Source: Modestobacter sp. VKM Ac-2985 (GTDB taxonomy: Bacteria > Actinomycetota > Actinomycetes > Mycobacteriales > Geodermatophilaceae). From it: a stretch of DNA of 64,000 bases. The translations under genes and the position numbers were made by a program. Under the pieces are notes generated by a model that saw only the letters and a program-made list of their open reading frames with translations, did no database searches and was not told the DNA's origin. This document shows, in pieces, positions 1-64,000 of the stretch (position 1 is the first letter of the stretch; every line of letters starts with the position of its first letter). The stretch lies in assembly GCF_026967925.1 (NCBI RefSeq), contig NZ_JAPVBI010000003.1, forward strand, positions 933,070-997,069, read 5' to 3'.

Positions 1-259
1 CGCGGACCGGCTCGGCGCTGTCCTGCCAGGTCACCCAGTGCCACCACGCCTCGGGCAGCGAGTGCCCCCACGGCGCGAGGCCGTGCACCAGCAGGGCCCC
101 GATGATCGACAGGCCGCCGGCCAGGCCGACCGCCTGCCAGCAGACCAGCGCCGCCAGCGGGTCGCGCCGCGGCCAGCGCGCCCGGGCGAGCGCCGCCGGC
201 ACCGGCCAGGCCAGGAGTGCGGCGAGGACGCCGAGGGCCAGTGCGGTGGCCGGGAGCAC
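1..259 (-). CDS. M56-family (BlaR1-like) membrane metallopeptidase, N-terminal part
   Basis: This is the first 86 codons of a gene that leaves the window at its left edge. It starts at a GTG two bases after the stop of the BlaI-type repressor. The translated start (VLPATALALGVLAALLAWPVP) is a hydrophobic segment followed by a basic stretch (ARARWPRRD). A second membrane segment (CWQAVGLAGGLSIIGALL) then follows, as in the multi-pass N-terminus of M56/BlaR1 proteins. In this family the membrane protease senses a signal and inactivates the adjacent BlaI repressor. The HExxH site would lie outside the window and cannot be checked. The assignment rests mainly on the hydrophobic pattern and on the tight blaI-blaR-like gene order. 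Confidence 0.72.
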   Translation of the reverse strand, partial: MLPATALALGVLAALLAWPVPAALARARWPRRDPLAALVCWQAVGLAGGLSIIGALLVHGLAPWGHSLPEAWWHWVTWQDSAEPVR

Positions 260-261
260 GC

Positions 262-639
262 TCAGCGAGCGCCGGCGGCGTCCGAGCCGGCCCCGTCCCC
301 GCCGGCCAGCAGTGCCCGCAGCATCGCGGCATCCTCGGCGTCGACGCTGCCGACGAAGCGGGCGAGCGCCGCCTGCCGGTCCCCCGCCTGGCCGAGCACC
401 TCGTGCATCAGCTCGGCCGCGTGCGCCTCGCGCGTGGCCCGGGGGGTGAAGCGCCGGGGGCGCCGCTCGTCGTGGACGAGGAACCCCTTCTGCTCCAGCC
501 GGCTGAGCACGGTGTGCACGGTGGTCAGCGCGAGCCCGCGGTCGGCGAGCTGCTGCTGGAGCTCGGTCGCGCTCACCGGACCGGGCGCCGCCCAGAGCCG
601 GTCCATGAGTGTGCGCTCCAACTCACCGAGTGAGGCCAT
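262..639 (-). CDS. BlaI/MecI/CopY-family transcriptional repressor
   Basis: This is a 125-residue winged-helix repressor. The start ATG (MASLGELER) has a GGGAGGG ribosome site just upstream, so I prefer it to the in-frame upstream start. The N-terminus has the family pattern LMDRLWAAPGPVSATELQQQL, then LTTVHTVLSRLEQKGFL (recognition helix), then HDERRPRRFTPRATREAHAAE. The C-terminal third is the dimerisation part. BlaI proteins bind dyad operators as dimers and are inactivated by a partner M56 protease, which is the next gene. Two dyads lie directly upstream, in the gap shared with cydA. The repressor therefore probably controls itself and the cytochrome bd operon. That regulatory link is inferred from position. 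Confidence 0.93.
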   Translation of the reverse strand: MASLGELERTLMDRLWAAPGPVSATELQQQLADRGLALTTVHTVLSRLEQKGFLVHDERRPRRFTPRATREAHAAELMHEVLGQAGDRQAALARFVGSVDAEDAAMLRALLAGGDGAGSDAAGAR

Positions 640-699
640 TGGTCCCTCCCCTGTCCGGCGTCTCACACCCGATGGTCACTGCGGGTCGTGGACGAGAAG

Positions 700-716
700 T
701 TCTACGAAGCGTAGAA
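700..716. promoter_or_regulatory. Operator 1, TTCTAC-N5-GTAGAA dyad (putative BlaI site)
   Basis: The site is a perfect 6-bp inverted repeat with a 5-base spacer in the blaI/cydA intergenic gap. Its arms are identical to those of the second site, which starts 22 bp further on. The CTAC/GTAG core resembles BlaI-type dyads. Confidence 0.8.
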
Positions 717-721
717 ATGAG

Positions 722-738
722 TTCTACAACAGGTAGAA
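722..738. promoter_or_regulatory. Operator 2, TTCTAC-N5-GTAGAA dyad (putative BlaI site)
   Basis: This is the second copy with the same arms and spacer length as the site at 700-716. It is offset by 22 bp, about two helical turns, and ends 39 bp before the cydA GTG. Tandem sites on one face of the helix suggest cooperative binding by two repressor dimers. Confidence 0.8.
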
Positions 739-777
739 GACTACGCGCCGATCGCACGAGGCAGGGAGGCAACAGCC

Positions 778-2343
778 GTGGACGTCCTGGACGTAGCGCG
801 CTGGCAGTTCGGGATCACCACCGTCTACCACTTCATGATGGTCCCGCTGACCATCGGGCTCGGCATCCTGCTCGTGGTCATGCACACGATGTGGGTGCGC
901 ACCGGCAACCCCGAGTGGCTGCGGATGACCCGCTTCTGGGGCCGCATCTACCTGATCAACTTCGTCCTCGGCGTGGCCACCGGCCTGGTCCAGGAGTTCC
1001 AGTTCGGGCTGGCGTGGAGCGAGTACAGCCGCTTCGTGGGCGACGTCTTCGGGTCACTGCTCGCGCTGGAGGCGCTGCTCGCCTTCTTCCTCGAGTCGAC
1101 CTTCCTCGGCCTGTGGATCTTCGGCTGGGGCCGGATCCCGAAGAAGGTGCACCTCGCCGCGCTCTGGGCCGCGGTGATCGGCTCGATCGTCAGCGCGTAC
1201 TTCATCATCGCGGCCAACTCCTGGATGCAGCACCCGGTGGGGGTCGTGACCGACGACGCCACCGGCCGGCCGGAGCAGGTCGACTTCCTCGCCGTGCTGA
1301 CCAACAACACCGCGCTCGCCGCGTTCAGCCACGCCATCGTGGGCGCCCTGATGGTCGCCGCCGCCCTGCTCGTGGGCATCGGCCTGTGGCACCTGCGCAA
1401 GCGCCGGCTGGCCGGTCTCTCCCCCGAGGACGTCGACCACGCGGTGTGGCGGCGCTCGGTGCGGATCGGCGGCTGGGCCTCGCTCATCGCCTTCGTGCTG
1501 GTGGCGGTCACCGGTGACTACCAGGCCAAGCTGATGTACCAGCAGCAGCCGCTGAAGATGTCCTCGGCCGAGGCGCTCTGCGAGAGCGAGGCGCCGGCGC
1601 CGTTCTCGGTCTTCGCCTTCGGCAAGCTGGGCAGCAACGAGTGCGACGACGTCCACTCCTGGACCGTGCCGGCGCTGCTCTCCTTCCTGGCCCACGGCGA
1701 CTTCTCCAGCGAGGTGCCCGGGGTCAACGAGCTGCAGGAGGAGTACGCGGCGGCCTACGGGGCGACCTACCCCGACGACCCGTCCTTCGGCGACAAGGCC
1801 GGCGAGCCGATCGACTACGCCCCGCTGCTCGCGGTCACCTACTGGAACTTCCGGCTGATGATCGGCATGGGCATGGTCTCCGCCGGCGTCGGGGCCTACG
1901 CCCTGTGGGCGACCCGCCGGGGCAGGGTGCCGACGTCCCGGATCGGCGTCTACGGCTCCCTGCTCGCGGTCGGTGCGCCGTTCGTCGCCAACGCGTCGGG
2001 CTGGATCTTCACCGAGATGGGCCGCCAGCCCTTCGTGGTGTACCCGAACCCCGACGTGCCGCGCGAGGACCAGGTCTACTTCTTCACCGCCCAGGCGGTC
2101 TCGCCCGGGATCAGCGCGGCCGAGGTCTGGACGTCGCTGATCGCCCTGACCGTGGTCTACGGCGCCCTGGCCGTGGTGGAGCTGTGGCTGATCGTCAACT
2201 TCGTCCGCCGCGGGGTGACCACCAGCGACGGCTCCCCGACCCCCGGACACACCCCCGACGGCGACCCGGACGCCGACGTCACGCCGGGCAGCGCGAGCAC
2301 CCGGCGACCGGACGACGACGACGTCCTGTCCTTCGCGTACTGA
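778..2343 (+). CDS. cydA: Cytochrome bd ubiquinol/menaquinol oxidase subunit I
   Basis: This 521-residue haem subunit is a multi-pass membrane protein that oxidises quinol and reduces O2 to water with high oxygen affinity. His18 (TTVYHF) matches the haem b595 ligand. His185 (AAFSHAIVGA) and Met361 (NFRLMIGMGM) match the haem b558 ligands. The quinol-site Lys and Glu are present as K260 and E265 (QPLKMSSAEA). The GRQPFV and NASGWIFTEMGRQP motifs are also present. The Q-loop region is short. The start is a GTG after GGGAGG. It is the first gene of cydA-cydB-cydDC and lies downstream of the twin dyads at 700-738. Confidence 0.98.
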   Translation: MDVLDVARWQFGITTVYHFMMVPLTIGLGILLVVMHTMWVRTGNPEWLRMTRFWGRIYLINFVLGVATGLVQEFQFGLAWSEYSRFVGDVFGSLLALEALLAFFLESTFLGLWIFGWGRIPKKVHLAALWAAVIGSIVSAYFIIAANSWMQHPVGVVTDDATGRPEQVDFLAVLTNNTALAAFSHAIVGALMVAAALLVGIGLWHLRKRRLAGLSPEDVDHAVWRRSVRIGGWASLIAFVLVAVTGDYQAKLMYQQQPLKMSSAEALCESEAPAPFSVFAFGKLGSNECDDVHSWTVPALLSFLAHGDFSSEVPGVNELQEEYAAAYGATYPDDPSFGDKAGEPIDYAPLLAVTYWNFRLMIGMGMVSAGVGAYALWATRRGRVPTSRIGVYGSLLAVGAPFVANASGWIFTEMGRQPFVVYPNPDVPREDQVYFFTAQAVSPGISAAEVWTSLIALTVVYGALAVVELWLIVNFVRRGVTTSDGSPTPGHTPDGDPDADVTPGSASTRRPDDDDVLSFAY

Positions 2344-2373
2344 CCGGCCCCGAGACCCGAGAGAGACCCTGAC

Positions 2374-3399
2374 ATGGACCTGCAGACCGTCTGGTTCGTC
2401 GCCGTCGCCGTGCTCTGGACCGGCTTCCTGCTGCTGGAGGGCTTCGACTTCGGCGTCGCCGCCCTGCTGCCGGTGATCGGCCGCAAGCCCGCCGACCGGC
2501 ACCTGATGCTCCGGTCGATCGGCCCGCTCTGGGACGGCAACGAGGTGTGGCTGATCACCGCGGTCGGCGCGGTCTTCGCCGCCTTCCCCGGCTGGTACGC
2601 CACCTGGCTGCCCGCGCTGTACCTGCCGTTCGTGCTGGTGCTCTTCGGCCTGATCATCCGGGCCGTCGCCTTCGAGTGGCGGCACTCGCACCACACCGCG
2701 CAGTGGGACAGCACCTGGACCAACGTGATCACCACCGGCTCGCTGATCGCCGCCCTCGGCATCGGCGCGGCGCTGGGCGGCACCACGCTGGGCCTGCCGG
2801 TCGACGGCGACGGGGTGCGGGTCGGCGGTGCCTTCGCCGGGGTGACCTGGTCGGCGCTGCTGGGCGGGATCGCCGTCCTCGGCTACTCGATGGTGCACGG
2901 CGCCGTCTTCCTGGCGTTGAAGACGGAAGGCCCGGTGCGGCTGGCCGCCCGCGCCTTCGCCCGGCGCTGGTCGCCGGTCGCCGCGCTGCCGCTGCTGGCG
3001 TGGGCCGGGCTGGTGCACCTGCGCGAGGGGACGACCGTGACCGCGCTGCTGTGGCTGGTCGCCGCGCTCGCCGTGCTGGTCACGTGGGTGAGCACCCGAC
3101 TGGACCGCGAGGGGCCGGCGTTCACCGCCTGGGCGGTGGTCATGCTCGCCTCGGCGGCGACCATCTTCGGCGCCGTCCACCCGGTGGTCGTGGTCTCCTC
3201 GATCGACCCGGCCTTCGACGTCACCCTGGCCGAGGCGTCGGTGAGCGACTACACGCTGACCGTGATGACCTGGGTCGCCGGCTTCGGGCTGCCCGTGGTG
3301 CTCGGCTACCAGGCCTGGACCTACTGGGTGTTCCGCAAGCGGCTGACCGCCGACCCGGAGACCCCGCACACCGCCGCCGGCGAGCCGGTGAACGCGTGA
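2374..3399 (+). CDS. cydB: Cytochrome bd oxidase subunit II
   Basis: This 341-residue membrane subunit pairs with CydA. It starts at ATG 30 bases after the cydA stop and opens with the family signature WFVAVAVLWTGFLLLEGFDFGVAALLP, where the GFDFG motif is diagnostic. It continues with LWDGNEVWLI and AFPGWYATWLPALYLPF. The spacing and shared direction make it part of the cyd operon. Its TGA overlaps the GTG of cydDC by four bases, so translation of the two is probably coupled. Confidence 0.98.
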   Translation: MDLQTVWFVAVAVLWTGFLLLEGFDFGVAALLPVIGRKPADRHLMLRSIGPLWDGNEVWLITAVGAVFAAFPGWYATWLPALYLPFVLVLFGLIIRAVAFEWRHSHHTAQWDSTWTNVITTGSLIAALGIGAALGGTTLGLPVDGDGVRVGGAFAGVTWSALLGGIAVLGYSMVHGAVFLALKTEGPVRLAARAFARRWSPVAALPLLAWAGLVHLREGTTVTALLWLVAALAVLVTWVSTRLDREGPAFTAWAVVMLASAATIFGAVHPVVVVSSIDPAFDVTLAEASVSDYTLTVMTWVAGFGLPVVLGYQAWTYWVFRKRLTADPETPHTAAGEPVNA

Positions 3400-6300
3400 C
3401 CGAGAACCCTTCCGGGGCAGAAATGGCCATTTCTGCCCCGGTGCGGGGGCGGGGGCCGCTGGGGGCGCTCGCGGGGGTGCCGGGGCTGACCGGGGCGCTG
3501 GTGCGGGCCGGGATCGCCGCGCTCGGGCAGACCCTGGGCGTCGTCCTGCTCGCCGCCGGGCTCGCCCGCGCCGTGGCGGACGTCGCCGACGGCGTCACGC
3601 CGGGGACGTCGTTGCTCGTGGCGCTGCTCGGCGTCGGGATCCGCGCGGCCGCCGGCGGGCTGGGCAGCGCACTCGCCACCCGGGACGCCCGGCGAGCCGA
3701 GGACACGCTGCGCCGCCGGCTGCTGGACCGGTTGCTGGCCGGAGAGGGCGAGGCGGTCACCGCCGCCGGCGGCAGCGGGCCGGCCGCGGTGCTGGCCACG
3801 ACCCGGCTGCACGACCTCGGTCCGGCGCTGGCCACCTACCTGCCGGCGCTCGCCCAGACGGTCGTCGTCCCGCCGGTGCTGCTGGTGGTGCTGGGGCTGA
3901 CCGACTGGCTCTCCGCGCTCCTGGTGGCGCTCACCCTGCCGCTGGTGCCGCTGTTCATGGCGCTGGTCGGGCTGCACACCCGGGATCGGACCGTCGATGC
4001 CGCCCGGGCGCTGGACCGGATCGCCGGGCACGTCGCCGAGCTGGTCCGCGGCCTGCCGGTGCTGGTCGGGCTGGGCCGGGCAGCCGACCAGCTGTCCGCA
4101 CTGGCCGACCTCGGGGAGACCCACCGCCGGCGCACCCTGGCCACCCTGCGGATCGCCTTCCTCTCCTCGCTGGTGCTCGAGGTGCTCGCCACCCTGTCCG
4201 TGGCGCTGGTCGCGGTGACCGTCGGCGTGCGGCTGGTCAACGGGGACATGGGCCTGGACGTCGGCCTGCTCGCCCTGCTGCTCGCCCCTGAGGCGTTCGC
4301 GCCGCTGCGGGCGCTGGGCTCGGCCCACCACGCGTCCGAGGACGCCGCCGAGGCCGCCGCTGCCGCACGTGCGGTGCTCGCCGCCCCCGCCCCCCGGCCG
4401 GTGCTGAGCGCGACCCCGGCCGGCCAGTTGCGCGGGGTCACCGTCGACGGGCTCACCGTCGCGTTCGCCGGCCGCGGACGACCCGCCGTCGACGGCGCCT
4501 CCTTCGAGGTGGCACCGGGGGAACTGGTGGCCCTGCGCGGGCCGAGCGGATCGGGCAAGTCCACCGTGCTCGCCGTCCTGGCCGGGCAGCTCCTCGACGG
4601 GGCGACCGCTCAGGTCGACGGGGTGGTGCTGCGGCCAGAGGACGTCGCCGTCGTCCCACAGTTCCCGCACACCGTCGCCGACACCGTGCTCGACGAGCTG
4701 CGCCGGCACGCCGGTGACGCGCCGGTCGAGTCGGCCACCGACCTCGCCGACACCGCACTGGCCTGGCTGGACGCCGGGCACCTGCGCGAGCGCGCCTGCC
4801 GCACGCTCTCCCCCGGCGAGCTGCAGCGGGTCGCGCTGGCCCGGGCACTGGTCCGGGTGCAGCGGGGAGCGCGGGTGCTGCTGCTCGACGAGCCGACGGC
4901 GTCACTGGACGCGGCGAGCACCGCCCGGGTCGCCGAGCTGCTGGTGCGGCTGCGCGGCTCGCTGTGCACGGTGCTGGTCACCCACTCCCCGGCGCTGGCC
5001 GCGCTCGCCGACCACACCGTCGACCTCGCCGGCACCGACGCACTGCCGCCGCTCACCAGCACCCCGGCGCCCGAGCGCACCGGCACCCTCAGCGACGCCG
5101 GTCCCGCGCTCCCCCCGATCACCGAGCCCGGGGCTGTCCGCGACCCGGACGCCGGGCCGGCGGGCTGGAGCTGGCCACGACGGGCGGTGGTGAAGGCGGT
5201 CGCCGCGGGAGCCGCCTCCGGTGCGTCGGCGGTGGCGCTGACCGCGGTCTCGGGCTGGCTGATCGTCCGGGCCGCCGAGCAGCCGCCGATCCTCACCCTG
5301 CTGGTGGCCACCGCCGGCGTCCGCGGCTTCGGGCTGGCCCGTGCGGTGTTCCGCTGGCTGGAGCGGCTGGCCGGCCACGATGCCGCCTTCCGGCTGGCGT
5401 CGCGCACCCGGCTGCGGGTGTGGCGCGCCCTGGTCGCGCAGGGCCCGGCCGCCGACCGCACCCCCGGCCGCGCCCTGGCCCGGGTCGTCGGGGACGTCGG
5501 CCTGCTGCAGGACCTCTCCGTGCGGGTGGTCACCCCGCCGCTGGTCTCCGCGGTCGTGCTGGTCGGGACGACGGCGGTGCTGGCGCTGCTCGACCCGCAG
5601 GCCGGCGCGCTGGTGGCCGGGCTCGTCGGGATCGCGGTGCTGGGGGTGCTCGGCGTGCACCGCTGGGCCGACCGGCGCGGCGCCCGGCACGCCGCCGAGC
5701 TGCGCACGGTCACCCTCCGGGAGACCAGCGCGACGCTCGAGGCCGCCGGCGACCTGCGCGCGCACGGGCTCACCGGCGCTGCGGTGGACCGGCTCGACGC
5801 GCTGGGCCGCCGGCAGGGCCGCGCGGCCCAGGCCGGCGCCACGGCCACCGCGCTGGGCGACGCACTCGCGGTGCTGGCCACCGGCGCCGCCGCCGTCGGC
5901 GCGCTGGCCGTCGCTGCGGTGAGCGTCCGCGCCGGGGAGCTCTCCGCACCCACCGCGGCGATCCTGGCACTGGCGCCGCTGGCGCTGCTCGAACCGTTGA
6001 CCGCGCTGGGCGCCGCGCAGCGCCACCGACTGGCCTGGCACGACGCGCGGGCCCGGATCGACGCCGTGCTCGCCGAGCCGGTGGCCGCCGACCCCGCACC
6101 GGCCGACCGGATGAGCCCGCCGCGACCGGTGCGCGAGCTGGCGCTGGAGCACCTGACCGCCGGCTGGCCCGGACGTCCGGGGGTGCTGCGCGACCTGGAC
6201 GTCGTCGCGACCGCCGGGTCCGGTTGGCTCGTCGTCACCGGCCCGTCGGGCTCGGGCAAGTCGACGCTGCTGTCGGTCCTGATGGCCTCGCTGCGTCCAG

Positions 6301-6839
6301 CGGCCGGCGAGTACGTCCTCGGCGACGGGCGCCGCCCGGTGCCCGCCGACCGGCTGACCCGGGCCGACGTGCAGGCCGCCATCGCCTGGTGCCCGCAGGA
6401 CGCGCACGTCTTCGACGCGACGCTGCGGGCCAACCTCGCGCTGGCCCGCCCCCGCGGTGAGCTCACCGGCGAGGACGGCGAGGCCGCGATGCACCAAGCC
6501 CTCACCGACGCCGGGCTCGGCGCGCTGCTGGCCGGCCTCCCGACCGGGCTGGACACCCCGGTGGGCGCCGGCGGCACCTCGCTGTCCGGTGGCGAGCGGC
6601 GGCGGTTGGCGGTGGCCCGGGCGCTGCTGGCCGACCGCGACGTCGTGCTGCTGGACGAACCGACCGCCCACCTGGACCCGCCGACGGCCGCCGCCCTGAT
6701 GGCCGACCTGCGCCGGGCCCTGGCCGGCCGGCTCGTCGTCTGCGTGACCCATGACCCGGCGCTGACCGGGGAGCGCGACACCCTCCTGCACCTGGACGGG
6801 GCCCTCCCCGGGCAGGTCCCGGCACCGGCGCGCCGCTGA
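3396..6839 (+). CDS. cydDC: Fused CydD-CydC heterodimeric-type ABC exporter (cytochrome bd assembly)
   Basis: This 1,147-residue single chain joins two ABC exporter halves, as is usual in actinobacteria. CydDC exports thiols/haem-related compounds needed for bd oxidase assembly. The first half has membrane segments up to about residue 330, Walker A GPSGSGKST near 383, the signature LSPGELQ near 470 and Walker B LLLDEPTASLD near 495. The second half has its own membrane domain, Walker A GPSGSGKST near 948, LSGGERRR near 1062 and LLDEPTAHLD near 1083. I chose the GTG that overlaps the cydB stop (GTGA). An in-frame ATG nine codons later lies inside the perfect palindrome at 3412-3441 and is an alternative start. 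The palindrome encodes GAEMAISAPV here, before any recognisable family sequence. Confidence 0.96.
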   Translation: MTENPSGAEMAISAPVRGRGPLGALAGVPGLTGALVRAGIAALGQTLGVVLLAAGLARAVADVADGVTPGTSLLVALLGVGIRAAAGGLGSALATRDARRAEDTLRRRLLDRLLAGEGEAVTAAGGSGPAAVLATTRLHDLGPALATYLPALAQTVVVPPVLLVVLGLTDWLSALLVALTLPLVPLFMALVGLHTRDRTVDAARALDRIAGHVAELVRGLPVLVGLGRAADQLSALADLGETHRRRTLATLRIAFLSSLVLEVLATLSVALVAVTVGVRLVNGDMGLDVGLLALLLAPEAFAPLRALGSAHHASEDAAEAAAAARAVLAAPAPRPVLSATPAGQLRGVTVDGLTVAFAGRGRPAVDGASFEVAPGELVALRGPSGSGKSTVLAVLAGQLLDGATAQVDGVVLRPEDVAVVPQFPHTVADTVLDELRRHAGDAPVESATDLADTALAWLDAGHLRERACRTLSPGELQRVALARALVRVQRGARVLLLDEPTASLDAASTARVAELLVRLRGSLCTVLVTHSPALAALADHTVDLAGTDALPPLTSTPAPERTGTLSDAGPALPPITEPGAVRDPDAGPAGWSWPRRAVVKAVAAGAASGASAVALTAVSGWLIVRAAEQPPILTLLVATAGVRGFGLARAVFRWLERLAGHDAAFRLASRTRLRVWRALVAQGPAADRTPGRALARVVGDVGLLQDLSVRVVTPPLVSAVVLVGTTAVLALLDPQAGALVAGLVGIAVLGVLGVHRWADRRGARHAAELRTVTLRETSATLEAAGDLRAHGLTGAAVDRLDALGRRQGRAAQAGATATALGDALAVLATGAAAVGALAVAAVSVRAGELSAPTAAILALAPLALLEPLTALGAAQRHRLAWHDARARIDAVLAEPVAADPAPADRMSPPRPVRELALEHLTAGWPGRPGVLRDLDVVATAGSGWLVVTGPSGSGKSTLLSVLMASLRPAAGEYVLGDGRRPVPADRLTRADVQAAIAWCPQDAHVFDATLRANLALARPRGELTGEDGEAAMHQALTDAGLGALLAGLPTGLDTPVGAGGTSLSGGERRRLAVARALLADRDVVLLDEPTAHLDPPTAAALMADLRRALAGRLVVCVTHDPALTGERDTLLHLDGALPGQVPAPARR
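3412..3441. repeat. Perfect 30-bp palindrome, copy 1
   Basis: The sequence CCGGGGCAGAAATGG is followed immediately by its exact reverse complement. It lies 16 bases after the first base of the cydDC GTG and is read in frame. The same element, 28 bp and perfect, recurs at 9842-9869 inside eutC. The centre (ATGGCCAT) carries an ATG on both strands. It looks like a small palindromic repeat element. Confidence 0.95.
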
Positions 6840-6877
6840 CCGGTTTGCCGCCGCCGCGGCCGCGGCACGTCTGGGGC

Positions 6878-7618
6878 ATGACCCTGGCCCAGCGGTTCGC
6901 CGCCGCGGTCGCCGCAGAGGTGGCCGCGGCGGCGGACGACGACGGTCACCTGCTCCCCGATCAGCTGGCCCGGGCCACCGTCCGGGTGCTGGCGGTGGAC
7001 GGCGCCGGCCTCAGCGTGCTGACCGGCACCCACGGTCGCTGCCCGCTGGGCGCCAGCTCACCGGAGGCCGCCCGCGCCGAGCGGCTGCAGTTCACGGTGG
7101 GCACCGGCCCGTGCCTGCTCGCCCACGCCTCCGGCCAGCCGGTGTTCGCCGCCGAGGACGACCTGCACCGGCGGTGGCCCACCTTCGCCGACCTGCTGGT
7201 GGCCACCACGCCGTACCGCGGCGTCGTCTCCCTGCCCGTCCCCGGCGCGCTGGCCGGCGCGGGTGCGCTGGACCTCTTCCTCGTCGACCCTGACGACGTC
7301 GTGCGCCTGGACGTGTTCGACGCCCTCGGCATCGGTCACCTGGTGTCCGGCGCGCTCAGCGACGCCGTGGTGTGGTCGCCGCGGGCGGAGGGCGATGGCC
7401 CGGGCTGGTTGCACAGCCCGGCCGCGGTGCGCCGGGCCGCGGTCTGGCGGGCGGTCGGGGCGCTCAGCGTCTCGCTGGACGCCGACGCCGACGCCGCGCT
7501 GGCCGTGCTGCGGGCGCACGCCTGGGTGACCGGCCGCTCGGTCGACTCCGTCGCGGCGGACCTGGTGAGCGGCCGGCTGGTGACCGCCGACGTCCTCGGG
7601 CGGCCCGGCGGACCCTGA
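6878..7618 (+). CDS. GAF-ANTAR domain regulator
   Basis: This 246-residue soluble protein starts at ATG (MTLAQRF) 39 bases after cydDC. Residues about 20-160 read as a GAF sensory domain (LARATVRVLAVDGAGLSVL, then FTVGTGPCLLAHASGQPV, then GVVSLPVPG). The last 55 residues (AVWRAVGALSVSLDADADAALAVLRAHA, then GRSVDSVAADLVSGRL) fit an ANTAR RNA-binding domain. GAF-ANTAR proteins are actinobacterial antiterminators that bind paired hexaloop hairpins in nascent RNA. The ligand and target are unknown. I did not find a convincing two-hairpin ANTAR target nearby. Shared direction with the cyd operon may mean co-transcription. Confidence 0.8.
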   Translation: MTLAQRFAAAVAAEVAAAADDDGHLLPDQLARATVRVLAVDGAGLSVLTGTHGRCPLGASSPEAARAERLQFTVGTGPCLLAHASGQPVFAAEDDLHRRWPTFADLLVATTPYRGVVSLPVPGALAGAGALDLFLVDPDDVVRLDVFDALGIGHLVSGALSDAVVWSPRAEGDGPGWLHSPAAVRRAAVWRAVGALSVSLDADADAALAVLRAHAWVTGRSVDSVAADLVSGRLVTADVLGRPGGP

Positions 7619-7648
7619 CCGGGCGCACCGATGAGGCACGCTGGGCAC

Positions 7649-8023
7649 ATGGCGCAGCCGACGGTCGAGGAGTTCCTCGCCACCCTGGACCACCCACGCG
7701 CCGACGACGTCCGCCGGCTGCGTGCGGCGATCATGGACTCGGACGCCGAGCTCACCGAGCACGTGAAGTGGCGGGCGCCGAGCTTCTGCGCCCGGGGCGT
7801 CGACCGGGTGACCTTCCGGCTGTTCCCCGCCGACCACCTGCAGCTGGTCTTCCACCGCGGCGCGAAGCCCGAGGAGACCGCGGGCTTCGCGTTCGGTGAC
7901 GACACCGGGCTGCTGCGCTGGGCCGACACCGACCGCGCCGTGCTGACGCTGGGCGACTCCGCCGACGTCGCCGCCAAGCAGAGGGCGATCGTGGCGCTCG
8001 TGGAGCGCTGGGTGAGGGGCTGA
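7649..8023 (+). CDS. DUF1801 (YdhG-like) protein
   Basis: This 124-residue protein has the DUF1801 pattern PTVEEFLATLDHPRADDVRRLRAAI, then ELTEHVKWRAPSF and FRLFPADHLQLVFHRG. The fold is small and soluble, and the biochemical role of the family is unknown. I placed the start at the ATG of MAQPTVEEF, because the upstream in-frame ATG adds only six non-conserved residues. It ends 7 bases before the convergent papain-fold gene. Confidence 0.85.
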   Translation: MAQPTVEEFLATLDHPRADDVRRLRAAIMDSDAELTEHVKWRAPSFCARGVDRVTFRLFPADHLQLVFHRGAKPEETAGFAFGDDTGLLRWADTDRAVLTLGDSADVAAKQRAIVALVERWVRG

Positions 8024-8030
8024 GCCGACC

Positions 8031-8705
8031 TCAGTCGCAGGGCGGCCCCTCCGGCACGTCGACCTGGATCTCCGGGCCCAGCTCGGCGTCGACCAGCGGC
8101 AGGTCGTCGCCGGACCAGAAGCTGCCCGGGTCGTAGGCGTTGAGCGGCCGGTTCTTCGGCAGCAGGCCCATCGCCGTGTAGGTGGTGGCGACCAGCTCGG
8201 CGCAGAAGACCGTGTCGTTCGTCTGGTGCCGGCGCAGCTTGCCGTTGACCCAGCCGTGCGCCAGGTGCCGGGTGGTGGGGAACGGCTTGCCGTCGAGCCG
8301 GGCGATGGTGCGCAGCACGGCGTCCTCCATCTCCCGCGTCACCCCGCCGTCGTCGGACGGGCCGACCAGCTGGCGCAGCCACGCCTGCTGGCCGTACCGC
8401 TTCTTCCAGACGCAGACCGCGTCCGAGAGGTCGTGCAGCTGGACCCCGCGCTGATGCCGGCCCGACCACACGTCGGCCAGGGAGTGACCCAGCTCGGCGT
8501 GCCAGAGCAGCGGGGGGAGGTCCTCGATGACGACGGCCATGCCGACGTGGTTGACCGGGGCGTTGGTGGCCGCCCGGATGGCCCGGTCGGCCAGCGAACG
8601 GCCCCGGAAGACCCAGACGTCGCCGGTCCGGGTGAGCTCGACGGCGTCGTGCAACGGCAGGACGCGGGCGGACGAGGTGCGGGACACAGCGCGGGAGTGA
8701 GCCAC
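8031..8705 (-). CDS. YiiX-like permuted papain-fold (NlpC/P60 superfamily) hydrolase
   Basis: This is a protein of about 224 residues with the circularly permuted NlpC/P60 layout. GDVWVFRGRSLADRAI comes first. The catalytic His motif NHVGMAVVI follows near residue 60, and the catalytic Cys motif FCAELVATTY lies towards the C-terminus. Members act on amide or ester bonds in peptidoglycan or lipids, and the substrate here is unknown. The start is uncertain. A GTG at 8705 sits seven bases after a TACGGT -10 element on this strand (8717-8712), which suits leaderless initiation. An ATG at 8726 would overlap the divergent gene's own ATG. I see no signal peptide. Confidence 0.78.
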   Translation of the reverse strand: MAHSRAVSRTSSARVLPLHDAVELTRTGDVWVFRGRSLADRAIRAATNAPVNHVGMAVVIEDLPPLLWHAELGHSLADVWSGRHQRGVQLHDLSDAVCVWKKRYGQQAWLRQLVGPSDDGGVTREMEDAVLRTIARLDGKPFPTTRHLAHGWVNGKLRRHQTNDTVFCAELVATTYTAMGLLPKNRPLNAYDPGSFWSGDDLPLVDAELGPEIQVDVPEGPPCD

Positions 8706-8710
8706 ACCAC

Positions 8711-8717
8711 TACCGTA
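8711..8717. promoter_or_regulatory. Symmetric -10 element TACCGTA shared by two divergent genes
   Basis: Read forward it is TACCGT, eight bases before the ATG at 8725. Read in reverse it is TACGGT, six bases before the GTG at 8705. Both match the actinobacterial TANNNT -10 and would give leaderless or nearly leaderless transcripts in both directions. There is no obvious ribosome site on either side. Confidence 0.55.
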
Positions 8718-8724
8718 TCGGCTC

Positions 8725-8994
8725 ATGCGCCTCTCGAAGCTGCTCGGAGTCGCCGGGATCGTCGGCGTTGCCGCGACCGGCACCGTCCTGCTCCGCCACG
8801 AACGCCACCGCCGGGCCTACACGCCGGAGGAGGTGCGCGCCCGGCTGCAGGGCCGGGTGGCCGACGTCGCGATCGCCGACGCCGACCCCGACCTGGCCCC
8901 CGACTGGCCGGCCGAGGTCGAACGGCCCCAGCGCCACCCGATGGAGGCGCTGCTGTCCTCGGTGATGAAGATCGGTCCGCTCCGCCGCATCTGA
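8725..8994 (+). CDS. Small membrane-anchored protein of unknown function
   Basis: The protein has 89 residues. One N-terminal hydrophobic segment (LLGVAGIVGVAATGTVLL) is followed by a basic stop-transfer (RHERHRRA) and a charged, probably cytoplasmic, tail that ends in VMKIGPLRRI. I do not recognise a family. The codon pattern is typical of its neighbours. The gene is divergent from the papain-fold hydrolase, with start codons about 20 bases apart, and is probably transcribed leaderless from the shared -10 at 8711. Strong hairpins follow directly (8997-9040 and 9050-9104). Confidence 0.7.
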   Translation: MRLSKLLGVAGIVGVAATGTVLLRHERHRRAYTPEEVRARLQGRVADVAIADADPDLAPDWPAEVERPQRHPMEALLSSVMKIGPLRRI

Positions 8995-8996
8995 CG

Positions 8997-9040
8997 GGCC
9001 CCCTCTCCCCCACCCTCCGGTGGGCCCGGGAGAGAGGGCC
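8997..9040 (+). terminator. Hairpin terminator after the 8725 gene
   Basis: The arms GGCCCCCTCTC and GAGAGAGGGCC pair with one mismatch and begin two bases after the stop codon. There is no U-tract, as is common in high-GC actinobacteria. Confidence 0.75.
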
Positions 9041-9049
9041 ACCGGGCGC

Positions 9050-9104
9050 GCGCCGACGCTCGAGCTCTGGTGCACCCGTGCAGCCAGAGCTCGAGCATCG
9101 GCGC
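9050..9104 (-). terminator. Very strong hairpin directly after eutC
   Basis: A 21-base arm beginning GCGCCGACGCTCGAGCTCTGG pairs with its mirror with a single mismatch. The stem continues inward through TGCAC/GTGCA, leaving only a two-base loop. It begins three bases after the eutC stop, so it is most likely the ethanolamine operon terminator. It may also stop transcription from the other side. Confidence 0.8.
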
Positions 9105-9106
9105 GG

Positions 9107-9883
9107 TCACCCGGCCCCCGGCGGGAGACTCGTCCCCTCGTCCTTCAGGACGACGCCGGAGGCCCCCAGCTGGCGGGAGGCCTGCAGCAGCGCGGCCAGG
9201 GTGTCGGCGGCCTGGGCGTAGCCGAGGCCGTGCGGCGGGCGGACGTTGGAGATGCAGTTGCGCTCGGAGTCCGCCCGCCCGGGCCGCGGCCCGTGGGTCA
9301 GGTACAGGCCGAGGCTGTCCGCGGAGCTCAGCCCCGGTCGCTCCCCCACCAGGACGACGACGATCCCCGCCCCCAGCGCCTCCCCCACCGGGTCGCCGAG
9401 GGCCACCCGCGCCTGGTGCGCGAGGACCAGCGGGGCGACCGACCACCCGGGCAGCCGGTCCAGCACCGCCGCCACCGTGCCGGCCGCGTGCTCGTGCACG
9501 GCCCGCGGGGACAGCCCGTCGGCCAGTACCAGCGCCAGGTCGTACGCGCCGCCGGGCAGCTCGGTGTCCGGGGCGAGCCGCCGGCCCAGGTCCGGGCGCT
9601 GCAGGTAGGTGGCCCGGTCGGGTGCCTGGCTGTGCACCTCCAGCACGTCGAGTCCGACCCCGGCCCCGGTCAGCGCCGTCCGCACCCGGTCGGCGTCCAG
9701 CGCGGTGTGCACCGCGTCGCGGGCGGCCGCGTGCGCCGCGCGGAACTCCAGCTCCCGCGAGGTCGGCAGCCCGTCCCCGGCCCGGCCGAGCGCCACCCGC
9801 GCCCGGGTCGCGTCCCGCAACACCGCCCACGGATCACCCCCCGGGGCAGAAATGGCCATTTCTGCCCCGTCCCGGTCGGTCAT
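9107..9883 (-). CDS. eutC: Ethanolamine ammonia-lyase, light (small) subunit
   Basis: This 258-residue subunit of the adenosylcobalamin-dependent lyase converts ethanolamine to acetaldehyde and ammonia. The family core is clear: RPGLSSADSLGLYLTHGP, then SERNCISNVRPPHGLGYAQA, with LPTSRELEFRAAHAAARDAVH nearer the start. The ATG overlaps the eutB stop (ATGA), so synthesis is coupled to the large subunit. The first 15 codons (MTDRDGAEMAISAPG) are not family sequence and are mostly made by the palindrome at 9842-9869. An internal in-frame ATG inside the palindrome could be the actual start. No microcompartment shell genes are nearby. Confidence 0.95.
   Translation of the reverse strand: MTDRDGAEMAISAPGGDPWAVLRDATRARVALGRAGDGLPTSRELEFRAAHAAARDAVHTALDADRVRTALTGAGVGLDVLEVHSQAPDRATYLQRPDLGRRLAPDTELPGGAYDLALVLADGLSPRAVHEHAAGTVAAVLDRLPGWSVAPLVLAHQARVALGDPVGEALGAGIVVVLVGERPGLSSADSLGLYLTHGPRPGRADSERNCISNVRPPHGLGYAQAADTLAALLQASRQLGASGVVLKDEGTSLPPGAG
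9842..9869. repeat. 28-bp palindrome, copy 2
   Basis: CGGGGCAGAAATGG and its exact reverse complement lie 14 bases into eutC and are read in frame as GAEMAISAP, the same peptide as in copy 1 at 3412-3441. The flanking base on the right differs from copy 1, so the perfect dyad is two bases shorter. Confidence 0.95.
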
Positions 9884-11292
9884 GGGCGGGCGGCGGCGAG
9901 GAGTGCGCGGGCGGCGGGCGCCTCCGGGGTCAGCTCGCGGACGTGGCCGTCGTCGTCGAGCAGGTCCATCATCGCCAGCCACGCCTCGAACTCCGGCGCC
10001 GGCCGCAGGTCGAGCACCGACCGGGCGGTGAGCACGTCGGTGAACGACAGCGACTGGTAGTGCAGCATCACGTCGTCCGAGCCCGGGACGGCGATGACGA
10101 ACGCGCAGCCCGCCGCCCCCAGCAGCAGGGTGAGGACGTCGGTGTCGTCGCCGTCGACGTCGGTGTGGTTGGTGTAGCAGACGTCCACGCCCATCGGCAG
10201 GCCGAGCAGCTTGCCGCAGAAGTGGTCCTCCAGCCCGGCCCTGATCACCTGCTTGCCGTCGTACAGGTACTCCGGGCCGATGAACCCGACGACGGTGTTG
10301 ACCAGCAGCGGGTCGAAGTGCCGGGCCACCCCGTAGGCGCGGCACTCCAGCGTCTGCTGGTCGACCGGGCCGTCGACCCCGTGGTGCGCGTCGGCCGAGA
10401 GCGCCGAGCCCTGCCCGGTCTCGAAGTAGGTGACGTTGCTGCCCACCGTGCCCCGGCCCAGCTCCAGCGCCCCGGCGCGGGCCTCGGTGAGCTGGTCCAG
10501 CGTGATCCCGAAGCCGCGGTTGCCCGCCTGGGTGCCGGCGACGGAGGCGAAGACCAGGTCGACCGGCGCACCGGCCTCCATCGCCCGCAGCGTGGTGGTC
10601 ACGTGCGCCAGCACGCAGGACTGGGTGGGGATCTCGTAGCGGCTGATCACCGCGTCGACCAGCTCCAGCAGCGCGATCGTCTGCGCCGGGGAGTCGGTGG
10701 CCGGGTTGATCCCGATCACGGCGTCCCCGCTGCCGTGCAACAGCCCGTCGAGGATCGACGCGGTCACCCCGACGGCGTCGTCGGTGGGGTGGTTGGGCTG
10801 CAGCCGGGAGGCGAGCCGGCCGGGCAGGCCGAGGGTGCTGCGCAGCCCGGTGACCACCCGGGTCCGCCGGGCCACGGCGACCAGGTCGGCGTTGCGCATC
10901 ACCTTGGAGACGGCGGCGACCATCTCCGGCGTCAGCCCGCGGGCCAGGCCGGAGATCGCCGCCTCGTCCCGCTCGGCGGCCCGGGCCAGCAGCCAGTCGC
11001 GGAACTCCCCCACGGTGAGCGACGCGACCGGGGTGAAGGCGGCCGGGTCGTGGGTGTCCAGGATCAGCCGGGTCACGTCGTCCTCGTCGTAGCCGACCAC
11101 CGGCTCGGTGAGGAAGGTGGCCAGCGGGACGTCGGCGAGCACGTGCTGGGCGGCGACCCGCTGGGCCTGCGACTCCGCGGCGACCCCGGCCAGGACGTCC
11201 CCCGAACGCGCCGGGGTGGCCTTGGCCAGGACGTCGGTGAGCGAGCGGAACTCGTGGGTGTGCCCGCCCAGCGTCGTCCGGCGGACGGTCAT
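9880..11292 (-). CDS. eutB: Ethanolamine ammonia-lyase, heavy (large) subunit
   Basis: This 470-residue TIM-barrel catalytic subunit binds ethanolamine and adenosylcobalamin together with EutC. Typical blocks are LPGRLASRLQPNHPTDD, INPATDSP, AGNRGFGITLDQL, ADAHHGVDGPVDQQTLECRA, FIGPEYLYDGKQVIRAGLED, and HFCGKLLGLPMGVDVCYTNH. Length is normal for the family. The ATG overlaps the permease stop (ATGA). The order permease-eutB-eutC matches the short, shell-less ethanolamine operons of actinobacteria that use ethanolamine as a nitrogen source. That substrate use is inferred from the family. Confidence 0.97.
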   Translation of the reverse strand: MTVRRTTLGGHTHEFRSLTDVLAKATPARSGDVLAGVAAESQAQRVAAQHVLADVPLATFLTEPVVGYDEDDVTRLILDTHDPAAFTPVASLTVGEFRDWLLARAAERDEAAISGLARGLTPEMVAAVSKVMRNADLVAVARRTRVVTGLRSTLGLPGRLASRLQPNHPTDDAVGVTASILDGLLHGSGDAVIGINPATDSPAQTIALLELVDAVISRYEIPTQSCVLAHVTTTLRAMEAGAPVDLVFASVAGTQAGNRGFGITLDQLTEARAGALELGRGTVGSNVTYFETGQGSALSADAHHGVDGPVDQQTLECRAYGVARHFDPLLVNTVVGFIGPEYLYDGKQVIRAGLEDHFCGKLLGLPMGVDVCYTNHTDVDGDDTDVLTLLLGAAGCAFVIAVPGSDDVMLHYQSLSFTDVLTARSVLDLRPAPEFEAWLAMMDLLDDDGHVRELTPEAPAARALLAAARP

Positions 11293-12752
11293 CGCACGTC
11301 CTCCTCGGCGGCGGCCAGCAGCGCGAACTCCTCCTCCGGGGCGGAGGCGACCAGGTGGTGGCGGCTGTAGAGGGCGAAGTACGCGAGGAACGCCAGGAAC
11401 GCCCCGAGGGTCCAGAGCGCGGCGGTCCGGTCGACGAGGAAGGTGGCGATCACCGCGGCGGCCGCGAGCACCAGGGCCACGCCGGTGGTGACCGTGCCCC
11501 CGGGCGTGCGGTACGGCCGGGCCAGCTCCGGCTCGCGCCGGCGCAGCACGATGTGGCTGACCATCATCAGCACGTAGGAGACGGTGGCCCCGAAGACGGC
11601 CATGTTCAGCAGCATGGCGCCCTGCCCGGTCAGCGAGAGCGCGAAGCCGATGGCGCCGGGCACCAGCAGGGCCAGCGTCGGCGCCTTGCGGGAGTTGGTC
11701 ACCGAGAGCGCCCGCGGCAGGTACCCGGCGCGGGAGAGCGCGAAGGTCTGCCGGGAGTAGGCGTAGATGATCGAGAAGAAGCTGGCGACCAGGCCGACCA
11801 GCCCGGCGTAGTTGATCACCGTGGTGAGCCCGCTGGACGCCCCGGCGACCTCGAGCGCCTCCACCGGCGGGTTGCCGCTGACCGACATCGTCTGCGCACC
11901 ACCGGCGCCCGCGGTGAAGACCAGCATCAGCACCGCCAGGACCAGCAGCAGGCCCATCGCGGCGACGATCCCCCGGGGCATGCTCCGAGCCGGGTCCTTG
12001 GCCTCCTCCGACGCCAGCGGCACGCACTCGACCGCGAGGAAGAACCAGATGGCGAACGGGAACGCCGCCCAGACGCCCAGCACGCCGAACGGCAGGAACT
12101 CCGAGGCGCCGGCGGCGTCGGTGGGCGCGATGTCGGTCAGGTTGGCCGCGTCGAAGGCGGGGACGGCACCGAACAGGTAGAGCACCAGGCCGGCGACGGC
12201 GACCGCAGCGATCACCAGCATCACCTTCAGCGCCTCACCGACACCGAGCAGGTGGATGCCGATGAACAGGCCGTAGGCCGCGAGGTACACCCACCAGCCG
12301 TCGGTGATGCCGAACAGGCCGAGCGACTCGACGTAGGCGCCGATGAACGTGGCGATCGCCGCCGGGGCGATCGCGTACTCGATCAGCACGGCGACGCCGG
12401 TCGCGTAGCCACCCCAGGGGCCCAGGGCCCGGCGGGCGAAGGTGTAGCCGCCCCCGGCGGTCGGCAGCGCCGATCCCAGCTCGGCCAGGCCGAAGACCAT
12501 CGCCGAGTACATGACCGCCATCAGGACGACGGCGATCAGCAGCCCGCCGAACCCGCCCTGCTCCAACCCGAAGTTCCAGCCGGCGTAGTCACCGGAGATG
12601 ACCGCGGCGACGCCGAGTCCGGCGAGCAGCACCCAGCCGGCGGTGCCGCCGCGGAGCTGCCGCTTCTCCAGGTAGCCGGCGCCGACCGCCTCCGCCTCGA
12701 CCCCCCGCCCCGGTCCGTGTGGTGCGCGCGCGGGTGCGGGTTCGACGGTCAT
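11289..12752 (-). CDS. APC-family ethanolamine permease
   Basis: This 487-residue amino acid/polyamine/organocation transporter has about 12 membrane segments. The conserved start region is LAGLGVAAVISGDYAGWNFGLEQGGFGG, followed by AELGSALPTAGGGYTFARRALGPWGGYATG, typical of eat-type permeases. It is the first gene of a three-gene operon with eutB and eutC, all with 4-base overlaps, and should supply their substrate. Regulation probably acts in the roughly 150 bp upstream, where a GAACA-N3-TGTTC dyad is seen at 12854-12866. Confidence 0.9.
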   Translation of the reverse strand: MTVEPAPARAPHGPGRGVEAEAVGAGYLEKRQLRGGTAGWVLLAGLGVAAVISGDYAGWNFGLEQGGFGGLLIAVVLMAVMYSAMVFGLAELGSALPTAGGGYTFARRALGPWGGYATGVAVLIEYAIAPAAIATFIGAYVESLGLFGITDGWWVYLAAYGLFIGIHLLGVGEALKVMLVIAAVAVAGLVLYLFGAVPAFDAANLTDIAPTDAAGASEFLPFGVLGVWAAFPFAIWFFLAVECVPLASEEAKDPARSMPRGIVAAMGLLLVLAVLMLVFTAGAGGAQTMSVSGNPPVEALEVAGASSGLTTVINYAGLVGLVASFFSIIYAYSRQTFALSRAGYLPRALSVTNSRKAPTLALLVPGAIGFALSLTGQGAMLLNMAVFGATVSYVLMMVSHIVLRRREPELARPYRTPGGTVTTGVALVLAAAAVIATFLVDRTAALWTLGAFLAFLAYFALYSRHHLVASAPEEEFALLAAAEEDVR

Positions 12753-12853
12753 CTGCAGGCCTCCGGCTCATGGCCCCCGCATCAGGCGGAGGCATCAGGC
12801 GGGGGCCAGCGTGTTCCCCTCGCCCCCGCCGGTCAACGGGGTGCGACGTGCTG

Positions 12854-12866
12854 GAACACGTTGTTC
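12854..12866. promoter_or_regulatory. GAACA-CGT-TGTTC dyad upstream of the ethanolamine operon
   Basis: This compact 13-bp inverted repeat lies about 100 bp before the permease start, in the gap between it and the MFS gene. It could be a repressor or activator site. No regulator gene adjoins it. Confidence 0.4.
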
Positions 12867-12903
12867 ACACCCGCCCCTGCTGAGCCCGGTGACCTGCCTG
12901 CGG

Positions 12904-14313
12904 TCAGCCGACCTCGAGCAGCTGCAGGTCGCGCACGTAGCTGCAGGCGCCGACGTTGGCGCGGGCCGCTGCCGGGCGGAGCACCACACCCACCGGACGC
13001 AGCACCACCGCCACCGGACGCCGGCCGAACAGCACCGGGTAGGTCCAGCCCCGGCGGGGCAGCACCGGGCGCCGCACCTGCTCGCCCTCGATGCCGAGCA
13101 CCAGCACCGCGGCCAGCACCGCCATCAGCGCCACCGTGCCCAGCGCGGCGGGCAACCCGGCGTGCTCGGCGAGGAAGCCGATCACCGGCGGACCACCGAG
13201 CAGGCCGGTGTACCCGACGGTGGTGGACAGCGCGACGCCCGAGGGCCCGCCGAGGGCACCGGCCCGGGCGATGGCCAGCGGGAAGACGTTGGCCAGCCCG
13301 AGACCGACGACCACGAAGCCGGCCAGCGCGACGGGCAGCGACGTCGTCGTCACCGCGGTCAGTGCGCCGGCCGCGGCCAGCAGCGAGCCGCCGACGAGCA
13401 GCCGCCGCTCACCCAGGGCGAGGACCAGCCGCCCACCGGCCAGCCGGCCGGCCGCCATCGCCGAGGAGAAGCCGGCGTAGCCGGCCGCCGCCAGAGCCGG
13501 AGCGGCGGCCAGCTGCTCGCGCAGGTGCAGCGCACCCCAGTCGCTGAGCGCGCCCTCGCCGTAGGCGGTCGCCCCGGCCACCGCACCCAGCAGCACGAGG
13601 ACGCCGGTGGGACGGGGGCCAGGTGCCCCGTCGACGGCCGGCGCCAGGCCGGCGGTCGGCAGGGGCTGGGACGCGTCACCGCGGACGAGCACCGGCCCGG
13701 CCCAGGCCATCACGACCAGGCCGACGACCGCCACGGCCGCTAGGTGTGGCGCCACCCCCATCACGGCGGAGGCCAGCCCACCGAGGAGGGCACCCACCAG
13801 GCCGCCGCCGCTGAAGGCGGCGTGCAGCCCGGACAGCAGCGGCCGTCCGGCGCGGGCCTCGACCTCCACCCCGACGCTGTTGGCGGCGACGTTCACCGCG
13901 CCGGTGACGGCGCCGAACAGGAACAGCCCGGCGCACAACGCCGGAACGGTGCCGGCCAGCCCGGGCAGGACGGCGCTCACGCTCGCCGCCACGCCGGCCA
14001 GCGCGGCCAGCCGGCCGGTGCCGAACCGGGCGCACAGCGCACCGGTGGCCTGCATGCAGGCGAGCGCGCCGAGCGACAGGCACAGCAGCGCGATGCCCAG
14101 CGCGGTGTGGCCGGCGCCGGTGGCGGCGCTGACGTCGGGGACCCGGGCGGCCCAGCTGCCGAAGACGAAGCCGTCGAGGCCGAAGAGGAGGGCGACGGCG
14201 ACCCGCAGCCGGCGCAGGGAGGGTGGGCCGGATGGCGGGACGGCTCGGGCGAGGGCCGACCGGAGCAGACCCGGAGCCCGGGCAGGCGGACGAGTGGGCA
14301 CAGAGATGACCAT
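12904..14313 (-). CDS. MFS transporter
   Basis: This 469-residue major facilitator has about 12 membrane segments. It begins after a short cytoplasmic lead with LRVAVALLFGLDGFVFGSWAARVPDV and has SGLHAAFSGGGLVGALLGG near the middle, as in fucose/YbjJ-like MFS permeases. The start ATG (MVISVPTRP) has GAAGG upstream. The C-terminal 60 residues after the last helix are basic and unusually long. No neighbour reveals the substrate. It is divergent from the gene at 14535, and the 221-bp gap holds no gene. Confidence 0.85.
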   Translation of the reverse strand: MVISVPTRPPARAPGLLRSALARAVPPSGPPSLRRLRVAVALLFGLDGFVFGSWAARVPDVSAATGAGHTALGIALLCLSLGALACMQATGALCARFGTGRLAALAGVAASVSAVLPGLAGTVPALCAGLFLFGAVTGAVNVAANSVGVEVEARAGRPLLSGLHAAFSGGGLVGALLGGLASAVMGVAPHLAAVAVVGLVVMAWAGPVLVRGDASQPLPTAGLAPAVDGAPGPRPTGVLVLLGAVAGATAYGEGALSDWGALHLREQLAAAPALAAAGYAGFSSAMAAGRLAGGRLVLALGERRLLVGGSLLAAAGALTAVTTTSLPVALAGFVVVGLGLANVFPLAIARAGALGGPSGVALSTTVGYTGLLGGPPVIGFLAEHAGLPAALGTVALMAVLAAVLVLGIEGEQVRRPVLPRRGWTYPVLFGRRPVAVVLRPVGVVLRPAAARANVGACSYVRDLQLLEVG

Positions 14314-14534
14314 GGAAGACCTTCGGGGAGTGGGCGCGCAGCACCGCGGAACGGCTGGCGGGGGTCGGGGAGGAGCACACGACCTCGGGCGCTGGGTTCC
14401 ACGGTGCCACTCGGACGCGCGCACTGCGTGTCCATCCGGTGTACAGACGGCGTGAGAGCGCGCACGGTGTCGCACCCCACGTCCCGCCGGCCTCTGCGGT
14501 TGCCGGACCGGCGCCGGGGGCCGAGGGTCAGGAC

Positions 14535-15494
14535 ATGACCGGGACCTTCGCTCGTGGGCTGCTCGCCGGCGCCGCCGGCACGACCGCCCTCAACGCGCTC
14601 ACCTACGTCGACATGCTGCGCCGCGGCCGTCCGGCCAGCAGCGTGCCGGACCGGACCGCCGCCGCGCTCGCCTCCGCCGCCGGGGTGGACGTGCCCGGCA
14701 GGGGGGCGGCGAGGGAGGCCCGGACCAGCGGCCTCGGTGCGCTGCTGGGGATCGGCAACGGCCTGGGCGTCGGCCTGCTGGCCAGCCTGGTCCGCGCCGG
14801 TGGCGTGCGGATGCCCGGACCGGTCGGCACGGTCGTCACCGGCGCCGCCGCAATGGCGGCCACCGACGGCCCGACGGCGGCGCTGGGCGTGACCGATCCG
14901 CGCACCTGGACGGCCTCGGACTGGGCGGCCGACGTCGTGCCCCACCTCGCCTACGGCGCCGCGGTGCAGGCCGTCGTCTCCGCGCTGCCGACGCGCAAGG
15001 AGCGGGTCCTGGTCAAGCAACGCGCATCGGCCGGGCTGGTCGCCAGGTCGCTGCTGCTCGGCACGGCGGCCGGGTGCCGCAGCTCCCTCGGGCTGGCCGC
15101 GCCGACGCTCACCGCCGCCGACACCGGCGTCGTCAAGAAGCTGGGCTCCCTGGTCTCCGTGGGCGGTGAGGTCTACGCCGACAAGCAGCCGGGCATCTCG
15201 CCGCGGACCAGCGCTGCGGTCCTCCCCGCACGCCTGGCCAGCGGGGCCGCCGGCGCCGGGCTGCTCGCCCGGCGTCAGGGGCAGAACGCCGCGCTGCCGG
15301 TGCTGGCCGGGGCCGCCGGTGCCGCCGCCGGCTCCTTCGGCGGCCTGGCCTGGCGGCGCTGGGCCGCGGACCTGATGCCGGACTGGCAGGCCGCGCTGAT
15401 CGAAGACGGCGTGGCCGTCGTCCTGGCGCTGTCCGCCTGTCTGCCCGGCCGCCGGCGCTCCACCCGGTTGCGCGTGGTCAAGATGGCCGACTGA
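14535..15494 (+). CDS. Two-part membrane protein (N-terminal glycine-rich part, C-terminal DUF4126-like part)
   Basis: The protein has 319 residues. The first 155 (FARGLLAGAAGTTALNALTYVDMLRRGRPA and so on) look like an integral membrane domain of the DUF1440 type. The second half (LVARSLLLGTAAGCRSSLGLAAPTL, then PARLASGAAGAGLLARRQGQ) resembles DUF4126. Both halves are rich in Ala and Gly, with short membrane segments. No enzymatic motif is visible. Its stop lies 4 bases from the convergent MDMPI-like gene's stop. Domain names are tentative. Confidence 0.7.
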   Translation: MTGTFARGLLAGAAGTTALNALTYVDMLRRGRPASSVPDRTAAALASAAGVDVPGRGAAREARTSGLGALLGIGNGLGVGLLASLVRAGGVRMPGPVGTVVTGAAAMAATDGPTAALGVTDPRTWTASDWAADVVPHLAYGAAVQAVVSALPTRKERVLVKQRASAGLVARSLLLGTAAGCRSSLGLAAPTLTAADTGVVKKLGSLVSVGGEVYADKQPGISPRTSAAVLPARLASGAAGAGLLARRQGQNAALPVLAGAAGAAAGSFGGLAWRRWAADLMPDWQAALIEDGVAVVLALSACLPGRRRSTRLRVVKMAD

Positions 15495-15498
15495 CCCG

Positions 15499-16101
15499 TC
15501 AGGCCCGCCAGCCGGGGTCGCGGCCGGTGAGCCCGAGCGCCCGGTCGAAGGCGGGGGCGTCGGCCGGCACGGTCACTGCGGGCCCGTACCAGCCGCCGTC
15601 CCGGCCCATCGACGCCAACGGCTCGACCGCCGCCAGCACGGCCTCCCCCAGCTCGGCCGGGACGTCGTAGCCCGCGCCGACCGCACGGGCCAGATCCCAG
15701 CCGTGCAGCGCGAACTCGGCGAGCATCAGCGGGCCGACGACGCCGGCGGGCATCGGGGTGGTGCCCAACAGCGTCTCCCCCTCCCAGGCGGCCGGGTCGG
15801 CCCAGGCGTCGGCCGCGGTGTCCAGTTCGACGGGGACGGCGCCGGCCCACTGCTCGACCGGGACGCCGTCCAGGAACGGGGCCGGCCGCAGGCTGGTCCC
15901 GTCGTGCTTCAGCGGCATGCCGGTCGCGGCCCGCTGGGACAGCAGGGCGGCCCAGGCCAGGTGGTCGACCAGCGCGCGGACGTCGTAGTCGCCGCACGGC
16001 GTGGGCGCGGTGAGCTGCTCGGGGCCGACCGCGCCGAGCGCGGTCGCGGCCAGGTCCGAGGCGGCGCGCACCGCGGCCGACGGGCTGAGGGGGGAGGTCA
16101 T
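15499..16101 (-). CDS. TIGR03086/MDMPI-like metal-binding protein (DinB fold)
   Basis: The protein has 200 residues. TPCGDYDVRALVDHLAWA near residue 35 is the typical first metal-His motif. MLAEFALHGWDLARAVG holds the second His/Asp, and the C-terminus (PAFDRALGLTGRDPGW) matches TIGR03086. The fold is the DinB/mycothiol-dependent maleylpyruvate isomerase four-helix bundle, and the substrate is unknown. I chose the internal ATG (MTSPLSPSAAV). Its 3' end is close to the response regulator that ends at 16134 but lies in a different gene block. Confidence 0.85.
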   Translation of the reverse strand: MTSPLSPSAAVRAASDLAATALGAVGPEQLTAPTPCGDYDVRALVDHLAWAALLSQRAATGMPLKHDGTSLRPAPFLDGVPVEQWAGAVPVELDTAADAWADPAAWEGETLLGTTPMPAGVVGPLMLAEFALHGWDLARAVGAGYDVPAELGEAVLAAVEPLASMGRDGGWYGPAVTVPADAPAFDRALGLTGRDPGWRA

Positions 16102-16133
16102 GCAGACAGCCTGCACCGTGGCCGCTGGGCGGC

Positions 16134-16781
16134 TCACCCGGGGACGAAGCCCGAGCGGTAGGCGAGCACGACGGCCTGCGTCCGGTCCCGGGCCCCGGTC
16201 TTGGCGAGCACCCCGGCGACGTGGGTGCGGACCGTCTCCACCCCCAGGAACAGCTGCCCGGCGATCTCGGCGTTGCTCAGCCCCTGGGCCATCAGCCCGA
16301 GCACCTGGCGCTCCCGCTCGGTCAGCCGCGCCAGCCCCGGCGCAGCCACCGGGTCGGCCGCGCGCACCTGCCGCCGGGCCAGTTCCCGGATGGCGTCGGG
16401 GAACAGCAGCGACTCCCCCCGGGCCACCGTCCGGATGCCGTGCAGCACCTCCTCGGGGGTCGACCGCTTGAGCAGGAACCCGTCGGCGCCGGCGGCCAGC
16501 GCAGCGAAGACGTGGTCGTCATTGGAGAAGGTTGTGAGCACCAGCACCCGGGTGGGCGAGCCGGCCCGCACCAGCGCCCGGGTGGCCGCAATCCCGTCCA
16601 CCCGCGGCATCCGCACGTCCATCAGGACGACGTCCGGCGATGTCCGTCCGACGAGGTCCAGCACGTCGGCACCGTCCCCCGCCTCCCCGACCACGGACAG
16701 GTCCGGCTCAGCCCCGATGACGGCGGACAGGCCGCGACGGATCAGCGGCTCGTCGTCGACCAGTGCCACCCGGACGGTCAC
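16134..16781 (-). CDS. NarL/FixJ-type LuxR response regulator
   Basis: This 215-residue regulator has an N-terminal receiver with the acidic pocket VDDEPL, phospho-acceptor VVLMDVRMP (Asp near 53), the Thr in VLTTFSN and Lys in GFLLKR. A C-terminal LuxR HTH follows (LTERERQVLGLMAQGLSNAEIAGQL, then VRTHVAGVLAKTGARDRTQAV). The GTG overlaps the kinase stop (GTGA), so the pair is co-translated. Targets are unknown. The pair is most likely to regulate adjacent membrane genes such as the one at 18109. Confidence 0.95.
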   Translation of the reverse strand: MTVRVALVDDEPLIRRGLSAVIGAEPDLSVVGEAGDGADVLDLVGRTSPDVVLMDVRMPRVDGIAATRALVRAGSPTRVLVLTTFSNDDHVFAALAAGADGFLLKRSTPEEVLHGIRTVARGESLLFPDAIRELARRQVRAADPVAAPGLARLTERERQVLGLMAQGLSNAEIAGQLFLGVETVRTHVAGVLAKTGARDRTQAVVLAYRSGFVPG

Positions 16782-18034
16782 CGGACCGCGCTCCGGGCGT
16801 GTACCGGCAGCCGTACGGCGAGCTGCCACCGGCCGTCGGCGGCGACGCCGGCCCGCACCTCGCCCCGGAGGTCGCGCACCCGTTCCCGCACGCCGCGCAG
16901 CCCGCGCCCACCGCCGGACCCGGCGGCCGCGGCGCCCCGCCCGGTGTTGGCCAGCACCAGCTCGAGATCGTCCCCGGCGGCGTCGACCACCAGCCCGCAG
17001 GCGGTGTCCGGGGCGTACCGCAGCACGTTGGTCAGCCCCTCCTGCACGATCCGGTAGGCCTCCCGGGAGACCAGCGCCGGCAGGCTCTCCACCGTCCCGC
17101 GGACCTCCACCGAGACCACTGCACCGGCGGCCCGGGCGGTGCCGACCAGCTCGGCCAGGTCGCGCAGGTCGGGGGCCGGGGCGACGTCGGCGGCGGCCTG
17201 TTCCTCCTCGCGCAGCAGGCCGAGCACGTGGTCCAGGTCGACCAGTGCCCGCCGCGTGGCGTCCTCCGTCGCCCGGATGGCCTCCTCGGCGGCGACCGGG
17301 TCGCGGCTGAGCAACCGGCGGGCGGCGCCGGCCTGCACGCTGGCCAGGCTCAGCGCGTGCCCGACGCTGTCGTGCAGCTCGCGGGCCAGCCGATCCCGGC
17401 CGGTCAGCACCGAGACCGAGGCCTCGGCCGCAGCCAGCCGCTCGGCCGTGGAGCCGGTCAGCAGCCGGGGGGCGACCGCGGCCAGGCCCCGGCCGAGCAG
17501 CTCCCCGCCGGCCGCGACGAGCAGCAGCAGGCCGGCGGCCAGCCCGGCCCGGGCCGGCCATCCAGCGGGCACGGCCATCCCCAGCAGGTCGTCCGCCCCC
17601 GCGCCGCCCGGCACGGCCACCAGCAGCACGGCGGACGGCACACCGATGACCAGCAGGGCGCCGGCGACCGTGCCGGCCAGCACGTGCAGGGCCAGCAACA
17701 GCGCGGTGCGGACCCGCTGCGGCGCGGTGGTCGACGGCCCGGGGCGGTCGGTAAACCCACGGGCCAGCAGCCCACCGACCGCGACCGCCTCCACCGGCCG
17801 GACCTCGGCGAGCGCGCCGACCGCCACGACCGGGGCCGCCACCAGCAGCGCCACGAGCACCCCGATCAGCACCGGCGGCAGACCGGACGTGGCAATCACC
17901 TGCACCGGCCAGGCCAGCACGATCCCGACCGCCACTCCGATGGCCCCGCCCAGCAGCAGGTAGAGCCAGCGGTGCAGCGAGCGGCGCACCGCCGGGACCA
18001 CCGCTGTCCGAGCCACCACCTTCCGAGCCACCAC
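16778..18034 (-). CDS. NarL-partner sensor histidine kinase (HisKA_3)
   Basis: This kinase of about 418 residues has several N-terminal membrane segments (LYLLLGGAIGVAVGIVLA and others up to about residue 185). The HisKA_3 phospho-acceptor box is RDRLARELHDSVGHALSLA, with His near 220. The HATPase has GLTNVLRYAP (N box) and the glycine motif GRGLRGVRERV. The start GTG (VVARKVVART) has GGAGAG five bases upstream. No extracellular sensor domain is evident, so the signal is probably sensed in the membrane. It is downstream of a membrane protein gene, separated by a perfect hairpin at 18064-18099. Confidence 0.93.
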   Translation of the reverse strand: MVARKVVARTAVVPAVRRSLHRWLYLLLGGAIGVAVGIVLAWPVQVIATSGLPPVLIGVLVALLVAAPVVAVGALAEVRPVEAVAVGGLLARGFTDRPGPSTTAPQRVRTALLLALHVLAGTVAGALLVIGVPSAVLLVAVPGGAGADDLLGMAVPAGWPARAGLAAGLLLLVAAGGELLGRGLAAVAPRLLTGSTAERLAAAEASVSVLTGRDRLARELHDSVGHALSLASVQAGAARRLLSRDPVAAEEAIRATEDATRRALVDLDHVLGLLREEEQAAADVAPAPDLRDLAELVGTARAAGAVVSVEVRGTVESLPALVSREAYRIVQEGLTNVLRYAPDTACGLVVDAAGDDLELVLANTGRGAAAAGSGGGRGLRGVRERVRDLRGEVRAGVAADGRWQLAVRLPVHARSAVR

Positions 18035-18063
18035 GCCATCCTCTCCGGCCGGACAAGACCCGG

Positions 18064-18099
18064 CCGATGCCCGCGCCACCCGATCGGCGCGGGCATCGG
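18064..18099 (-). terminator. Perfect 14-bp hairpin between the 18109 gene and the sensor kinase
   Basis: The arms CCGATGCCCGCGCC and GGCGCGGGCATCGG enclose an 8-base loop. It lies 9 bases after one stop and 29 before the kinase GTG, so it could terminate, or partially attenuate, read-through into the two-component genes. Confidence 0.75.
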
Positions 18100-18108
18100 G
18101 GGGCCCGG

Positions 18109-19311
18109 TCAATCGCGCACCGACAGCGCCGACTCGCCCTGCCCGCAGGTGGCGCACGGACCCCGGCGCCGGAACGCGTACCCGGTCACCGCCGCGGCCA
18201 GCGCCAGCCCCCAGGGGAGCGTCGGGAAGACCAGGACCAGAGCGGCGTCGCCCAGATCGCCGGCCAGCAGCCGCTCCACCGCCATCGCCAGGAACGCCGG
18301 GCTGGCTGCCAGCAGGGCCACGGCGACCAGTCCGCCGGCCAGTACGGGGACCCGCACCGGCACCGGCCGGTCGTGCAGCCCGGGCAGCCACCGCGGCCAG
18401 ACCTCACCCCACGGCTGGATCAGCCCGAGGGTGAGCACCGCTCCACCGAGCGCGGCGAAGCCCAGGCCCAGCCCGAACAACCGCATCTGCGGCTCCAGCA
18501 CCACATCGGTGGGCATGCCCACTGGCCACGGGGTCAGCCAGGTCATCCGCAGCAGGGCGTACGGCAGCGGACCGGCCACGGCGATCCAGGTGGCCACGGT
18601 CCCCCAGCGCCGGGCCGCCTCCGGTCGGGTCCACGCGGCACCGGGGCGCCCACAGACCGCGCACCGGCCGGTCGCCGACCGCCGCAGCAGCATCGCGGTG
18701 GTGCCCCAGATCGTGGCGCCGGCCAGCAGCAGCGCCAGGTGGAGGTGCGGCATCGCATGCTCGGTGAAACCGGAGCCCAGCTCGCCGGCGAGGTCGGTGA
18801 CCGTTCCCGGCCGCAGCAGCCCGGCGGCCATCCCGGCGGCGAGCACGACAGCCACCCCGATCAGCCACGGCCGGGTGCGCCGGTCCCGCGCCGCCCCGAC
18901 GGTGAAGACCACCAGGAAGGTGGCCGGGCCGACGATCGCGGCCAGGTAGCCCAGCAGCACCAGCGAGCCGAGGTCAGTGGCGAGCCCGCCGAGGACCGCA
19001 GCCTGCACCGCCATGGCGGCCACCAGCAGAGGCGATCCGTTCCGCTGGCGGGTCAGCAGGGCGAGGACCAAGCCGGAGCCAGCGAGAGCCAGCAGGGTCC
19101 ACGCCGTGGACGTGCGATCGAGCAGGGAGAGCACCCCGTACCGCTCGTCGGCGTCCAGTCCGGGCCAGCTACCTGGGTCCAGCAGCCAGCGCAGGGCCAC
19201 CAGTGCGTGCAGCACGCTCCAACCGACGCCGGCGGCCAGCAGCCGGCGGACCGTGGGCGTGCTGTGGCCGTCAGCATGGGCTGGGGCGGCGGGTGCAGGG
19301 TCGAGGGTCAC
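18109..19311 (-). CDS. Polytopic membrane protein of unknown function
   Basis: This 400-residue protein has about ten membrane segments. It starts at GTG with GGAGG six bases upstream. A CAVCGRPGAAW loop and a C-terminal CATCGQGESA give two CxxC pairs that could bind metal, one mid-protein and one in the tail. A conserved-looking stretch is EHAMPHLHLALLLAG. I do not recognise a family. It precedes the NarL-type kinase and regulator on the same strand, so it may be their partner or target. Confidence 0.75.
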   Translation of the reverse strand: MTLDPAPAAPAHADGHSTPTVRRLLAAGVGWSVLHALVALRWLLDPGSWPGLDADERYGVLSLLDRTSTAWTLLALAGSGLVLALLTRQRNGSPLLVAAMAVQAAVLGGLATDLGSLVLLGYLAAIVGPATFLVVFTVGAARDRRTRPWLIGVAVVLAAGMAAGLLRPGTVTDLAGELGSGFTEHAMPHLHLALLLAGATIWGTTAMLLRRSATGRCAVCGRPGAAWTRPEAARRWGTVATWIAVAGPLPYALLRMTWLTPWPVGMPTDVVLEPQMRLFGLGLGFAALGGAVLTLGLIQPWGEVWPRWLPGLHDRPVPVRVPVLAGGLVAVALLAASPAFLAMAVERLLAGDLGDAALVLVFPTLPWGLALAAAVTGYAFRRRGPCATCGQGESALSVRD

Positions 19312-19426
19312 GGTGGACCTCCGGATCAGCGGCCCGGGTGGGTCCCGGGGTCGCCGTCCAGCGTCGTGAGCGCGCTCGACCACCGGCTCCCCCGCTCGGG
19401 GGACCTGCCTCCGCCGTGCGGGTGTC

Positions 19427-19840
19427 TCAGCCCTCGGCGGGAGCGGCCGCTCGGTCGGCCGCGGCCAGCAGCCAGCCTGGCCCGGCGATCCGGGCGACGG
19501 CGGGGAGCCGGTCGCGCAGCCCCCGGTCGGCGGTGACCACCAGCAGGTCGTCGTCGCCGTCGGCGAGGTCGGCGGCGGTCTCGGCCAGCGCGTCGTCGCC
19601 GCTGCCGGGCGCCCGGACCACCCGCAGGCCGGCCGGGGCCGCGACGTCCCGGGCCTGCCCCTCGACCACCGCGACCAGTGCGGTCACCGGAACCGGCTCG
19701 CCGTCGGGCCCGGCCAGCTCCCGGCCGGGCAGCACTGCCAGCTGCTCCAGCAGCCGGGCGGTGGCCCCGGCCCGATCACGCCACCAGCCGTCGGGCCGGG
19801 ACCCGACGGTGTTGGCGACGTCGACCAGCAGGACCGTCAT
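19427..19840 (-). CDS. PIN/NYN-like nuclease-fold protein
   Basis: This 137-residue protein opens with TVLLVDVANTVGSRPDGWWRDR. Conserved acidic positions follow in APGSGDDALAE and VVTADRGLRDRL, the layout of NYN/PIN-like metal-dependent RNases. Actinobacterial relatives are often labelled NTP pyrophosphohydrolase, for which I see no Nudix or MazG motif. Its ATG overlaps the stop of the 48-residue membrane protein gene (ATGA), so the two are co-translated. The target is unknown. Confidence 0.75.
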   Translation of the reverse strand: MTVLLVDVANTVGSRPDGWWRDRAGATARLLEQLAVLPGRELAGPDGEPVPVTALVAVVEGQARDVAAPAGLRVVRAPGSGDDALAETAADLADGDDDLLVVTADRGLRDRLPAVARIAGPGWLLAAADRAAAPAEG

Positions 19841-19983
19841 CGTCGTCGGGACGCGCCGAGCACTGCGGTGGCGACGAAGAAGAGCAGGCCGACGATGGCG
19901 AGCCAGAACAGGCCCTCCACGATCACGCCGACCACGGTCACGGCGACCCAGACGAGGAGCAGCAGGAGCAGGAGACGGAGCAC
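19837..19983 (-). CDS. 48-residue two-helix membrane protein
   Basis: This tiny ORF encodes a leucine-rich helix (LRLLLLLLLVWVAVTVVGVIV), a short charged turn (EG) and a second helix ending in ASRRR. The GTG lies seven bases after TACGGT (19996-19991), a good -10 for a leaderless mRNA. Its stop overlaps the ATG of the NYN-like gene. It also lies only 20 bases after the siderophore-interacting protein stop. The function is unknown. It may anchor or regulate the nuclease-like partner. Confidence 0.68.
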   Translation of the reverse strand: MLRLLLLLLLVWVAVTVVGVIVEGLFWLAIVGLLFFVATAVLGASRRR

Positions 19984-20003
19984 GGGTCCGACCGTAGCGA
20001 GGG

Positions 20004-20981
20004 TCAGCTGCCCTCGGCTGCGCCCAGCCGCCAGTAGCCCATGAAGGCCACCGAGGTGCGCGGGACACCGAGGTCGCGGACCAGGCGGCGGCGCAGCTTC
20101 TTGACCATGCCCGCCTCCCCCGCCAGCCAGGCGTAACAGCCATCGGCGCCGCCCTCGTCCGGCACCTCCCAGAGGACGCCGCCCGCCAGGTCGACGTCCT
20201 CGACCTCCTGCCCGGCGGTGCGGGCGGCCACGCCGAGCTCGCAGAGGGCGGCGTGCACCGCCGTGCCGAGCGCCTCGCCGGGGGCCCGGCTGCCGCGGAC
20301 GAGCCAGCGGACCTCCACCCCCGGGGGCACGGCGAGCGACAGCACGTCCCGGGCCTCGGGGACCTCGAGCACGGCGATGGCGCGCCGGCCGGCGGGGAGC
20401 GCCTCCACGATCGCGCTGATCGCCGGGACGGCGGTCTCGTCCCCGGCCAGGAACAGGGGGCCGTCGGCCGGCGGGGCCCACTCGACTCCCCAGGGTCGGC
20501 CGGACTCGGCCCGGCTGGGTCGGGGCCGGTCGGGGCCCAGCACGACGATCGGGTCGCCGGGGACAGCGGCGGCGGCCCAGCTGGCGGCCGGGCCGGAGTG
20601 TCCCTCCTCGACCCCGTGCAGCACCACGTCGACGTCCAGCTCGCCGAGGTCCGGGCGGGCGGCGCGCACGGTGTAGGTGCGGAGGTACGGACGGCGCTCG
20701 TCGGGGAGCGCGCAGTAGTCCTGGTACCAGGTCGGGCCGTCGGTGAGCAGATCGGTGACCGGGGCGCCGTCCCGGGAGAGCACCAGCTTGATCCGCTGGT
20801 CGTCACCGGCCGCACCGAAGCCGGTGAGCTCCGGGCCGCGGAGGGTGAGGCGGAGGAAGCTGGGGCTCAGCCGCTGGACGCGCCCGACGGTGGCGCTGAA
20901 GAAGCGGTAGCTCGGTGCGGCGACCGCCGGTTGCGGCTCGGTGAGGTTCTCGAGAACCGCCGTTCCGGCACGTCCGGTCAT
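20004..20981 (-). CDS. Siderophore-interacting FAD-binding reductase
   Basis: This 325-residue protein of the SIP/ViuB family reduces ferric siderophores in the cytoplasm to release iron. The N-terminal FAD barrel holds RLSPSFLRLTLRGPEL and the flavin motif RRPYLRTYTVRAA. The C-terminal domain has PLFLAGDETAVPAISAIVEALP and the end motif VAFMGYWRLGAAE. Its promoter region has a DtxR/IdeR-like iron box at 21029-21046, so it should be repressed when iron is plentiful. Confidence 0.95.
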   Translation of the reverse strand: MTGRAGTAVLENLTEPQPAVAAPSYRFFSATVGRVQRLSPSFLRLTLRGPELTGFGAAGDDQRIKLVLSRDGAPVTDLLTDGPTWYQDYCALPDERRPYLRTYTVRAARPDLGELDVDVVLHGVEEGHSGPAASWAAAAVPGDPIVVLGPDRPRPSRAESGRPWGVEWAPPADGPLFLAGDETAVPAISAIVEALPAGRRAIAVLEVPEARDVLSLAVPPGVEVRWLVRGSRAPGEALGTAVHAALCELGVAARTAGQEVEDVDLAGGVLWEVPDEGGADGCYAWLAGEAGMVKKLRRRLVRDLGVPRTSVAFMGYWRLGAAEGS

Positions 20982-21028
20982 CGCTGCTCCCGCGCTCGTC
21001 GTGACCGGCTCGTGCGTAACCGGACGAT

Positions 21029-21046
21029 GGTGAGGCTAGCCTAACC
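21029..21046. promoter_or_regulatory. Putative IdeR/DtxR iron box
   Basis: GGTGAGGCTAGCCTAACC is an inverted repeat with one mismatch. It matches the actinobacterial iron box (TTAGGTTAGGCTAACCTAA type) around the AGGCTAGCCT core. It lies about 48 bp upstream of the siderophore-interacting protein start. Confidence 0.78.
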
Positions 21047-21093
21047 AGGGCATCGAGGGAACGCCCGGAGCAAGAAGGACTGCTCGAGGCCGC

Positions 21094-21558
21094 TCACCGA
21101 GCGCCCGGCGCGCGTCCCAGCGCGGCGCAGATGGCGTCCGCGACCGACTCCGGGTCCTCGTGCTCCCAGAAGCGCAGCACCCGCCACCCCAGTTCCGTCA
21201 GCACCGCGTCGGTGCGCCGGTCGCGCGCGACGTTGGCGGTCAGCTTCGCCGCCCACCACTCGGCGTTCGCCCTCGGCCAGTGGCCGCAGGTCGGGCAGGC
21301 GTGCCAGAAACAGCCGTCGATGAAGACGACGAGGCGCCGGCCTCTCCACACCAGGTCACCGCGGGCGCGGGTCTTCCGACAGGGCCGGACGTCGACCCGG
21401 TAGCGGACGCCGCGGGCGTGCAGCCGACGGCGGACTGCGAGCTCCGGCGCGGTGTCCCGCCTCCCCTGCCGGCGGAACCTCGCCCGCACCGGAGCCGACG
21501 AGGCAGCCGGAGCGCGCCGGAGGTCGACCGCTTCCGGCCCTGCGCCCGCGCTGCTCAC
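21094..21558 (-). CDS. Vsr-like very-short-patch endonuclease
   Basis: The protein has 154 residues. Family landmarks are DTAPELAVRRRLHARGVRYRVD, the Asp in RARGDLVWRGRRLVVFIDG, the CFWHACPTCGHWP stretch with the catalytic His and zinc-binding cysteines, and LGWRVLRFWEHE near the end. Vsr nicks DNA at T:G mismatches arising from 5-methylcytosine deamination, normally beside a dcm-type methyltransferase. None is seen here. Its GTG overlaps the stop of the large nuclease-helicase (GTGA), so the two are co-translated. This suggests a shared DNA repair or defence role, which is inference. Confidence 0.92.
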   Translation of the reverse strand: MSSAGAGPEAVDLRRAPAASSAPVRARFRRQGRRDTAPELAVRRRLHARGVRYRVDVRPCRKTRARGDLVWRGRRLVVFIDGCFWHACPTCGHWPRANAEWWAAKLTANVARDRRTDAVLTELGWRVLRFWEHEDPESVADAICAALGRAPGAR

Positions 21559-24500
21559 ACCTGAGTGGCCAGTGCTGATGGCGCCGGCACGGTCGCCTGG
21601 GTGGCGATCTCGACCAGCCGGCACAGGCCGTTGACCAGCCGCAGCTGCTCCGGGGTCTGCACGGGTGAGGTGAGCAGCGCCGGGCTGCCGACGAGGTAGG
21701 CAACGGTCTTCGCCCGGGACAGCGCCACGTTCAGCCGGTGCCGGTCGAGCAGGAAGTCCAGTCGGCGGGGCACGTGCGCGCCGCTGGAGGCGGCCAGGGA
21801 GAAGACCGCCACCGCCGCCTCCCGGCCCTGGAACTTGTCCACCGTGCCCACCTCCACCTCGCCCAGCCCGACCGCGGCGAGTGCGCTGCGCACCTGGTTG
21901 ACCTGCGCGTTGTACGGCGTGACGACCAGGACGTCGGCCGGCCCCATCACCCGCTCGACCCCGCCGGTCCGCCAGCTCCGGCCCATCAGCCCGGCGACGA
22001 GCTCGGCGACGACGGCCGCCTCCTGTGGCGAGGCGGAGCCGTTGCCCTCGTGCACCACCGGCACCCAGCCGATCCCGGCCGGCGCTGCCCACCGGGCAGG
22101 GGCGTCGAGCTCGTTCCCGGCCGTGACCGGCGCAGGCTCCAGCTGCCCGCCGTAGGACAGCCCGGAGACCACCCGGCACAGCGCCGGCGCCATCCGCCAG
22201 CTGCGGTCCAGGAAGACCCCCCGGTCAGCGGGCAGCACCTCCTGCTCGCCGAGCACGTGCTGCAGCGCGGAGACGTCGGCGCCGTCGGGGTGGATGCCCC
22301 GGCCGGGCTGGCGCAGCTGCTGCGGGTCTCCGAGCAGCACCAGGTTGGTCGCGGCCCGGCTCACCGCCAGGGTGTTGGCCAGGGACAGCTGCCCGGCCTC
22401 GTCGACGACGAGCACGTCCAGCCGGCCGACCAGCTCCGGGCGGGCGAACAGCCACGAGGTGCCGGCCACCAGGTCGACGTCACCACCGTCGAGGGCGTCG
22501 ACGACCTGGCCGTTGGAGCCGACGCACTGCACGTCGGCGTCGCGGCACCGCTGCAGCTCGTCGGCCTTCTGCAGCGCCCGGACCGGCACCCCGGCCTCCC
22601 GGGCAGCCGCCATCACCGCGTCCAGCAGGTTGCCGATCACCTTGTGGCTGGAGGCGGTCACGCCCACCCGCTTGCCGGCGCGGACCAGGTCGACGACGGC
22701 TCGGGCGCCGGTGTACGTCTTCCCCGCCCCCGGTGGTCCCTGGACCGCCAGCACCCCGCCGTCCAGCAGCCCCGCCAGCCGGCGCACCGCGGCCGCCGAC
22801 TCCTCCCCCGGTTCACGCTGCGGAGCCCCGGCGAGCAGCCGTGGCGGCCGGCGCAGCAGCAGGTCACGCGCCGAACGGACGGGACCTGGGGCGTCGATGC
22901 CGCTGCCCGCCACCTGCTCGCCGAGGTCGGTGAGCGCGGCCCGGAAGAGCTTGTCGCTCGGCGGCGAGGTGGGCAGCAGGCCGGTCGGGTGCTCGAGGGC
23001 GGCGGCCGCGCGGCGCGCCAGCACCACCCAACCGGCGGTCGGGTCGATGTCGACGACCGAACTGGTCAGCCGCTTCCCGTCCGGGTCGGGCACCAGGTGC
23101 TCGTACCGGTTGCCGGCCGACACCTTCGTCTCCTGCGGCGGGAAGCGGTAGCGCCAGTGCTGCGACCGCTGCGCCGCACCGACCAGCTCGGGCGCCTCCA
23201 GCGGGCCCAGGGCCGGGGTCTCCCGCTCCAGGTCGTCGGCCGCGAGGTCGCGCAGCCGGAAGTACTCCCACCAGGCGGAGCGGGCCTCCCGGGCGTGCCA
23301 CCCCAGCTGCTGGGCCAGCAGCCAGGTGGCCTCCTGGTCCGGGGTCCGGTCGGTGTCGGGCAGCCCGGCGGTCAGCCGGAGCTCCAGCTCCTCGCGCAGC
23401 TCCTGGGCCGCAGCGTTCTCGGCGGAGCCGTCCGGGTCGCCGTCCTCCGGCCGGCCCAGCCGCGCGCCCGAGGCGAGCAGCTCGGTGCGCCGGGCCTCCA
23501 GCCAGTCGCGCAGCTCCTGGGTGGAGACGCAGTCGTCGCGGTTGTAGGCCTCGATCTGGTCGAGCAGCGCCTGGTCGCGGGTGGCGAGCCAGCGCTCGAA
23601 GGCGACGATGCTCTCCCCGGCGTCGGACACGTCGGCGCCGTGCGCGCGGGTGTGCCCGCGGTAGTAGTCCTCGACCTGCTTGATCGAGTACGACTCCTTG
23701 CTCAGCCGCAGCCCCTGGCGCACCACGGCGTAGAGGTCGACGAGGACGTCGGCCCGCAGCAGCCGGTCGACCTCGGCCTCCCGGGTCTGCAACCGGGCCG
23801 ACAGCGTCTTGAGCCGGGTCGGTTCGTAGGGCGCGTAGTGGAAGACGTGCATCGCCGGGTCGGCGGCGTGGGCCGCGGTCAGGTGGTCGACCAGCGCCTC
23901 GAACGCGAGACGCTCGGCCGCGGACTGGTCGTCCGCGGCCGGGTCGCAGCCCCAGAAGGCGGTGAACTCCCCCGCGGTGTCCAGGACCCCCCAGAGGTAC
24001 TCCAGCCCGGCGTCGCCGGCGAACGGATCACCTTCGATGTCGAAGAACAGGTCGCCGGCGCTCGGCGGCGGCAGCAGCTCGAAGCCGCGCCCCGGCTCGC
24101 GCGGCAGGAACTCGTAGCTCGGCAGCCCGGACTCGCGCTCGGCCACCTGCAGTCGCGCCTGCTGGGTGAGCCGCTCCCGCGAGCTTCGGCCGATGGCGTC
24201 GGGCAGCTCGTCGGGGGCGCGGGTGGCCAGCGCGGTGACGGTCGGGACACCGGCCTCGACCAGCGCAGTCGCGTGGTCGCGGCGCATGAAGGCCACGAGG
24301 GACAGCGAGTCCTCCGCGCGCCAGCGCGCCGTGCAGGTCTCCCGCCAGGGGCAGACGCCGCAGTGCGCGTTCGGGTACGGCGGCGCCAGCTCCCCGTCAG
24401 CGAGCCGGGAGAGGAACCGGGTGCGGGCGGCCCGGGTGTAGGCCTCCGCGTCGGAGTACCGGAACACCAGCTCCTGCTGGTCGCCGGTGACCACGGTGAG

Positions 24501-25013
24501 CAGCTCGGGCGGCACGCCCTGCAGCCCGGCCAGCAGGTCGCCGTAGAGCGCCATCTGCAGCAGGGCCGGCACCTTGATCCGGCGGGCCAGCTTGGTGTCG
24601 GCGACGTCGTAGGCCCAGGCCCCCAGGTCACTGACCCGGTCGGTGCGCTTGACCAGGAAGTCGGCGTGCCCGCGCCAGGTGCCGTCGAAGAAGGTGGCCT
24701 GGTAGACGACGTCCGCACCGGCGCGCATCGCGGCGAGCGTCTCGGCCTGGGCCCGGTGCAGGCCGGCGGCGTCCTTCCCCGACGGCCCGGTGACCTCCAC
24801 GACGGACAGGCCCCGGTCGCGCAGCCGCTGCACGTGCCGCTCCTCGTGCGCCATGCCGTGGGCGGCGACCAGCTCGGTCATCGGGTCGACCGCCGGCGGG
24901 CGACTGCGGGAGCCGCGGGCGACCTCGAGGGAGAGCCGGGTGAGGTGCTCGCACTCGATGAAGCCGGTCAGGTCACTGGCACTGACCACCAGCGCGCCGT
25001 CGGACTCGTACAC
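21555..25013 (-). CDS. TM0106-type RecB-like nuclease fused to an SF1 (DNA2/NAM7-type) helicase
   Basis: The protein has 1,152 residues. The N-terminal third is a PD-(D/E)XK nuclease (GHADFL, then YDVADTKLA near 130). It has a Cas4/AddB-like cysteine set: one Cys in FIECEHLTRL near 25 and CGVCPWRETC near 217-226, suggesting an iron-sulfur cluster. A middle RNase H-like domain begins LFFDIEGDPF near 320. The helicase has Walker A QGPPGAGKTYTG near 758, Walker B VVDEAGQ near 868, LGDPQQL, and VDKFQGREAAV and LNVALSRAK near the end. The start GTG (VYESDGALVVSASDL) follows a G-rich ribosome site. It is the lead gene of a pair with vsr. Confidence 0.92.
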   Translation of the reverse strand: MYESDGALVVSASDLTGFIECEHLTRLSLEVARGSRSRPPAVDPMTELVAAHGMAHEERHVQRLRDRGLSVVEVTGPSGKDAAGLHRAQAETLAAMRAGADVVYQATFFDGTWRGHADFLVKRTDRVSDLGAWAYDVADTKLARRIKVPALLQMALYGDLLAGLQGVPPELLTVVTGDQQELVFRYSDAEAYTRAARTRFLSRLADGELAPPYPNAHCGVCPWRETCTARWRAEDSLSLVAFMRRDHATALVEAGVPTVTALATRAPDELPDAIGRSSRERLTQQARLQVAERESGLPSYEFLPREPGRGFELLPPPSAGDLFFDIEGDPFAGDAGLEYLWGVLDTAGEFTAFWGCDPAADDQSAAERLAFEALVDHLTAAHAADPAMHVFHYAPYEPTRLKTLSARLQTREAEVDRLLRADVLVDLYAVVRQGLRLSKESYSIKQVEDYYRGHTRAHGADVSDAGESIVAFERWLATRDQALLDQIEAYNRDDCVSTQELRDWLEARRTELLASGARLGRPEDGDPDGSAENAAAQELREELELRLTAGLPDTDRTPDQEATWLLAQQLGWHAREARSAWWEYFRLRDLAADDLERETPALGPLEAPELVGAAQRSQHWRYRFPPQETKVSAGNRYEHLVPDPDGKRLTSSVVDIDPTAGWVVLARRAAAALEHPTGLLPTSPPSDKLFRAALTDLGEQVAGSGIDAPGPVRSARDLLLRRPPRLLAGAPQREPGEESAAAVRRLAGLLDGGVLAVQGPPGAGKTYTGARAVVDLVRAGKRVGVTASSHKVIGNLLDAVMAAAREAGVPVRALQKADELQRCRDADVQCVGSNGQVVDALDGGDVDLVAGTSWLFARPELVGRLDVLVVDEAGQLSLANTLAVSRAATNLVLLGDPQQLRQPGRGIHPDGADVSALQHVLGEQEVLPADRGVFLDRSWRMAPALCRVVSGLSYGGQLEPAPVTAGNELDAPARWAAPAGIGWVPVVHEGNGSASPQEAAVVAELVAGLMGRSWRTGGVERVMGPADVLVVTPYNAQVNQVRSALAAVGLGEVEVGTVDKFQGREAAVAVFSLAASSGAHVPRRLDFLLDRHRLNVALSRAKTVAYLVGSPALLTSPVQTPEQLRLVNGLCRLVEIATQATVPAPSALATQV

Positions 25014-25117
25014 CGTTGCCCCCGTCCCTCCCCCCGGTGGAGGAGCTGCCGCGACCGTACGGCGGGGGTACGACACGACGGCGGGGGCGCCGACCAGACC
25101 GGGTCCCAGCCCCCGGG

Positions 25118-25927
25118 TCAGCTGAGGAAGCGGTCCACGACCGGCGCCAGCTCCGGCGCCTCGGTGACCAGGGCGAGGTGTCCGCCGCGGTAGAGGTGCA
25201 GCTCCGCACCCGGGATCATCCGGGCCATCAGACGGGGGTTCACCGCGGGGATGATCGGGTCGTCGTCCCCGGCCAGGACCAGCGTCGGCTGCTGGATCAG
25301 CCGGAGCAGCGGCAAGCTCGTCCAGCCGGCGCCGGCGGCCAGCTGGTAGTAGTAGCCGCGCCGCGGACCCAGCCGCGACTGGGCGTGCAGCGCCTCGGCG
25401 GCACGCTCGGGGTGCTGCCGCATCGTGCCGCCGTAGATCTCCCCAGCGATGGCTCGGGCATAGCCCGGGTCGCGGTGCCGCCGCGGGGTGAGCATCTTGG
25501 ACAGCACCCGTGGGTGCGCCGGCACCATGAGCGATCCCGTCCCGGTGGCGGCGAGCACCAGCCGCCGACAACGCCGCCGGTGCTGCACGGCGAACTGCTG
25601 TGCCAGTCCGCCGCCCCAGGAGAAGCCGAGGACGTCGACGGCCGCCCGGTGCCCCAACTTGGTGAGCAGCCCCGCGACGACCGGCGCGAACGTCATCATC
25701 GTGTAGGGCAGGACCGGCTTCGGGGAGCCACCCACGCCCGGGACGTCGAAGCGGATCACCTCACGCCGCGGGTCGAGCGCGTCGACGAAGGGCTGCAGGA
25801 CCTCCAGGCTGGCGCCGATGCCGTTCAGCAGCAGCAGCGGCGGCAGCGTGCCGTCGCCGGGCCGCACGGCGACCCGCAGCGTCCGGCCCCCGACGGTGAG
25901 AGTGCGCAGCTCCGGTCCCCCGCTCAC
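25118..25927 (-). CDS. phaZ: Intracellular poly(3-hydroxyalkanoate) depolymerase
   Basis: This 269-residue alpha/beta hydrolase closely follows the PhaZ pattern. It has LLLLNGIGASLEVLQPFVDALDP, FDVPGVGGS, nucleophile elbow VLGFSWGGGLAQQFA, YYYQLAAGAGWTSLPLLRLI, QPTLVLAGDDDPIIP with the Asp, and GGHLALVTEAPE with the His. It degrades stored polyester granules. Its GTG overlaps the synthase stop (GTGA), so synthase and depolymerase are made together. Confidence 0.93.
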   Translation of the reverse strand: MSGGPELRTLTVGGRTLRVAVRPGDGTLPPLLLLNGIGASLEVLQPFVDALDPRREVIRFDVPGVGGSPKPVLPYTMMTFAPVVAGLLTKLGHRAAVDVLGFSWGGGLAQQFAVQHRRRCRRLVLAATGTGSLMVPAHPRVLSKMLTPRRHRDPGYARAIAGEIYGGTMRQHPERAAEALHAQSRLGPRRGYYYQLAAGAGWTSLPLLRLIQQPTLVLAGDDDPIIPAVNPRLMARMIPGAELHLYRGGHLALVTEAPELAPVVDRFLS

Positions 25928-27690
25928 TTGTCGAACACGTACGTGCCGGGTGCCGCGCCCAGGGTGGGCTGCCCGCCGCCGAGCTCCGTCGGGGCGGGGA
26001 CCTCCTCGCCGGACCGCTCCGCCACCCATCGGGTGTAGTCGGTCCACCACGACCCCTTCTCGGTCTGGGCCGAGGCGAGCCACTCGTCGGCGTCCGGGAC
26101 GTTGGGCGAACCCGTCCGCCAGGTGGACTTGGGGTTGGTCGGCGGGTTCACCAGCGAGGCGATGTGGCCGCTGGTGGAGAGGACGAAGCGACTGTCGCCA
26201 CCGAGCAACTGGGTGGTCGCGTAGCAGGACTGCCAGGGGCAGAGGTGGTCGGCGATCCCGGCGACCACGTAGGCATCGACGGTGACCGCGGACAGGTCGA
26301 CCGGCGTGCCGAGCATGGTGGCCGCGCCCGGCTTCGTCAGGGAGTTGCGCACCGCCATCTCCAGGAACCCCCGATGCAGGGCCGCGGTCATCCGGGTCGT
26401 GTCGGCGTTCCAGAAGAGGATGTCGAACGCTGCCGGCGGCTTGCCCTGCAGGTAGTTGTTGACCCAGTAGTTCCAGATGAGGTCGTTGGGCCGCAGCCAG
26501 GCGAAGACCTCCGCCAGCGTCGCGCCGTCCAGGTACCCCTTCTTCGCCGACGCCCGGGTGGCCGCCTCGGCGGACTTCTCGTCCAGGAACGCCCCCACCG
26601 TGCCGCCCCGGGCCTGGTCGAGCACCGTCACCGCGAAGGTGGCCGACGCGACCCGGTCCTGCTGGCCGACGGCAGCCAGGTGGCCGAGGACCATGGCGGT
26701 GATGATGCCGCCGGAGCAGAAGGACATCAGGCCGGTCTGCTCCGCACCGGCGATCCGCTCGGCCGCGGTCATCGCGTCCAGCACCGCCTGCCCGTAGGTG
26801 TCCAGGCCCCAGTCGGCGTGCCGGGCGTCGGGGTTGCGCCAGGACATCATGAAGACCTGCTGCCCACCGCCGACGACGTGCTCGACGATGCTGCGGCCCT
26901 CGGCGAGGTCGGCGATGTAGTACTTGTTGATCGTCGGCGGCACCATCACCAGTGGGACGGCGTGCACCGTCGGCGTGGTGGGCTGGTACTGGATCAGTTC
27001 GAAGACCGGCGTCCGCAGCACGACGACGCCGGGGGTGCGGGCCAGGTCCTCGCCCACCTCGAAGGCGTCCGGCTCGACCATCGAGGGCACCCGGGGCGCC
27101 GAGGACAGGTCACGGACCAGCCGCCTGGTGCCGGACACCGCGCTGCGCCCGCCCGTGTCGATCGCCGTCTTCCAGGCCGAGGGGTTCAGCGCCGGGTTGT
27201 TGCTGGGCGCCAGGGCCTCGACGATGTTGGTCACGGAGAACCGGATCCGCTCGTCGTGGGCCCAGGGCAGGGCGGCGTCGTCGACCAGTCGGGTCGCCGT
27301 CTGCGCCGTCACCAGGTGCGCCTGCATGGCCCGCTTCAGCACCGGGTTGCCCGACCAGGCGGGATCGACGTACCGCTTGTCCTTGGCGTTCGGCGCCACC
27401 TCGGAACGGCCGAGCCCGATGCGACCCCACTCCCCGACGAGCCGGCCGGTGTGGCCGAGCACGGTGCGCGGGCGGCGGGCCAGCGCCGCGGTGAAGCGGA
27501 GACTGCTGCTGACCGGCGGTACCAACCGGCGCAGCGGCCCCAGCGCGGCGTCGGTCAGGATCATGTCCAGCCCGGTGGCCGACTCGGCGATCCGCTCCGG
27601 CTCGGCATCGGGATCGCCGCCGGTGGTCGACGCCGCCACCGGTACGGGCCGTGCGATGCCCTGCCCGGACGAGCGCGCGGGGCCGCTCAC
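25924..27690 (-). CDS. phaC: Poly(3-hydroxyalkanoate) synthase
   Basis: This 588-residue granule-bound synthase polymerises hydroxyacyl-CoA. The catalytic lipase-like box is MSFCSGGIITA, with Cys as nucleophile near 310. The family blocks PPTINKYYIADLAEGRSIVEH, VFMMSWRNPDARHADWGLDTY, WNYWVNNYLQGKPPAAFDIL, and SGHIASLVNPP (catalytic His) are intact. The start is GTG with GAGGAG six bases upstream. Class I is suggested by its length and the absence of phaE or phaR. It is coupled to phaZ and divergent from a LacI-family regulator across a 366-bp gap with three inverted repeats. Confidence 0.96.
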   Translation of the reverse strand: MSGPARSSGQGIARPVPVAASTTGGDPDAEPERIAESATGLDMILTDAALGPLRRLVPPVSSSLRFTAALARRPRTVLGHTGRLVGEWGRIGLGRSEVAPNAKDKRYVDPAWSGNPVLKRAMQAHLVTAQTATRLVDDAALPWAHDERIRFSVTNIVEALAPSNNPALNPSAWKTAIDTGGRSAVSGTRRLVRDLSSAPRVPSMVEPDAFEVGEDLARTPGVVVLRTPVFELIQYQPTTPTVHAVPLVMVPPTINKYYIADLAEGRSIVEHVVGGGQQVFMMSWRNPDARHADWGLDTYGQAVLDAMTAAERIAGAEQTGLMSFCSGGIITAMVLGHLAAVGQQDRVASATFAVTVLDQARGGTVGAFLDEKSAEAATRASAKKGYLDGATLAEVFAWLRPNDLIWNYWVNNYLQGKPPAAFDILFWNADTTRMTAALHRGFLEMAVRNSLTKPGAATMLGTPVDLSAVTVDAYVVAGIADHLCPWQSCYATTQLLGGDSRFVLSTSGHIASLVNPPTNPKSTWRTGSPNVPDADEWLASAQTEKGSWWTDYTRWVAERSGEEVPAPTELGGGQPTLGAAPGTYVFDK

Positions 27691-27835
27691 GTCGCGCTCC
27701 TCGCGCCGAGCTGAACTGACCGTGGTGGGGTGGTGCGGAGCTGGCACACGAGGGCTCCTCGTCTCGACACGCTGGTGGTCACGCGGTGGTCCATCCGGGC
27801 GTACTGGACGTGATGGACATCACACAGCCCGCAGG

Positions 27836-27851
27836 CCGGTTGAGCAACCGG
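27836..27851. promoter_or_regulatory. Palindrome CCGGTTG-AG-CAACCGG in the phaC/lacI gap
   Basis: The 7-bp perfect arms have a two-base centre. This is the compact shape of many LacI/TetR operators. The 27691-28056 gap between the divergent genes holds no ORF. Confidence 0.55.
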
Positions 27852-27867
27852 GTGGGGTGCACGGCGA

Positions 27868-27892
27868 GCGTGCCGCTCCTCGTGCGGCACGC
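27868..27892. promoter_or_regulatory. Inverted repeat GCGTGCCGC-N7-GCGGCACGC
   Basis: The 9-bp perfect arms lie 17 bp after the first palindrome. It could fold in RNA or act as a binding site. Confidence 0.45.
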
Positions 27893-27952
27893 CACGGGTT
27901 CCGACGTCCTCCAGCACGCTGAGCCAGGAGGGCACACGTCGCCGTACATCGA

Positions 27953-27976
27953 AAGACACATTCCCGGATGTGTCTT
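27953..27976. promoter_or_regulatory. Inverted repeat AAGACACAT-N6-ATGTGTCTT
   Basis: The 9-bp perfect AT-richer arms lie 80 bp before the LacI-family start. It is a candidate autoregulatory operator or part of a promoter region for the regulator. Confidence 0.5.
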
Positions 27977-28056
27977 CGCCGCCTGCACACCTACATCCGC
28001 CGCCTGCGCCTGGGGCAGCGGTTTCACCCTTTCTCCACTTCGGTAGAAAGCGCGCT

Positions 28057-29070
28057 GTGCCCGCGACGCTGAACTCCGTGGCCGCGGCCGCGGGGGTCAG
28101 CACCAGCACCGCGAGCCGCGCCCTCTCCGGCCACCCGGCGGTGCTGCCCAGCACCCGCGCCCGGGTGGAGGCGGCCGCCGCTGCCCTCCAGTACCAACCC
28201 AACCGCACCGCCAGCGCCCTGCGCACGCGGCGCACGGGACTGCTCGGGCTGGTCGTCAACAGCCTGCGCACGGCGACGTTCCACACGATCGCCGAGACGC
28301 TGCAGAGCTGGGCTGCCGGGCACGACTACCAGGTCCTGGTCTGCACCACCGGCGGCGACCCCGCGCGCGAGGCGGCGTTCCTGCAGATGGCCCGCCAGCA
28401 CCACTTCGACGGCGTGGTGATCGCGGGTTCCGGCGCGAACACCGACCTGGTCAACGTCCTGCTGCAGGAGGGACGGGCGGTCGTGACGATGAACCGCGAG
28501 GTGCCCGGTTCACTGGCCCCGTCGGTGATGTCGGCGTACGAGACCGCCGCCCGGATGGCCACCGAGCACCTGCTCCAGCTGGGGCACACCCGGATCGCCG
28601 CGATCGAGGGCCCACCCGAGGTGACCTCCGGCCGCCTGCACCACGCCGGCTTCCTGGCCGCGATGGCCGCCGCCGGCGTCCCGGTCCACGACGAGCTCGT
28701 GTGCCGGGGGCCCTTCACCCCCGACTTCGGCCGGTGGGCGGCCACCCAGCTGCTCGGCCTGACCGAGCCTCCGACGGCCCTGCTGGTGACCAACCACGAG
28801 GCGTCGTTCGGCGCACTGCCGGTGGTCGGGGACAGTCACCTGCGGGTGCCGGGCCAGCTGTCGGTGATCTGCACGGAGGACGAGCCGTTCTACCAGTGGT
28901 GGTCACCGCCGGTCACCACCGTGGACAACCGCGCCGAACTGCTGGCCACCAGCGCCGCCGGCCTGCTGCTCTCCCAGCTGACCGCGGGGAGCCCAGCGCA
29001 GCCGGCGCCCCGGGTCGAGGTCGTGCCGCCGGTGCTCGTCGCCCGGGGGACGACCGCACCGCCGGCCTGA
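28057..29070 (+). CDS. LacI-family transcriptional regulator
   Basis: The protein has 337 residues. The N-terminal HTH (LNSVAAAAGVSTSTASRALSGHPAVLPSTRARVEAAAAAL) is followed by the hinge YQPNRTASALRTRRTGLLGLVV and a periplasmic-binding-like effector domain (FDGVVIAGSGANTD, YETAARMATEHLLQLGHTRIAAIEG). The start GTG has GAAAG upstream. The domain normally binds sugars or related small molecules. Divergence from phaC with three dyads between suggests control of polyester storage genes. This is unproven. Confidence 0.93.
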   Translation: MPATLNSVAAAAGVSTSTASRALSGHPAVLPSTRARVEAAAAALQYQPNRTASALRTRRTGLLGLVVNSLRTATFHTIAETLQSWAAGHDYQVLVCTTGGDPAREAAFLQMARQHHFDGVVIAGSGANTDLVNVLLQEGRAVVTMNREVPGSLAPSVMSAYETAARMATEHLLQLGHTRIAAIEGPPEVTSGRLHHAGFLAAMAAAGVPVHDELVCRGPFTPDFGRWAATQLLGLTEPPTALLVTNHEASFGALPVVGDSHLRVPGQLSVICTEDEPFYQWWSPPVTTVDNRAELLATSAAGLLLSQLTAGSPAQPAPRVEVVPPVLVARGTTAPPA

Positions 29071-29072
29071 CC

Positions 29073-29118
29073 CACCACCGGGCCGCCTCAGGAAGGCGAC
29101 CACGGTGGCCCGGTGATG
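29073..29118. terminator. Bidirectional hairpin between convergent genes
   Basis: CACCACCGGGCC pairs with GGCCCGGTGATG (one G-U pair) between the LacI-family stop and the siderophore-binding protein stop. It can serve both strands. Confidence 0.7.
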
Positions 29119-29126
29119 GGCTCGGC

Positions 29127-30146
29127 TCAGCCGACCACCTCGGACAGCTCCGGGGCGAAGCCGTCCAGCAGGTAGGGCAGGCTCAGGGCGCTGGCGAACT
29201 GCAGGGCCGCGTAGTCCTCACCCTCGATGAAGACCGACCGGCCCTCGGCGACGGTGGGGAGCCCGGTCAGCACCGGATCACCCTCGATCCCCGCCCGCTC
29301 GGTGTCGGAGCCGGACTGGAAGACCAGCACGTCGGCGTCCAGCATCCGGGCCTCCTCCCGGCTGACCGTCCCGTAGAACTGGCTCTGCGCCGCGGCGTCC
29401 AGGGCCGGGTCGACGACCATGCCCAGGTCCAGGAAGAACCGCGTGCGCGTGTCGTCGGAGGTGTGGAAGGGGTACTCGCCCTCGTAGGCCGGCCCGGAGA
29501 GGGTGATCGTCTTCCCCTCCAGCTCCGGGTGCTCGGCGCGGGCGGCCGCGATCTGCTCCTCGACGTCGGCGATCAGCTCCTCGGCGCGGTCGGGCCGGCC
29601 GAGCGCCTCGCCGGTGATCCTGGTCTGCTCCTGCCACGGGGTGCCGAAGGCGATGAACTCCTCCGGCTGCACGACCGTCGGGGCGATCGCGCTCAGCGTC
29701 TCGTACTCGTCCTCGGTCAGGCCGGCGGTGACGGCCATGATCAGGTCCGGGTCGAGCGCGGCGACCTGCTCCGGGTCGACCTCGGCGCGCGGCAGGATCT
29801 CCGGGTCGGCGTCCCCGGCCGCCTCGTCGGCCCACGGGAAGAAGACGTCGTCCTCGGGGCCGAAGGCGTACCGGACGGCGACCGGGACGACGCCGAGGGC
29901 GAGGATCGCGTCCTGCTCGGTGTAGCCGAGGGAGACCACGCGCTCGGGCTGCTCGGGGATCTCCGTCGTCCCGTAGGCGTGCTCGATGGTGACCGGGAAG
30001 GCGGAGTCGCCGGCCGAGCCGGTGGCGGCCGCGGCCGGCTGCTCGTCGGACTCCGACGAGCAGCCGGCCAGGACGGCGACCGCCAGGACGGGGAGGGCCA
30101 GCGAGGTGGCGGACGTGCGTCGCATGCGCGAACGAGATCGAGGCAT
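29127..30146 (-). CDS. Iron-siderophore ABC transporter substrate-binding lipoprotein (FepB/FhuD type)
   Basis: This 339-residue lipoprotein has signal peptide RTSATSLALPVLAVAVLAGC, with Cys as the lipidation site. The periplasmic-binding domain begins with VTIEHAYGTTEIPEQPERVVSLGYTEQDAILALGV and continues PDLIMAV, then LSAIAPTVV, typical of class III binding proteins. AAGAAGAG precedes the ATG. A DtxR/IdeR-like iron box lies 15 bp upstream. No permease or ATPase genes adjoin, so the rest of the transporter must lie elsewhere. Confidence 0.93.
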   Translation of the reverse strand: MPRSRSRMRRTSATSLALPVLAVAVLAGCSSESDEQPAAAATGSAGDSAFPVTIEHAYGTTEIPEQPERVVSLGYTEQDAILALGVVPVAVRYAFGPEDDVFFPWADEAAGDADPEILPRAEVDPEQVAALDPDLIMAVTAGLTEDEYETLSAIAPTVVQPEEFIAFGTPWQEQTRITGEALGRPDRAEELIADVEEQIAAARAEHPELEGKTITLSGPAYEGEYPFHTSDDTRTRFFLDLGMVVDPALDAAAQSQFYGTVSREEARMLDADVLVFQSGSDTERAGIEGDPVLTGLPTVAEGRSVFIEGEDYAALQFASALSLPYLLDGFAPELSEVVG

Positions 30147-30160
30147 GCGCTCTTCTTACA

Positions 30161-30179
30161 TGAGGGCAGCCTTACCTAA
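30161..30179. promoter_or_regulatory. Putative IdeR/DtxR iron box
   Basis: On the reverse strand the site reads TTAGGTAAGGCTGCCCTCA, close to the 19-bp iron-box consensus TTAGGTTAGGCTAACCTAA. It lies just upstream of the siderophore-binding lipoprotein start, where a bound repressor would block transcription. Confidence 0.82.
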
Positions 30180-30216
30180 GTAGTCGGCACCGTTCGTGGT
30201 GCCCGCCGGACGACCG

Positions 30217-31434
30217 TCAGACCACCCGCTCGAACACCGCGGCGAGCCCCTGCCCGCCGCCGATGCACATCGTCTCCAGGCCGTAGCGGGCCTCCCGGCG
30301 GCGCATCTCGTGGGCGAGCGTGGCCAGGATCCGGGCACCGGTCGCGCCCACCGGGTGCCCGAGGGAGATGCCGGAGCCGTTGACGTTCACCCGCTCGCGG
30401 TCGTCCGCGCCCAGGCCCCACTCCCCCAGGCAGGCCAGCACCTGGCTGGCGAAGGCCTCGTTGAGCTCGATGAGGTCCATGTCGGCCAGCGTCAGCCCGG
30501 TCCGCTCCAGCACCGCGGCCGTGGCCGGGACCGGGCCGATGCCCATGGTCTCCGGCGGCACGCCCGCCACGGCCCAGCCGGTCAGCCGGACGAAGGGCTG
30601 CCAGCCGCGGCGGTCGGCCTCGGCCCGGGTGGTCACCACGCAGACGGCGGCACCGTCGTTCTGGCCGGAGGCGTTCCCGGCGGTCACCGTCGCCTCCGGG
30701 TCGACCCGGCCCATGACCGGGCGCAACCCGGCCAGGTCCTCCATGGTCGTGTCGGGGCGGGGGTGCTCGTCCTCGGTGACCGTGCGGGCCGGCGTCTTGC
30801 GGGTGCCGGGCACCTCGACGCCGATGATCTCGTCGGCGAACCGGCCCTCGCGGATGGCGGCACCGGCGGCCTGCTGGGAGCGCAGCGCCCAGGCGTCCTG
30901 CTCGAGCCGGTCGACCGAGTACTCCCGCCGCACGTTCTCCGCGGTCTCCAGCATGCCGCCGGGCACCGGGTGGTGCAGGCCGCCGGCGGTCTCGCGGGCC
31001 CGGGCCAGCCGGTCGTGCAGCATGACGCCGTCGCCCTTGGCCCCGGTGCGCAGCCCCAGCGCGTAGTGCTCGACGTTGCTCATCGACTCCACGCCACCGG
31101 CCACGACCACCGTGCCGGCGCCGGCCGCCACCTGCATCGCGGCGTAGATGACCGCCTGCAGGCCCGAACCGCAGCGCCGGTCGATCTGCAGACCGGGGAC
31201 CTGCACGCCCAGGCCGGCGTCCAGCGCGGCGATCCGGCCGATCGCCGGGTTCTCACCGCTCGGGCTGCAGTTGCCGAGGATGACGTCGTCGACCTCGCCC
31301 TCCCCCAGCCCGGTTCGTTCGACGAGCCCACGCAGCGCGGTGGCGGCGAGCTCGTTGGCGGACAGACCGGCGAAGACCCCGCCGAATCGACCGACGGGTG
31401 TACGGACCGGGGAGCAGATGACGACGTCGTCCAT
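30217..31434 (-). CDS. Acetyl-CoA C-acyltransferase (thiolase)
   Basis: The enzyme has 405 residues. Active-site Cys lies near residue 90 in QIDRRCGSGLQAVIYA. Further motifs are GGVESMSN, the NEAFA loop, GHPVGATGARI with the catalytic His, and CIGGGQGLA with the second Cys. It cleaves or condenses acyl-CoAs in beta-oxidation or supplies precursors. The PHA genes four kilobases away could use such products, but no operon link is visible. It starts at the ATG of MDDVVICSPVRTP. Confidence 0.95.
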   Translation of the reverse strand: MDDVVICSPVRTPVGRFGGVFAGLSANELAATALRGLVERTGLGEGEVDDVILGNCSPSGENPAIGRIAALDAGLGVQVPGLQIDRRCGSGLQAVIYAAMQVAAGAGTVVVAGGVESMSNVEHYALGLRTGAKGDGVMLHDRLARARETAGGLHHPVPGGMLETAENVRREYSVDRLEQDAWALRSQQAAGAAIREGRFADEIIGVEVPGTRKTPARTVTEDEHPRPDTTMEDLAGLRPVMGRVDPEATVTAGNASGQNDGAAVCVVTTRAEADRRGWQPFVRLTGWAVAGVPPETMGIGPVPATAAVLERTGLTLADMDLIELNEAFASQVLACLGEWGLGADDRERVNVNGSGISLGHPVGATGARILATLAHEMRRREARYGLETMCIGGGQGLAAVFERVV

Positions 31435-31512
31435 GCCCCGACTCTGCCAGCCCCCGGCCACTCCCAGGCAGCGGAACCGACCGCTGGCCGGAAGCCGACG
31501 CAGTCGGAGACG

Positions 31513-32307
31513 TCAGTCGCGCGGCTTGGCGATCACCTCGTGGGCGGAGGACTTCACCGAGTCGGGCAGGACCTTGCTCATCGCCTCCTGCGCCCTGGTC
31601 AGCAGCGAACCGGCGAGGACCTCCTTCTTCCCGGCCATGAGCCCCTCGAAGCCCTGCGCGGCGACCTTGGCCGGGTCGTCCTTGGGCCCCGTGCCCATGG
31701 CCGTGTCCTCCAGGTCCGCCCGGGGGAAGAAGTCGGTGTCCGTGGGGCCGGGCATCAGCGAGGTGATCGTGACGGCGGAGTCCTTGAGCTCCTGCTGCAC
31801 GGCCTCGGTCAGCGACTGGACGAAGGACTTCGAGGCGTTGTAGACCGGCTGGTAGGCCCCCGGCATGGTCGCCGCCACCGACGAGGTGACCAGCACCCGT
31901 CCGGCGTTGCGGCCGGTCATCTGCACGAGCACGAGCTTCAGCAGCGCGGCGGTGGACACCACGTTGAGCTGCATGACCGCGAGGTCCTCGGCCCAGTCGG
32001 TGTCGACGAAGGCACCCCCGCGGCCCACGCCGGCGTTCAGAGCGGCGGCGTCCAGCGGTCGGCCGAGGCCCAGCACCCGGTCCCACAGCTGCTCGATGCC
32101 CTCGGGGGTGCGCAGGTCGGCCTGGACGGCGATCACCTCGGTGCCCTCGGCGCGCAGCTTGGCCGCCGCGGTGTCGATGCCGGCGTCCTCGGCGTCGATC
32201 ACCAGGTCGAAGCCGTGCTGGGCGAACTGCTTGGCGAGCTCGAACCCGATCCCGCTGGACGCCCCGGTCACCAGGGCGAGCGGCGTGGTCGGCGTGGTGT
32301 CAGTCAT
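31513..32307 (-). CDS. Short-chain dehydrogenase/reductase
   Basis: This 264-residue NAD(P)-dependent oxidoreductase has the cofactor motif TGASSGIGFELA, NAGVG near 90, catalytic Ser in VTSSVAA and the YNASK catalytic pair. The substrate is unknown. It reads in the same direction as the thiolase and lies 78 bp upstream of it, which could mean a shared transcript. Confidence 0.93.
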   Translation of the reverse strand: MTDTTPTTPLALVTGASSGIGFELAKQFAQHGFDLVIDAEDAGIDTAAAKLRAEGTEVIAVQADLRTPEGIEQLWDRVLGLGRPLDAAALNAGVGRGGAFVDTDWAEDLAVMQLNVVSTAALLKLVLVQMTGRNAGRVLVTSSVAATMPGAYQPVYNASKSFVQSLTEAVQQELKDSAVTITSLMPGPTDTDFFPRADLEDTAMGTGPKDDPAKVAAQGFEGLMAGKKEVLAGSLLTRAQEAMSKVLPDSVKSSAHEVIAKPRD

Positions 32308-32479
32308 GTCCGCGCGGTACCCGGCTCAGGCAGGACCTCACCCGCCGCCGACGTCCTTTTCGGTCGCCGGCGTCCGATCCGCTGTGCTGGTGGCCGCACC
32401 CGGGGTCAGGGGGCACGGCCAGGGAGCACCCTGGCACCCCCTGCTGACGGTTTCCTGTGCGGCGGCTCAGACTCGGCCC

Positions 32480-32704
32480 ATGACCGAGGACACCGGGCCG
32501 GCCGGGCACGCCGACGTGATCTGTTCGGCGAAGGGCTGCCGGGCGCCGGCGACCGTGGTCCTGGTGTGGAACAACCCGAAGGTGCACACGCCCGACCGGG
32601 AGAAGACCTGGACCGCGTGCGAGGCGCACCGCGAGCAGCTCTCCCACCACCTGGCGATCCGGTCGTTCCTGCGCCGCGTCGAGCCGGTTCCCCCGCTCGG
32701 GTAG
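32480..32704 (+). CDS. Small zinc-ribbon-like protein
   Basis: The protein has 74 residues. CSAKGC near 15-20 and CEAH near 48-51 could bind one zinc. The central VVLVWNNPKVHTPDREKTW is recognisable from short actinobacterial proteins sometimes mislabelled acetone carboxylase. The function is unknown. It starts at ATG after the 172-bp gap from the SDR and ends eight bases or so before the TPP riboswitch. Confidence 0.75.
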   Translation: MTEDTGPAGHADVICSAKGCRAPATVVLVWNNPKVHTPDREKTWTACEAHREQLSHHLAIRSFLRRVEPVPPLG

Positions 32705-32711
32705 CTTCAGC

Positions 32712-32801
32712 GGCGCACACGGGAGCCCGGGCGCGGGCTGAGAAGGCGGACGACCACCGCCGACCGTCCACACCTGATCCGGTTCATGCCGGCGGAGGGA
32801 G
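32712..32801 (+). ncRNA. TPP (THI-box) riboswitch
   Basis: The diagnostic parts are all present and in order. GAGCCC...GGGCTGAGA (P2 with the conserved CUGAGA at 32738-32743) comes first. A P3 hairpin GGCGG/CCGCC (32745-32761) follows. The last part is ACCTGATCCGG, then TTCATGCCGGCGGAGGGA (32772-32800), the P4/P5 pyrophosphate sensor. The closing AGGGA overlaps the ribosome site GGAGGGA of the dehydrogenase, so thiamin pyrophosphate binding should hide it and block translation. Confidence 0.93.
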
Positions 32802-32808
32802 CTGCTCG

Positions 32809-33819
32809 ATGCTCGCTGCTCGATTCCACGCACCCGGTCGACCCCTGGCCCTGGACGACGTCCCGATCCCCGAGCCCGCCCCCGACGAGGTGCGGGTGCG
32901 GGTCCGCGCGGCCGGGGTCTGCGGCACCGAACTGCACTTCACCGAGGGGCTCTACGCGCCGTCCCGGACGCCGATGACCCTGGGACACGAGGCCGCCGGC
33001 ACGGTCGAGGCGGTCGGGTCCGCGGTCACCGGCTGGGCCGAGGGCGACCGGGTCGCCGTCTACTACTACCTGTTCTGCGGCAGCTGCCGCTGGTGCCTGC
33101 GCGGCCGGCAGAACCTGTGCCTGGCCCCGCGTGGCGTGCTCGCCTTCGCCGCGGACGGCGCCTTCGCCGAGCAGCTGGTGGTGCCGGCGCACTGCCTGGT
33201 CCGACTGCCCGACGAGCTCTCCTTCGAGGCTGCCGCACCGCTGTGCTGCGCCGGCACCACCGCGGTGCACGCACTGACCGAGGCCGGGGTCGAGCCCGGT
33301 GACGTGGTGGTCGTGCTCGGCGCCGGCGGCGTGGGCCTGGCGGCGGTGCAGGAGGCCCGGCGACGCGGCGGCGTGGTCGTGGCCGTCAGCCGGGACGACG
33401 CCCGCCGGTCGGCCGCCCGGTCTGCCGGGGCCGTGACCGCGGTCTCCCCCGCCGAGCTCGCCGAGACGGTGGCCCGGCTCTCCGGCGGGCAGGGCGCCGA
33501 CGTCGTCGTCGAGCTCGCCGGGGTGACGGCGACCCTGGAGCTGGCGACGGCGGTGCTCGGCCGCCGCGGCCGGCTGGTGCTGGTCGGGTACAGCGCCGAC
33601 GCACTGACGGTGAGCCCGCTGGGGATGGTGGTCGCCGAGCAGCGGGTCATCGCCAGCGTGGGCAACACGTTGGCCGAGCTGGAACAGGCGGTGTCCCTGG
33701 CCGCCGCGGGGCAGCTCACGCCGCCGGTGGCCGGCACGATGCCGCTGACCGAGGTCAACCAGGCGCTGGACCGGCTGCGCGCCGGGGACGTCGCGGGTCG
33801 GCTCGTGCTCGCCCCCTGA
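32809..33819 (+). CDS. Zinc-dependent alcohol dehydrogenase (MDR family) under TPP riboswitch control
   Basis: This 336-residue medium-chain dehydrogenase has catalytic zinc ligands in GVCGTELHF and GHEAAGTVE. Structural zinc cysteines lie in CGSCRWCLRGRQNLC. The Rossmann motif is VVVLGAGGVGLAAVQ, with RGRLVLVGY after it. It starts at ATG nine bases after GGAGGGA, which is the 3' end of the TPP riboswitch. The substrate is unknown. Thiamin control suggests a role in thiamin precursor synthesis or salvage, or in a pathway tied to thiamin status. No recognised thi gene lies in the window. Confidence 0.92.
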   Translation: MLAARFHAPGRPLALDDVPIPEPAPDEVRVRVRAAGVCGTELHFTEGLYAPSRTPMTLGHEAAGTVEAVGSAVTGWAEGDRVAVYYYLFCGSCRWCLRGRQNLCLAPRGVLAFAADGAFAEQLVVPAHCLVRLPDELSFEAAAPLCCAGTTAVHALTEAGVEPGDVVVVLGAGGVGLAAVQEARRRGGVVVAVSRDDARRSAARSAGAVTAVSPAELAETVARLSGGQGADVVVELAGVTATLELATAVLGRRGRLVLVGYSADALTVSPLGMVVAEQRVIASVGNTLAELEQAVSLAAAGQLTPPVAGTMPLTEVNQALDRLRAGDVAGRLVLAP

Positions 33820-33863
33820 CGCCCCGCAGTCGCGCGCCGGGCGGCGTGTGAGGATCAGCGCTC

Positions 33864-35117
33864 GTGCGACCACGCGGCAAGGACACCCCCCTCCCCCGGG
33901 AGGTCGGCGTCCTGGCCATCGTCGCCTTCGTCGTCGCGCTCGGGTTCGGCATCGTGGCCCCGGCGATCCCGCTGTTCGTCCGCGACTACGGGGTGGGCAC
34001 CACGGCCGTCGGGTTCGCCGTCAGCGCCTTCGCCTTCTTCCGGTTCGTCTCCGCCTTCGCCGGGGGCTCGCTGGTCGAGCGGCTCGGCGAGCGGGCGGTG
34101 CTCGCCGCCGGGCTGGCGATCGTCGCGGTCGCCACCGCCGCGGCGGCCCTGGCCGGCAACTTCCCGCTCTTCGTCGCCCTGCGGGCCGCCGGCGGGGTCG
34201 GCAGCGCGATGTTCACCGTGGCCGCCCTCTCGCTGCTGCTGCGCACGGCGCCGGCAGCGCAGCGCGGCCGGGCCGCGGCCACCTACCAGGGCGGCTTCAT
34301 CCTCGGCGGCATCGCCGGCCCGGCAGCCGGTGGGTTCCTGGCCGAGGTCTCGCCGCGGCTGCCGTTCTTCGTCTACGGCGGCTTCCTGCTGATCGCCGGG
34401 GTCGTCGCGCTCGTCCTGCTGCGCCCGGCCGCGCTGCCCCCGGTGACCGGGGTGGCGACCGGCGTGCCACCGGCCCTCGACCAGGTGAACGCCGGCGGGC
34501 CCTCGAGCGTGGCCGTGCCCCCGGCGGGCGCCGACGGCGGGGGGCTGCGCGCGGCACTGCGGTCCCGGGCCTACGTCGCGGCCCTGGTGGCCAACCTCGG
34601 CGTGGGCTGGGTGCTGTTCGGCGTCCGCAACTCCCTCGTGCCGCTCTACGTGACCGAGGAACTGGGCAAGACGGTGGCCTGGGCGGGCGCCGGCCTGCTG
34701 GCCGGGTCGGTCGCGCAGGCCGTCGGGCTGCTGCGCGCCGGGCGGTTGGCGGACACCTGGGGCCGCCGCCCCTCGCTCCTGCTGGGGTCGGGGCTGGCGA
34801 CCGCGGCGATCGCCGTCCTGGTGCTGCCGCCGAGCACCGCGGCCTTCCTGCTCTCGATGGCCACCTTCGGCCTGGGCGCCTCCCTGCTGGCCAGCGTGCC
34901 GGCCGCGGTGGTCGGTGACGTCAGCCCCGCCCGGGGCGGGCGGGTGGTGGCGGTCTTCCAGATGGTCGCCGACCTGGGCGCGGTGGTCGGGCCGCTGGCC
35001 GCCGGCTGGCTCACCGACACCTTCTCCTACCAGGTCGCCTTCGCCGTCAGCGCCGCCGTGCTGGGGGCGGCGCTGCTGGCTGCGCTGGCGATGCCGCGGG
35101 ACCGACCCGCCGGCTGA
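33864..35117 (+). CDS. MFS efflux-type transporter
   Basis: The transporter has 417 residues with 12 predicted membrane segments in two six-helix halves. The first half has DYGVGTTAVGFAVSAFAFFRFV and the loop GSLVERLGERAVL, a motif A-like loop. The second half has RLADTWGRRPSLLLG. The long central loop is Pro/Ala rich. It starts at GTG 44 bases after the riboswitch-controlled dehydrogenase on the same strand, so co-transcription and possibly thiamin-linked transport are plausible but unproven. Confidence 0.85.
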   Translation: MRPRGKDTPLPREVGVLAIVAFVVALGFGIVAPAIPLFVRDYGVGTTAVGFAVSAFAFFRFVSAFAGGSLVERLGERAVLAAGLAIVAVATAAAALAGNFPLFVALRAAGGVGSAMFTVAALSLLLRTAPAAQRGRAAATYQGGFILGGIAGPAAGGFLAEVSPRLPFFVYGGFLLIAGVVALVLLRPAALPPVTGVATGVPPALDQVNAGGPSSVAVPPAGADGGGLRAALRSRAYVAALVANLGVGWVLFGVRNSLVPLYVTEELGKTVAWAGAGLLAGSVAQAVGLLRAGRLADTWGRRPSLLLGSGLATAAIAVLVLPPSTAAFLLSMATFGLGASLLASVPAAVVGDVSPARGGRVVAVFQMVADLGAVVGPLAAGWLTDTFSYQVAFAVSAAVLGAALLAALAMPRDRPAG

Positions 35118-35130
35118 CGCGGCAGGCCGG

Positions 35131-35823
35131 TCAGAGCCAGGGCGCCAGGGTCGGCACCGGCCCGTCGGCCTCCAGCTCCTCCCCCGTGCTGCGTCCGGTG
35201 ACCCACGCCGCGACCGCCGGCAGCGGACCGGCGACGGCCAGGGCACCGGTGCCCCACTCGCGGTCACCGGCGAACAGCGCCACGTCGGGCACGGTGTCGC
35301 GGCGGTCCCACATCCGGAACACGTCGTCGACCAGCGCGGCCAGCACGTCGTCCGGGATGTCGGTGAAGGCGACTCCCTCGTCCAGGTCGACGGCGTGCAC
35401 CCACACCTCCCGGCAGCGCATCCAGGGCACCTCCGCAGCCGGCACCTGCCGCCCCTGGGCGGTGCGCACCTGCGCGGCCCAGGCCTCCTCGGGCATGCCC
35501 CGGACGGCAGCCGCCAACCGGCCGGTCGCCGCGACCACCGCCGCGCGCAGCTCGGGCGCCGGCAACTGCGCCGCCTCGTCGATCTGGGCGTCCCGCGCCT
35601 CCGTGGAGGCGTACATCGGCGTCTCCACCCCGGTCCGCGCCCAGCTCAGCAGGTTGACCAGCGCGTCGGCGTTGGCTGCCAGGTGCGCCAGGAGGTGCCG
35701 CCGGGTCCAGCCGGCCAGCAGCGAGGGTGCGTCCAGCTCCTCGTCGGTCAGCCGGCCCAGCGCCGTCCCGAGGAGTCGTTCGCCGTCCTCCCACCAGGCG
35801 AGCGTCTCGACCGGGGCGGTCAT
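35131..35823 (-). CDS. Maleylpyruvate isomerase (MDMPI)-family protein
   Basis: The protein has 230 residues. LLAGWTRRHLLAHLAANADALVNLL holds the first metal-His motif, and CREVWVHAVDLDEGV holds the others. The N-terminus TLAWWEDGERLL is typical. Full family members are mycothiol-dependent isomerases, and many paralogues have unknown substrates. It starts at ATG and is convergent with the MFS gene. Confidence 0.86.
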   Translation of the reverse strand: MTAPVETLAWWEDGERLLGTALGRLTDEELDAPSLLAGWTRRHLLAHLAANADALVNLLSWARTGVETPMYASTEARDAQIDEAAQLPAPELRAAVVAATGRLAAAVRGMPEEAWAAQVRTAQGRQVPAAEVPWMRCREVWVHAVDLDEGVAFTDIPDDVLAALVDDVFRMWDRRDTVPDVALFAGDREWGTGALAVAGPLPAVAAWVTGRSTGEELEADGPVPTLAPWL

Positions 35824-35999
35824 CGGCGGGTTCCGGAGGTCGTGTGCGGCGCGTCCATGAGGCCACCCTGCCGCGCCGCCGGGCGGTGTGCCAGAGCTGG
35901 CGGCCGGGGCTACCGCCGTGCCCCTCCAGCCGGTTGGATGGAGCTGCCCCGCCGGCCGTCCACCGGTGGTCCCCCTCGACGGCAGCGACCGGAGGTCCC

Positions 36000-36305
36000 G
36001 TGCCCGCGAGCCCCGTCGCCGGCTGGCGGGTGGAGACCGGTGCCGTCTGCGCGCACGCCGCCGGACTGCCGGCGTCGCCCGGCCCGGCCGAGGCGTGCGC
36101 CGACTGCCTGCCGATCGGCGGGCAGTGGGTGCACCTGCGGCGCTGCCTGAGCTGCGACCACGTGGCGTGCTGCGACTCCTCGCCGCACCGGCACGCGACC
36201 GCGCACGCCACCGCCACCGCGCACCCGGTGGCCGCCTCCGCCGAGCCGCGCGAGCACTGGGCCTGGTGCCACCCCGACCGGGCCCTGCTCCTGCCCTTGC
36301 CCTGA
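36000..36305 (+). CDS. UBP-type zinc-finger protein
   Basis: The protein has 101 residues with the Cys/His spacing of ZnF-UBP domains: CAHAAGLP, then CADCLPIGGQWVHLRRCLSCDHVACCDSS, then HRHATAHATATAHPV. In eukaryotes the fold binds free ubiquitin C-termini. Bacterial copies have unknown partners. Its GTG has GGAGG four bases upstream. The 176-bp gap before it holds nothing else. Confidence 0.86.
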   Translation: MPASPVAGWRVETGAVCAHAAGLPASPGPAEACADCLPIGGQWVHLRRCLSCDHVACCDSSPHRHATAHATATAHPVAASAEPREHWAWCHPDRALLLPLP

Positions 36306-36326
36306 CCCTCGTCGTCGGAGCAGGGC

Positions 36327-37598
36327 TCAGCTGCGGACGTAGGGGATGGTCTGCGGCCCCTCGGGCAGCGCACAGACCCGGGCACCGGGGCCCGCGGCCA
36401 CGACCGCGTCGGCGACGGTGGCTGCGATGTCGGTCGTCTGCGCCAGGTGCGCGTCGGCGAGCTGGGCGTCCGTGAGGTGGTCGGTGTGCATGACCACCCG
36501 GTGCGCCGACTGGATGCGGGCCTGGATCTGCACCTGCCACTGGTCGGGCACCGTCTGCTCGCGCGCGCCGATCAACTCCAGCAGCGCCTCCGGTGACGCC
36601 GCCGAGGTGAGCACCTCCCGGTAGGAGCCGTGGTCGGGGAAGCCGTCTTCGCAGGCGGCGGCGCAGACGATCAGCCCGTCGGGCCGGGTGACCTGCGCGG
36701 CCGCCGACATGCCCTTCACCGACTGGTAGAGGTTCTGGTCCAGCGGGAACCCCGAGCCGGTGGTGACGACGACGTCGAACGGCGCGTCCACCGGCGCCAT
36801 CGCGACCTCGCGGGCCCGCTCGATCGCCACCGCGTGCATCTCCAGGGTGTCCCCGCCGAACGCGGCGATGACCTCCTGGCGGGTGTTGAGCACGACGTCG
36901 AAGGAGAAGGTCACGTCGGTGCCGGCGGTGATCGCCCGGACGTCGTCGTGCACCGGGTTGCCCTGGGTGACGCCCCAGGTCGCCCGCGGGTCGCCGATCC
37001 GCTTCGCGTCGTGCAGGACCAGCACCGTGTCCAGGGCGGCCAGGCCGGGGGCGACCATCTTCGGGCCGCCGGAGAACCCGGCGAAGAAGTGCGGCTCGAC
37101 GAAGCCGGTGGTCAGCCGGACGTCGGCGTCCACCCACTGCTCGTTCAGCCAGACGGGCACCCCGTCCCCGAACGTGCCCATCCAGCGGTGCGTGTCGCTC
37201 GCCCGGGAGTCGTGGTTGACGATCCGGACGGTGTCCACGACCTCGTCGCCGAACATCGCCCGCAGCTCGGCGTCGGTGTTGGCCCGGTGGGTGCCGGTGG
37301 CGACCAGGACGACGACGTCCTCCAGGCGCACGATGCCGTCGAGCTCCTCGAGCACCGCCGGGATCATCAGGTGCCGGGGCTGGGCGCGGGTGCCGTCACA
37401 GGCCGAGATCGCCACCGTCTGCCCCGGCCGCACCCGCTCGCGCAGCGGCAACCCGCTCACCGGTTCGCGCAACGCCCGGCGCAGCTCGGCGGCGACGTCC
37501 GGGGCGGCCGGGTGCTGCACCGGGGTGATCACCGCGGCGTCGTCCGGGAGCTCGACGAGGAGCCCTCCGCGCCCGTAGGCGAGCGTCACCTGCTGCAC
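36327..37598 (-). CDS. LarA-like nickel-pincer racemase/epimerase
   Basis: The protein has 423 residues. Family blocks are RRALREPVSGLPLRERVRPGQ, then ATGTHRANTD, then EPHFFAGFSGGPKMVAPG, where the Lys in GGPK is the expected cofactor-attachment residue. DLDQNLYQSVKGM-like sequence (FPLDQNLYQSVKGMSAA) and CEDGFPDHGSYRE follow. LarA family enzymes racemise or epimerise 2-hydroxyacids using a nickel-pincer nucleotide cofactor made by LarB/C/E, none of which is in the window. The substrate cannot be fixed from sequence. Confidence 0.9.
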   Translation of the reverse strand: MQQVTLAYGRGGLLVELPDDAAVITPVQHPAAPDVAAELRRALREPVSGLPLRERVRPGQTVAISACDGTRAQPRHLMIPAVLEELDGIVRLEDVVVLVATGTHRANTDAELRAMFGDEVVDTVRIVNHDSRASDTHRWMGTFGDGVPVWLNEQWVDADVRLTTGFVEPHFFAGFSGGPKMVAPGLAALDTVLVLHDAKRIGDPRATWGVTQGNPVHDDVRAITAGTDVTFSFDVVLNTRQEVIAAFGGDTLEMHAVAIERAREVAMAPVDAPFDVVVTTGSGFPLDQNLYQSVKGMSAAAQVTRPDGLIVCAAACEDGFPDHGSYREVLTSAASPEALLELIGAREQTVPDQWQVQIQARIQSAHRVVMHTDHLTDAQLADAHLAQTTDIAATVADAVVAAGPGARVCALPEGPQTIPYVRS

Positions 37599-37764
37599 GT
37601 CGTCCTCCTGGAGCCGGGTGCCCCATCAGACCACCGGACCGCGCATCCCACCGATCGACCAGGTCCAGCGGCCGCTGCGCAGACCGGCCGGCTCGCCGTC
37701 CAGGCAACGACCTGGCCCCTGTCGAGGAGCTGGCCGACGCCGGCTGCACCCTGGGGTGAGCGAA

Positions 37765-37797
37765 GGGCACCTGGACCAGATGCTGGTCCAGGTGCCC
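37765..37797. terminator. Perfect 15-bp hairpin
   Basis: GGGCACCTGGACCAG and its reverse complement enclose a three-base loop. The hairpin lies 23 bases after the stop of the gene ending at 37820, on its reverse strand. It is most likely that gene's terminator. Confidence 0.78.
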
Positions 37798-37819
37798 CGG
37801 CGGTACGTCGAGCAGCGGG

Positions 37820-38278
37820 TCAGGCGGGACGGCGGCCGGCGAGCCGGCGGGCCGCGGCGAGGGCGTCGGCGTCGAGGGCGTCGACGTCTCCCGCTCGCCG
37901 CGCCGTCTCCTGGCCGTCCAGCCAGCTGACGTGCCGCTCCCAGGCGGCCCGCGGCGAGGTGCCGAGCGCCCGCCCGATCTGCTCCCAGTCGGCCCCGCCA
38001 CGCAGCGCAGCGCGGATGCCGAGCTGGCGGTGGGCGTGGGCCTTGCGGGCGACGACCTCGCCGAGGGCGAGCAGTTCCAGGGCCTCGTCGACGTCCAGGG
38101 AGGTGCCGAGGGTCTTGAAGCTGGCCCAGTCGTCGGCGTCGTCCGACCGGTCGTTCGGGCCGTCGACGGCGACGTTGTCGCGCCGGCTCAGGAAGTCCAG
38201 CCGGGTCACGGCGGTCGTGAGCGAGAACTCGCTCTCCAGCACCTCAGGGGTGGTGGCGACCTCAGGCACAGTGGTCAT
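37820..38278 (-). CDS. HTH-like protein of unknown function
   Basis: This 152-residue soluble, acidic protein has a C-terminal stretch LRGGADWEQIGRALGTSPRAAWERHVSWLDGQ that looks like a helix-turn-helix, with WEQIGRALG as the first helices. The middle (SLDVDEALELLALGEVVARKAHAHRQLG) is helical. I do not recognise a named family. Another in-frame ATG four codons upstream is possible. It is divergent from the TetR regulator, with a 236-bp gap. Confidence 0.7.
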   Translation of the reverse strand: MTTVPEVATTPEVLESEFSLTTAVTRLDFLSRRDNVAVDGPNDRSDDADDWASFKTLGTSLDVDEALELLALGEVVARKAHAHRQLGIRAALRGGADWEQIGRALGTSPRAAWERHVSWLDGQETARRAGDVDALDADALAAARRLAGRRPA

Positions 38279-38385
38279 GAGGACCAGCATTTCCCGGACC
38301 TGGGCGGCTGTAACGCGTTCGTGACCATCGTCTCGTGTCCAGCCGAGTGGCCTCGCACACGGTGGTCGGCCACGCGCGGGACGTG

Positions 38386-38419
38386 CCGACCGGGCCCGCC
38401 GGACGGCGGGCCCGGTCGG
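38386..38419 (+). other. Perfect 15-bp hairpin in the TetR upstream gap
   Basis: CCGACCGGGCCCGCC and its reverse complement enclose GGAC. It lies about 95 bp before the TetR start, in the gap to the divergent HTH-like gene. It may be a leader structure or an upstream terminator. Confidence 0.6.
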
Positions 38420-38514
38420 GGCGCGCCGTGAGCCTCCCGACCGGGCCGCCACCGGGCCAGCCGCACGGGAGCCGGACGACGGCGAGGACAGTGGAGGGCG
38501 ACACGAGGAGGTGG

Positions 38515-39324
38515 ATGGTGCCCACGATCAGCGACCAGACGAGCGACGACGTGCGAGACCCCGACCTGGTGGCCGTGCAGGAGGGCCCCGAGGCGGCCGG
38601 CGAGCTGACCCGCCCGGCCGGCCTGGACCGGGAGAAGATCCTGCAGGCCGCCATCGACTTCATCGACGAGCAGGGCCTGGCCGCCCTCACCATGCGCCGA
38701 CTGGGCTCCTCCCTGGGCGTCGAGGCGATGGCCCTCTACCGCTACGTGCCCGGCCGGGAGGACCTGCTCGACGGAGTCGTCGACCGGGTCGTCGAGACGC
38801 TGTGGGACGACCGGGACGGCGACGACATCCAGGTCGTCGACCACTCCGGCTGGCAGGACTACCTGGTGCGGCTGGCCCACGGCATGCGCCGAATCGCCCT
38901 CGCCCACCCGGCGGTGTTCCCACTCGTGGCGAGCCGGCCCCCGGCCGCACCCTGGGTGCGTCCGCCGCTGCGCAGCCTCCGGCTGGTCGAGTCCTTCCTC
39001 GGCACCCTGCGGGAGGGGGGCTTCTCCGACCAGGCCGCCGTGGCCGCGTACCGGGCCTACTCCAGCTTCCTGCTCGGCCACCTGCTGCTCGAGGTCACCC
39101 AGATCGGCGCCCAGGTGAGCCTGCTGGACCAGCCCGAGGGCGACGAGCAGGCGCAGCGGGAGACCGACATGAGCGAGTACCCGAACCTGGCACGGACCGA
39201 GTCGCTGCTCGGCCAGGACAAGTCGGCGGCCGAGTTCGAGGAGTCCCTCGAGAACCTCCTGGACCGGTTGGAACGGGTGCTGCACGAGGCGAGGAACTCC
39301 GGCGGCGACGTCGGCGACCTCTGA
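38515..39324 (+). CDS. TetR/AcrR-family regulator with TetR_C-type ligand domain
   Basis: The protein has 269 residues. After about 38 extra residues the HTH reads LDREKILQAAIDFIDEQGLAALTMRRLGSSLGVEAMALYRYVPGREDLLDGVVDRV. The C-terminus (AAYRAYSSFLLGHLLLE) fits the tetracycline-repressor-like C domain. The ATG (or the next GTG) follows GAGGAGG closely. A 17-bp palindrome just downstream (39372-39388) could be its operator in front of the PRC-barrel gene. Confidence 0.93.
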   Translation: MVPTISDQTSDDVRDPDLVAVQEGPEAAGELTRPAGLDREKILQAAIDFIDEQGLAALTMRRLGSSLGVEAMALYRYVPGREDLLDGVVDRVVETLWDDRDGDDIQVVDHSGWQDYLVRLAHGMRRIALAHPAVFPLVASRPPAAPWVRPPLRSLRLVESFLGTLREGGFSDQAAVAAYRAYSSFLLGHLLLEVTQIGAQVSLLDQPEGDEQAQRETDMSEYPNLARTESLLGQDKSAAEFEESLENLLDRLERVLHEARNSGGDVGDL

Positions 39325-39371
39325 TCCCGCGGACGGGCTGCCGGCCCGGTCACGGAATCTGGTCCCGGCGT

Positions 39372-39388
39372 CGTTTACGCCGTAAACG
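39372..39388. promoter_or_regulatory. Palindrome CGTTTACG-C-CGTAAACG
   Basis: The perfect 8-bp arms have a single-base centre and are AT-richer than the surroundings. The palindrome is 48 bp after the TetR stop and 70 bp before the PRC-barrel start. It is a likely repressor operator. Confidence 0.6.
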
Positions 39389-39457
39389 GGTGGGCACAGA
39401 TGTCCCCGGCGGCAACCGCACCGTGGTCGCCGCAGTCACTCAGACCCGGAGGCACGC

Positions 39458-40300
39458 GTGATCACCCAGCAGGACATCACCACCATCATCGGCACCAACG
39501 CCGTGGACACCGACGGCGACAAGCTGGGCAAGGTCGGTCAGGTCTACCTCGACGACCAGACCGGCAGCCCGGAGTGGGCCACGGTCAGCACCGGCATGTT
39601 CGGCACCTCGGAGACCTTCGTCCCGCTGGCCGACGCCTCGGTCGCCGACGGCGTCCTGCGCGTCCCCTACCAGAAGGCCAAGGTCAAGGACGCTCCCCGG
39701 ATCGACGCCGACCAGGGTCACCTCAGCCCGGAGGAGGAGACCGAGCTCTACCGCTACTACGGCGTGGGCGTCGGCACCGAGACCGCCCGGGTGGACGTCG
39801 CCGAGACCGGCCGCGTGGACACGGACCGCGTGGACACGGACCGCGTGGACACTGCCCGCGTCGACACCGACCGCCGCGACACCGTGGGCCACGACACCTC
39901 CGGCCCGACGACCGACGACGCGATGACCCGCTCCGAGGAGCAGATCCGGGTCGGCACCCAGCACGTCGAGACCGGCAAGGCCCGGCTGCGCAAGTACGTC
40001 GTCACCGAGGACGTGACGACCACCGTCCCGGTCTCCCACGAGGAGGTCCGGATCGAGCGCGAGCCGATCACCGACGCCAACCGGGACGAGGCACTGGCCG
40101 GCCCGTCGATCTCGGAGGAGGAGCACGAGGTCGTGCTGCACGCCGAGCGCCCGGTGGTGGCCAAGGAGGCCGTGCCCGTCGAGCGCGTGCGCCTGGACAC
40201 CGAGACGGTCACCGAGCAGGAGACCGTGACCGACACGGTCCGCAAGGAGCAGATCGAGACCGAGGGCGTCGACGGCGTCCGGGCCGACGACCGCCGCTGA
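39458..40300 (+). CDS. PRC-barrel and DUF2382 stress-type protein
   Basis: The protein has 280 residues. Residues 1-100 form a PRC-barrel (QQDITTIIGTNAVDTDGDKLGKVGQVYLDD, then EWATVSTGMFG). The C-terminal half is DUF2382 (RLRKYVVTEDVTTTVPVSHEEVRIEREPI, then VVAKEAVPVERVRLD). The linker carries tandem RVDTD units encoded by a 15-base DNA repeat (39812-39886). These proteins are common, often under general-stress control, and of unknown function. The GTG has GGAGG upstream, and a perfect hairpin terminator follows. Confidence 0.9.
   Translation: MITQQDITTIIGTNAVDTDGDKLGKVGQVYLDDQTGSPEWATVSTGMFGTSETFVPLADASVADGVLRVPYQKAKVKDAPRIDADQGHLSPEEETELYRYYGVGVGTETARVDVAETGRVDTDRVDTDRVDTARVDTDRRDTVGHDTSGPTTDDAMTRSEEQIRVGTQHVETGKARLRKYVVTEDVTTTVPVSHEEVRIEREPITDANRDEALAGPSISEEEHEVVLHAERPVVAKEAVPVERVRLDTETVTEQETVTDTVRKEQIETEGVDGVRADDRR
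39812..39886 (+). repeat. Five 15-base tandem units in the PRC-barrel gene linker
   Basis: The units are based on CGCGTGGACACGGAC. The first two are identical and the next three diverge. In frame they encode RVDTD, RVDTD, RVDTA, RVDTD, RRDTV. This looks like recent slippage expansion of a flexible acidic linker. Confidence 0.9.
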
Positions 40301-40305
40301 CCCCG

Positions 40306-40335
40306 GGGGTGGTCCGCCCGCCGGCGGACCACCCC
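40306..40335 (+). terminator. Perfect 13-bp hairpin after the PRC-barrel gene
   Basis: GGGGTGGTCCGCC and GGCGGACCACCCC enclose a CGCC loop, five bases after the stop codon. Confidence 0.85.
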
Positions 40336-40397
40336 GTCGCCTCCGCACCACCCCCGCGACCGGGACGGCCCGCCCGCCGGTCGCCCTGCACTCGTCG

Positions 40398-40429
40398 CGA
40401 TCGGCGAGCGGCTGCTCGCCCGCCGATCG
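40398..40429 (+). other. Stem-loop upstream of the 40455 gene
   Basis: CGATCGG...CGAGC pairs with GCTCG...CCGATCG around a GGCT loop with a short bulge. It lies 26 bp before the gene start, so it would sit in the 5' leader of that mRNA if transcription starts upstream. Confidence 0.5.
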
Positions 40430-40454
40430 TGACGACCTCCTCCCTGGAGACCCC

Positions 40455-41126
40455 ATGACCGGCAGCACCACCCCCTCCGACCCGGCCGACCGCGGCACCT
40501 CGCTCGGCGACCGGACGACCAGTTTCCGCAACAACGAGGTGACCCCCGGCACCGGCGCCCGCGCGAGCCGAGGCGCAGCCCGCGACGCCGTCGACCGCCA
40601 GCACGACCGCTTCGGCGGGATCAAGTGGGGCGCCGCCTTCTTCGGCTGGCTGTCCGCCAACGGGCTCGCCGTGCTGCTCATCGCCGTCGTCTCGGCCGCC
40701 GGGGTCGCGGTCGGCCTCACCGAGACCGTCGCCTCCGTCGAGGAGGCCACCGACAACGCGGGCGGCATCGGGATCGGCGGCGGCATCGCGCTGCTCGTCA
40801 TCCTGTTCCTGGCCTACCTGGCCGGTGGCTACGTCGCCGGGCGGATGGCCCGCTTCGACGGTGCCCGGCAGGGCATCGCGGTATGGGTGATCGGCCTGCT
40901 CGTGGTGCTGGCCCTGGCCATCGCCGGTGCGGTCCTCGGTTCCCAGTACAACGTGCTGTCCGAGCTCGACCTGCCGCGCATCCCGATCGACGAGGGCACC
41001 CTGACGACCGCGGGCATCATCGCCCTGGTCGCCGTCCTGCTGGTCACGCTCCTGGGCGCCGTGCTCGGCGGCAAGCTGGGCGAGCGCTTCCATCGCAAGG
41101 TGGACCGGGCGGGCTTCGCCGCCTGA
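40455..41126 (+). CDS. Four-helix membrane protein of unknown function
   Basis: The protein has 223 residues. About 50 polar N-terminal residues precede a first membrane helix (WLSANGLAVLLIAVVSAAGVAVGL). Two more follow (GIALLVILFLAYLAGGYVAGRMARFDG, then IAVWVIGLLVVLALAIAGAVLG). A final one (IIALVAVLLVTLLGAVLGG) comes before a basic tail. The GGYVAGRMAR segment is typical of small actinobacterial TM-barrier proteins, but the function is unknown. It follows the PRC-barrel gene, and the pair may form one stress locus. Confidence 0.8.
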   Translation: MTGSTTPSDPADRGTSLGDRTTSFRNNEVTPGTGARASRGAARDAVDRQHDRFGGIKWGAAFFGWLSANGLAVLLIAVVSAAGVAVGLTETVASVEEATDNAGGIGIGGGIALLVILFLAYLAGGYVAGRMARFDGARQGIAVWVIGLLVVLALAIAGAVLGSQYNVLSELDLPRIPIDEGTLTTAGIIALVAVLLVTLLGAVLGGKLGERFHRKVDRAGFAA

Positions 41127-41170
41127 CCGCCGGCGGACCAGGCGACCGGTCGAGCACGCAGCGCCTCCGG

Positions 41171-41212
41171 CACCGCCACGGTCGGCCTCGTCCAGGCCCG
41201 ACGGTGGCGGTG
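41171..41212 (+). terminator. Hairpin terminator after the 40455 gene
   Basis: CACCGCCAC...GGTCGGCC pairs with GGCCCGAC...GTGGCGGTG (9-bp outer stem, inner stem with a bulge). It lies 45 bases after the stop. Confidence 0.7.
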
Positions 41213-41311
41213 CTGCTGCGTCCGGGGCAGCTGGGGCTGGTGAGGTGACACCCCGGACACGGTGCGCGTGTTGCGCGCGTCGGAGCCGCCGCCGTCTCAC
41301 ATCGTGGCGCC

Positions 41312-41551
41312 ATGGCCTTCCCGTACCGCACGGCCCGCGCCGTGATGATGGTCGGGTCGCTGAACGACCCTGCCGGCCAGACGGCACGGCTGATCGGACC
41401 GGCGCACGCCACCCTGGGGCTCCGCGGTGCTCGCGGTCGCACGGCCCTCTGCGGCGCCTATGTGGCCCGGGACGAGGAGGTGCCGTGGCCGCCGGAGCCC
41501 GAGCTCTGCGACACCCTCTGCCCGGACTGCAGCACCCTCGCCCGACTCTGA
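41312..41551 (+). CDS. Small cysteine-containing protein of unknown function
   Basis: The protein has 79 residues. The tail has TALCGAY and LCDTLCPDCSTLARL, four cysteines that could bind a zinc ion. Codon use and third-position GC fit a real gene, but the ribosome site is weak. No family is recognised. It could be a spurious ORF. Confidence 0.5.
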   Translation: MAFPYRTARAVMMVGSLNDPAGQTARLIGPAHATLGLRGARGRTALCGAYVARDEEVPWPPEPELCDTLCPDCSTLARL

Positions 41552-41708
41552 CCCCGCTCGGCGGCGCGCCGGCCAGCCCGGCCTCCGGCGGCTCGACGAG
41601 CCCAGGCAGACGGGTGTTCGGTCACGGACCGGCAACTGCTGTCACACCCGCCCCGCGCGTGCGCCCCGCCTGAGCGGAACGGTCCGTCCGACCAGGTACA
41701 CACACTCC

Positions 41709-44700
41709 ATGCGCAACGCTGCCGACCTCCACGCGAGCACCGAGGGCCCGGCGGCGGCGCCCTCGCCGTCGGTCTCCGTCGAGCTCACGGTCAGTCCGGT
41801 GGTCAGCTACGCCCTCGCCGCCCACGCCGTGCCGGTCGTCTCCCGGCTCACCCTCGCCGGCAGCGCGGCCACCGTCCGCGGTGCGGTCCTCCGGCTCTCC
41901 GTTCGGGACGCCCAGGGCGACCTCGGCCCCGGCGTCGAGCGACTGGTCGACCTCGAGGCCGGCCGCAGCACCGTGCTCGACGACGTCGTCCTCACCCTCG
42001 ACCCGGCCGCCCTGCGCCACGGCGAGGAGAGTCGGCCGGGCTGGGTGCAGGTGGAGCTGGCAGCCGCCGGCGAGGTGCTGGCCGAGCACCGGGCACCGAT
42101 GACGGTCCTCGGCGCCGCCCAGTGGGTGGCCGCTCCCCTGTCGCCGGCCCTGGAGGTGCTCGCCGCCCACGTGCAGCCGCAGCACCCGGCGATCCCCGCC
42201 CTGGTGGCCGAGGCCGCCGCCCTCCTCGAGGAGGGCACCGGCAGCGACAGCCTGACCGGCTACGTCGACGGGCCCGAGCGGGTCGACGAGGTGGTGGAGG
42301 CGATCACCTGGGCGATGCGCCGCCGCGAGGTGCGGCACCGCCAGCCGTCGGCCGGCTGGACGGCGTCCGGCCAGCAGGTCCGCGACCCCGGGGAGGTCCT
42401 CGACGGCCGGGCCGGCACCTGCCTGGACACCGTCGTCACCCTGGCGGCCGCCCTCGAGCACGCCCATCTGCGACCGCTGCTCTGGGTGGTGGAGGGGCAC
42501 GCCTTCCTGGGCTACTGGCGGGAGGAGCGCAGCGCGGAGACGGCCGCGACGACCGAGGTCACGGCACTGGTCGACCAGGTCGACCGGGGCCTGATCGGCC
42601 TGGTCGAGACGACCCTGCTGACCGACCGTGGCAACACCACCCCCGACCTGCACGGCCCGGCCTACAGCGCCTGGCTGTCCGGTGACCTCTCCCGGGTCCT
42701 CGGTGTCACCGATGTCCACCGCGCCCGCCTCGACGGGATCCGGCCGCTGCCCCGCCGCACCGGCGAGGACGGGGGGACGGAGCAGTCCCCCGCGCACCAC
42801 CCGGCCGAGGCCCCGGCACCGTCCCTCCCCGACGAACCCGCGGCGTCCGCGACCGACGACTCCCCGGCTGCCCCGCCCCGGGTGCAGCAGTGGGAGGACG
42901 CGCTGCTCGACCTGAGTCCGCGCAACCGGCTGGTCCACCACCCCGAGGGCTCCGGGCTGCCGCTCGCGGTGCCGCACGATGCGCTGCCCGTGCTGGCGGA
43001 GCTGGTCACCAGTGGGGCCGCGCTGACGCTGCTGCCCAGTGACCGGATCGCCGGGGTGCACGCCGAGCGCGGGGTGCGCGTGGCCCGGGACCTGCCGCCG
43101 CAGCAGCTGCACCAGCTCCTCACCGAGCACCGGTCGGTACACGTCGACCTCCCCCATGCCGACCACCACTCCCGGCTGCGCGCTCTCGTCCACCGGGCGC
43201 GAACGGTGGTCGAGGAGACCGGTGCCAACGCCCTGTACCTGGCCCTGGGCAGCCTGGTCTGGGAGCTCGACGGCCGCTCGCTGCGGTCACCGGTGGTGCT
43301 CGTCCCGGTCCTGCTCACCCCGGCCGGCCCGGACGGCGGGTACCGGCTGACGGTCGACGAGACCGGTAGCAGCGTGCCGAACGCGTGCCTGCTGGAGAAG
43401 CTCCGCCGGGTGCACGGGCTCACCGTGCCGGGGCTGAGCGCTGCGGCCGAGGACGGCGCCGACGTCGACCTGGCCCCAGCGCTGCAGGCGCTGGGCGAGG
43501 CGCTGGCCGCCGCCGCGCTCCCCCACCGGGTCGAGGCGACCGCGGAGCTGGCCGTCCTGCCGGTCGCGGCGCACCGGCTCTGGCGCGACCTCGACGAGCA
43601 CTGGGCCGAGTTCGCGTCCAACCCGCTCCTCGCCCACCTGGTGCACTCCCCCACCGGTGCCTTCGTCGACCCGGTGCCCGCCCCCGCCGGCCCGGTCGAC
43701 CTCGACGAGCTCGCCGCGCAGTGCCCGCTCCCGGCCGACGCCGCCCAGCTGGGTGCGGTCGCCGAGGCCACCGCCGGACGCACCTTCGTGCTGGAGGGCC
43801 CGCCGGGCACCGGCAAGTCCCAGACCATCGCCAACCTGGTGACCCGGGCCGTCGCCGAGGGCAAGCGGGTGCTGGTCGTCGCCGGGAAGCGCGCCGCGCT
43901 CGACGTCGTCGCCCGCCGGCTGGACGCGGTCGGCATGGGCCCCTTCGCCCTCGACCTGCACGACAAGGGCAGCCGGCCCGCCGTCGTCCGGGCACAGATC
44001 CGGGCCGCGCTGCAGCACGGGGTCGACGTCGACGTACCCGGCCTGGCGGCCGACGCCGAGGAGCTGCGGTCGGCGCGGCGCAGCCTGCAGCGCTACGCGG
44101 AGCAGCTGCACGCCGACAACCCGGCCGGGCTGTCCTGCTGGTCCGCCCGCACGGCCGTGCTGGCCGCTGCCCCCGGCGTCGACCCGCTGCCGGTCACCGT
44201 CCGCTTCGCGGCCCGGGCCACCGCCGAGGTGGTCACCGAGGTGCGCCGGGCGCTGGCGCTGCTGCCCGACATCGCCGGGCTGGCCCGACCGTCGGCCGGG
44301 CACGCCTGGGCGTTCATCGACACCATCGAGCTGGACATCACCGAGGTGCAGCAGGCCGCGGTCGCCGTCGACTCGGCGATCCGGGAGCTGCCGGGCGAGG
44401 GTGGGCTGGCCGCGGTGCTGCGCGCCACCGGCACCCCGGAGGACCTGGACGCCCTGGTGCACCTGCTCGGCGGCCCCCGGATCAGCCTGGCCGTGCTGGA
44501 CGAGGTGCGCACGCCGCGCTGGTCGGCGGCCACCGAGGACCTGCTCGGCGAGATCGCCGCCCTGGTCGCCGCGCCCCACCCGAGCCTGGACGCCGTCACC
44601 CCGGCCGCCCTCGACCTGCCGTTGGCCGACCTGTTCGTGCAGGCCCAGGAGGCCGCGGCGGCGAGCTGGGTGGGCCGGCGCGGCAAGCTGACCGCCGTCC

Positions 44701-47700
44701 GGGACCAGCTGACCCCGGTACTGCGCCCGGGTGGGTCGATCAAGCCCGGCGAGGTGCCCGAGCTGACCGCCGCGCTGCGCCGGCTGCAGTCCGCCGTCCA
44801 GGCCCTGGCCGCCCGGGCCGCCGGCATCCCGGGGTTGCAGGTGCCGCCCGGGTGGAACCCCTTCACCGAGCCCGGCCGGTCGGTCTTCGACGCCGAGGTC
44901 CGCTGGCTGCGCCGCGCCGCCGCCACCGTCGACGGGGACTCCGGCTTCCCGGCTGCGGTGCGCCGGTTCCTCACCGCCGGCCCGGTGGCCGACGCGGCCG
45001 GCGCCCGCACCGTGGCCACGCTGCGCGATGCCCTCCGCCAGCTGCTGACGGTCTGCTCCAGCGACTCCGCCCGGCTGGCCGCCTGGAGCGGCGAGGACGG
45101 CCTGGTGCTGCGCTGGACGATGACCCGGCCCGAGCGGGGTGTCGAGTACGTGCACCCGATGTCGCTGCGCCGGTGGGTCAGCCTGCTGGACACCCTGGAG
45201 CCGCTCCGGCTGGCCGGGCTCACCGAGGCCCGGCTGCAGTTGCTGCACGGTGCGGTGCCCGCCGACGACGCGGTCCGCGCCTTCGATCGGGGCCTCGCCG
45301 AGGCCTCGGTCGTCGAGCGGCAGCAGGCCACCGGGCTGGACGCGTTCGACGCCGGGCTGCACGAGCGCACCGTCGCCCGGTTCGCCGCGGCCTCGCGGGC
45401 CGTGCGGTCCCACCTGGTCGATGCCGTGCCCGCCGGCGTGCTGGCGGCCCGGTCGTTCGACGCGGACTCGGCCGACGGCCCGGTCGGTGCCCTGCAGCGC
45501 GAGCTGGCCGAGCAGGGCCGTGGGCTGGGCGTGCGCGGGCTGCTGGCGACCTACGGCGACCTGATCACCGCCGTCCTGCCGTGCGTGCTGGCCAGCCCGG
45601 AGTCGGTGGCGCGCTTCTTCCCTCCGGTCGCCGACCAGTTCGACCTCGTCGTCTTCGACGAGGCGTCGCAGATCCGGGTCGCCGACGCCGTCGGTGCGCT
45701 GGGCCGGGCCCGAGCGGCGGTGGTGGTCGGGGACAGCGAGCAACTGCCACCGGCGTCCCCCGGCGAGCCGGCCGGCATCGACGACGAGGGCCAGGTCGCC
45801 GATGCGGTCCGCCCCGAGGAGAGCATCCTCTCCGCGTGCGTGGAGGCCGGGGTGCCGCGGCAGTGGCTGTCCTGGCACTACCGCAGCCAGGACGAGTCGC
45901 TGATCGCCTTCAGCAACGCCCACCACTACGGCAACCGGCTGTCCTCCTTCCCGGCGCCGGCGGACGGCCCGGCCTCCTCCGCCCCGGATGGCCACGGGAT
46001 CTCCCTGGTGCAGGTCGCCGGCACGTTCCTGCGCTCCGGCCCCGGCGTGCACACGAACCCGGTGGAGGCCCGTGCCGTCGTCACCGAGGTGCTGCGCCGC
46101 TTCTCCGTGGCCGCGCCGGCGACCCCGTCGATCGCGGTGATCACCGTGAACGCACCGCAACGGGCGCTGATCGAGGAGCTGCTGCGCGACTCCGGGGACG
46201 AGCGCGTGGCCGAGGCGCTGGACTCCGGCGACGGGCTCCTCGTCAAGGACGTCGAGCACGTGCAGGGTGACGAGCGGGACGTCGTCCTGCTCTCCCTCGG
46301 GTTCAGCGCGGACGTGCGCGGCCGGCTCCCGCAGGACCTCGGGCCGCTGAGTCGCAGCGGCGGGGAGCGACGGCTGAACGTGGCCGTCACCCGTGCCCGC
46401 CGGCAGGTCGTCGTCTTCAGCTCCTTCGCCCCCGAGCACCTGAACGCCGGACAGACCGCATCGGTGGGGGCCCAGCACCTGCGCGCCTACCTCGACCTGG
46501 CCGCCCGGGGCACCGACGCCCTCCCCCGTGCTGCCCGGGCCGCGGAGCTGCACGACGGTCACCGCGACGAGGTGGCCGCCGGGCTGCGCGCCCGCGGTCT
46601 GGTGGTGCGCACGGACGTCGGGCTGTCGGACTTCCGCATCGACCTGACCGTCGCCCACGGGACGGCGCCGGACGCCCCGGTGCTGGCGGTCCTGCTCGAC
46701 GGCCCGGAGTGGGCCCGGCGCCGCACGGTCGGGGACCGCGACGGTCTCCCGGTCGAGGTGCTGGGTGAGCTCCTGCGCTGGCCGGCGGTGGAGCGGGTGT
46801 GGCTGCCGACCTGGCTGGCCGACCGCGAGACCGTGCTCACCGCACTCGAGGCGGCGGCGGAGGCGGCAGCTCCCGGACCGGCAGTGGCCGAGCCGGCGAT
46901 GCCGGACGAGGCGGAGGAGCCCTACGACGGCCCGCTGGCCGACGTCATCCCGCTCCGCCCGCTCTCGCTCCGGCCGGCGCCGGTCGTGGAGCCCACCGTC
47001 GAGCCCGCGCCCGAGCCCGAGCCCGTCCTGGTCGAGCCCGAACCCCAGCCCGAGACGGTCGTGGTCGAGCCCGTCGTGGTCGAGCCCGTCGTGGTCGAGC
47101 CCGTCGCGGTCGAGCCCGAGCCCGTCCTGGTCGAGCCCGTCGCGGTCGAGCCCGAGCCCGTCGCGGTCGAGTCCCAGCCCGTCGTGGTCGAGCCTGCACC
47201 GGAGCCGGTCGCGGTCGTGGCGCCGGCACCCGCTGTGGCACCGACGCCCGGCGTGGCACCGACACCCGGCGTCGAGCCGGTGGCCCCTGAGCCGGCAGAG
47301 GCCGCTGCGCCGGCACCGACCACGCCCACCCGCAGGACGACGCCGAAGGCGCCGGCCAGGGTCATCCGCGCCGCCGCCACGCCGCTGGACGAGGAGCAGC
47401 CGTTCATCCCGTGGGCGCCGAAGCCGGCCGGCGACAAGCGGCAGCTCGACCGGTTGACCGACCCCGCCGTCGCCCGACTGGTGCGCCGGGTGCTCACCGC
47501 GGGCATCAAGGCGGAGGGGCCGGTGCACCGGGACCGGCTGACCCGGCTCACCGCAGCGGCGTTCGGGCTGTCCCGGGTGACCGAGGCCCGGCGGGACGCG
47601 CTGCTGGCGTTGCTGCCGGCCAGCACCGTCGACGGCGACTTCCTGTGGCCGGCTTCGATCGACCGGGAGACGTGGAGCTGGTTCCGCCGCCAGGACAGCA

Positions 47701-47933
47701 ACGCCGACCGTCCGCTGGACCAGGTGGCGCCCCGGGAGATCGCCAACGCCATGGTGGCGCTGTGCCGGGCGGCCAACGGTCTGTCCCGCGCCGAGCTGCA
47801 ACTCCGGACGCTCGAGGTCTTCGGCCACCGCCGGCGCACCGCCGCCCTGCAGCCGCTGCTGGACGCCGTCCTGGCCGGTGCTCTGGCCGGCGGGCGGCTC
47901 ACCGAGCAGCCGTCCGGCCGGATCACCGGCTGA
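41709..47933 (+). CDS. Giant DUF4011/DUF3320 SF1 helicase with Vsr-like nuclease domain
   Basis: The protein has 2,074 residues. The N-terminal approximately 115 residues are beta-rich. A transglutaminase-like region follows (DGRAGTCLDTVVTLAAAL near 237, then VVEGHAFLGYW). DUF4011 starts near 391 (QQWEDALLDLSPRNRLVHH). The helicase has Walker A GPPGTGKSQTIANLV near 696, VVFDEASQ near 1316, HYRSQDESLIAFSN, EHVQGDERDV near 1515 and LNVAVTRARRQ near 1555. A MTES_1575/Vsr-type nuclease region lies near 1614-1717. An EPV-rich low-complexity linker lies near 1757-1874, and DUF3320 is at the end. Relatives sit in anti-phage and DNA-repair islands. Here it is a single complete gene with a plain ATG start. 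Confidence 0.92.
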   Translation: MRNAADLHASTEGPAAAPSPSVSVELTVSPVVSYALAAHAVPVVSRLTLAGSAATVRGAVLRLSVRDAQGDLGPGVERLVDLEAGRSTVLDDVVLTLDPAALRHGEESRPGWVQVELAAAGEVLAEHRAPMTVLGAAQWVAAPLSPALEVLAAHVQPQHPAIPALVAEAAALLEEGTGSDSLTGYVDGPERVDEVVEAITWAMRRREVRHRQPSAGWTASGQQVRDPGEVLDGRAGTCLDTVVTLAAALEHAHLRPLLWVVEGHAFLGYWREERSAETAATTEVTALVDQVDRGLIGLVETTLLTDRGNTTPDLHGPAYSAWLSGDLSRVLGVTDVHRARLDGIRPLPRRTGEDGGTEQSPAHHPAEAPAPSLPDEPAASATDDSPAAPPRVQQWEDALLDLSPRNRLVHHPEGSGLPLAVPHDALPVLAELVTSGAALTLLPSDRIAGVHAERGVRVARDLPPQQLHQLLTEHRSVHVDLPHADHHSRLRALVHRARTVVEETGANALYLALGSLVWELDGRSLRSPVVLVPVLLTPAGPDGGYRLTVDETGSSVPNACLLEKLRRVHGLTVPGLSAAAEDGADVDLAPALQALGEALAAAALPHRVEATAELAVLPVAAHRLWRDLDEHWAEFASNPLLAHLVHSPTGAFVDPVPAPAGPVDLDELAAQCPLPADAAQLGAVAEATAGRTFVLEGPPGTGKSQTIANLVTRAVAEGKRVLVVAGKRAALDVVARRLDAVGMGPFALDLHDKGSRPAVVRAQIRAALQHGVDVDVPGLAADAEELRSARRSLQRYAEQLHADNPAGLSCWSARTAVLAAAPGVDPLPVTVRFAARATAEVVTEVRRALALLPDIAGLARPSAGHAWAFIDTIELDITEVQQAAVAVDSAIRELPGEGGLAAVLRATGTPEDLDALVHLLGGPRISLAVLDEVRTPRWSAATEDLLGEIAALVAAPHPSLDAVTPAALDLPLADLFVQAQEAAAASWVGRRGKLTAVRDQLTPVLRPGGSIKPGEVPELTAALRRLQSAVQALAARAAGIPGLQVPPGWNPFTEPGRSVFDAEVRWLRRAAATVDGDSGFPAAVRRFLTAGPVADAAGARTVATLRDALRQLLTVCSSDSARLAAWSGEDGLVLRWTMTRPERGVEYVHPMSLRRWVSLLDTLEPLRLAGLTEARLQLLHGAVPADDAVRAFDRGLAEASVVERQQATGLDAFDAGLHERTVARFAAASRAVRSHLVDAVPAGVLAARSFDADSADGPVGALQRELAEQGRGLGVRGLLATYGDLITAVLPCVLASPESVARFFPPVADQFDLVVFDEASQIRVADAVGALGRARAAVVVGDSEQLPPASPGEPAGIDDEGQVADAVRPEESILSACVEAGVPRQWLSWHYRSQDESLIAFSNAHHYGNRLSSFPAPADGPASSAPDGHGISLVQVAGTFLRSGPGVHTNPVEARAVVTEVLRRFSVAAPATPSIAVITVNAPQRALIEELLRDSGDERVAEALDSGDGLLVKDVEHVQGDERDVVLLSLGFSADVRGRLPQDLGPLSRSGGERRLNVAVTRARRQVVVFSSFAPEHLNAGQTASVGAQHLRAYLDLAARGTDALPRAARAAELHDGHRDEVAAGLRARGLVVRTDVGLSDFRIDLTVAHGTAPDAPVLAVLLDGPEWARRRTVGDRDGLPVEVLGELLRWPAVERVWLPTWLADRETVLTALEAAAEAAAPGPAVAEPAMPDEAEEPYDGPLADVIPLRPLSLRPAPVVEPTVEPAPEPEPVLVEPEPQPETVVVEPVVVEPVVVEPVAVEPEPVLVEPVAVEPEPVAVESQPVVVEPAPEPVAVVAPAPAVAPTPGVAPTPGVEPVAPEPAEAAAPAPTTPTRRTTPKAPARVIRAAATPLDEEQPFIPWAPKPAGDKRQLDRLTDPAVARLVRRVLTAGIKAEGPVHRDRLTRLTAAAFGLSRVTEARRDALLALLPASTVDGDFLWPASIDRETWSWFRRQDSNADRPLDQVAPREIANAMVALCRAANGLSRAELQLRTLEVFGHRRRTAALQPLLDAVLAGALAGGRLTEQPSGRITG
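46980..47215 (+). repeat. Low-complexity EPV/EPE repeat in the giant helicase
   Basis: Units of the type GTCGTGGTCGAGCCC recur about 15 times with drift. They encode a VVVEP/PEPV-rich linker between the nuclease-like domain and DUF3320. This looks like slippage, and the linker is probably flexible. Confidence 0.85.
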
Positions 47934-48531
47934 GGGCAGGCCGGTCCAGCGGGTTGGCCCGGACCCGCTCGGCGAAGCCGCCGGCGACGAACTGCCCCGC
48001 CAGGGACGACGGCTTGCGACGCGCCTGCTCGGTGAAGCAGCCGAGGAACTCCTCGGCCAGCCCGAGCCGCGGGAACGCCTCCAGCACCTCGGCGCGGACC
48101 TCCGCCGGCCAGTCCTCGTGACGGCGGCCGGAGACGTCCAGCCCCGTGGCCAGCTCCAGCAGGTGGCCCTCCGGGTCGGCGGAGACGTCGACCTCCGGTG
48201 CCATGTGGGCGACGATGACCTCGGCGGTGCGCCGGCGCCGGTCGGCGTCCCACCCGGCGCCGGCGCCGAAGACCCAGACGACGGCGGCGCCGGCCTCCTC
48301 GAACGGCACGGTGGCGCTGTCGAACACCGGCACCAGCCCGATGTCGTGCAGCATCGCCGCGACGTAGAGCAACTCGGGATCGAAGGCGATCCCCCGCACC
48401 CGGCCGTAGGCGGCTGCCCAGAGGTGGGAGCGCCAGCAGTGGTTCAGCAGTGCGGGCGAGTGGAACTGCTGGGCCACCTGGAGCGCGGAGGCCGCAGCGG
48501 CGGTGTCGGGGACGAGGTCGTCGAGGTGCAC
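47923..48531 (-). CDS. HD-domain hydrolase
   Basis: The protein has 202 residues. The metal motif includes NHCWRSHLWAAAY, the MLHDIGLVPV HD doublet near 63, and VIVAHMAPEVDV downstream. The layout resembles cyanamide-hydratase-like HD proteins. The substrate is unknown. Its GTG lacks a clear ribosome site. Its 3' end overlaps the 3' end of the giant helicase gene by 11 bases (convergent). Confidence 0.85.
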   Translation of the reverse strand: MHLDDLVPDTAAAASALQVAQQFHSPALLNHCWRSHLWAAAYGRVRGIAFDPELLYVAAMLHDIGLVPVFDSATVPFEEAGAAVVWVFGAGAGWDADRRRRTAEVIVAHMAPEVDVSADPEGHLLELATGLDVSGRRHEDWPAEVRAEVLEAFPRLGLAEEFLGCFTEQARRKPSSLAGQFVAGGFAERVRANPLDRPALSR

Positions 48532-48721
48532 GGACGGCAGTCTGGCGACCGATCGTGTCGCCTGTCCCGCGCGGCGAGCGCCGTGGCAGGAACCCCGCGA
48601 TCATCGGCGGGATCGACCTCGTCCGGTCAGGAGGTGGGGCCCAGCCGGTGCTCTGCAGCCAGCGGGGCAGGTCGTGCAGGTCCAGCACCTGCTCGGCCGG
48701 CGGCGAGGTCACGCCGACCGC

Positions 48722-48755
48722 GCGGCTGATCGAGCTGTCGAGCTCGATCAGCCGC
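48722..48755 (-). terminator. Perfect 15-bp hairpin after the small basic protein gene
   Basis: GCGGCTGATCGAGCT and its reverse complement enclose GTCG. It lies 66 bases after the stop of the gene at 48821 on the reverse strand. No gene occupies 48532-48820. Confidence 0.78.
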
Positions 48756-48820
48756 AACGTCGGTTGGTGTCGGTTCGGACCCACAGGTCCTGACCGGGTC
48801 CCGACGGGGAGGCGCCGGGG

Positions 48821-48967
48821 TCAGCCGCGCCGGGTGGTGCCGCCGCTCTTCTTGCCGCGCATGGAGGAGATCGCGCTCTTGATCTTGCGCTGGTTCTCCG
48901 GCTTCTGTGCGGCCGACATGGCCTTCTTCGCCGCCGCGCCCTTGGTGAGCTTGCTGAGCATGCCCAT
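48821..48967 (-). CDS. 48-residue lysine-rich protein
   Basis: This small ORF encodes GMLSKLTKGAAAKKAMSAAQ, then PENQRKIKSAISSMRGKKSGG and TTRRG. AAGGAG lies six bases before the chosen ATG. The protein is strongly basic, as expected for a nucleic-acid or membrane-surface binder. I do not recognise a family. A strong hairpin follows downstream. It is too short for many gene callers. Confidence 0.72.
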   Translation of the reverse strand: MGMLSKLTKGAAAKKAMSAAQKPENQRKIKSAISSMRGKKSGGTTRRG

Positions 48968-49051
48968 GGTCATCTCCTTGTCTCGGTGCTCCTGCTGGTC
49001 ACTGGACGATGCCCACCCAGCCGGCGCTCAACCGGCGCGGGGCGGTCTCGT

Positions 49052-49717
49052 TCAGCTGGGCGTCGGCCGTTCCTCCTCGGCGTCCTGGTCGTCCTCCTCG
49101 GATTCGTCCTCGTCGTCCAGGGCGTCCCCCAGACCGCTGTCCCGGGCGAGCAGGTAGGTCGCCCCGCCCAGCAGGGCGCCGGCGATCACCGAGAGGACCA
49201 CGACGACCGGTGGGCTGACCGGCCCGAGCGCCCAGGTGAGCAGCGAGCGGGAGCGCGAGGTCGGGTCCGCCAGCACCACCCCCACGAAGACGGCGGCCAG
49301 CACGCCGGCGCCGGCCGCGAAGAAGCCCGAGGCGCGGCCGGTCCACCCCAGGCGGTCGGCGAGCTCCCGGGCCGCCCGCACGATCCGGCCGGCCCGGAGC
49401 ACCCGGAGCGCGCCGACCGCCCGGACCAGCCGGAGCAGCTGGACCGGTCCGACGGCGAGCACGATCGCCACCAGCACGGCGAAGCTCAGCGCCAGCAGCC
49501 CCAGGTGTCCGCGGATCCAGGCGCGCTTGTCCTCGGCCACCACCAGCAGCACGACCGCCTCGCCGACGAGGACGGCGCCGCTGGCGATGTCCACCCAGCG
49601 GCCGGCGGTGCCCAGTGGCCCGCCGGCGAAGGTCAGGAACATCGCCGGCACCGAGGCCAGCGCCGCGACCAGGACCGGGAGCGCCAGCCGGCGTTCCCAC
49701 CGCTCCTCCCGGCTCAC
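49052..49717 (-). CDS. Voltage-sensor-like membrane protein
   Basis: The protein has 221 residues. Helices 1-3 (LALPVLVAALASVPAMFL and following) lead into LLRLVRAVGALRVLRAGRIVRAARELA, with arginines every three or four residues as in an S4 voltage sensor. Two later hydrophobic stretches (ASGFFAAGAGVLAAVFVGVVLA, then VVVVLSVIAGALLGGATYLL) follow. I find no TxGYG potassium filter. The C-terminal tail is very acidic (DDEDESEEDDQDAEEE). It could be a degenerate ion channel or a voltage-sensor-only protein. Confidence 0.75.
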   Translation of the reverse strand: MSREERWERRLALPVLVAALASVPAMFLTFAGGPLGTAGRWVDIASGAVLVGEAVVLLVVAEDKRAWIRGHLGLLALSFAVLVAIVLAVGPVQLLRLVRAVGALRVLRAGRIVRAARELADRLGWTGRASGFFAAGAGVLAAVFVGVVLADPTSRSRSLLTWALGPVSPPVVVVLSVIAGALLGGATYLLARDSGLGDALDDEDESEEDDQDAEEERPTPS

Positions 49718-49736
49718 GGCTCACCCCGCACAGCGA

Positions 49737-50705
49737 TCAGGACGACGGGGTCAGCGAACGCACCCGCTCGATGAGCTCGCTCTTGCAGACCTCGAGGAAC
49801 CCGTCGGGGTCCGGACCGGCGTTCTGGAAGACGATGTGGTCGAAGCCCGCGTCGACGTAGGGCTGCGCCTGCTGCACGTGCCGGTCGAGGTCCGGGCCGC
49901 AGGAGAACTGCCCCTTGATGTCCTCGGCGGTCACCGTGCTGCTGGCGGCGTCGAAGTTGACCGGGTTGGGCAGCTCGCTCATCACCTTCCAGCCGGACAG
50001 CGCCCAGCGGCTGGTCTTCAGCGCCTCCTGCGCCGCGGCGTCCTCGTCCGGCGCCCAGGCCATCGGCACCTCGCAGTACTTCGGCCCGCTGCCACCGTGC
50101 TCGACGTAGGCCTGGACCAGCTCGGGCTTGGGCTCGGTTGTGAACAGCCCACTGCCGTACTGGGCCGCGAGCTTGGAGGCCCCCGGGCCACCGCTGGCGA
50201 CGGCGATCACCGGCAGCTGGTCGGGCAGGTCGAAGACCCGGGCGTCCTCCAGGGTGAGGTAGTCCCCCTCGTAGGACTGGTAGCCGCCCTGCCACAGCAG
50301 GTTGATGATCTCCAGGGCCTCGCGCAGCATGTGGTGCCGGATCCGGACCGCCGGCCAGCCGCCGCCGACGACGTGCTCGTTGAGCCGCTCACCGGCCCCG
50401 ATGCCCAGGGTGAACCGGTTGCCCGACAGGATCTGCACCGTCGCCGCGGCCTGGGCGATGACCGCCGGGTGGTACCGGATGATCGGGCAGGTCACCCCGG
50501 TGGCCAGGCCGATCCGCTCGGTCTTCGCCGCCATGCTGCCGAGCATCGACCAGGTGAACCCGCTGTGGCCCTGCTCCTCCAGCCACGGGTGGTAGTGGTC
50601 GCTGAGCTCGACGAAGTCGAAGCCGGCCTCCTCGGCGGCCACCGTCTGCTCGACGATCTGCATCGGGCTGAAGGCCTCGGTGGCGAGTTTGTAGCCGACC
50701 TGCAT
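49737..50705 (-). CDS. F420-dependent LLM-class oxidoreductase (TIGR03557 type)
   Basis: The protein has 322 residues. The N-terminus MQVGYKLATEAFSPMQIVEQTVAAEEAGFDFVELSDHYHPW and GIGAGERLNEHVVGGGWP match the coenzyme F420-dependent glucose-6-phosphate dehydrogenase-like group. LGIGAGE contacts the cofactor. The substrate is unknown. Its presence implies F420 in the organism. It reads in the same direction as the voltage-sensor-like gene that follows. Confidence 0.92.
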   Translation of the reverse strand: MQVGYKLATEAFSPMQIVEQTVAAEEAGFDFVELSDHYHPWLEEQGHSGFTWSMLGSMAAKTERIGLATGVTCPIIRYHPAVIAQAAATVQILSGNRFTLGIGAGERLNEHVVGGGWPAVRIRHHMLREALEIINLLWQGGYQSYEGDYLTLEDARVFDLPDQLPVIAVASGGPGASKLAAQYGSGLFTTEPKPELVQAYVEHGGSGPKYCEVPMAWAPDEDAAAQEALKTSRWALSGWKVMSELPNPVNFDAASSTVTAEDIKGQFSCGPDLDRHVQQAQPYVDAGFDHIVFQNAGPDPDGFLEVCKSELIERVRSLTPSS

Positions 50706-50813
50706 GGGGTGTCCCTCCGTCGTCCACTGCGGTGTCGTCCTGCCGGTGCCCGGGCGGCCGGGACAGGAAACCGGGAGCTGTCCGCGGGGCGCTGCCCTGG
50801 CTAGGGTCCGGAC

Positions 50814-51713
50814 ATGACGACGAGGTCACTCACCACCCTGTTCACCGGCGGCGCCTTCTTCGAGGGCCCGCGCTGGTACGACGGCACCTGGTGGGTGTCC
50901 GACTTCTACCGGCGGACGATCAGCCGGATCAGCACCGACGGCGTCGAGCAGGTGGTGGCCGAGGTGGCCGGGCAGCCGTCGGGGCTGGGCTGGCTGCCCG
51001 ACGGCACCCTGGTCGCCGTCTCGATGAAGGACCACCGGCTGCTCCGGGTCGCCGACGGGCGGACCACCGAGCTGGCCGACCTCACCGAGCACTGCGGCGG
51101 CCACCTCAACGACCTGGTGGTGGACGGGGCCGGGCGGGTCTTCGTCGGCGACTTCGGCTTCGACCTGATGGGCGGCGGCGCGGCCCGCACCGCGTCGCTG
51201 AAGCGGGTCGACCCGGACGGCACGGTGACCGTGGTCGCCGAGGGGCTGCAGTTCCCCAACGGCATGGCCATCACGCCGGACGGCGGCACGCTGCTGGTCG
51301 ACGAGACCCTGGGGAACCGGGTCACCGCCTTCGACCTCTCCCCCGACGGCTCGCTCACCGACCGGCGGGTGTTCGCCCAGCTCGGCCCGGAGGTCACCGG
51401 GGCCACCACCGAGGAGGTGCTCGGCCAGCTGGTGGTCGCCCCCGATGGCTGCGCCCTGGACGCCGAGGGCCACCTCTGGATCGCCGACGCGGTCGGCGGC
51501 CGGGCGGCCCGGCTCTCCCCCGGCGGCGAGGTGGTCGACGAGGTGCGGGCGCCCGAGGGGCTGGGGGTGTTCGCCTGCGCCCTCGGCGGGGACGACGGCC
51601 GGACCCTGCTGCTGTGCAGTGCGCCGGACTTCTACGAGCACAACCGCGCGCCGGCGCGCGAGGCGGTCCTGCTGACCACCACGGTCGACGTCCCGCACGC
51701 CGGCCACTCCTGA
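50814..51713 (+). CDS. SMP-30/gluconolactonase-type beta-propeller hydrolase
   Basis: The protein has 299 residues. The first metal Glu lies in GAFFEGPRWYDG, then HLNDLVVDGAGRVFVGDFGF (Asn, Asp), LQFPNGMAITPDG (Asn), and DGCALDAEGHLWIADAVG with the catalytic Asp. The metal-dependent lactonase fold is complete. The substrate is unknown. Confidence 0.92.
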   Translation: MTTRSLTTLFTGGAFFEGPRWYDGTWWVSDFYRRTISRISTDGVEQVVAEVAGQPSGLGWLPDGTLVAVSMKDHRLLRVADGRTTELADLTEHCGGHLNDLVVDGAGRVFVGDFGFDLMGGGAARTASLKRVDPDGTVTVVAEGLQFPNGMAITPDGGTLLVDETLGNRVTAFDLSPDGSLTDRRVFAQLGPEVTGATTEEVLGQLVVAPDGCALDAEGHLWIADAVGGRAARLSPGGEVVDEVRAPEGLGVFACALGGDDGRTLLLCSAPDFYEHNRAPAREAVLLTTTVDVPHAGHS

Positions 51714-51785
51714 TCGATGGGGCGGCCGATCGAGGTGGGCCGCCGGCCCGGATGCGCCGGGGCCGGCGGTCCGCGCTCGTCGGCC

Positions 51786-51791
51786 TAGGAT
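51786..51791 (+). promoter_or_regulatory. Probable -10 element TAGGAT
   Basis: The hexamer matches the actinobacterial -10 consensus and lies 64 bp before the 51855 gene. Confidence 0.5.
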
Positions 51792-51854
51792 GGTCAGCTC
51801 GCGCGACGGGCGGCGGCATCCGGCACCGTCCATCACCCGAGGAGTTGTTCGGCG

Positions 51855-52697
51855 TTGCTGCCTGTCGTCCGGCCCGGTCGTCTGCTGCTGATCACCGCCC
51901 TCGCGACCCTGCTGGTCAACGCCACCTCCGCGACGCTGCGGCTCGTGGGGCTGTCCCTGCCGGGCTCCGGCACGCGGACCGGCGGGCGCCCCACCGAGGA
52001 ACCGTTCCCCGGCTTCACCACGTTGACCGAGCAGTTCTCCACGGACGCCGAGGCCAACCTGGCGGTCTGGTTCTCCGGCCTGCTGCTCCTGATGGTCGCC
52101 CTCGTCAGTGCCGGCATCTGGCTCACCCTCCGGCGCCAGGGCGCGTCCGGACGCTGGCCGTGGCTGCTGCTCAGCCTGCTGTTCTTCTACGTGTCGTTGG
52201 ACGAGGTCGCGGTCCTGCACGAGCTGGCCACCCCGCTGATGGGTCAGGTGGTCGACGCGCGCGGGGCCCTCACGTTCACCTGGGTCGTGCTGGCCGCACC
52301 GATCGTCGTCGTCCTGGCGGTGCTGTTCCTGCCCTTCCTCTGGCGACTGGAGCACCGCACCGGGCTGCTGCTGGCGCTCTCCGGCGTGGTGTTCGTGAGC
52401 GGGGCACTCGGACTGGAGCTGCTCGGTGGCTGGGTGATCGACGGCAACAGCAGCCCGTTCAGCACGCCCTACGTCTGGATCACGACGGTCGAGGAGCTGC
52501 TGGAGAACCTCGGTACCGTCCTGGCCCTCTACGCGGTCACCCGGCACGCGGCGCTCACGTTCGGGGAGGACGCCGACCCCCCGTCCGACCGGCCGGCGGC
52601 CATCGCCTCCGGGTCACCCGAGGGCCAGGTCTCCGGGTCACCCGAGGGCCGGGCGTGGACCGACCGGACCGCTGACCACCCGACCCCCGCCCGGTAG
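51855..52697 (+). CDS. Polytopic membrane protein of unknown function
   Basis: The protein has 280 residues and about six membrane helices. The first helix carries LITALATLLVNATSATL. The conserved-looking pair LLFFYVSLDEVAVLHELATPL and ITTVEELLENLGTVLALYAV places Asp/Glu/His in or near the membrane. I recognise the DE...HE...EELLEN pattern from uncharacterised bacterial proteins but know no function. The start is TTG after GAGGAG. The C-terminal tail repeats SGSPEG twice through a 20-base direct repeat (52608-52627 and 52632-52651). Confidence 0.75.
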   Translation: MLPVVRPGRLLLITALATLLVNATSATLRLVGLSLPGSGTRTGGRPTEEPFPGFTTLTEQFSTDAEANLAVWFSGLLLLMVALVSAGIWLTLRRQGASGRWPWLLLSLLFFYVSLDEVAVLHELATPLMGQVVDARGALTFTWVVLAAPIVVVLAVLFLPFLWRLEHRTGLLLALSGVVFVSGALGLELLGGWVIDGNSSPFSTPYVWITTVEELLENLGTVLALYAVTRHAALTFGEDADPPSDRPAAIASGSPEGQVSGSPEGRAWTDRTADHPTPAR

Positions 52698-52708
52698 CGC
52701 CCGGCCGC

Positions 52709-53179
52709 TCACGCCGCGACGCGGGCCAGCAGTCGGTCCAGGAACGGCACCTGGCCACGCACCAGCGCCACCCGGGCCTCCTCGACGGAGAACCAGTCCG
52801 CCCGGTCGATCTCCGGGAACTGCTGGACCCGGCCCGACCGGGGCGGCCACTCCAGGTCGAAGGTGTTGCTGGTGCAGGCCGTGGCGTCCAGGTCGCCCTC
52901 CCCGGCGAAGACGGTGAGCAGCTTGCCGCTGGTCACCCGCAGCTCCCCCAGGTCGAGGAACGTCTGCGCCGGCACCGGCGAGCCGAGCTCCTCGGCGAAC
53001 TCCCGGCGGGCCACGTCCAGCGGCTCCTCGCCCGGCCCGTGCTCGCCCTTGGGGATCGACCACCCACCGGCGTCCTTGCGCGCCCAGAACGGGCCACCCA
53101 TGTGCCCGAGCAGCACCTCGACGTCGCCGTCCCCGGCGACCCGGTAGAGCAACACACCGGCACTCCTCCTGGCGGGCAC
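52709..53179 (-). CDS. Nudix hydrolase
   Basis: The protein has 156 residues. The full Nudix box is seen in GEHGPGEEPLDVARREFAEELG (Gx5Ex7REUxEExG). The N-terminal SAGVLLYRV and GGWSIPKGE are typical of this group. It hydrolyses nucleoside diphosphate derivatives, and the substrate is unknown. Its GTG is divergent from rtcB across 107 bp. Confidence 0.94.
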   Translation of the reverse strand: MPARRSAGVLLYRVAGDGDVEVLLGHMGGPFWARKDAGGWSIPKGEHGPGEEPLDVARREFAEELGSPVPAQTFLDLGELRVTSGKLLTVFAGEGDLDATACTSNTFDLEWPPRSGRVQQFPEIDRADWFSVEEARVALVRGQVPFLDRLLARVAA

Positions 53180-53286
53180 GCCCGGCAGCGTGCCATGTCC
53201 CGGACGGGGTAATCCGGGTGCGGCCGGCCCTTCGGGGGGCCAGAGTCGCGACTTCGGCCTCAGGGACGACCGGACAGGAAGGGACC

Positions 53287-54450
53287 ATGGAGACCATCAG
53301 CGGACGCCTGCTCAGTTGGGCGTCCATCCTCGAGCCGAGCACCCGCGAGCAGGCCGAGCGGACCGCGGCGATGCCGTTCGTCCGGCCGCACCTGGCCCTG
53401 ATGCCCGACGCCCACCTGGGCAAGGGCGCGACCGTGGGCTCGGTCATACCGACCGAGGGCGCCATCATCCCGGCGGCGGTCGGGGTGGACATCGGCTGCG
53501 GGATGCGGGCCGTGCGCACCCAGTTCGACGCCGCCGACCTGGCCGGCCGGGACCTGTCCGTGCTGCACGGGCAGATCTCGCGTGCAGTGCCACTGTCGGC
53601 CGGTCGGTACAACAGGAGGGTCCTGCCCACGGCCGAGCCCCGGGTCGAGGAGTTGCGGGCGCTGCCCGGCGTGGCCCAGGCCGACGGCGCCGCCGGCACC
53701 TGGCCGCTGCAGCTGGGGTCGCTCGGCTCGGGCAACCACTTCATCGAGGTGTCGCTGGACGAGCAGGACCGGGTCTGGCTGTTCCTGCACTCCGGCTCCC
53801 GCGGGGTCGGCAACAAGCTCGCCTCGGTGCACATCCGCCGGGCCCAGGAGCGGTGCCGCGCGCTCGGCATCGAGCTGGCCGACCGCGACCTGGCTTACCT
53901 GGAGGAGGGGACGACGGAGTTCGACGCCTACCTCGAGGCGCTGCGCTGGGCGCAGCGGTTCGCCGTTCTCAACCGGGAAGAGATGATGGACCGGGTCGTC
54001 GAGCAGCTGGGCAGGTTCCTCCGCGACGACGTCCAGCGGCTGGAGACCGTGGACTGCCACCACAACTACACCGAGCGCGAACGGCACGACGGGCGCGACG
54101 TGTGGCTGTCCCGCAAGGGCGCGATCAGCGCCCGGAAGGGGCAGGCCGGGCTGATCCCGGGCTCGATGGGGACGGCGTCCTACGTCGTCTCCGGGCTGGG
54201 CAACCCGGCCGCGCTGATGTCGGCTCCGCACGGCGCGGGGCGCAACCACTCGCGCACCGCCGCGCGCCGGCTGTTCAGCCGGGCGGACCTGGAGCAGCGG
54301 ATGACCGGGATCGCCTGGGGGCACTCCGACGCGTTCCTGGACGAGCACCCGGACGCCTACAAGCCGATCGACCAGGTGATGGCCGACGCGGCCGACCTGG
54401 TGGAGGTCCGGCACACGCTGCGGCAGATCGTCAACGTCAAGGGCGACTGA
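53287..54450 (+). CDS. rtcB: RNA-splicing ligase RtcB
   Basis: This 387-residue GTP/Mn-dependent ligase joins RNA 2',3'-cyclic phosphate ends to 5'-OH ends. MPDAHLGKGATVGSVI, VGVDIGCGMRAVRT, GSGNHFIEVS, HSGSRGVGN, CHHNYTERE, and APHGAGRNHSR (the guanylated-His region) are all intact. It starts at ATG, with AGGAAGGG upstream. No archease or RtcA is nearby, so its role here is RNA repair by inference. Confidence 0.96.
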   Translation: METISGRLLSWASILEPSTREQAERTAAMPFVRPHLALMPDAHLGKGATVGSVIPTEGAIIPAAVGVDIGCGMRAVRTQFDAADLAGRDLSVLHGQISRAVPLSAGRYNRRVLPTAEPRVEELRALPGVAQADGAAGTWPLQLGSLGSGNHFIEVSLDEQDRVWLFLHSGSRGVGNKLASVHIRRAQERCRALGIELADRDLAYLEEGTTEFDAYLEALRWAQRFAVLNREEMMDRVVEQLGRFLRDDVQRLETVDCHHNYTERERHDGRDVWLSRKGAISARKGQAGLIPGSMGTASYVVSGLGNPAALMSAPHGAGRNHSRTAARRLFSRADLEQRMTGIAWGHSDAFLDEHPDAYKPIDQVMADAADLVEVRHTLRQIVNVKGD

Positions 54451-54453
54451 TGA

Positions 54454-54509
54454 AGGACCCCGTCTCCCTCATCCCTCGCAAGCTCGGGACGAGCCTCCAG
54501 ACGGGGCCT
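54454..54509. terminator. Nested bidirectional hairpin between rtcB and the transglycosylase
   Basis: An outer stem of AGG-CCCCGTCT type (one bulge on each side) encloses CTCATCCC/GGGACGAG. It starts four bases after the rtcB stop and overlaps the first base of the reverse-strand stop at 54509. Confidence 0.75.
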
Positions 54510-55276
54510 CAACTACTGACCAGGCCCCAGTCCTCGGTGGCGATCGTGTCGGCCCGCACGCGGGTGAGCACGCCCGCGTCGACCAGCCGGTCCAGCACGT
54601 GGGCCTGCCGCTGCGCGGCGAGGTCGGGGTGCACCAGCGGGTCGTAGGCGGTGGGCGCCTGGAACAGGCCGGCGAGCAGCGTCGCCTGTGCCCAGCTCAG
54701 CTGGTCGGGCGGGACCCCGAAGTAGCCCGCGGTGGCCGCGGGCAGCCCGACGAAGCCGTGCCCGTAGTACCCGTTGTCGAGGTACATCCGCAGCAGGTCG
54801 TCCTTGCTGTACGCGGCGTCCAGCTTGAGGGCGAGGAGGACGGCCTCGGCCTTCTGCACCGGGCCGTTCTCCCCGTCCAGGTAGACGTTCTTGGCCAGTT
54901 GCTGCACCAGCGTCGACCCACCCTGGTCGGTGCCCGACAGCAGCCCCCAGAACGCCCGGACGGCACCGGTCGGGCTGACCCCGGGGTGGTGGGCGAAGCC
55001 GGCGTCCTCGGTGGCGAGCAGGGCCTGCACGAAGGCCGGCGCAGGTTCCACCTGCAGCGCGGGCGCACCGTTCTCGGCCAGGTGCGCGGCGACCCGGGCC
55101 GCGGCGTCGTCGACCGCCGGCGTGCGCACCCAGCCGACGCCGACCACGGCCACGCCGAGGACCACCAGCACGGTGGCGAGCGCACCGAGGCGGCGCGCCA
55201 CCCGCCGGGGCCAGGACCGCCGGGCGGGCACGGGCCCGCCGGGCACGTGGACACGCTGCAGGGTGCCTGCGGACAC
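54509..55276 (-). CDS. Monofunctional GT51 peptidoglycan glycosyltransferase
   Basis: The protein has 255 residues. One N-terminal membrane anchor (GALATVLVVLGVAVVGVGWV) is followed by the transglycosylase core. It has ALLATEDAGFAHHPGVSPTG with the catalytic Glu, GGSTLVQQLAKNVYL, and LLRMYLDNGYYGHGFVG. It polymerises lipid II outside the membrane. There is no transpeptidase domain. I chose GTG (VSAGTLQRV) with GGAGGT ten bases upstream. Confidence 0.93.
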   Translation of the reverse strand: MSAGTLQRVHVPGGPVPARRSWPRRVARRLGALATVLVVLGVAVVGVGWVRTPAVDDAAARVAAHLAENGAPALQVEPAPAFVQALLATEDAGFAHHPGVSPTGAVRAFWGLLSGTDQGGSTLVQQLAKNVYLDGENGPVQKAEAVLLALKLDAAYSKDDLLRMYLDNGYYGHGFVGLPAATAGYFGVPPDQLSWAQATLLAGLFQAPTAYDPLVHPDLAAQRQAHVLDRLVDAGVLTRVRADTIATEDWGLVSS

Positions 55277-55441
55277 CGACCGACCACCTCCCGTCCCGGC
55301 CACACCGGGACCGGTACGGCACCGATCATGATCAGTGCCGGACGCGGTCCCGGGGAGCCCGGACGGTGGCCGGGGCGGCTCAGGGCGCCGGATCCCACCC
55401 TTCCGGGGGACCGCCGGGACGGGTGTCCCTCAGCGGAGGGC

Positions 55442-57307
55442 TCACTCCGACAGCGGCCAGGGGCGCTGGTCGCTGATGCCGAGCTCCGTGCCGCACAGGC
55501 GGTCGGGATCGATGTCCTGCGGGCGGAAGTACACCGTCGAGGCGGTGACGTCGTCGCCGAACTCCTGCGGTGAGTCCGCCGCGGGCGGGGCGACGAGCAC
55601 GGGCTGATCGGACTCGATCGAGAAGCGGATGACCCGGGTGAACTGGCAGTCGGCGGCCACCGACACGATGCTGAACTGGATCGGCGGGCGGCCTTCGCCG
55701 CGGGCTATGTTGTCCAGCCCGCCGGCCCCGGTGGTCCCCTCCACCAGGTCGATCCCGCCGTCCTCGCCCTGGATCTCGGAGCTGTCGTTCTGGCGGTGCA
55801 CGTGGCCGGAGACCGTCTGCCGGATCCGCCCGGGGAGGACCTCGCGCAGCTCCTCGGCGGCGACCGGTTCGTGCACCGCGAAGACGTCGATGGCCTCCAG
55901 GTCCGCCGGGGCGTCCCCCGCCGCGGCGAGGGCGCCGTCCGGCACGGCAGCCCCGTCGCCGACGGGGGAGCCCGCCTCCGCTGCCGCCGCCCCGTCGGTG
56001 GGGACGTCCTCCTCGGCCACCGCGATCTCCTCGTCGGCCGGGATCTCCTCGTCCGCCGGCACGCCGAGCGCCTCCCGGACGGCCTCGCGCTGCAGGCCCT
56101 CCACCACGTCGGGTGCGTCGGCGCCGTACCGGCCCGGGCCTCCGTAGACCCGGGGGTCCGACAGGCCGGCGACGGTGAGCCCGTAGGCGTCCACGATGCC
56201 GGCGGTGACGTCGTAGCCACCCTCGGTGGCGACCTTGTCACCCAGCACCGTGACGCCCGGGATGGTGCGCATGACCTCCACCGTGGCCGGGGAGTCGTGG
56301 TTGCCGGCCACCCAGAGCATCGGGGCGACGGAGGTGAGGGCGGTGATCCCCTCGAGGTAGGCCGGCGTCAGCTCCTGGCGGGTGCCGAACGCGCTCTCGT
56401 CACCGGCGTTGATGATCAGGTCGACGTCGTAGTTCTCCGCGTACCGCGCCACGAGCGGGTAGGTGGCCGACAGGTGCATGTCGGAGATGGTCATGATCTG
56501 CAGCGCCGTCGCCGGCGTCTGGGCGTCGTCGATCTGCGCCTGCAGAGCCGCCTGGATGCCGACCACCGAGCCCAGCACGTCCAGCGCCTTGTTCGACTGG
56601 CTGTAGTAGGCGGTCAGCTCGCTGGGGAACAGCTGCGCCGCGGCGAGCGTGCCGGTCAACTGGGAGTCGCGGACCCAGTTCGGGTTGTAGCTGAGCACCC
56701 CGTACCCGGCGACGGCCACCGTGACGGCGGCGGCGCCCGCCGCCTGCAGCGCGCGATGCCGCAGCTCGTCCGGGCGGCGCGGCCGGCCCCGCAGGTAGCG
56801 GACCGACATGTTGATCGCCGCGGCGATCAGCAGACCGGCGAGCAGGCCGAGCATGAGCTCGGCGATGAGCCAGGCGGCGATCCTCGGCACCTGGGCCGCG
56901 AAGTCGGCCTGCATCCGCTCCACGAAGCCGGGCAGGTCCCCACCGGCCAGCCGGGTCAACTGCAGGACGTCGACGTCGACCGGGCTGATGTGCACGCCGA
57001 ACGGCACGCCGCTGACCTCGGGGAACTCCCAGCTGCCCAGCGTGGTGTCGGCGCTGAGCCCCGGCCGGCTGAGCAGCGTGCCCCGCACCTCGAACGGCAC
57101 GCCCTGCACCGTGGCCTGGTACGGGAACGCACGCAGCGCCGCGGCGGCGCAGACCAGCGGCAGGACCAGCCGGAGCGCCCAGCGCAGCAGCACCTCGAGG
57201 ACGTGGGAGGCGCCCGATCCGGTGCGCCGGGCGATCTGCTCCGCCTGCTGCCGGCGGGTGAACGGAAGGGGAAGGGGGAGCTGGTCCCCGCCCCGGGTGC
57301 TTGACAT
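55442..57307 (-). CDS. Membrane-anchored metallophosphoesterase
   Basis: The protein has 621 residues. One membrane segment lies near 45, and two more lie near 145-165 and 190-210. The calcineurin-like site includes MTISDMHLSA, INAGDESAFG, WVAGNHDSPA and VSGHVHRQ. A long acidic insert (EEIPADEEIAVAEEDVPTDG and neighbours) lies between the GNHD and GHVH motifs, predicted disordered. The phosphoesterase part should lie outside the cell. Nearby envelope genes (GT51 and DUF3048) suggest wall metabolism. Confidence 0.9.
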   Translation of the reverse strand: MSSTRGGDQLPLPLPFTRRQQAEQIARRTGSGASHVLEVLLRWALRLVLPLVCAAAALRAFPYQATVQGVPFEVRGTLLSRPGLSADTTLGSWEFPEVSGVPFGVHISPVDVDVLQLTRLAGGDLPGFVERMQADFAAQVPRIAAWLIAELMLGLLAGLLIAAAINMSVRYLRGRPRRPDELRHRALQAAGAAAVTVAVAGYGVLSYNPNWVRDSQLTGTLAAAQLFPSELTAYYSQSNKALDVLGSVVGIQAALQAQIDDAQTPATALQIMTISDMHLSATYPLVARYAENYDVDLIINAGDESAFGTRQELTPAYLEGITALTSVAPMLWVAGNHDSPATVEVMRTIPGVTVLGDKVATEGGYDVTAGIVDAYGLTVAGLSDPRVYGGPGRYGADAPDVVEGLQREAVREALGVPADEEIPADEEIAVAEEDVPTDGAAAAEAGSPVGDGAAVPDGALAAAGDAPADLEAIDVFAVHEPVAAEELREVLPGRIRQTVSGHVHRQNDSSEIQGEDGGIDLVEGTTGAGGLDNIARGEGRPPIQFSIVSVAADCQFTRVIRFSIESDQPVLVAPPAADSPQEFGDDVTASTVYFRPQDIDPDRLCGTELGISDQRPWPLSE

Positions 57308-57392
57308 CGGGGTCGATCCTCCCGCCTACCAGGACACACCGCCGCGCTGCCCTGTCCCTCCGGCGCGTCCTCCGGGGCCCCCGGCCCAGGAA

Positions 57393-58334
57393 ATGGGGCC
57401 GGAGGTGACGTGCTCCCGGCCCGGCGTGGGACCCTTGACCCTGACTGACGACGACGCGCTCGCTGACTCGCCGCCGACGAACGGGGCTCCCTTGGCACTG
57501 ATCACCTGCCCCACCTGCAATTCCGAGGAGATCTCGGGCAAGCCGCAGCCGGACGGCCGGCTGCTGATCCACTGCGACGACTGCGGCGCCGAGTGGTTGC
57601 GCGGGGAGACCCGCCGCGACCCGGCCCGGCCCGCCGTCCAGTCCTTCGACTCCTTGCAGGCGGCCTTCCCGACCCCGGCCGACGTCCGTCCCGACGTGCG
57701 GGAGCGGGTGATGCTGCTGCAGTCGGAGTTCGCCATGGACCGGCCCGAGCCGGACCCGGACGTCGAGCCCTACCGCGAGCGGTACGCCGCGCTGTTCACC
57801 CGCGAGAACCTGCCGTCGGCGACGCCGGAGCAGCTGCTGCACTTCGCCAACTCCACGACCGTGGCCGACCCGGGCAACGTGTCCGGCTTCAACCGGGCGT
57901 GGAAGACCGCCGGCCCGGACAAGGCGGCCACCCAGGTGCGCGCGACGATCGAGCACCTGCTGTACGGGCCGGAGAGCCTGCGGCTCGAGGACCGGATGAC
58001 CCAGCTGATCGACGGCAGCAAGAAGGGCCTGGGCTTCCCGTCCTTCAAGGAGGCGCTGCTGACGAAGGTCCTCTGCGTCGTGGAGCCCGAGCGCTTCCTG
58101 CCCGTGGTGCGGTACACCGCCGCCAACGGTGGCAAGAAGGAGCTGGCCAAGACGGTGTTCGAGCTCGACCTCCCGCCCGTGGAGAAGACGGCGTGGACGA
58201 GTGGCCGGCTGGCCGTCTGGAGCAACGACCTGCTGCGCTCGCTGGTCGGCAACGACCTCCCCGACCTGCAGCAGGCAGCCCGCTTCCTGCAGTGGGCCAA
58301 GTCCCGCCCGGTGCTGTCCCGCAGCGACAGCTGA
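57393..58334 (+). CDS. Zinc-ribbon protein with McrB-N-like helical region
   Basis: The protein has about 313 residues. CPTCNSEEISG and CDDCGAEW form an N-terminal zinc ribbon. The second half (NVSGFNRAWKTAGPDKAATQVRAT, then FPSFKEALLTKVLCVVEPERFLPVVRYTAANGGKKELAK) resembles the N-terminal recognition regions of McrB-type restriction and related proteins. No nuclease or ATPase motif is seen, so if related it would be a recognition module without an effector here. The start is uncertain (an ATG with AGGAA, or a later TTG). The C-terminal codons are duplicated after the stop. Confidence 0.7.
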   Translation: MGPEVTCSRPGVGPLTLTDDDALADSPPTNGAPLALITCPTCNSEEISGKPQPDGRLLIHCDDCGAEWLRGETRRDPARPAVQSFDSLQAAFPTPADVRPDVRERVMLLQSEFAMDRPEPDPDVEPYRERYAALFTRENLPSATPEQLLHFANSTTVADPGNVSGFNRAWKTAGPDKAATQVRATIEHLLYGPESLRLEDRMTQLIDGSKKGLGFPSFKEALLTKVLCVVEPERFLPVVRYTAANGGKKELAKTVFELDLPPVEKTAWTSGRLAVWSNDLLRSLVGNDLPDLQQAARFLQWAKSRPVLSRSDS

Positions 58335-58355
58335 CGCCCCGCAGCGACAGCTGAC
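58318..58355 (+). repeat. 18-base direct repeat across the stop codon
   Basis: CCCGCAGCGACAGCTGAC occurs at 58318-58335 and again at 58338-58355. The first copy encodes the last residues and the TGA of the zinc-ribbon gene. The second repeats them after the stop, so the reading frame has a spare stop context. Confidence 0.85.
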
Positions 58356-58385
58356 CGCCCCGCCCCCGTCCCCGGGTGCGGGGCG
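58356..58385. terminator. Hairpin between convergent genes
   Basis: CGCCCCGC pairs with GCGGGGCG around a GC-rich loop. It lies just after the repeat and before the DUF3048 gene stop. Confidence 0.65.
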
Positions 58386-58393
58386 TTCGGCGT

Positions 58394-59488
58394 TCAGCTG
58401 ACGGCGACCGCGCCGCCGGAGTCGGGCACCAGTTCCACCCAGGTGTTCCCCGGAGCCAGCCGGACCGGGTTGCCGTCGGCCCCGCGCAGCACCACGCGCT
58501 CACCGACGCCGGTCTTGACCCAGGTGGCGGCCACCGTCTTCCCACCCGTGGCGACCAGGGCCTCGCCGTCGGCGACCAGCACGGTCTCGGGCACCGCGTT
58601 GCCGGCCGGGTCGCGGGCCGCGGTCGGTCGGACGGCGACCCGGAGCACGACCACGTTGGTGGCGCCGAGCCGGGCACCGTCGGCCTCGACGGCGGGGGTG
58701 CCCCCCTCGGAGCGCAGCCACCGGGCGTCGGGCGGGCTCCAGGTCCACTGCGGGTGGCTGACCCCGGTGAGGGTCAGCGCCAGGTTCGTCGCCGGCGTAC
58801 CGGCGGTCACCGCGGTGGCCTGGTCGGCCGTGGCGGCCAGGTCGAACTGGGGAGGCGGCGCCGCCCGATGGGCGGGGTCTGCCTGGGCGAGGAAGAGCAG
58901 CGGATCGGCGTGCACGTTGTGCGGGGCCGGGCGATCGGTGGTGCGGGAGAAGCCGCCGGCGCCAGCGTCGTTGCTGAGCACCTGCATCCCGGCGTCGGCC
59001 ACCGCGTCGACGTAGCCGGGCAGGCCACCGGAGAAGGCGAACAGCCCGTGCAGCGGGGCGGCGATCGCCGCGTCCATCGGACGCACGGACCGGATCGGCC
59101 CGATCCGGGCCGGGAGGTTCGAGTGGTAGACCGCGACGTAGCGGGTGATGCCGCCCTCCACGACCTGCTCCCACACCAGGTCGGCGGCGCCCAGGCCGGT
59201 CTGCGGCCGAGCCGAGACGGAGTTCTCGACCTTCACGGCGAGCGCGGGGCGGGGATCGACCGGGCCGCTCTCCAGCCCGGTGAGGGGCCAGAGCACCGGC
59301 GGAGGTGGCGGCGGAGGAGGCGGCGGCGTCGCCGTGCTGCTCTCCGCGACGGCCGTCGTCCCGGTCGAGCCGCCACAGGCGGCAGCGCCGGCCAGGGCCA
59401 CCCCCACCAGCAGTGCTGCCGCGAGAGAGCGGTGGGCGCGGCGCCGGGTCGCCCGGCCGGCGTCGGCGGAGGAACGGCGAGGGGCCAC
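58394..59488 (-). CDS. DUF3048 lipoprotein
   Basis: The protein has 364 residues. The signal sequence (RSLAAALLVGVALAGAAAC) ends at a lipobox Cys, followed by a polyproline linker (ten prolines). DUF3048 is marked by PALAVKVENSVSARPQTGLGAADLVWEQVVEGGITRYVAVYHSNLPARIGPIRSVRPMDAAI-type sequence, the strongest motif. Relatives such as YerB are surface lipoproteins of unknown function. GTG start with GGAGC upstream. Confidence 0.93.
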   Translation of the reverse strand: MAPRRSSADAGRATRRRAHRSLAAALLVGVALAGAAACGGSTGTTAVAESSTATPPPPPPPPPPVLWPLTGLESGPVDPRPALAVKVENSVSARPQTGLGAADLVWEQVVEGGITRYVAVYHSNLPARIGPIRSVRPMDAAIAAPLHGLFAFSGGLPGYVDAVADAGMQVLSNDAGAGGFSRTTDRPAPHNVHADPLLFLAQADPAHRAAPPPQFDLAATADQATAVTAGTPATNLALTLTGVSHPQWTWSPPDARWLRSEGGTPAVEADGARLGATNVVVLRVAVRPTAARDPAGNAVPETVLVADGEALVATGGKTVAATWVKTGVGERVVLRGADGNPVRLAPGNTWVELVPDSGGAVAVS

Positions 59489-59539
59489 GGCGGGTGCTCC
59501 AGCGTCGGGGGGATGCGGGCGGTCGGGCCACCGTAGGTG

Positions 59540-59568
59540 GGTGCGGAGCCCGGATCGGGCTCCGCACC
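59540..59568 (-). terminator. Perfect 13-bp hairpin
   Basis: GGTGCGGAGCCCG and CGGGCTCCGCACC enclose GAT. It lies 76 bases after the stop of the gene ending at 59644 and before the DUF3048 start. Confidence 0.75.
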
Positions 59569-59643
59569 GCCGACGCACCAGGCGGTGCGTCCCCCTCGTC
59601 CCACGGGCCTCAGCCCGGGGGCGGGACCGGGTGCCGGCCCGCC

Positions 59644-60051
59644 TCAGTCGCCGGTGTAGGCGGCGACGCCGAAGTGCTGCTCGCCGTCCTCGTCCTCCTG
59701 GACCAGGACGGTGTAGGCCTGGCCACCGATGACGGCCGCACAGGTGTCGCCCTCGCACTCCACGGTCTCGACGGTGGCGCCCTGGCCGCCGACGACCGCG
59801 ACGAAGGCCGCCTCGGTGTCGGCGTTCGCGTCGTCGGCCTGCTGGTGGTACCAGGACAGGCCGCCGATCGCGAGGGCTGCGACGATGACCGCGACCAGCA
59901 CGGTGATCAGCGAGGTGGTGTGCCGGCTGACGAAGCCCGGCTCCTGCTCCGGCTGGACGGTCCCGTCGTCCGCGGGCTCGACGGGGGTGGCGCCGGGCTG
60001 GGTCGGGACCTCCTGCGTGGGGGTGGCCGGGGTGGTGCTGTCGGTGCTCAT
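59644..60051 (-). CDS. Single-pass membrane protein of unknown function
   Basis: The protein has 135 residues. An acidic, Pro/Thr-rich cytoplasmic N-terminus precedes one helix (SLITVLVAVIVAALAIGGLSWY). A small outer domain follows with ECEGDTCAAVIGGQAYTVLVQ, where the two cysteines may form a disulphide. No family is recognised. The start is ATG. Confidence 0.72.
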   Translation of the reverse strand: MSTDSTTPATPTQEVPTQPGATPVEPADDGTVQPEQEPGFVSRHTTSLITVLVAVIVAALAIGGLSWYHQQADDANADTEAAFVAVVGGQGATVETVECEGDTCAAVIGGQAYTVLVQEDEDGEQHFGVAAYTGD

Positions 60052-60453
60052 CTGGTGCGTGCCTCGTCTGTTCCGGGGTGGGACGCCGTGGGGCCGTCCG
60101 TGGTGGGCCGGCAACGGCGCCGGCCAGGTCAGCGCCGAACAGTGCCACACCCTCCGGTCGATACGGGCCGCTCCCAGGGAGCTGGGACCGGGTTCACAGC
60201 GGACGGGCAGTCAGGCGGGTCGACACCCAGTGCTGCGGTGTGTCGCCACGCCGTGTGTTCGTCTGCGCCGAATACGCCGATCGGTTCGGACCCGCCGTCG
60301 TCACCTGCACGTTCGCCGTCAGCACCGCACCTACATGCGGAACCGGACCGGCTCGGGACCGCCGGCGGGCTCTCGACGCGGACGCGGGACCGTGCCTAGG
60401 TTGCCGTCACCGGCCGCCCGACGGACCTGCGGCCGCTTCCCGGAAGGACGTCC
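60052..60453. other. 402-bp gene-free gap between divergent genes
   Basis: No believable ORF is present. A likely -10 (TAGGTT, 60397-60402) for the peptidase gene is the only signal I can support. A GGAAGGA ribosome site precedes the peptidase ATG. Confidence 0.6.
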
Positions 60454-61980
60454 ATGTCGCGCCGCACCCGCCGATCCGCCCTCACCCTGGGCACCGCCGC
60501 CGCCACCTTCGCCGGCTCGGTGCTCCTGGCCGCACCGGCCAGCGCCGGGGGCAACCCGCACCCCCACGGCTTCGCCCAGCGGGTCTCCACCGAGGAGGTC
60601 GCCGCGCACCTCGCCGCCTTCCAGGAGATCGCCGACACCCACGGCGGCAACCGGGCCAGTGGCACGCCCGGGTACGACGCCTCGGCCGACTACGTGCAGC
60701 AGCTGTTGGAGGAGGCCGGCTACCAGGTGGAGCGGCAGTACTTCGACTTCGTGGCCTCGTCCACGACGGCCCAGGCGCTGACCGTGGCCGGCGCCGCGGT
60801 CGACGTCATCGCGATGGAGTACTCGCCGTCGGGCACGGTCACCGGGGCGCTCTCGGCGCTGGCCGCCGACGACGCGACGCCGGGCTGTGAGGCCGCCGAC
60901 TACCCGGGGACGGTGGCCGGCACCGTCGTCCTGGTCTCCCGCGGCGCCTGCTCCTTCACGGTCAAGCAGCAGCTGGCCACCGCGGCCGGCGCGGTGGGCG
61001 TCCTGGTCTACAACAACATCGCCGACGAGCCGCTGAACGGCACCCTGGGCGAGGCCGTCCCCGGCGCCCCGGCCGGGGGGATCACCCAGGCGGCCGGGCA
61101 GGCGCTGCTCGGCCAGGTGGGGCAGCAGGCCACCCTCGACGTACAGGTCGAGGTCACCGAGACCGCCACCTCCAACGTCATCGCCCAGACCCCCTACGGC
61201 GACACCGACAACGTGATCATGCTCGGCGCCCACCTGGACTCGGTCCCCGACGGCCCCGGCATCAACGACAACGCCACCGGCTCGGCCGGCATCCTGCAGA
61301 CCGCGCTCGAGCTCGCCGAGGTGAAGCCGACGCAGAACGCGGTGCGGTTCGCCTGGTGGGGTGCGGAGGAGTCCGGGCTCGTCGGATCCTGGGAGTACGT
61401 CGAGTCGCTGACCGAGGCCGAGCGCGGGCAGATCGCCGGATACCTCAACTTCGACATGATCGGGTCGCCGAACCACATCATCGGGGTGTACGACGCCGAC
61501 GAGTCGACGTACACCGCACCGGTCGCGGTGCCGGAGGGGTCGACCTCGCTGGAGCAGGTCTTCACGGGCTACTTCGACCGCACCCAGCAGCCCTGGGTCG
61601 ACACCGAGTTCTCCGGCCGGTCGGACTACCAGGGCTTCATCGAGTACGGCATCCCGGCCACCGGGCTGTTCACCGGCGCCGACGACATCAAGACCCCCGA
61701 GGAGGTCGCGCTCTTCGGCGGCACCGCCGGGATCCCGCACGACCCGAACTACCACTCCCCCGCCGACGACCTCAGCAACGTCGACCTGACCGCACTGGGC
61801 ATCAACAGCCAGGCGATCGCCTTCGCCACGCTGTCGCTGGCCCAGGACCCCACCCCGCTGGACCTGACCGACAACCACCCGGGCAAGGCCAAGGGCAAGG
61901 GGAAGAGCAAGGGCGAGGGCAAGGGCGGGGACCGCGGGCAGGGCGCCAGCGGCAACCGGAGCACCGACGTGGCGGCCTGA
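60454..61980 (+). CDS. Secreted M28 aminopeptidase with PA insert
   Basis: The protein has 508 residues. A twin-arginine-like, Ala-rich signal peptide (SRRTRRSALTLGTAAATFAGS, with cleavage after ASA) targets it out. The PA domain lies near 130-230 (GTVVLVSRGACSFTVKQQLA). The M28 zinc site has HLDSVPDGPGINDNATG, WGAEESGLVGS, NFDMIGS, and HSPADDLSN with the last His. The C-terminus is a Lys/Gly-rich tail (KAKGKGKSKGEGKGGDRG). It should cleave N-terminal residues from peptides outside the cell. Confidence 0.95.
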   Translation: MSRRTRRSALTLGTAAATFAGSVLLAAPASAGGNPHPHGFAQRVSTEEVAAHLAAFQEIADTHGGNRASGTPGYDASADYVQQLLEEAGYQVERQYFDFVASSTTAQALTVAGAAVDVIAMEYSPSGTVTGALSALAADDATPGCEAADYPGTVAGTVVLVSRGACSFTVKQQLATAAGAVGVLVYNNIADEPLNGTLGEAVPGAPAGGITQAAGQALLGQVGQQATLDVQVEVTETATSNVIAQTPYGDTDNVIMLGAHLDSVPDGPGINDNATGSAGILQTALELAEVKPTQNAVRFAWWGAEESGLVGSWEYVESLTEAERGQIAGYLNFDMIGSPNHIIGVYDADESTYTAPVAVPEGSTSLEQVFTGYFDRTQQPWVDTEFSGRSDYQGFIEYGIPATGLFTGADDIKTPEEVALFGGTAGIPHDPNYHSPADDLSNVDLTALGINSQAIAFATLSLAQDPTPLDLTDNHPGKAKGKGKSKGEGKGGDRGQGASGNRSTDVAA

Positions 61981-61998
61981 CCTCCCGCCGCTCCACCA

Positions 61999-62030
61999 CG
62001 GGGCCGGACACCAGCTGGTGTCCGGCCCCG
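61999..62030. terminator. Perfect 32-bp palindrome after the M28 peptidase
   Basis: CGGGGCCGGACACCAG and its exact reverse complement begin 18 bases after the stop. It folds into a long hairpin, most likely the terminator. Confidence 0.85.
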
Positions 62031-62133
62031 CTGCCGTCCCCGCCGGGTCGTGCCCGCCCGGTCGTGGCAGCCCGTCGCGGGGGGATAGCGTGCGGGAGCC
62101 GCCGCTCCCCGGACGGCCGGAGGAGGACGCTGC

Positions 62134-63084
62134 ATGACGATCACCCGGTCCGACGTCCGGCAGGCGGCCGCCCGGATCGCGCCGTTCGTCCGGCGGACGC
62201 CGGTCGTCGTCCTGGCCGGCTCCGGCCTGGGGCTGCCGCACGACGTCCTCGTCAAGCTCGAGCAGCTCCAGCACTCCGGGTCGTTCAAGGCGCGCGGGGC
62301 GTTCAACACGCTGCTGGCCGCCGACGTCCCGGCCACCGGGGTGATCGCCGCCTCCGGCGGCAACCACGGCGCCGCCGTCGCGTACGCCGCCCAGCGGCTC
62401 GGGCACCGGGCCAGGGTCTATGTGCCCGCCGCCGCACCGGAGGCGAAGCTGGCGAGGATCCGGCGGTACGGCGCCGACGTGGTGGCGGTCGGCAACGACT
62501 ACGCCGAGGCGTACCGGGCCAGCGTCGAGGAGGAGTCCCGCACCGGGGCGCTGCGGGTGCACGCCTACGACCAGCCCGAGGTGGTCGCCGGGCAGGGCAC
62601 GGTCGCCCACGAGCTCAGCGAGCAGGCACCCGACCTGGACACGGTGCTCATCGCCGTCGGCGGCGGCGGCCTGATCGCCGGCTGCGCCAGCTGGTACACC
62701 GACAGCCTGCGCGTGGTCGGGGTCGAGCCGGAGCGCGCGCCGACGCTGCACGCCGCACGGGCGGCCGGGCACCCGGTGGACGTGGAGGTCGGCGGGCTGG
62801 CCGCCGACGCCCTCGGCGCCCGCCGGCTGGGTGCGATCGCCGCCGAGGTCGCCGACCGGTACGTCGACGAGGCCGTGCTGGTGCCGGACGAGGCGATCCG
62901 GGAGGCCCAGCGGCTGCTGTGGGAGGAGCTGCGGGTGCTCGCCGAACCCGGCGGCGCGACCGCGCTGGCCGCCCTGCTGTCCGGCGCGCACGTCGCTGCC
63001 GCCGGGGACCGGGTGGGCGTCGTGGTGTGCGGGGCGAACCTGGACCCGGCGTCCTGGTCGGTGCTGCCCGAGACGGGGGTCTGA
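62134..63084 (+). CDS. Threonine/serine dehydratase-like PLP enzyme
   Basis: The protein has 316 residues of fold-type II. The PLP Lys lies in QHSGSFKARGAFN near 53, with ASGGNHGAAVAYAA, the phosphate loop VGGGGLIAGCA, and EPGGATALAAL near the end. Single-domain size excludes an ACT regulatory domain. The exact substrate (threonine, serine or a hydroxy-amino acid) is not settled by sequence. Confidence 0.92.
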   Translation: MTITRSDVRQAAARIAPFVRRTPVVVLAGSGLGLPHDVLVKLEQLQHSGSFKARGAFNTLLAADVPATGVIAASGGNHGAAVAYAAQRLGHRARVYVPAAAPEAKLARIRRYGADVVAVGNDYAEAYRASVEEESRTGALRVHAYDQPEVVAGQGTVAHELSEQAPDLDTVLIAVGGGGLIAGCASWYTDSLRVVGVEPERAPTLHAARAAGHPVDVEVGGLAADALGARRLGAIAAEVADRYVDEAVLVPDEAIREAQRLLWEELRVLAEPGGATALAALLSGAHVAAAGDRVGVVVCGANLDPASWSVLPETGV

Positions 63085-63085
63085 C

Positions 63086-64000
63086 GTGCCGGTGCTGCTG
63101 CGCGGCCTCGTCCTGCCCGTCCTCGCCGACCCGGTCCCGCGCGGTGCGGTGGTCGTCGAGGACGGCGTCATCACCTACGTCGGCCCCGCGTCCCGGGCCC
63201 CGCACCTGACCGGGGAGGTGACCGAGGTCGACGCCGGCGACGGCGCGGTGATCCCGGGGATGATCGACGCCCACGTGCACCTGGTCGCCGACGGCGCCGC
63301 CGACTTCGCGGGTTCGGTGCTGCGGTCGAACGGCGAGCAGCTGGCAGCGCGAGCCGCGGCCAACGCCCGGCGCACCCTGGCCGCCGGCACCGTCGCGGTG
63401 CGCGACCTGGGCGCCCCGGACGGGATCGCCATCGCCCTCGGGCAGCAGATCGCCGCCGGCCGGGTCCCCGGCCCGGAGGTCACCGCGGCCGGCCGGGCAC
63501 TGACCGCCCCCGGCGGCCACATCCCCTACCTCGGCGTCGAGGTCCAGGGGCCCGCGGAGCTGGCCGCCGCCGCCCGGGCGGAGCTGACCACCGGCGCCGG
63601 GGGCATCAAGCTGGTCGCCACCGGTGGGGTGCTCACCCCGGGATCCGCCCTCGGCAACGCCCCCTTCGCCGAGGAGGAGCTCGCCGCGGCCGCCGCCGTC
63701 GCCCGGGCGCAGGGCCGGTGGGTCGCCGCGCACGCCATCGGCCACGAGGGCACCCAGCGGGCGCTGCGCGCGGGGGCGACCACCGTCGAGCACGGCTACC
63801 TGCTCGACGACGAGACGGTCGCGCTGATGGCCGCGACGGGCGCGGTGCTGGTGACCACCCAGGTCGCGGTGGCCCGGATGCTGCGCAACCGGCACCTCGT
63901 CGACCCGGCCGTGGTGGCCCGGGCCGAGGAGATCCAGGACGTCGCCGTCTCCTCGCTGCGGCGCGCGGCGCGGGCCGGCATCCCGATCGCCGGGGCCACG
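63086..64000 (+). CDS. Imidazolonepropionase-like amidohydrolase, N-terminal part
   Basis: The gene runs off the right edge, with 305 codons visible. It starts at GTG two bases after the dehydratase stop, so the two share an operon. The metal site includes PGMIDAHVHLVADG, then GGIKLVATGGV (a likely Lys), AAHAIGHEGTQRAL, and the VEHGYLLDDET His. It hydrolyses a cyclic amide or ester, and the substrate is unknown. The closing Asp motif would lie past the edge. Confidence 0.92.
   Translation, partial: MPVLLRGLVLPVLADPVPRGAVVVEDGVITYVGPASRAPHLTGEVTEVDAGDGAVIPGMIDAHVHLVADGAADFAGSVLRSNGEQLAARAAANARRTLAAGTVAVRDLGAPDGIAIALGQQIAAGRVPGPEVTAAGRALTAPGGHIPYLGVEVQGPAELAAAARAELTTGAGGIKLVATGGVLTPGSALGNAPFAEEELAAAAAVARAQGRWVAAHAIGHEGTQRALRAGATTVEHGYLLDDETVALMAATGAVLVTTQVAVARMLRNRHLVDPAVVARAEEIQDVAVSSLRRAARAGIPIAGAT

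Follow-up and report, generated by a model that had tools for sequence, protein, structure and literature searches.

Given that thiamin metabolism is well mapped, a TPP riboswitch placed directly ahead of a gene for a zinc-dependent alcohol dehydrogenase raises the question of what such an enzyme might do for this vitamin. We find an oxidoreductase without an assigned substrate linked with TPP control in lineages across the actinobacteria, the ties being the riboswitch, thiamin-related neighbors at 17 of 35 loci, membership of a single clade and a shared cofactor signature. In earlier work TPP-controlled genes were sorted into biosynthesis and transport categories, and the terms "dehydrogenase" and "oxidoreductase" are both absent from the main text of that paper (PMC3766115). 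The riboswitch itself is of a known kind; within the openly accessible papers that we searched, we found neither a report of a TPP riboswitch paired with a zinc alcohol dehydrogenase nor a description of this enzyme family in a thiamin role. The evidence presented below suggests that the dehydrogenase probably catalyzes a step in the synthesis or recycling of vitamin B1 that has so far been overlooked. We consider it reasonably likely, as an overall reading, that a TPP-repressed gene here encodes an NADPH-dependent zinc aldehyde reductase that functions in the salvage of thiamin precursors.

The DNA analysed is a 64 kb stretch of the Modestobacter sp. VKM Ac-2985 genome (hereinafter the window), in which RF00059 is the sole RNA family to reach its own gathering score. 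A covariance search recovered it over the full model length at 32709-32818 on the forward strand, which bears all the window features described here (59.1 bits against a gathering score of 54.3; E = 4.8e-9). The initial annotation had read a TPP riboswitch overlapping the ribosome site from the letters alone, and the covariance score bears this out; the landmarks that it named also lie at the positions it gave. The aptamer includes the motif CTGAGA (32738..32743), presumably part of its pyrimidine-sensing arm, and encloses the Shine-Dalgarno sequence GGAGGGA (32794..32800), which lies 8 nt upstream of the dehydrogenase ATG at 32809. One strand of an aptamer stem, CCTG (32773..32776), supplies the CCU (32773-32775) that pairs with the AGG (32796-32798) of the Shine-Dalgarno sequence, and the resulting C-G, C-G and U-A pairs recur in 30, 30 and 29, respectively, of the 30 distinct leaders. 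A ribosome site inside the TPP aptamer has been termed "direct translation attenuation", a layout most frequent in this phylum (PMC2258182). The window thus shares its aptamer, layout and phylum with the THI elements described there as bearing an internal ribosome site, and differs from those cases in controlling a gene for a zinc alcohol dehydrogenase.

Immediately ahead of the aptamer, 1 nt upstream of the Rfam match and 6 nt upstream of P1, is the putative -10 element TAGCTT (32702..32707), whose T-A...T positions (T9, A10 and T14) are nearly invariant (at least 90% in the leader alignment); it may form part of a promoter. If it is indeed a -10 element, the transcript would start at the aptamer with no space for a terminator, which argues for control at the level of translation. 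The putative -10 is overlapped by the stop codon of a small gene for a 74 aa protein (32480..32704), which has no Pfam match at 1e-5 and forms the left border of the aptamer-dehydrogenase unit in this genus.

Examination of the 30 distinct leaders revealed standard pairs in 88.5% of the pair cells, versus 84.2% in shuffled alignments and 31-50% when the partner strand was slid. Across the whole structure 31 cells changed on both sides, versus 15.2 in shuffles that ignore kinship. Two weaker measures, judged against shuffles that likewise ignore kinship, gave seven pairs with double changes, a number that 42 of 500 shuffles reached, and 21 further types of pair, which 9 of 500 shuffles reached. 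Helices 3-6 are paired in 95-99% of cells, helix 6 being devoid of double changes because most of its pairs are invariant, and P1 is paired in just 36-55% of cells in this sequence-only alignment. Leaders long enough to include them retain the UGAGA and ACC(U/C)G segments, with TGAGA present in 32 of the 33 leaders examined and the sole exception truncated at a contig end. Free-energy folding of the window leader was no better than that of shuffles (z = 0.22), and the structure of lowest energy differs from the aptamer. A model built from the leaders was run on 52 loci encoding more distant dehydrogenases and found no match at E < 0.1, the best one scoring 15 bits (E = 0.11); the chance-like level of this model is given by a 20.7-bit match inside the thiD gene of an Acidimicrobiia locus (L086).

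There are three RF00059 matches above the cut-off in the whole genome, and the window copy is thus one of the organism's three thiamin switches. The second leads thiM-thiE-thiD. The third stands ahead of a CytX-like transporter gene (215.6 bits, with a cut-off of 310), after which come thiE and thiO. Two genes diverge from this set, one TenA-like (92.9 bits, cut-off 130) and the other without an NCBIfam match at 1e-10.

We then searched 112 Geodermatophilaceae genomes at E 1e-60 and recovered the dehydrogenase in 30 of them, from 4 of the 12 genera, the remaining 82 showing none at this threshold. Orthologues lacking the riboswitch had been named in the initial annotation as grounds against its proposal; the outcome is the opposite, in that a TPP element lies upstream of all 30 family orthologues (window copy counted). 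Twenty of these elements are at or above the RF00059 gathering score, and ten score lower (27.4 to 54.2 bits), a contig end truncating the weakest of them. A rescan of 24 family loci from Modestobacter, Blastococcus and Geodermatophilus found the element in all 24, among the matches listed, in a set drawn largely from the same genomes and with a model derived in large part from these sequences; locus L042 carries the TPP label, yet its upstream side is truncated by a contig end.

Gene contexts were examined with gene calls from a custom script, neighbors being named by eye where no family score is given. At 14 of the 16 family loci outside Modestobacter the dehydrogenase gene is divergent from a thiM gene with its own TPP aptamer, and thiE- and thiD-like genes come after thiM in those loci that we opened. 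In the window and in four other Modestobacter neighborhoods opened, no thiamin gene was found beside the dehydrogenase. Overall, a recognized thiamin gene adjoins the enzyme at about half of the loci (the 17 of 35 mentioned above), and the other 18 (14 from Modestobacter, together with L055, L061, L100 and L157) are linked to thiamin by the TPP element alone.

Downstream of the dehydrogenase is a gene for a 417 aa MFS transporter, P0002 (33864..35117), which, as the initial annotation had noted, begins 44 bp past the dehydrogenase stop; its further suggestion of a co-regulated carrier of a thiamin precursor did not survive comparison with related genomes. Orthologues of the transporter occur in 86 of the 112 family genomes, both with the dehydrogenase (25 of 30) and without it (61 of 82). 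Within Modestobacter the transporter gene comes after the dehydrogenase at all 13 loci with sufficient downstream sequence. Three sites from the same genus that lack the dehydrogenase (L182-L184) retain both the upstream gene, coding for 72-78 aa, and the transporter, with neither aptamer nor dehydrogenase detected; the two retained genes are adjacent in two of these sites and separated by one opposite-strand gene in the third. The joint absence of aptamer and dehydrogenase at these sites suggests that they come and go together, and they seem to have been gained or lost as one unit, with the transporter looking like a bystander. As it is widespread without the dehydrogenase and kept near the same upstream gene in dehydrogenase-less relatives, we ruled it out as a thiamin carrier, and it is probably a neighbor from outside the thiamin system.

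Outside the family the gene is rare. Evenly drawn genome samples, searched at E 1e-75 with five candidates scored per genome, gave, besides the window genome, none in 393 genomes of the class and two in 395 of the phylum; a wider homologue search yielded at least 80 loci. Three relatives from beyond the family sit in thiamin gene clusters: 1) In an Acidimicrobiia MAG (L086; 55% identity) a TPP element of 54.1 bits, just below the 54.3 threshold, is followed by the dehydrogenase, thiD, thiE and a gene for a ThiL-like AIRS protein. 2) In an Actinomycetota MAG (L084; 61%), seemingly the same place as the phylum match L156, the dehydrogenase is followed by thiE and a ThiL-like gene and, further downstream, by a gene resembling pyruvate-dehydrogenase E1 (by eye). 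3) In Kineococcus (L087/L180; 56%) a TPP element leads thiO-like, thiS, thiG and thiF/moeB-like genes, the dehydrogenase and an NtaA/DmoA-type monooxygenase; this element scores 81.2 bits with the leader-built model, which was not trained on it, and falls below the Rfam gathering score. The ThiL-like proteins of L084 and L086 reach 79.5 and 90.6 bits against a thiL cut-off of 184, and the name is tentative. Two further relatives have simpler contexts: in a Gaiellaceae MAG (L100; 51%) a TPP element of 69.3 bits precedes the dehydrogenase and a PfkB-type kinase, and in L157 (52%) one of 50.2 bits precedes the dehydrogenase with no thiamin gene seen close by. The segment ahead of the L084 dehydrogenase (2937-3010) is at best the 3' half of a TPP aptamer, holding the ribosome site (25.1 bits, E = 0.61; 23.1 bits with the leader-built model, near the chance-like 20.7). 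It perhaps represents a riboswitch eroded to a bare ribosome site; its score is near chance.

The enzyme, P0001 (32809..33819; 336 aa), is a zinc-dependent medium-chain alcohol dehydrogenase, as indicated by its ADH_N (108.8 bits against a cut-off of 23.5) and ADH_zinc_N (73.6 against 31.8) domains. No NCBIfam family among the 25 matches listed reaches its cut-off, the best being PRK13771 (197.4 against 349). The second best, Ahr (NF047908; 175.8 against 470), is a family of NADPH-dependent aldehyde reductases of which P0001 is not a member, and whose chemistry would be of the same kind as that proposed here. In a midpoint-rooted tree of 56 sequences, 34 dehydrogenases form one clade (support 98/95), comprising those of L084 and L087 and 32 others that have a TPP leader, among them a contig-end partial; L084, L087, L100 and L157 are flagged among its long branches. 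The tree includes as outgroups 20 hand-picked members of the 50 other loci L105-L155, keeps L104 and L116 apart as a pair adjoining tenA, and leaves out 24 further family loci (including L094) and the partial gene L047. The L104/L116 pair is the sister of the clade, joined at 98/92, and its adjoining TenA-family genes score 128.3 and 134.7 bits against the TIGR04306 cut-off of 130.

The multiple sequence alignment shows Cys38, His60 and Cys147, which we take to be the catalytic zinc ligands, and Cys90, 93, 96 and 104, presumably the structural ones, in all 34 clade members. These ligands, and the fold, are common to P0001 and the zinc MDR alcohol dehydrogenases Rhodococcus ruber ADH-A, AibC and FurX (Foldseek TM, query-normalised, 0.89-0.91), the AlphaFold model of P0001 having a pLDDT of 80.9 with two of the five models poor. 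Identity to such enzymes is 31-37% over the 50 matches listed. NAD-dependent alcohol dehydrogenases as a rule end strand beta-2 of their Rossmann fold with an Asp, whose replacement points to NADP(H) use. This Asp is present at the corresponding position in the five PDB matches shown aligned and as Asp194 in 19 of the 20 outgroup sequences, and the sister pair has an Asp at 195; in contrast, all 34 clade members have Ser, Ala or Gly at 194 followed by Arg at 195, and none has Asp194. By the usual rule this replacement predicts that P0001 and the other clade enzymes are of the NADP(H) type. The TPP element and the thiamin gene context set P0001 and its clade further apart from ADH-A, AibC and FurX.

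A strong thiM match (E 6e-37 or better; no genome reaches the TIGR00694 cut-off, and the thiM of the window genome passes NF006830 and PF02110) is found in 29 of the 30 family genomes with the dehydrogenase versus 53 of the 82 without (Fisher p = 0.0005, kinship ignored). It was not found in three carriers of the enzyme, G862, G863 and G758 (the last 93% complete), and among the five dehydrogenase-positive genomes outside the family strong thiM is missing in three, strong thiG in three and thiC in four. No single branch of the pathway explains all these profiles, and they gave no one answer as to where the enzyme acts. The missing thiC in four of these five carries no information, as 118 of the 198 phylum genomes likewise lack a match. 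In Geodermatophilaceae a thiC match occurs in just 10 of the 112 genomes (three of the ten being fragments), and most members look incapable of synthesizing the thiamin pyrimidine, which they should then need from outside; a reductase recovering an oxidised precursor would suit the 102 genomes without thiC. The enzyme as a stand-in for the missing ThiC was ruled out, as thiC is more frequent with the enzyme (7 of 30) than without it (3 of 82, fragments counted).

High TPP generally shuts down the genes that TPP riboswitches control. The transcript here probably begins at the aptamer edge, and its leader would then consist of almost nothing but the riboswitch. Plentiful TPP would stabilize the aptamer, whose own stem would hold the Shine-Dalgarno sequence through CCU and AGG, and translation of the dehydrogenase would drop; with TPP scarce, the ribosome site would be free. 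This usual OFF logic, the salvage and synthesis genes in the neighborhood and a cofactor signature favoring reduction lead us to propose aldehyde-to-alcohol salvage: the enzyme most likely takes an oxidised piece of thiamin, or of one of its precursors, and reduces it to an alcohol usable by a thiamin kinase. The initial annotation had envisaged a thiamin-linked dehydrogenase, for instance one oxidizing or salvaging a precursor; the thiamin link holds, with TPP elements at 30 of 30 family orthologues and three thiamin clusters beyond the family, whereas for oxidation we infer from the cofactor signature and the OFF logic that the reverse direction is favored. As a first guess the substrate may be a pyrimidine aldehyde, giving HMP for ThiD, because thiD and thiE directly follow the enzyme in L086 and the sister pair lies beside tenA; a thiazole aldehyde, giving HET for ThiM, comes second, because thiM is the commonest neighbor and because of the Kineococcus cluster.

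The thiazole side also deserves consideration in its own right, with the enzyme reducing 4-methyl-5-thiazoleacetaldehyde to HET for ThiM or serving thiazole formation itself. The divergent thiM at 14 of 16 loci, the excess of strong thiM in enzyme-carrying genomes and the position of the Kineococcus dehydrogenase after thiO-thiS-thiG-thiF-like genes in a TPP-led cluster all speak for it; however, three genomes carry the enzyme without a strong thiM match, in the Acidimicrobiia cluster its partners are thiD and thiE, and the sister pair adjoins tenA, a pyrimidine-salvage gene, and on balance we regard this alternative as somewhat unlikely. Less closely bound to thiamin would be a general dehydrogenase of central metabolism, kept in step with a TPP-dependent pathway by a real aptamer and neither making nor using a thiamin fragment. 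P0001 belongs to the large MDR superfamily, resembles general alcohol dehydrogenases and fits no named NCBIfam among those listed, 18 of the 35 loci lack an adjoining thiamin gene, and L084 has the pyruvate-dehydrogenase E1-like gene further downstream. Nevertheless, the recognizable neighbors are thiamin genes, both at the 14 family loci outside Modestobacter and at L084, L086 and L087, and the TPP link runs throughout a single clade, which makes such a role decidedly improbable.

That the aptamer is a relic hitchhiking upstream of the gene, its TPP response lost, is very hard to reconcile with the retention of UGAGA and ACC(U/C)G, the consistent pairing of helices 3-6 and the persistence of the element across genera and beyond the family, notwithstanding the ten sub-gathering scores, the half aptamer at best of L084 and the poor P1. 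Equally slim, in our estimation, are the chances of thiamin catabolism, whereby the enzyme would exploit thiamin, or its alcohols, as nutrients by oxidizing them: the tenA-associated clusters of the sister pair do look catabolic by eye, but repression at high TPP, the general behavior of these switches, has the wrong sign for a catabolic gene, and where nearly all outgroup sequences (19 of 20) carry an Asp, the window clade lacks it and has Arg.

Extending the salvage proposal, we tentatively suggest, as a possibility well short of an even chance, that the 34-member clade constitutes a new thiamin-pathway family of NADPH-dependent reductases that rescue an oxidised thiamin fragment, most likely the pyrimidine aldehyde, with HMP as the product that ThiD would then use. 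The TenA salvage enzymes (TIGR04306) have the same supposed purpose, the salvage of the thiamin pyrimidine, and are unrelated proteins catalyzing a different reaction. The Kineococcus FMN monooxygenase of the NtaA/DmoA type (L180, 6723-8015, reverse strand), whose frame overlaps the dehydrogenase stop by 4 nt, is a possible partner enzyme; oxidative cleavage of a C-N bond by this enzyme could yield such an aldehyde, thereby opening a salvage route beside that of TenA.

Two side observations concern the surrounding genes. The tenA-dehydrogenase clusters of the sister pair (L104, 2093-3839; L116, 517-2253) have, by eye, a GntR regulator upstream and amidohydrolase-like or aldehyde dehydrogenase genes downstream (the latter in one of the two), and perhaps function in the catabolism of thiamin fragments. 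The AIRS-family proteins of L084 (4640-5698) and L086 (5565-6617) display similar sub-threshold scores to ThiL and HypE, and might represent a divergent TMP kinase.
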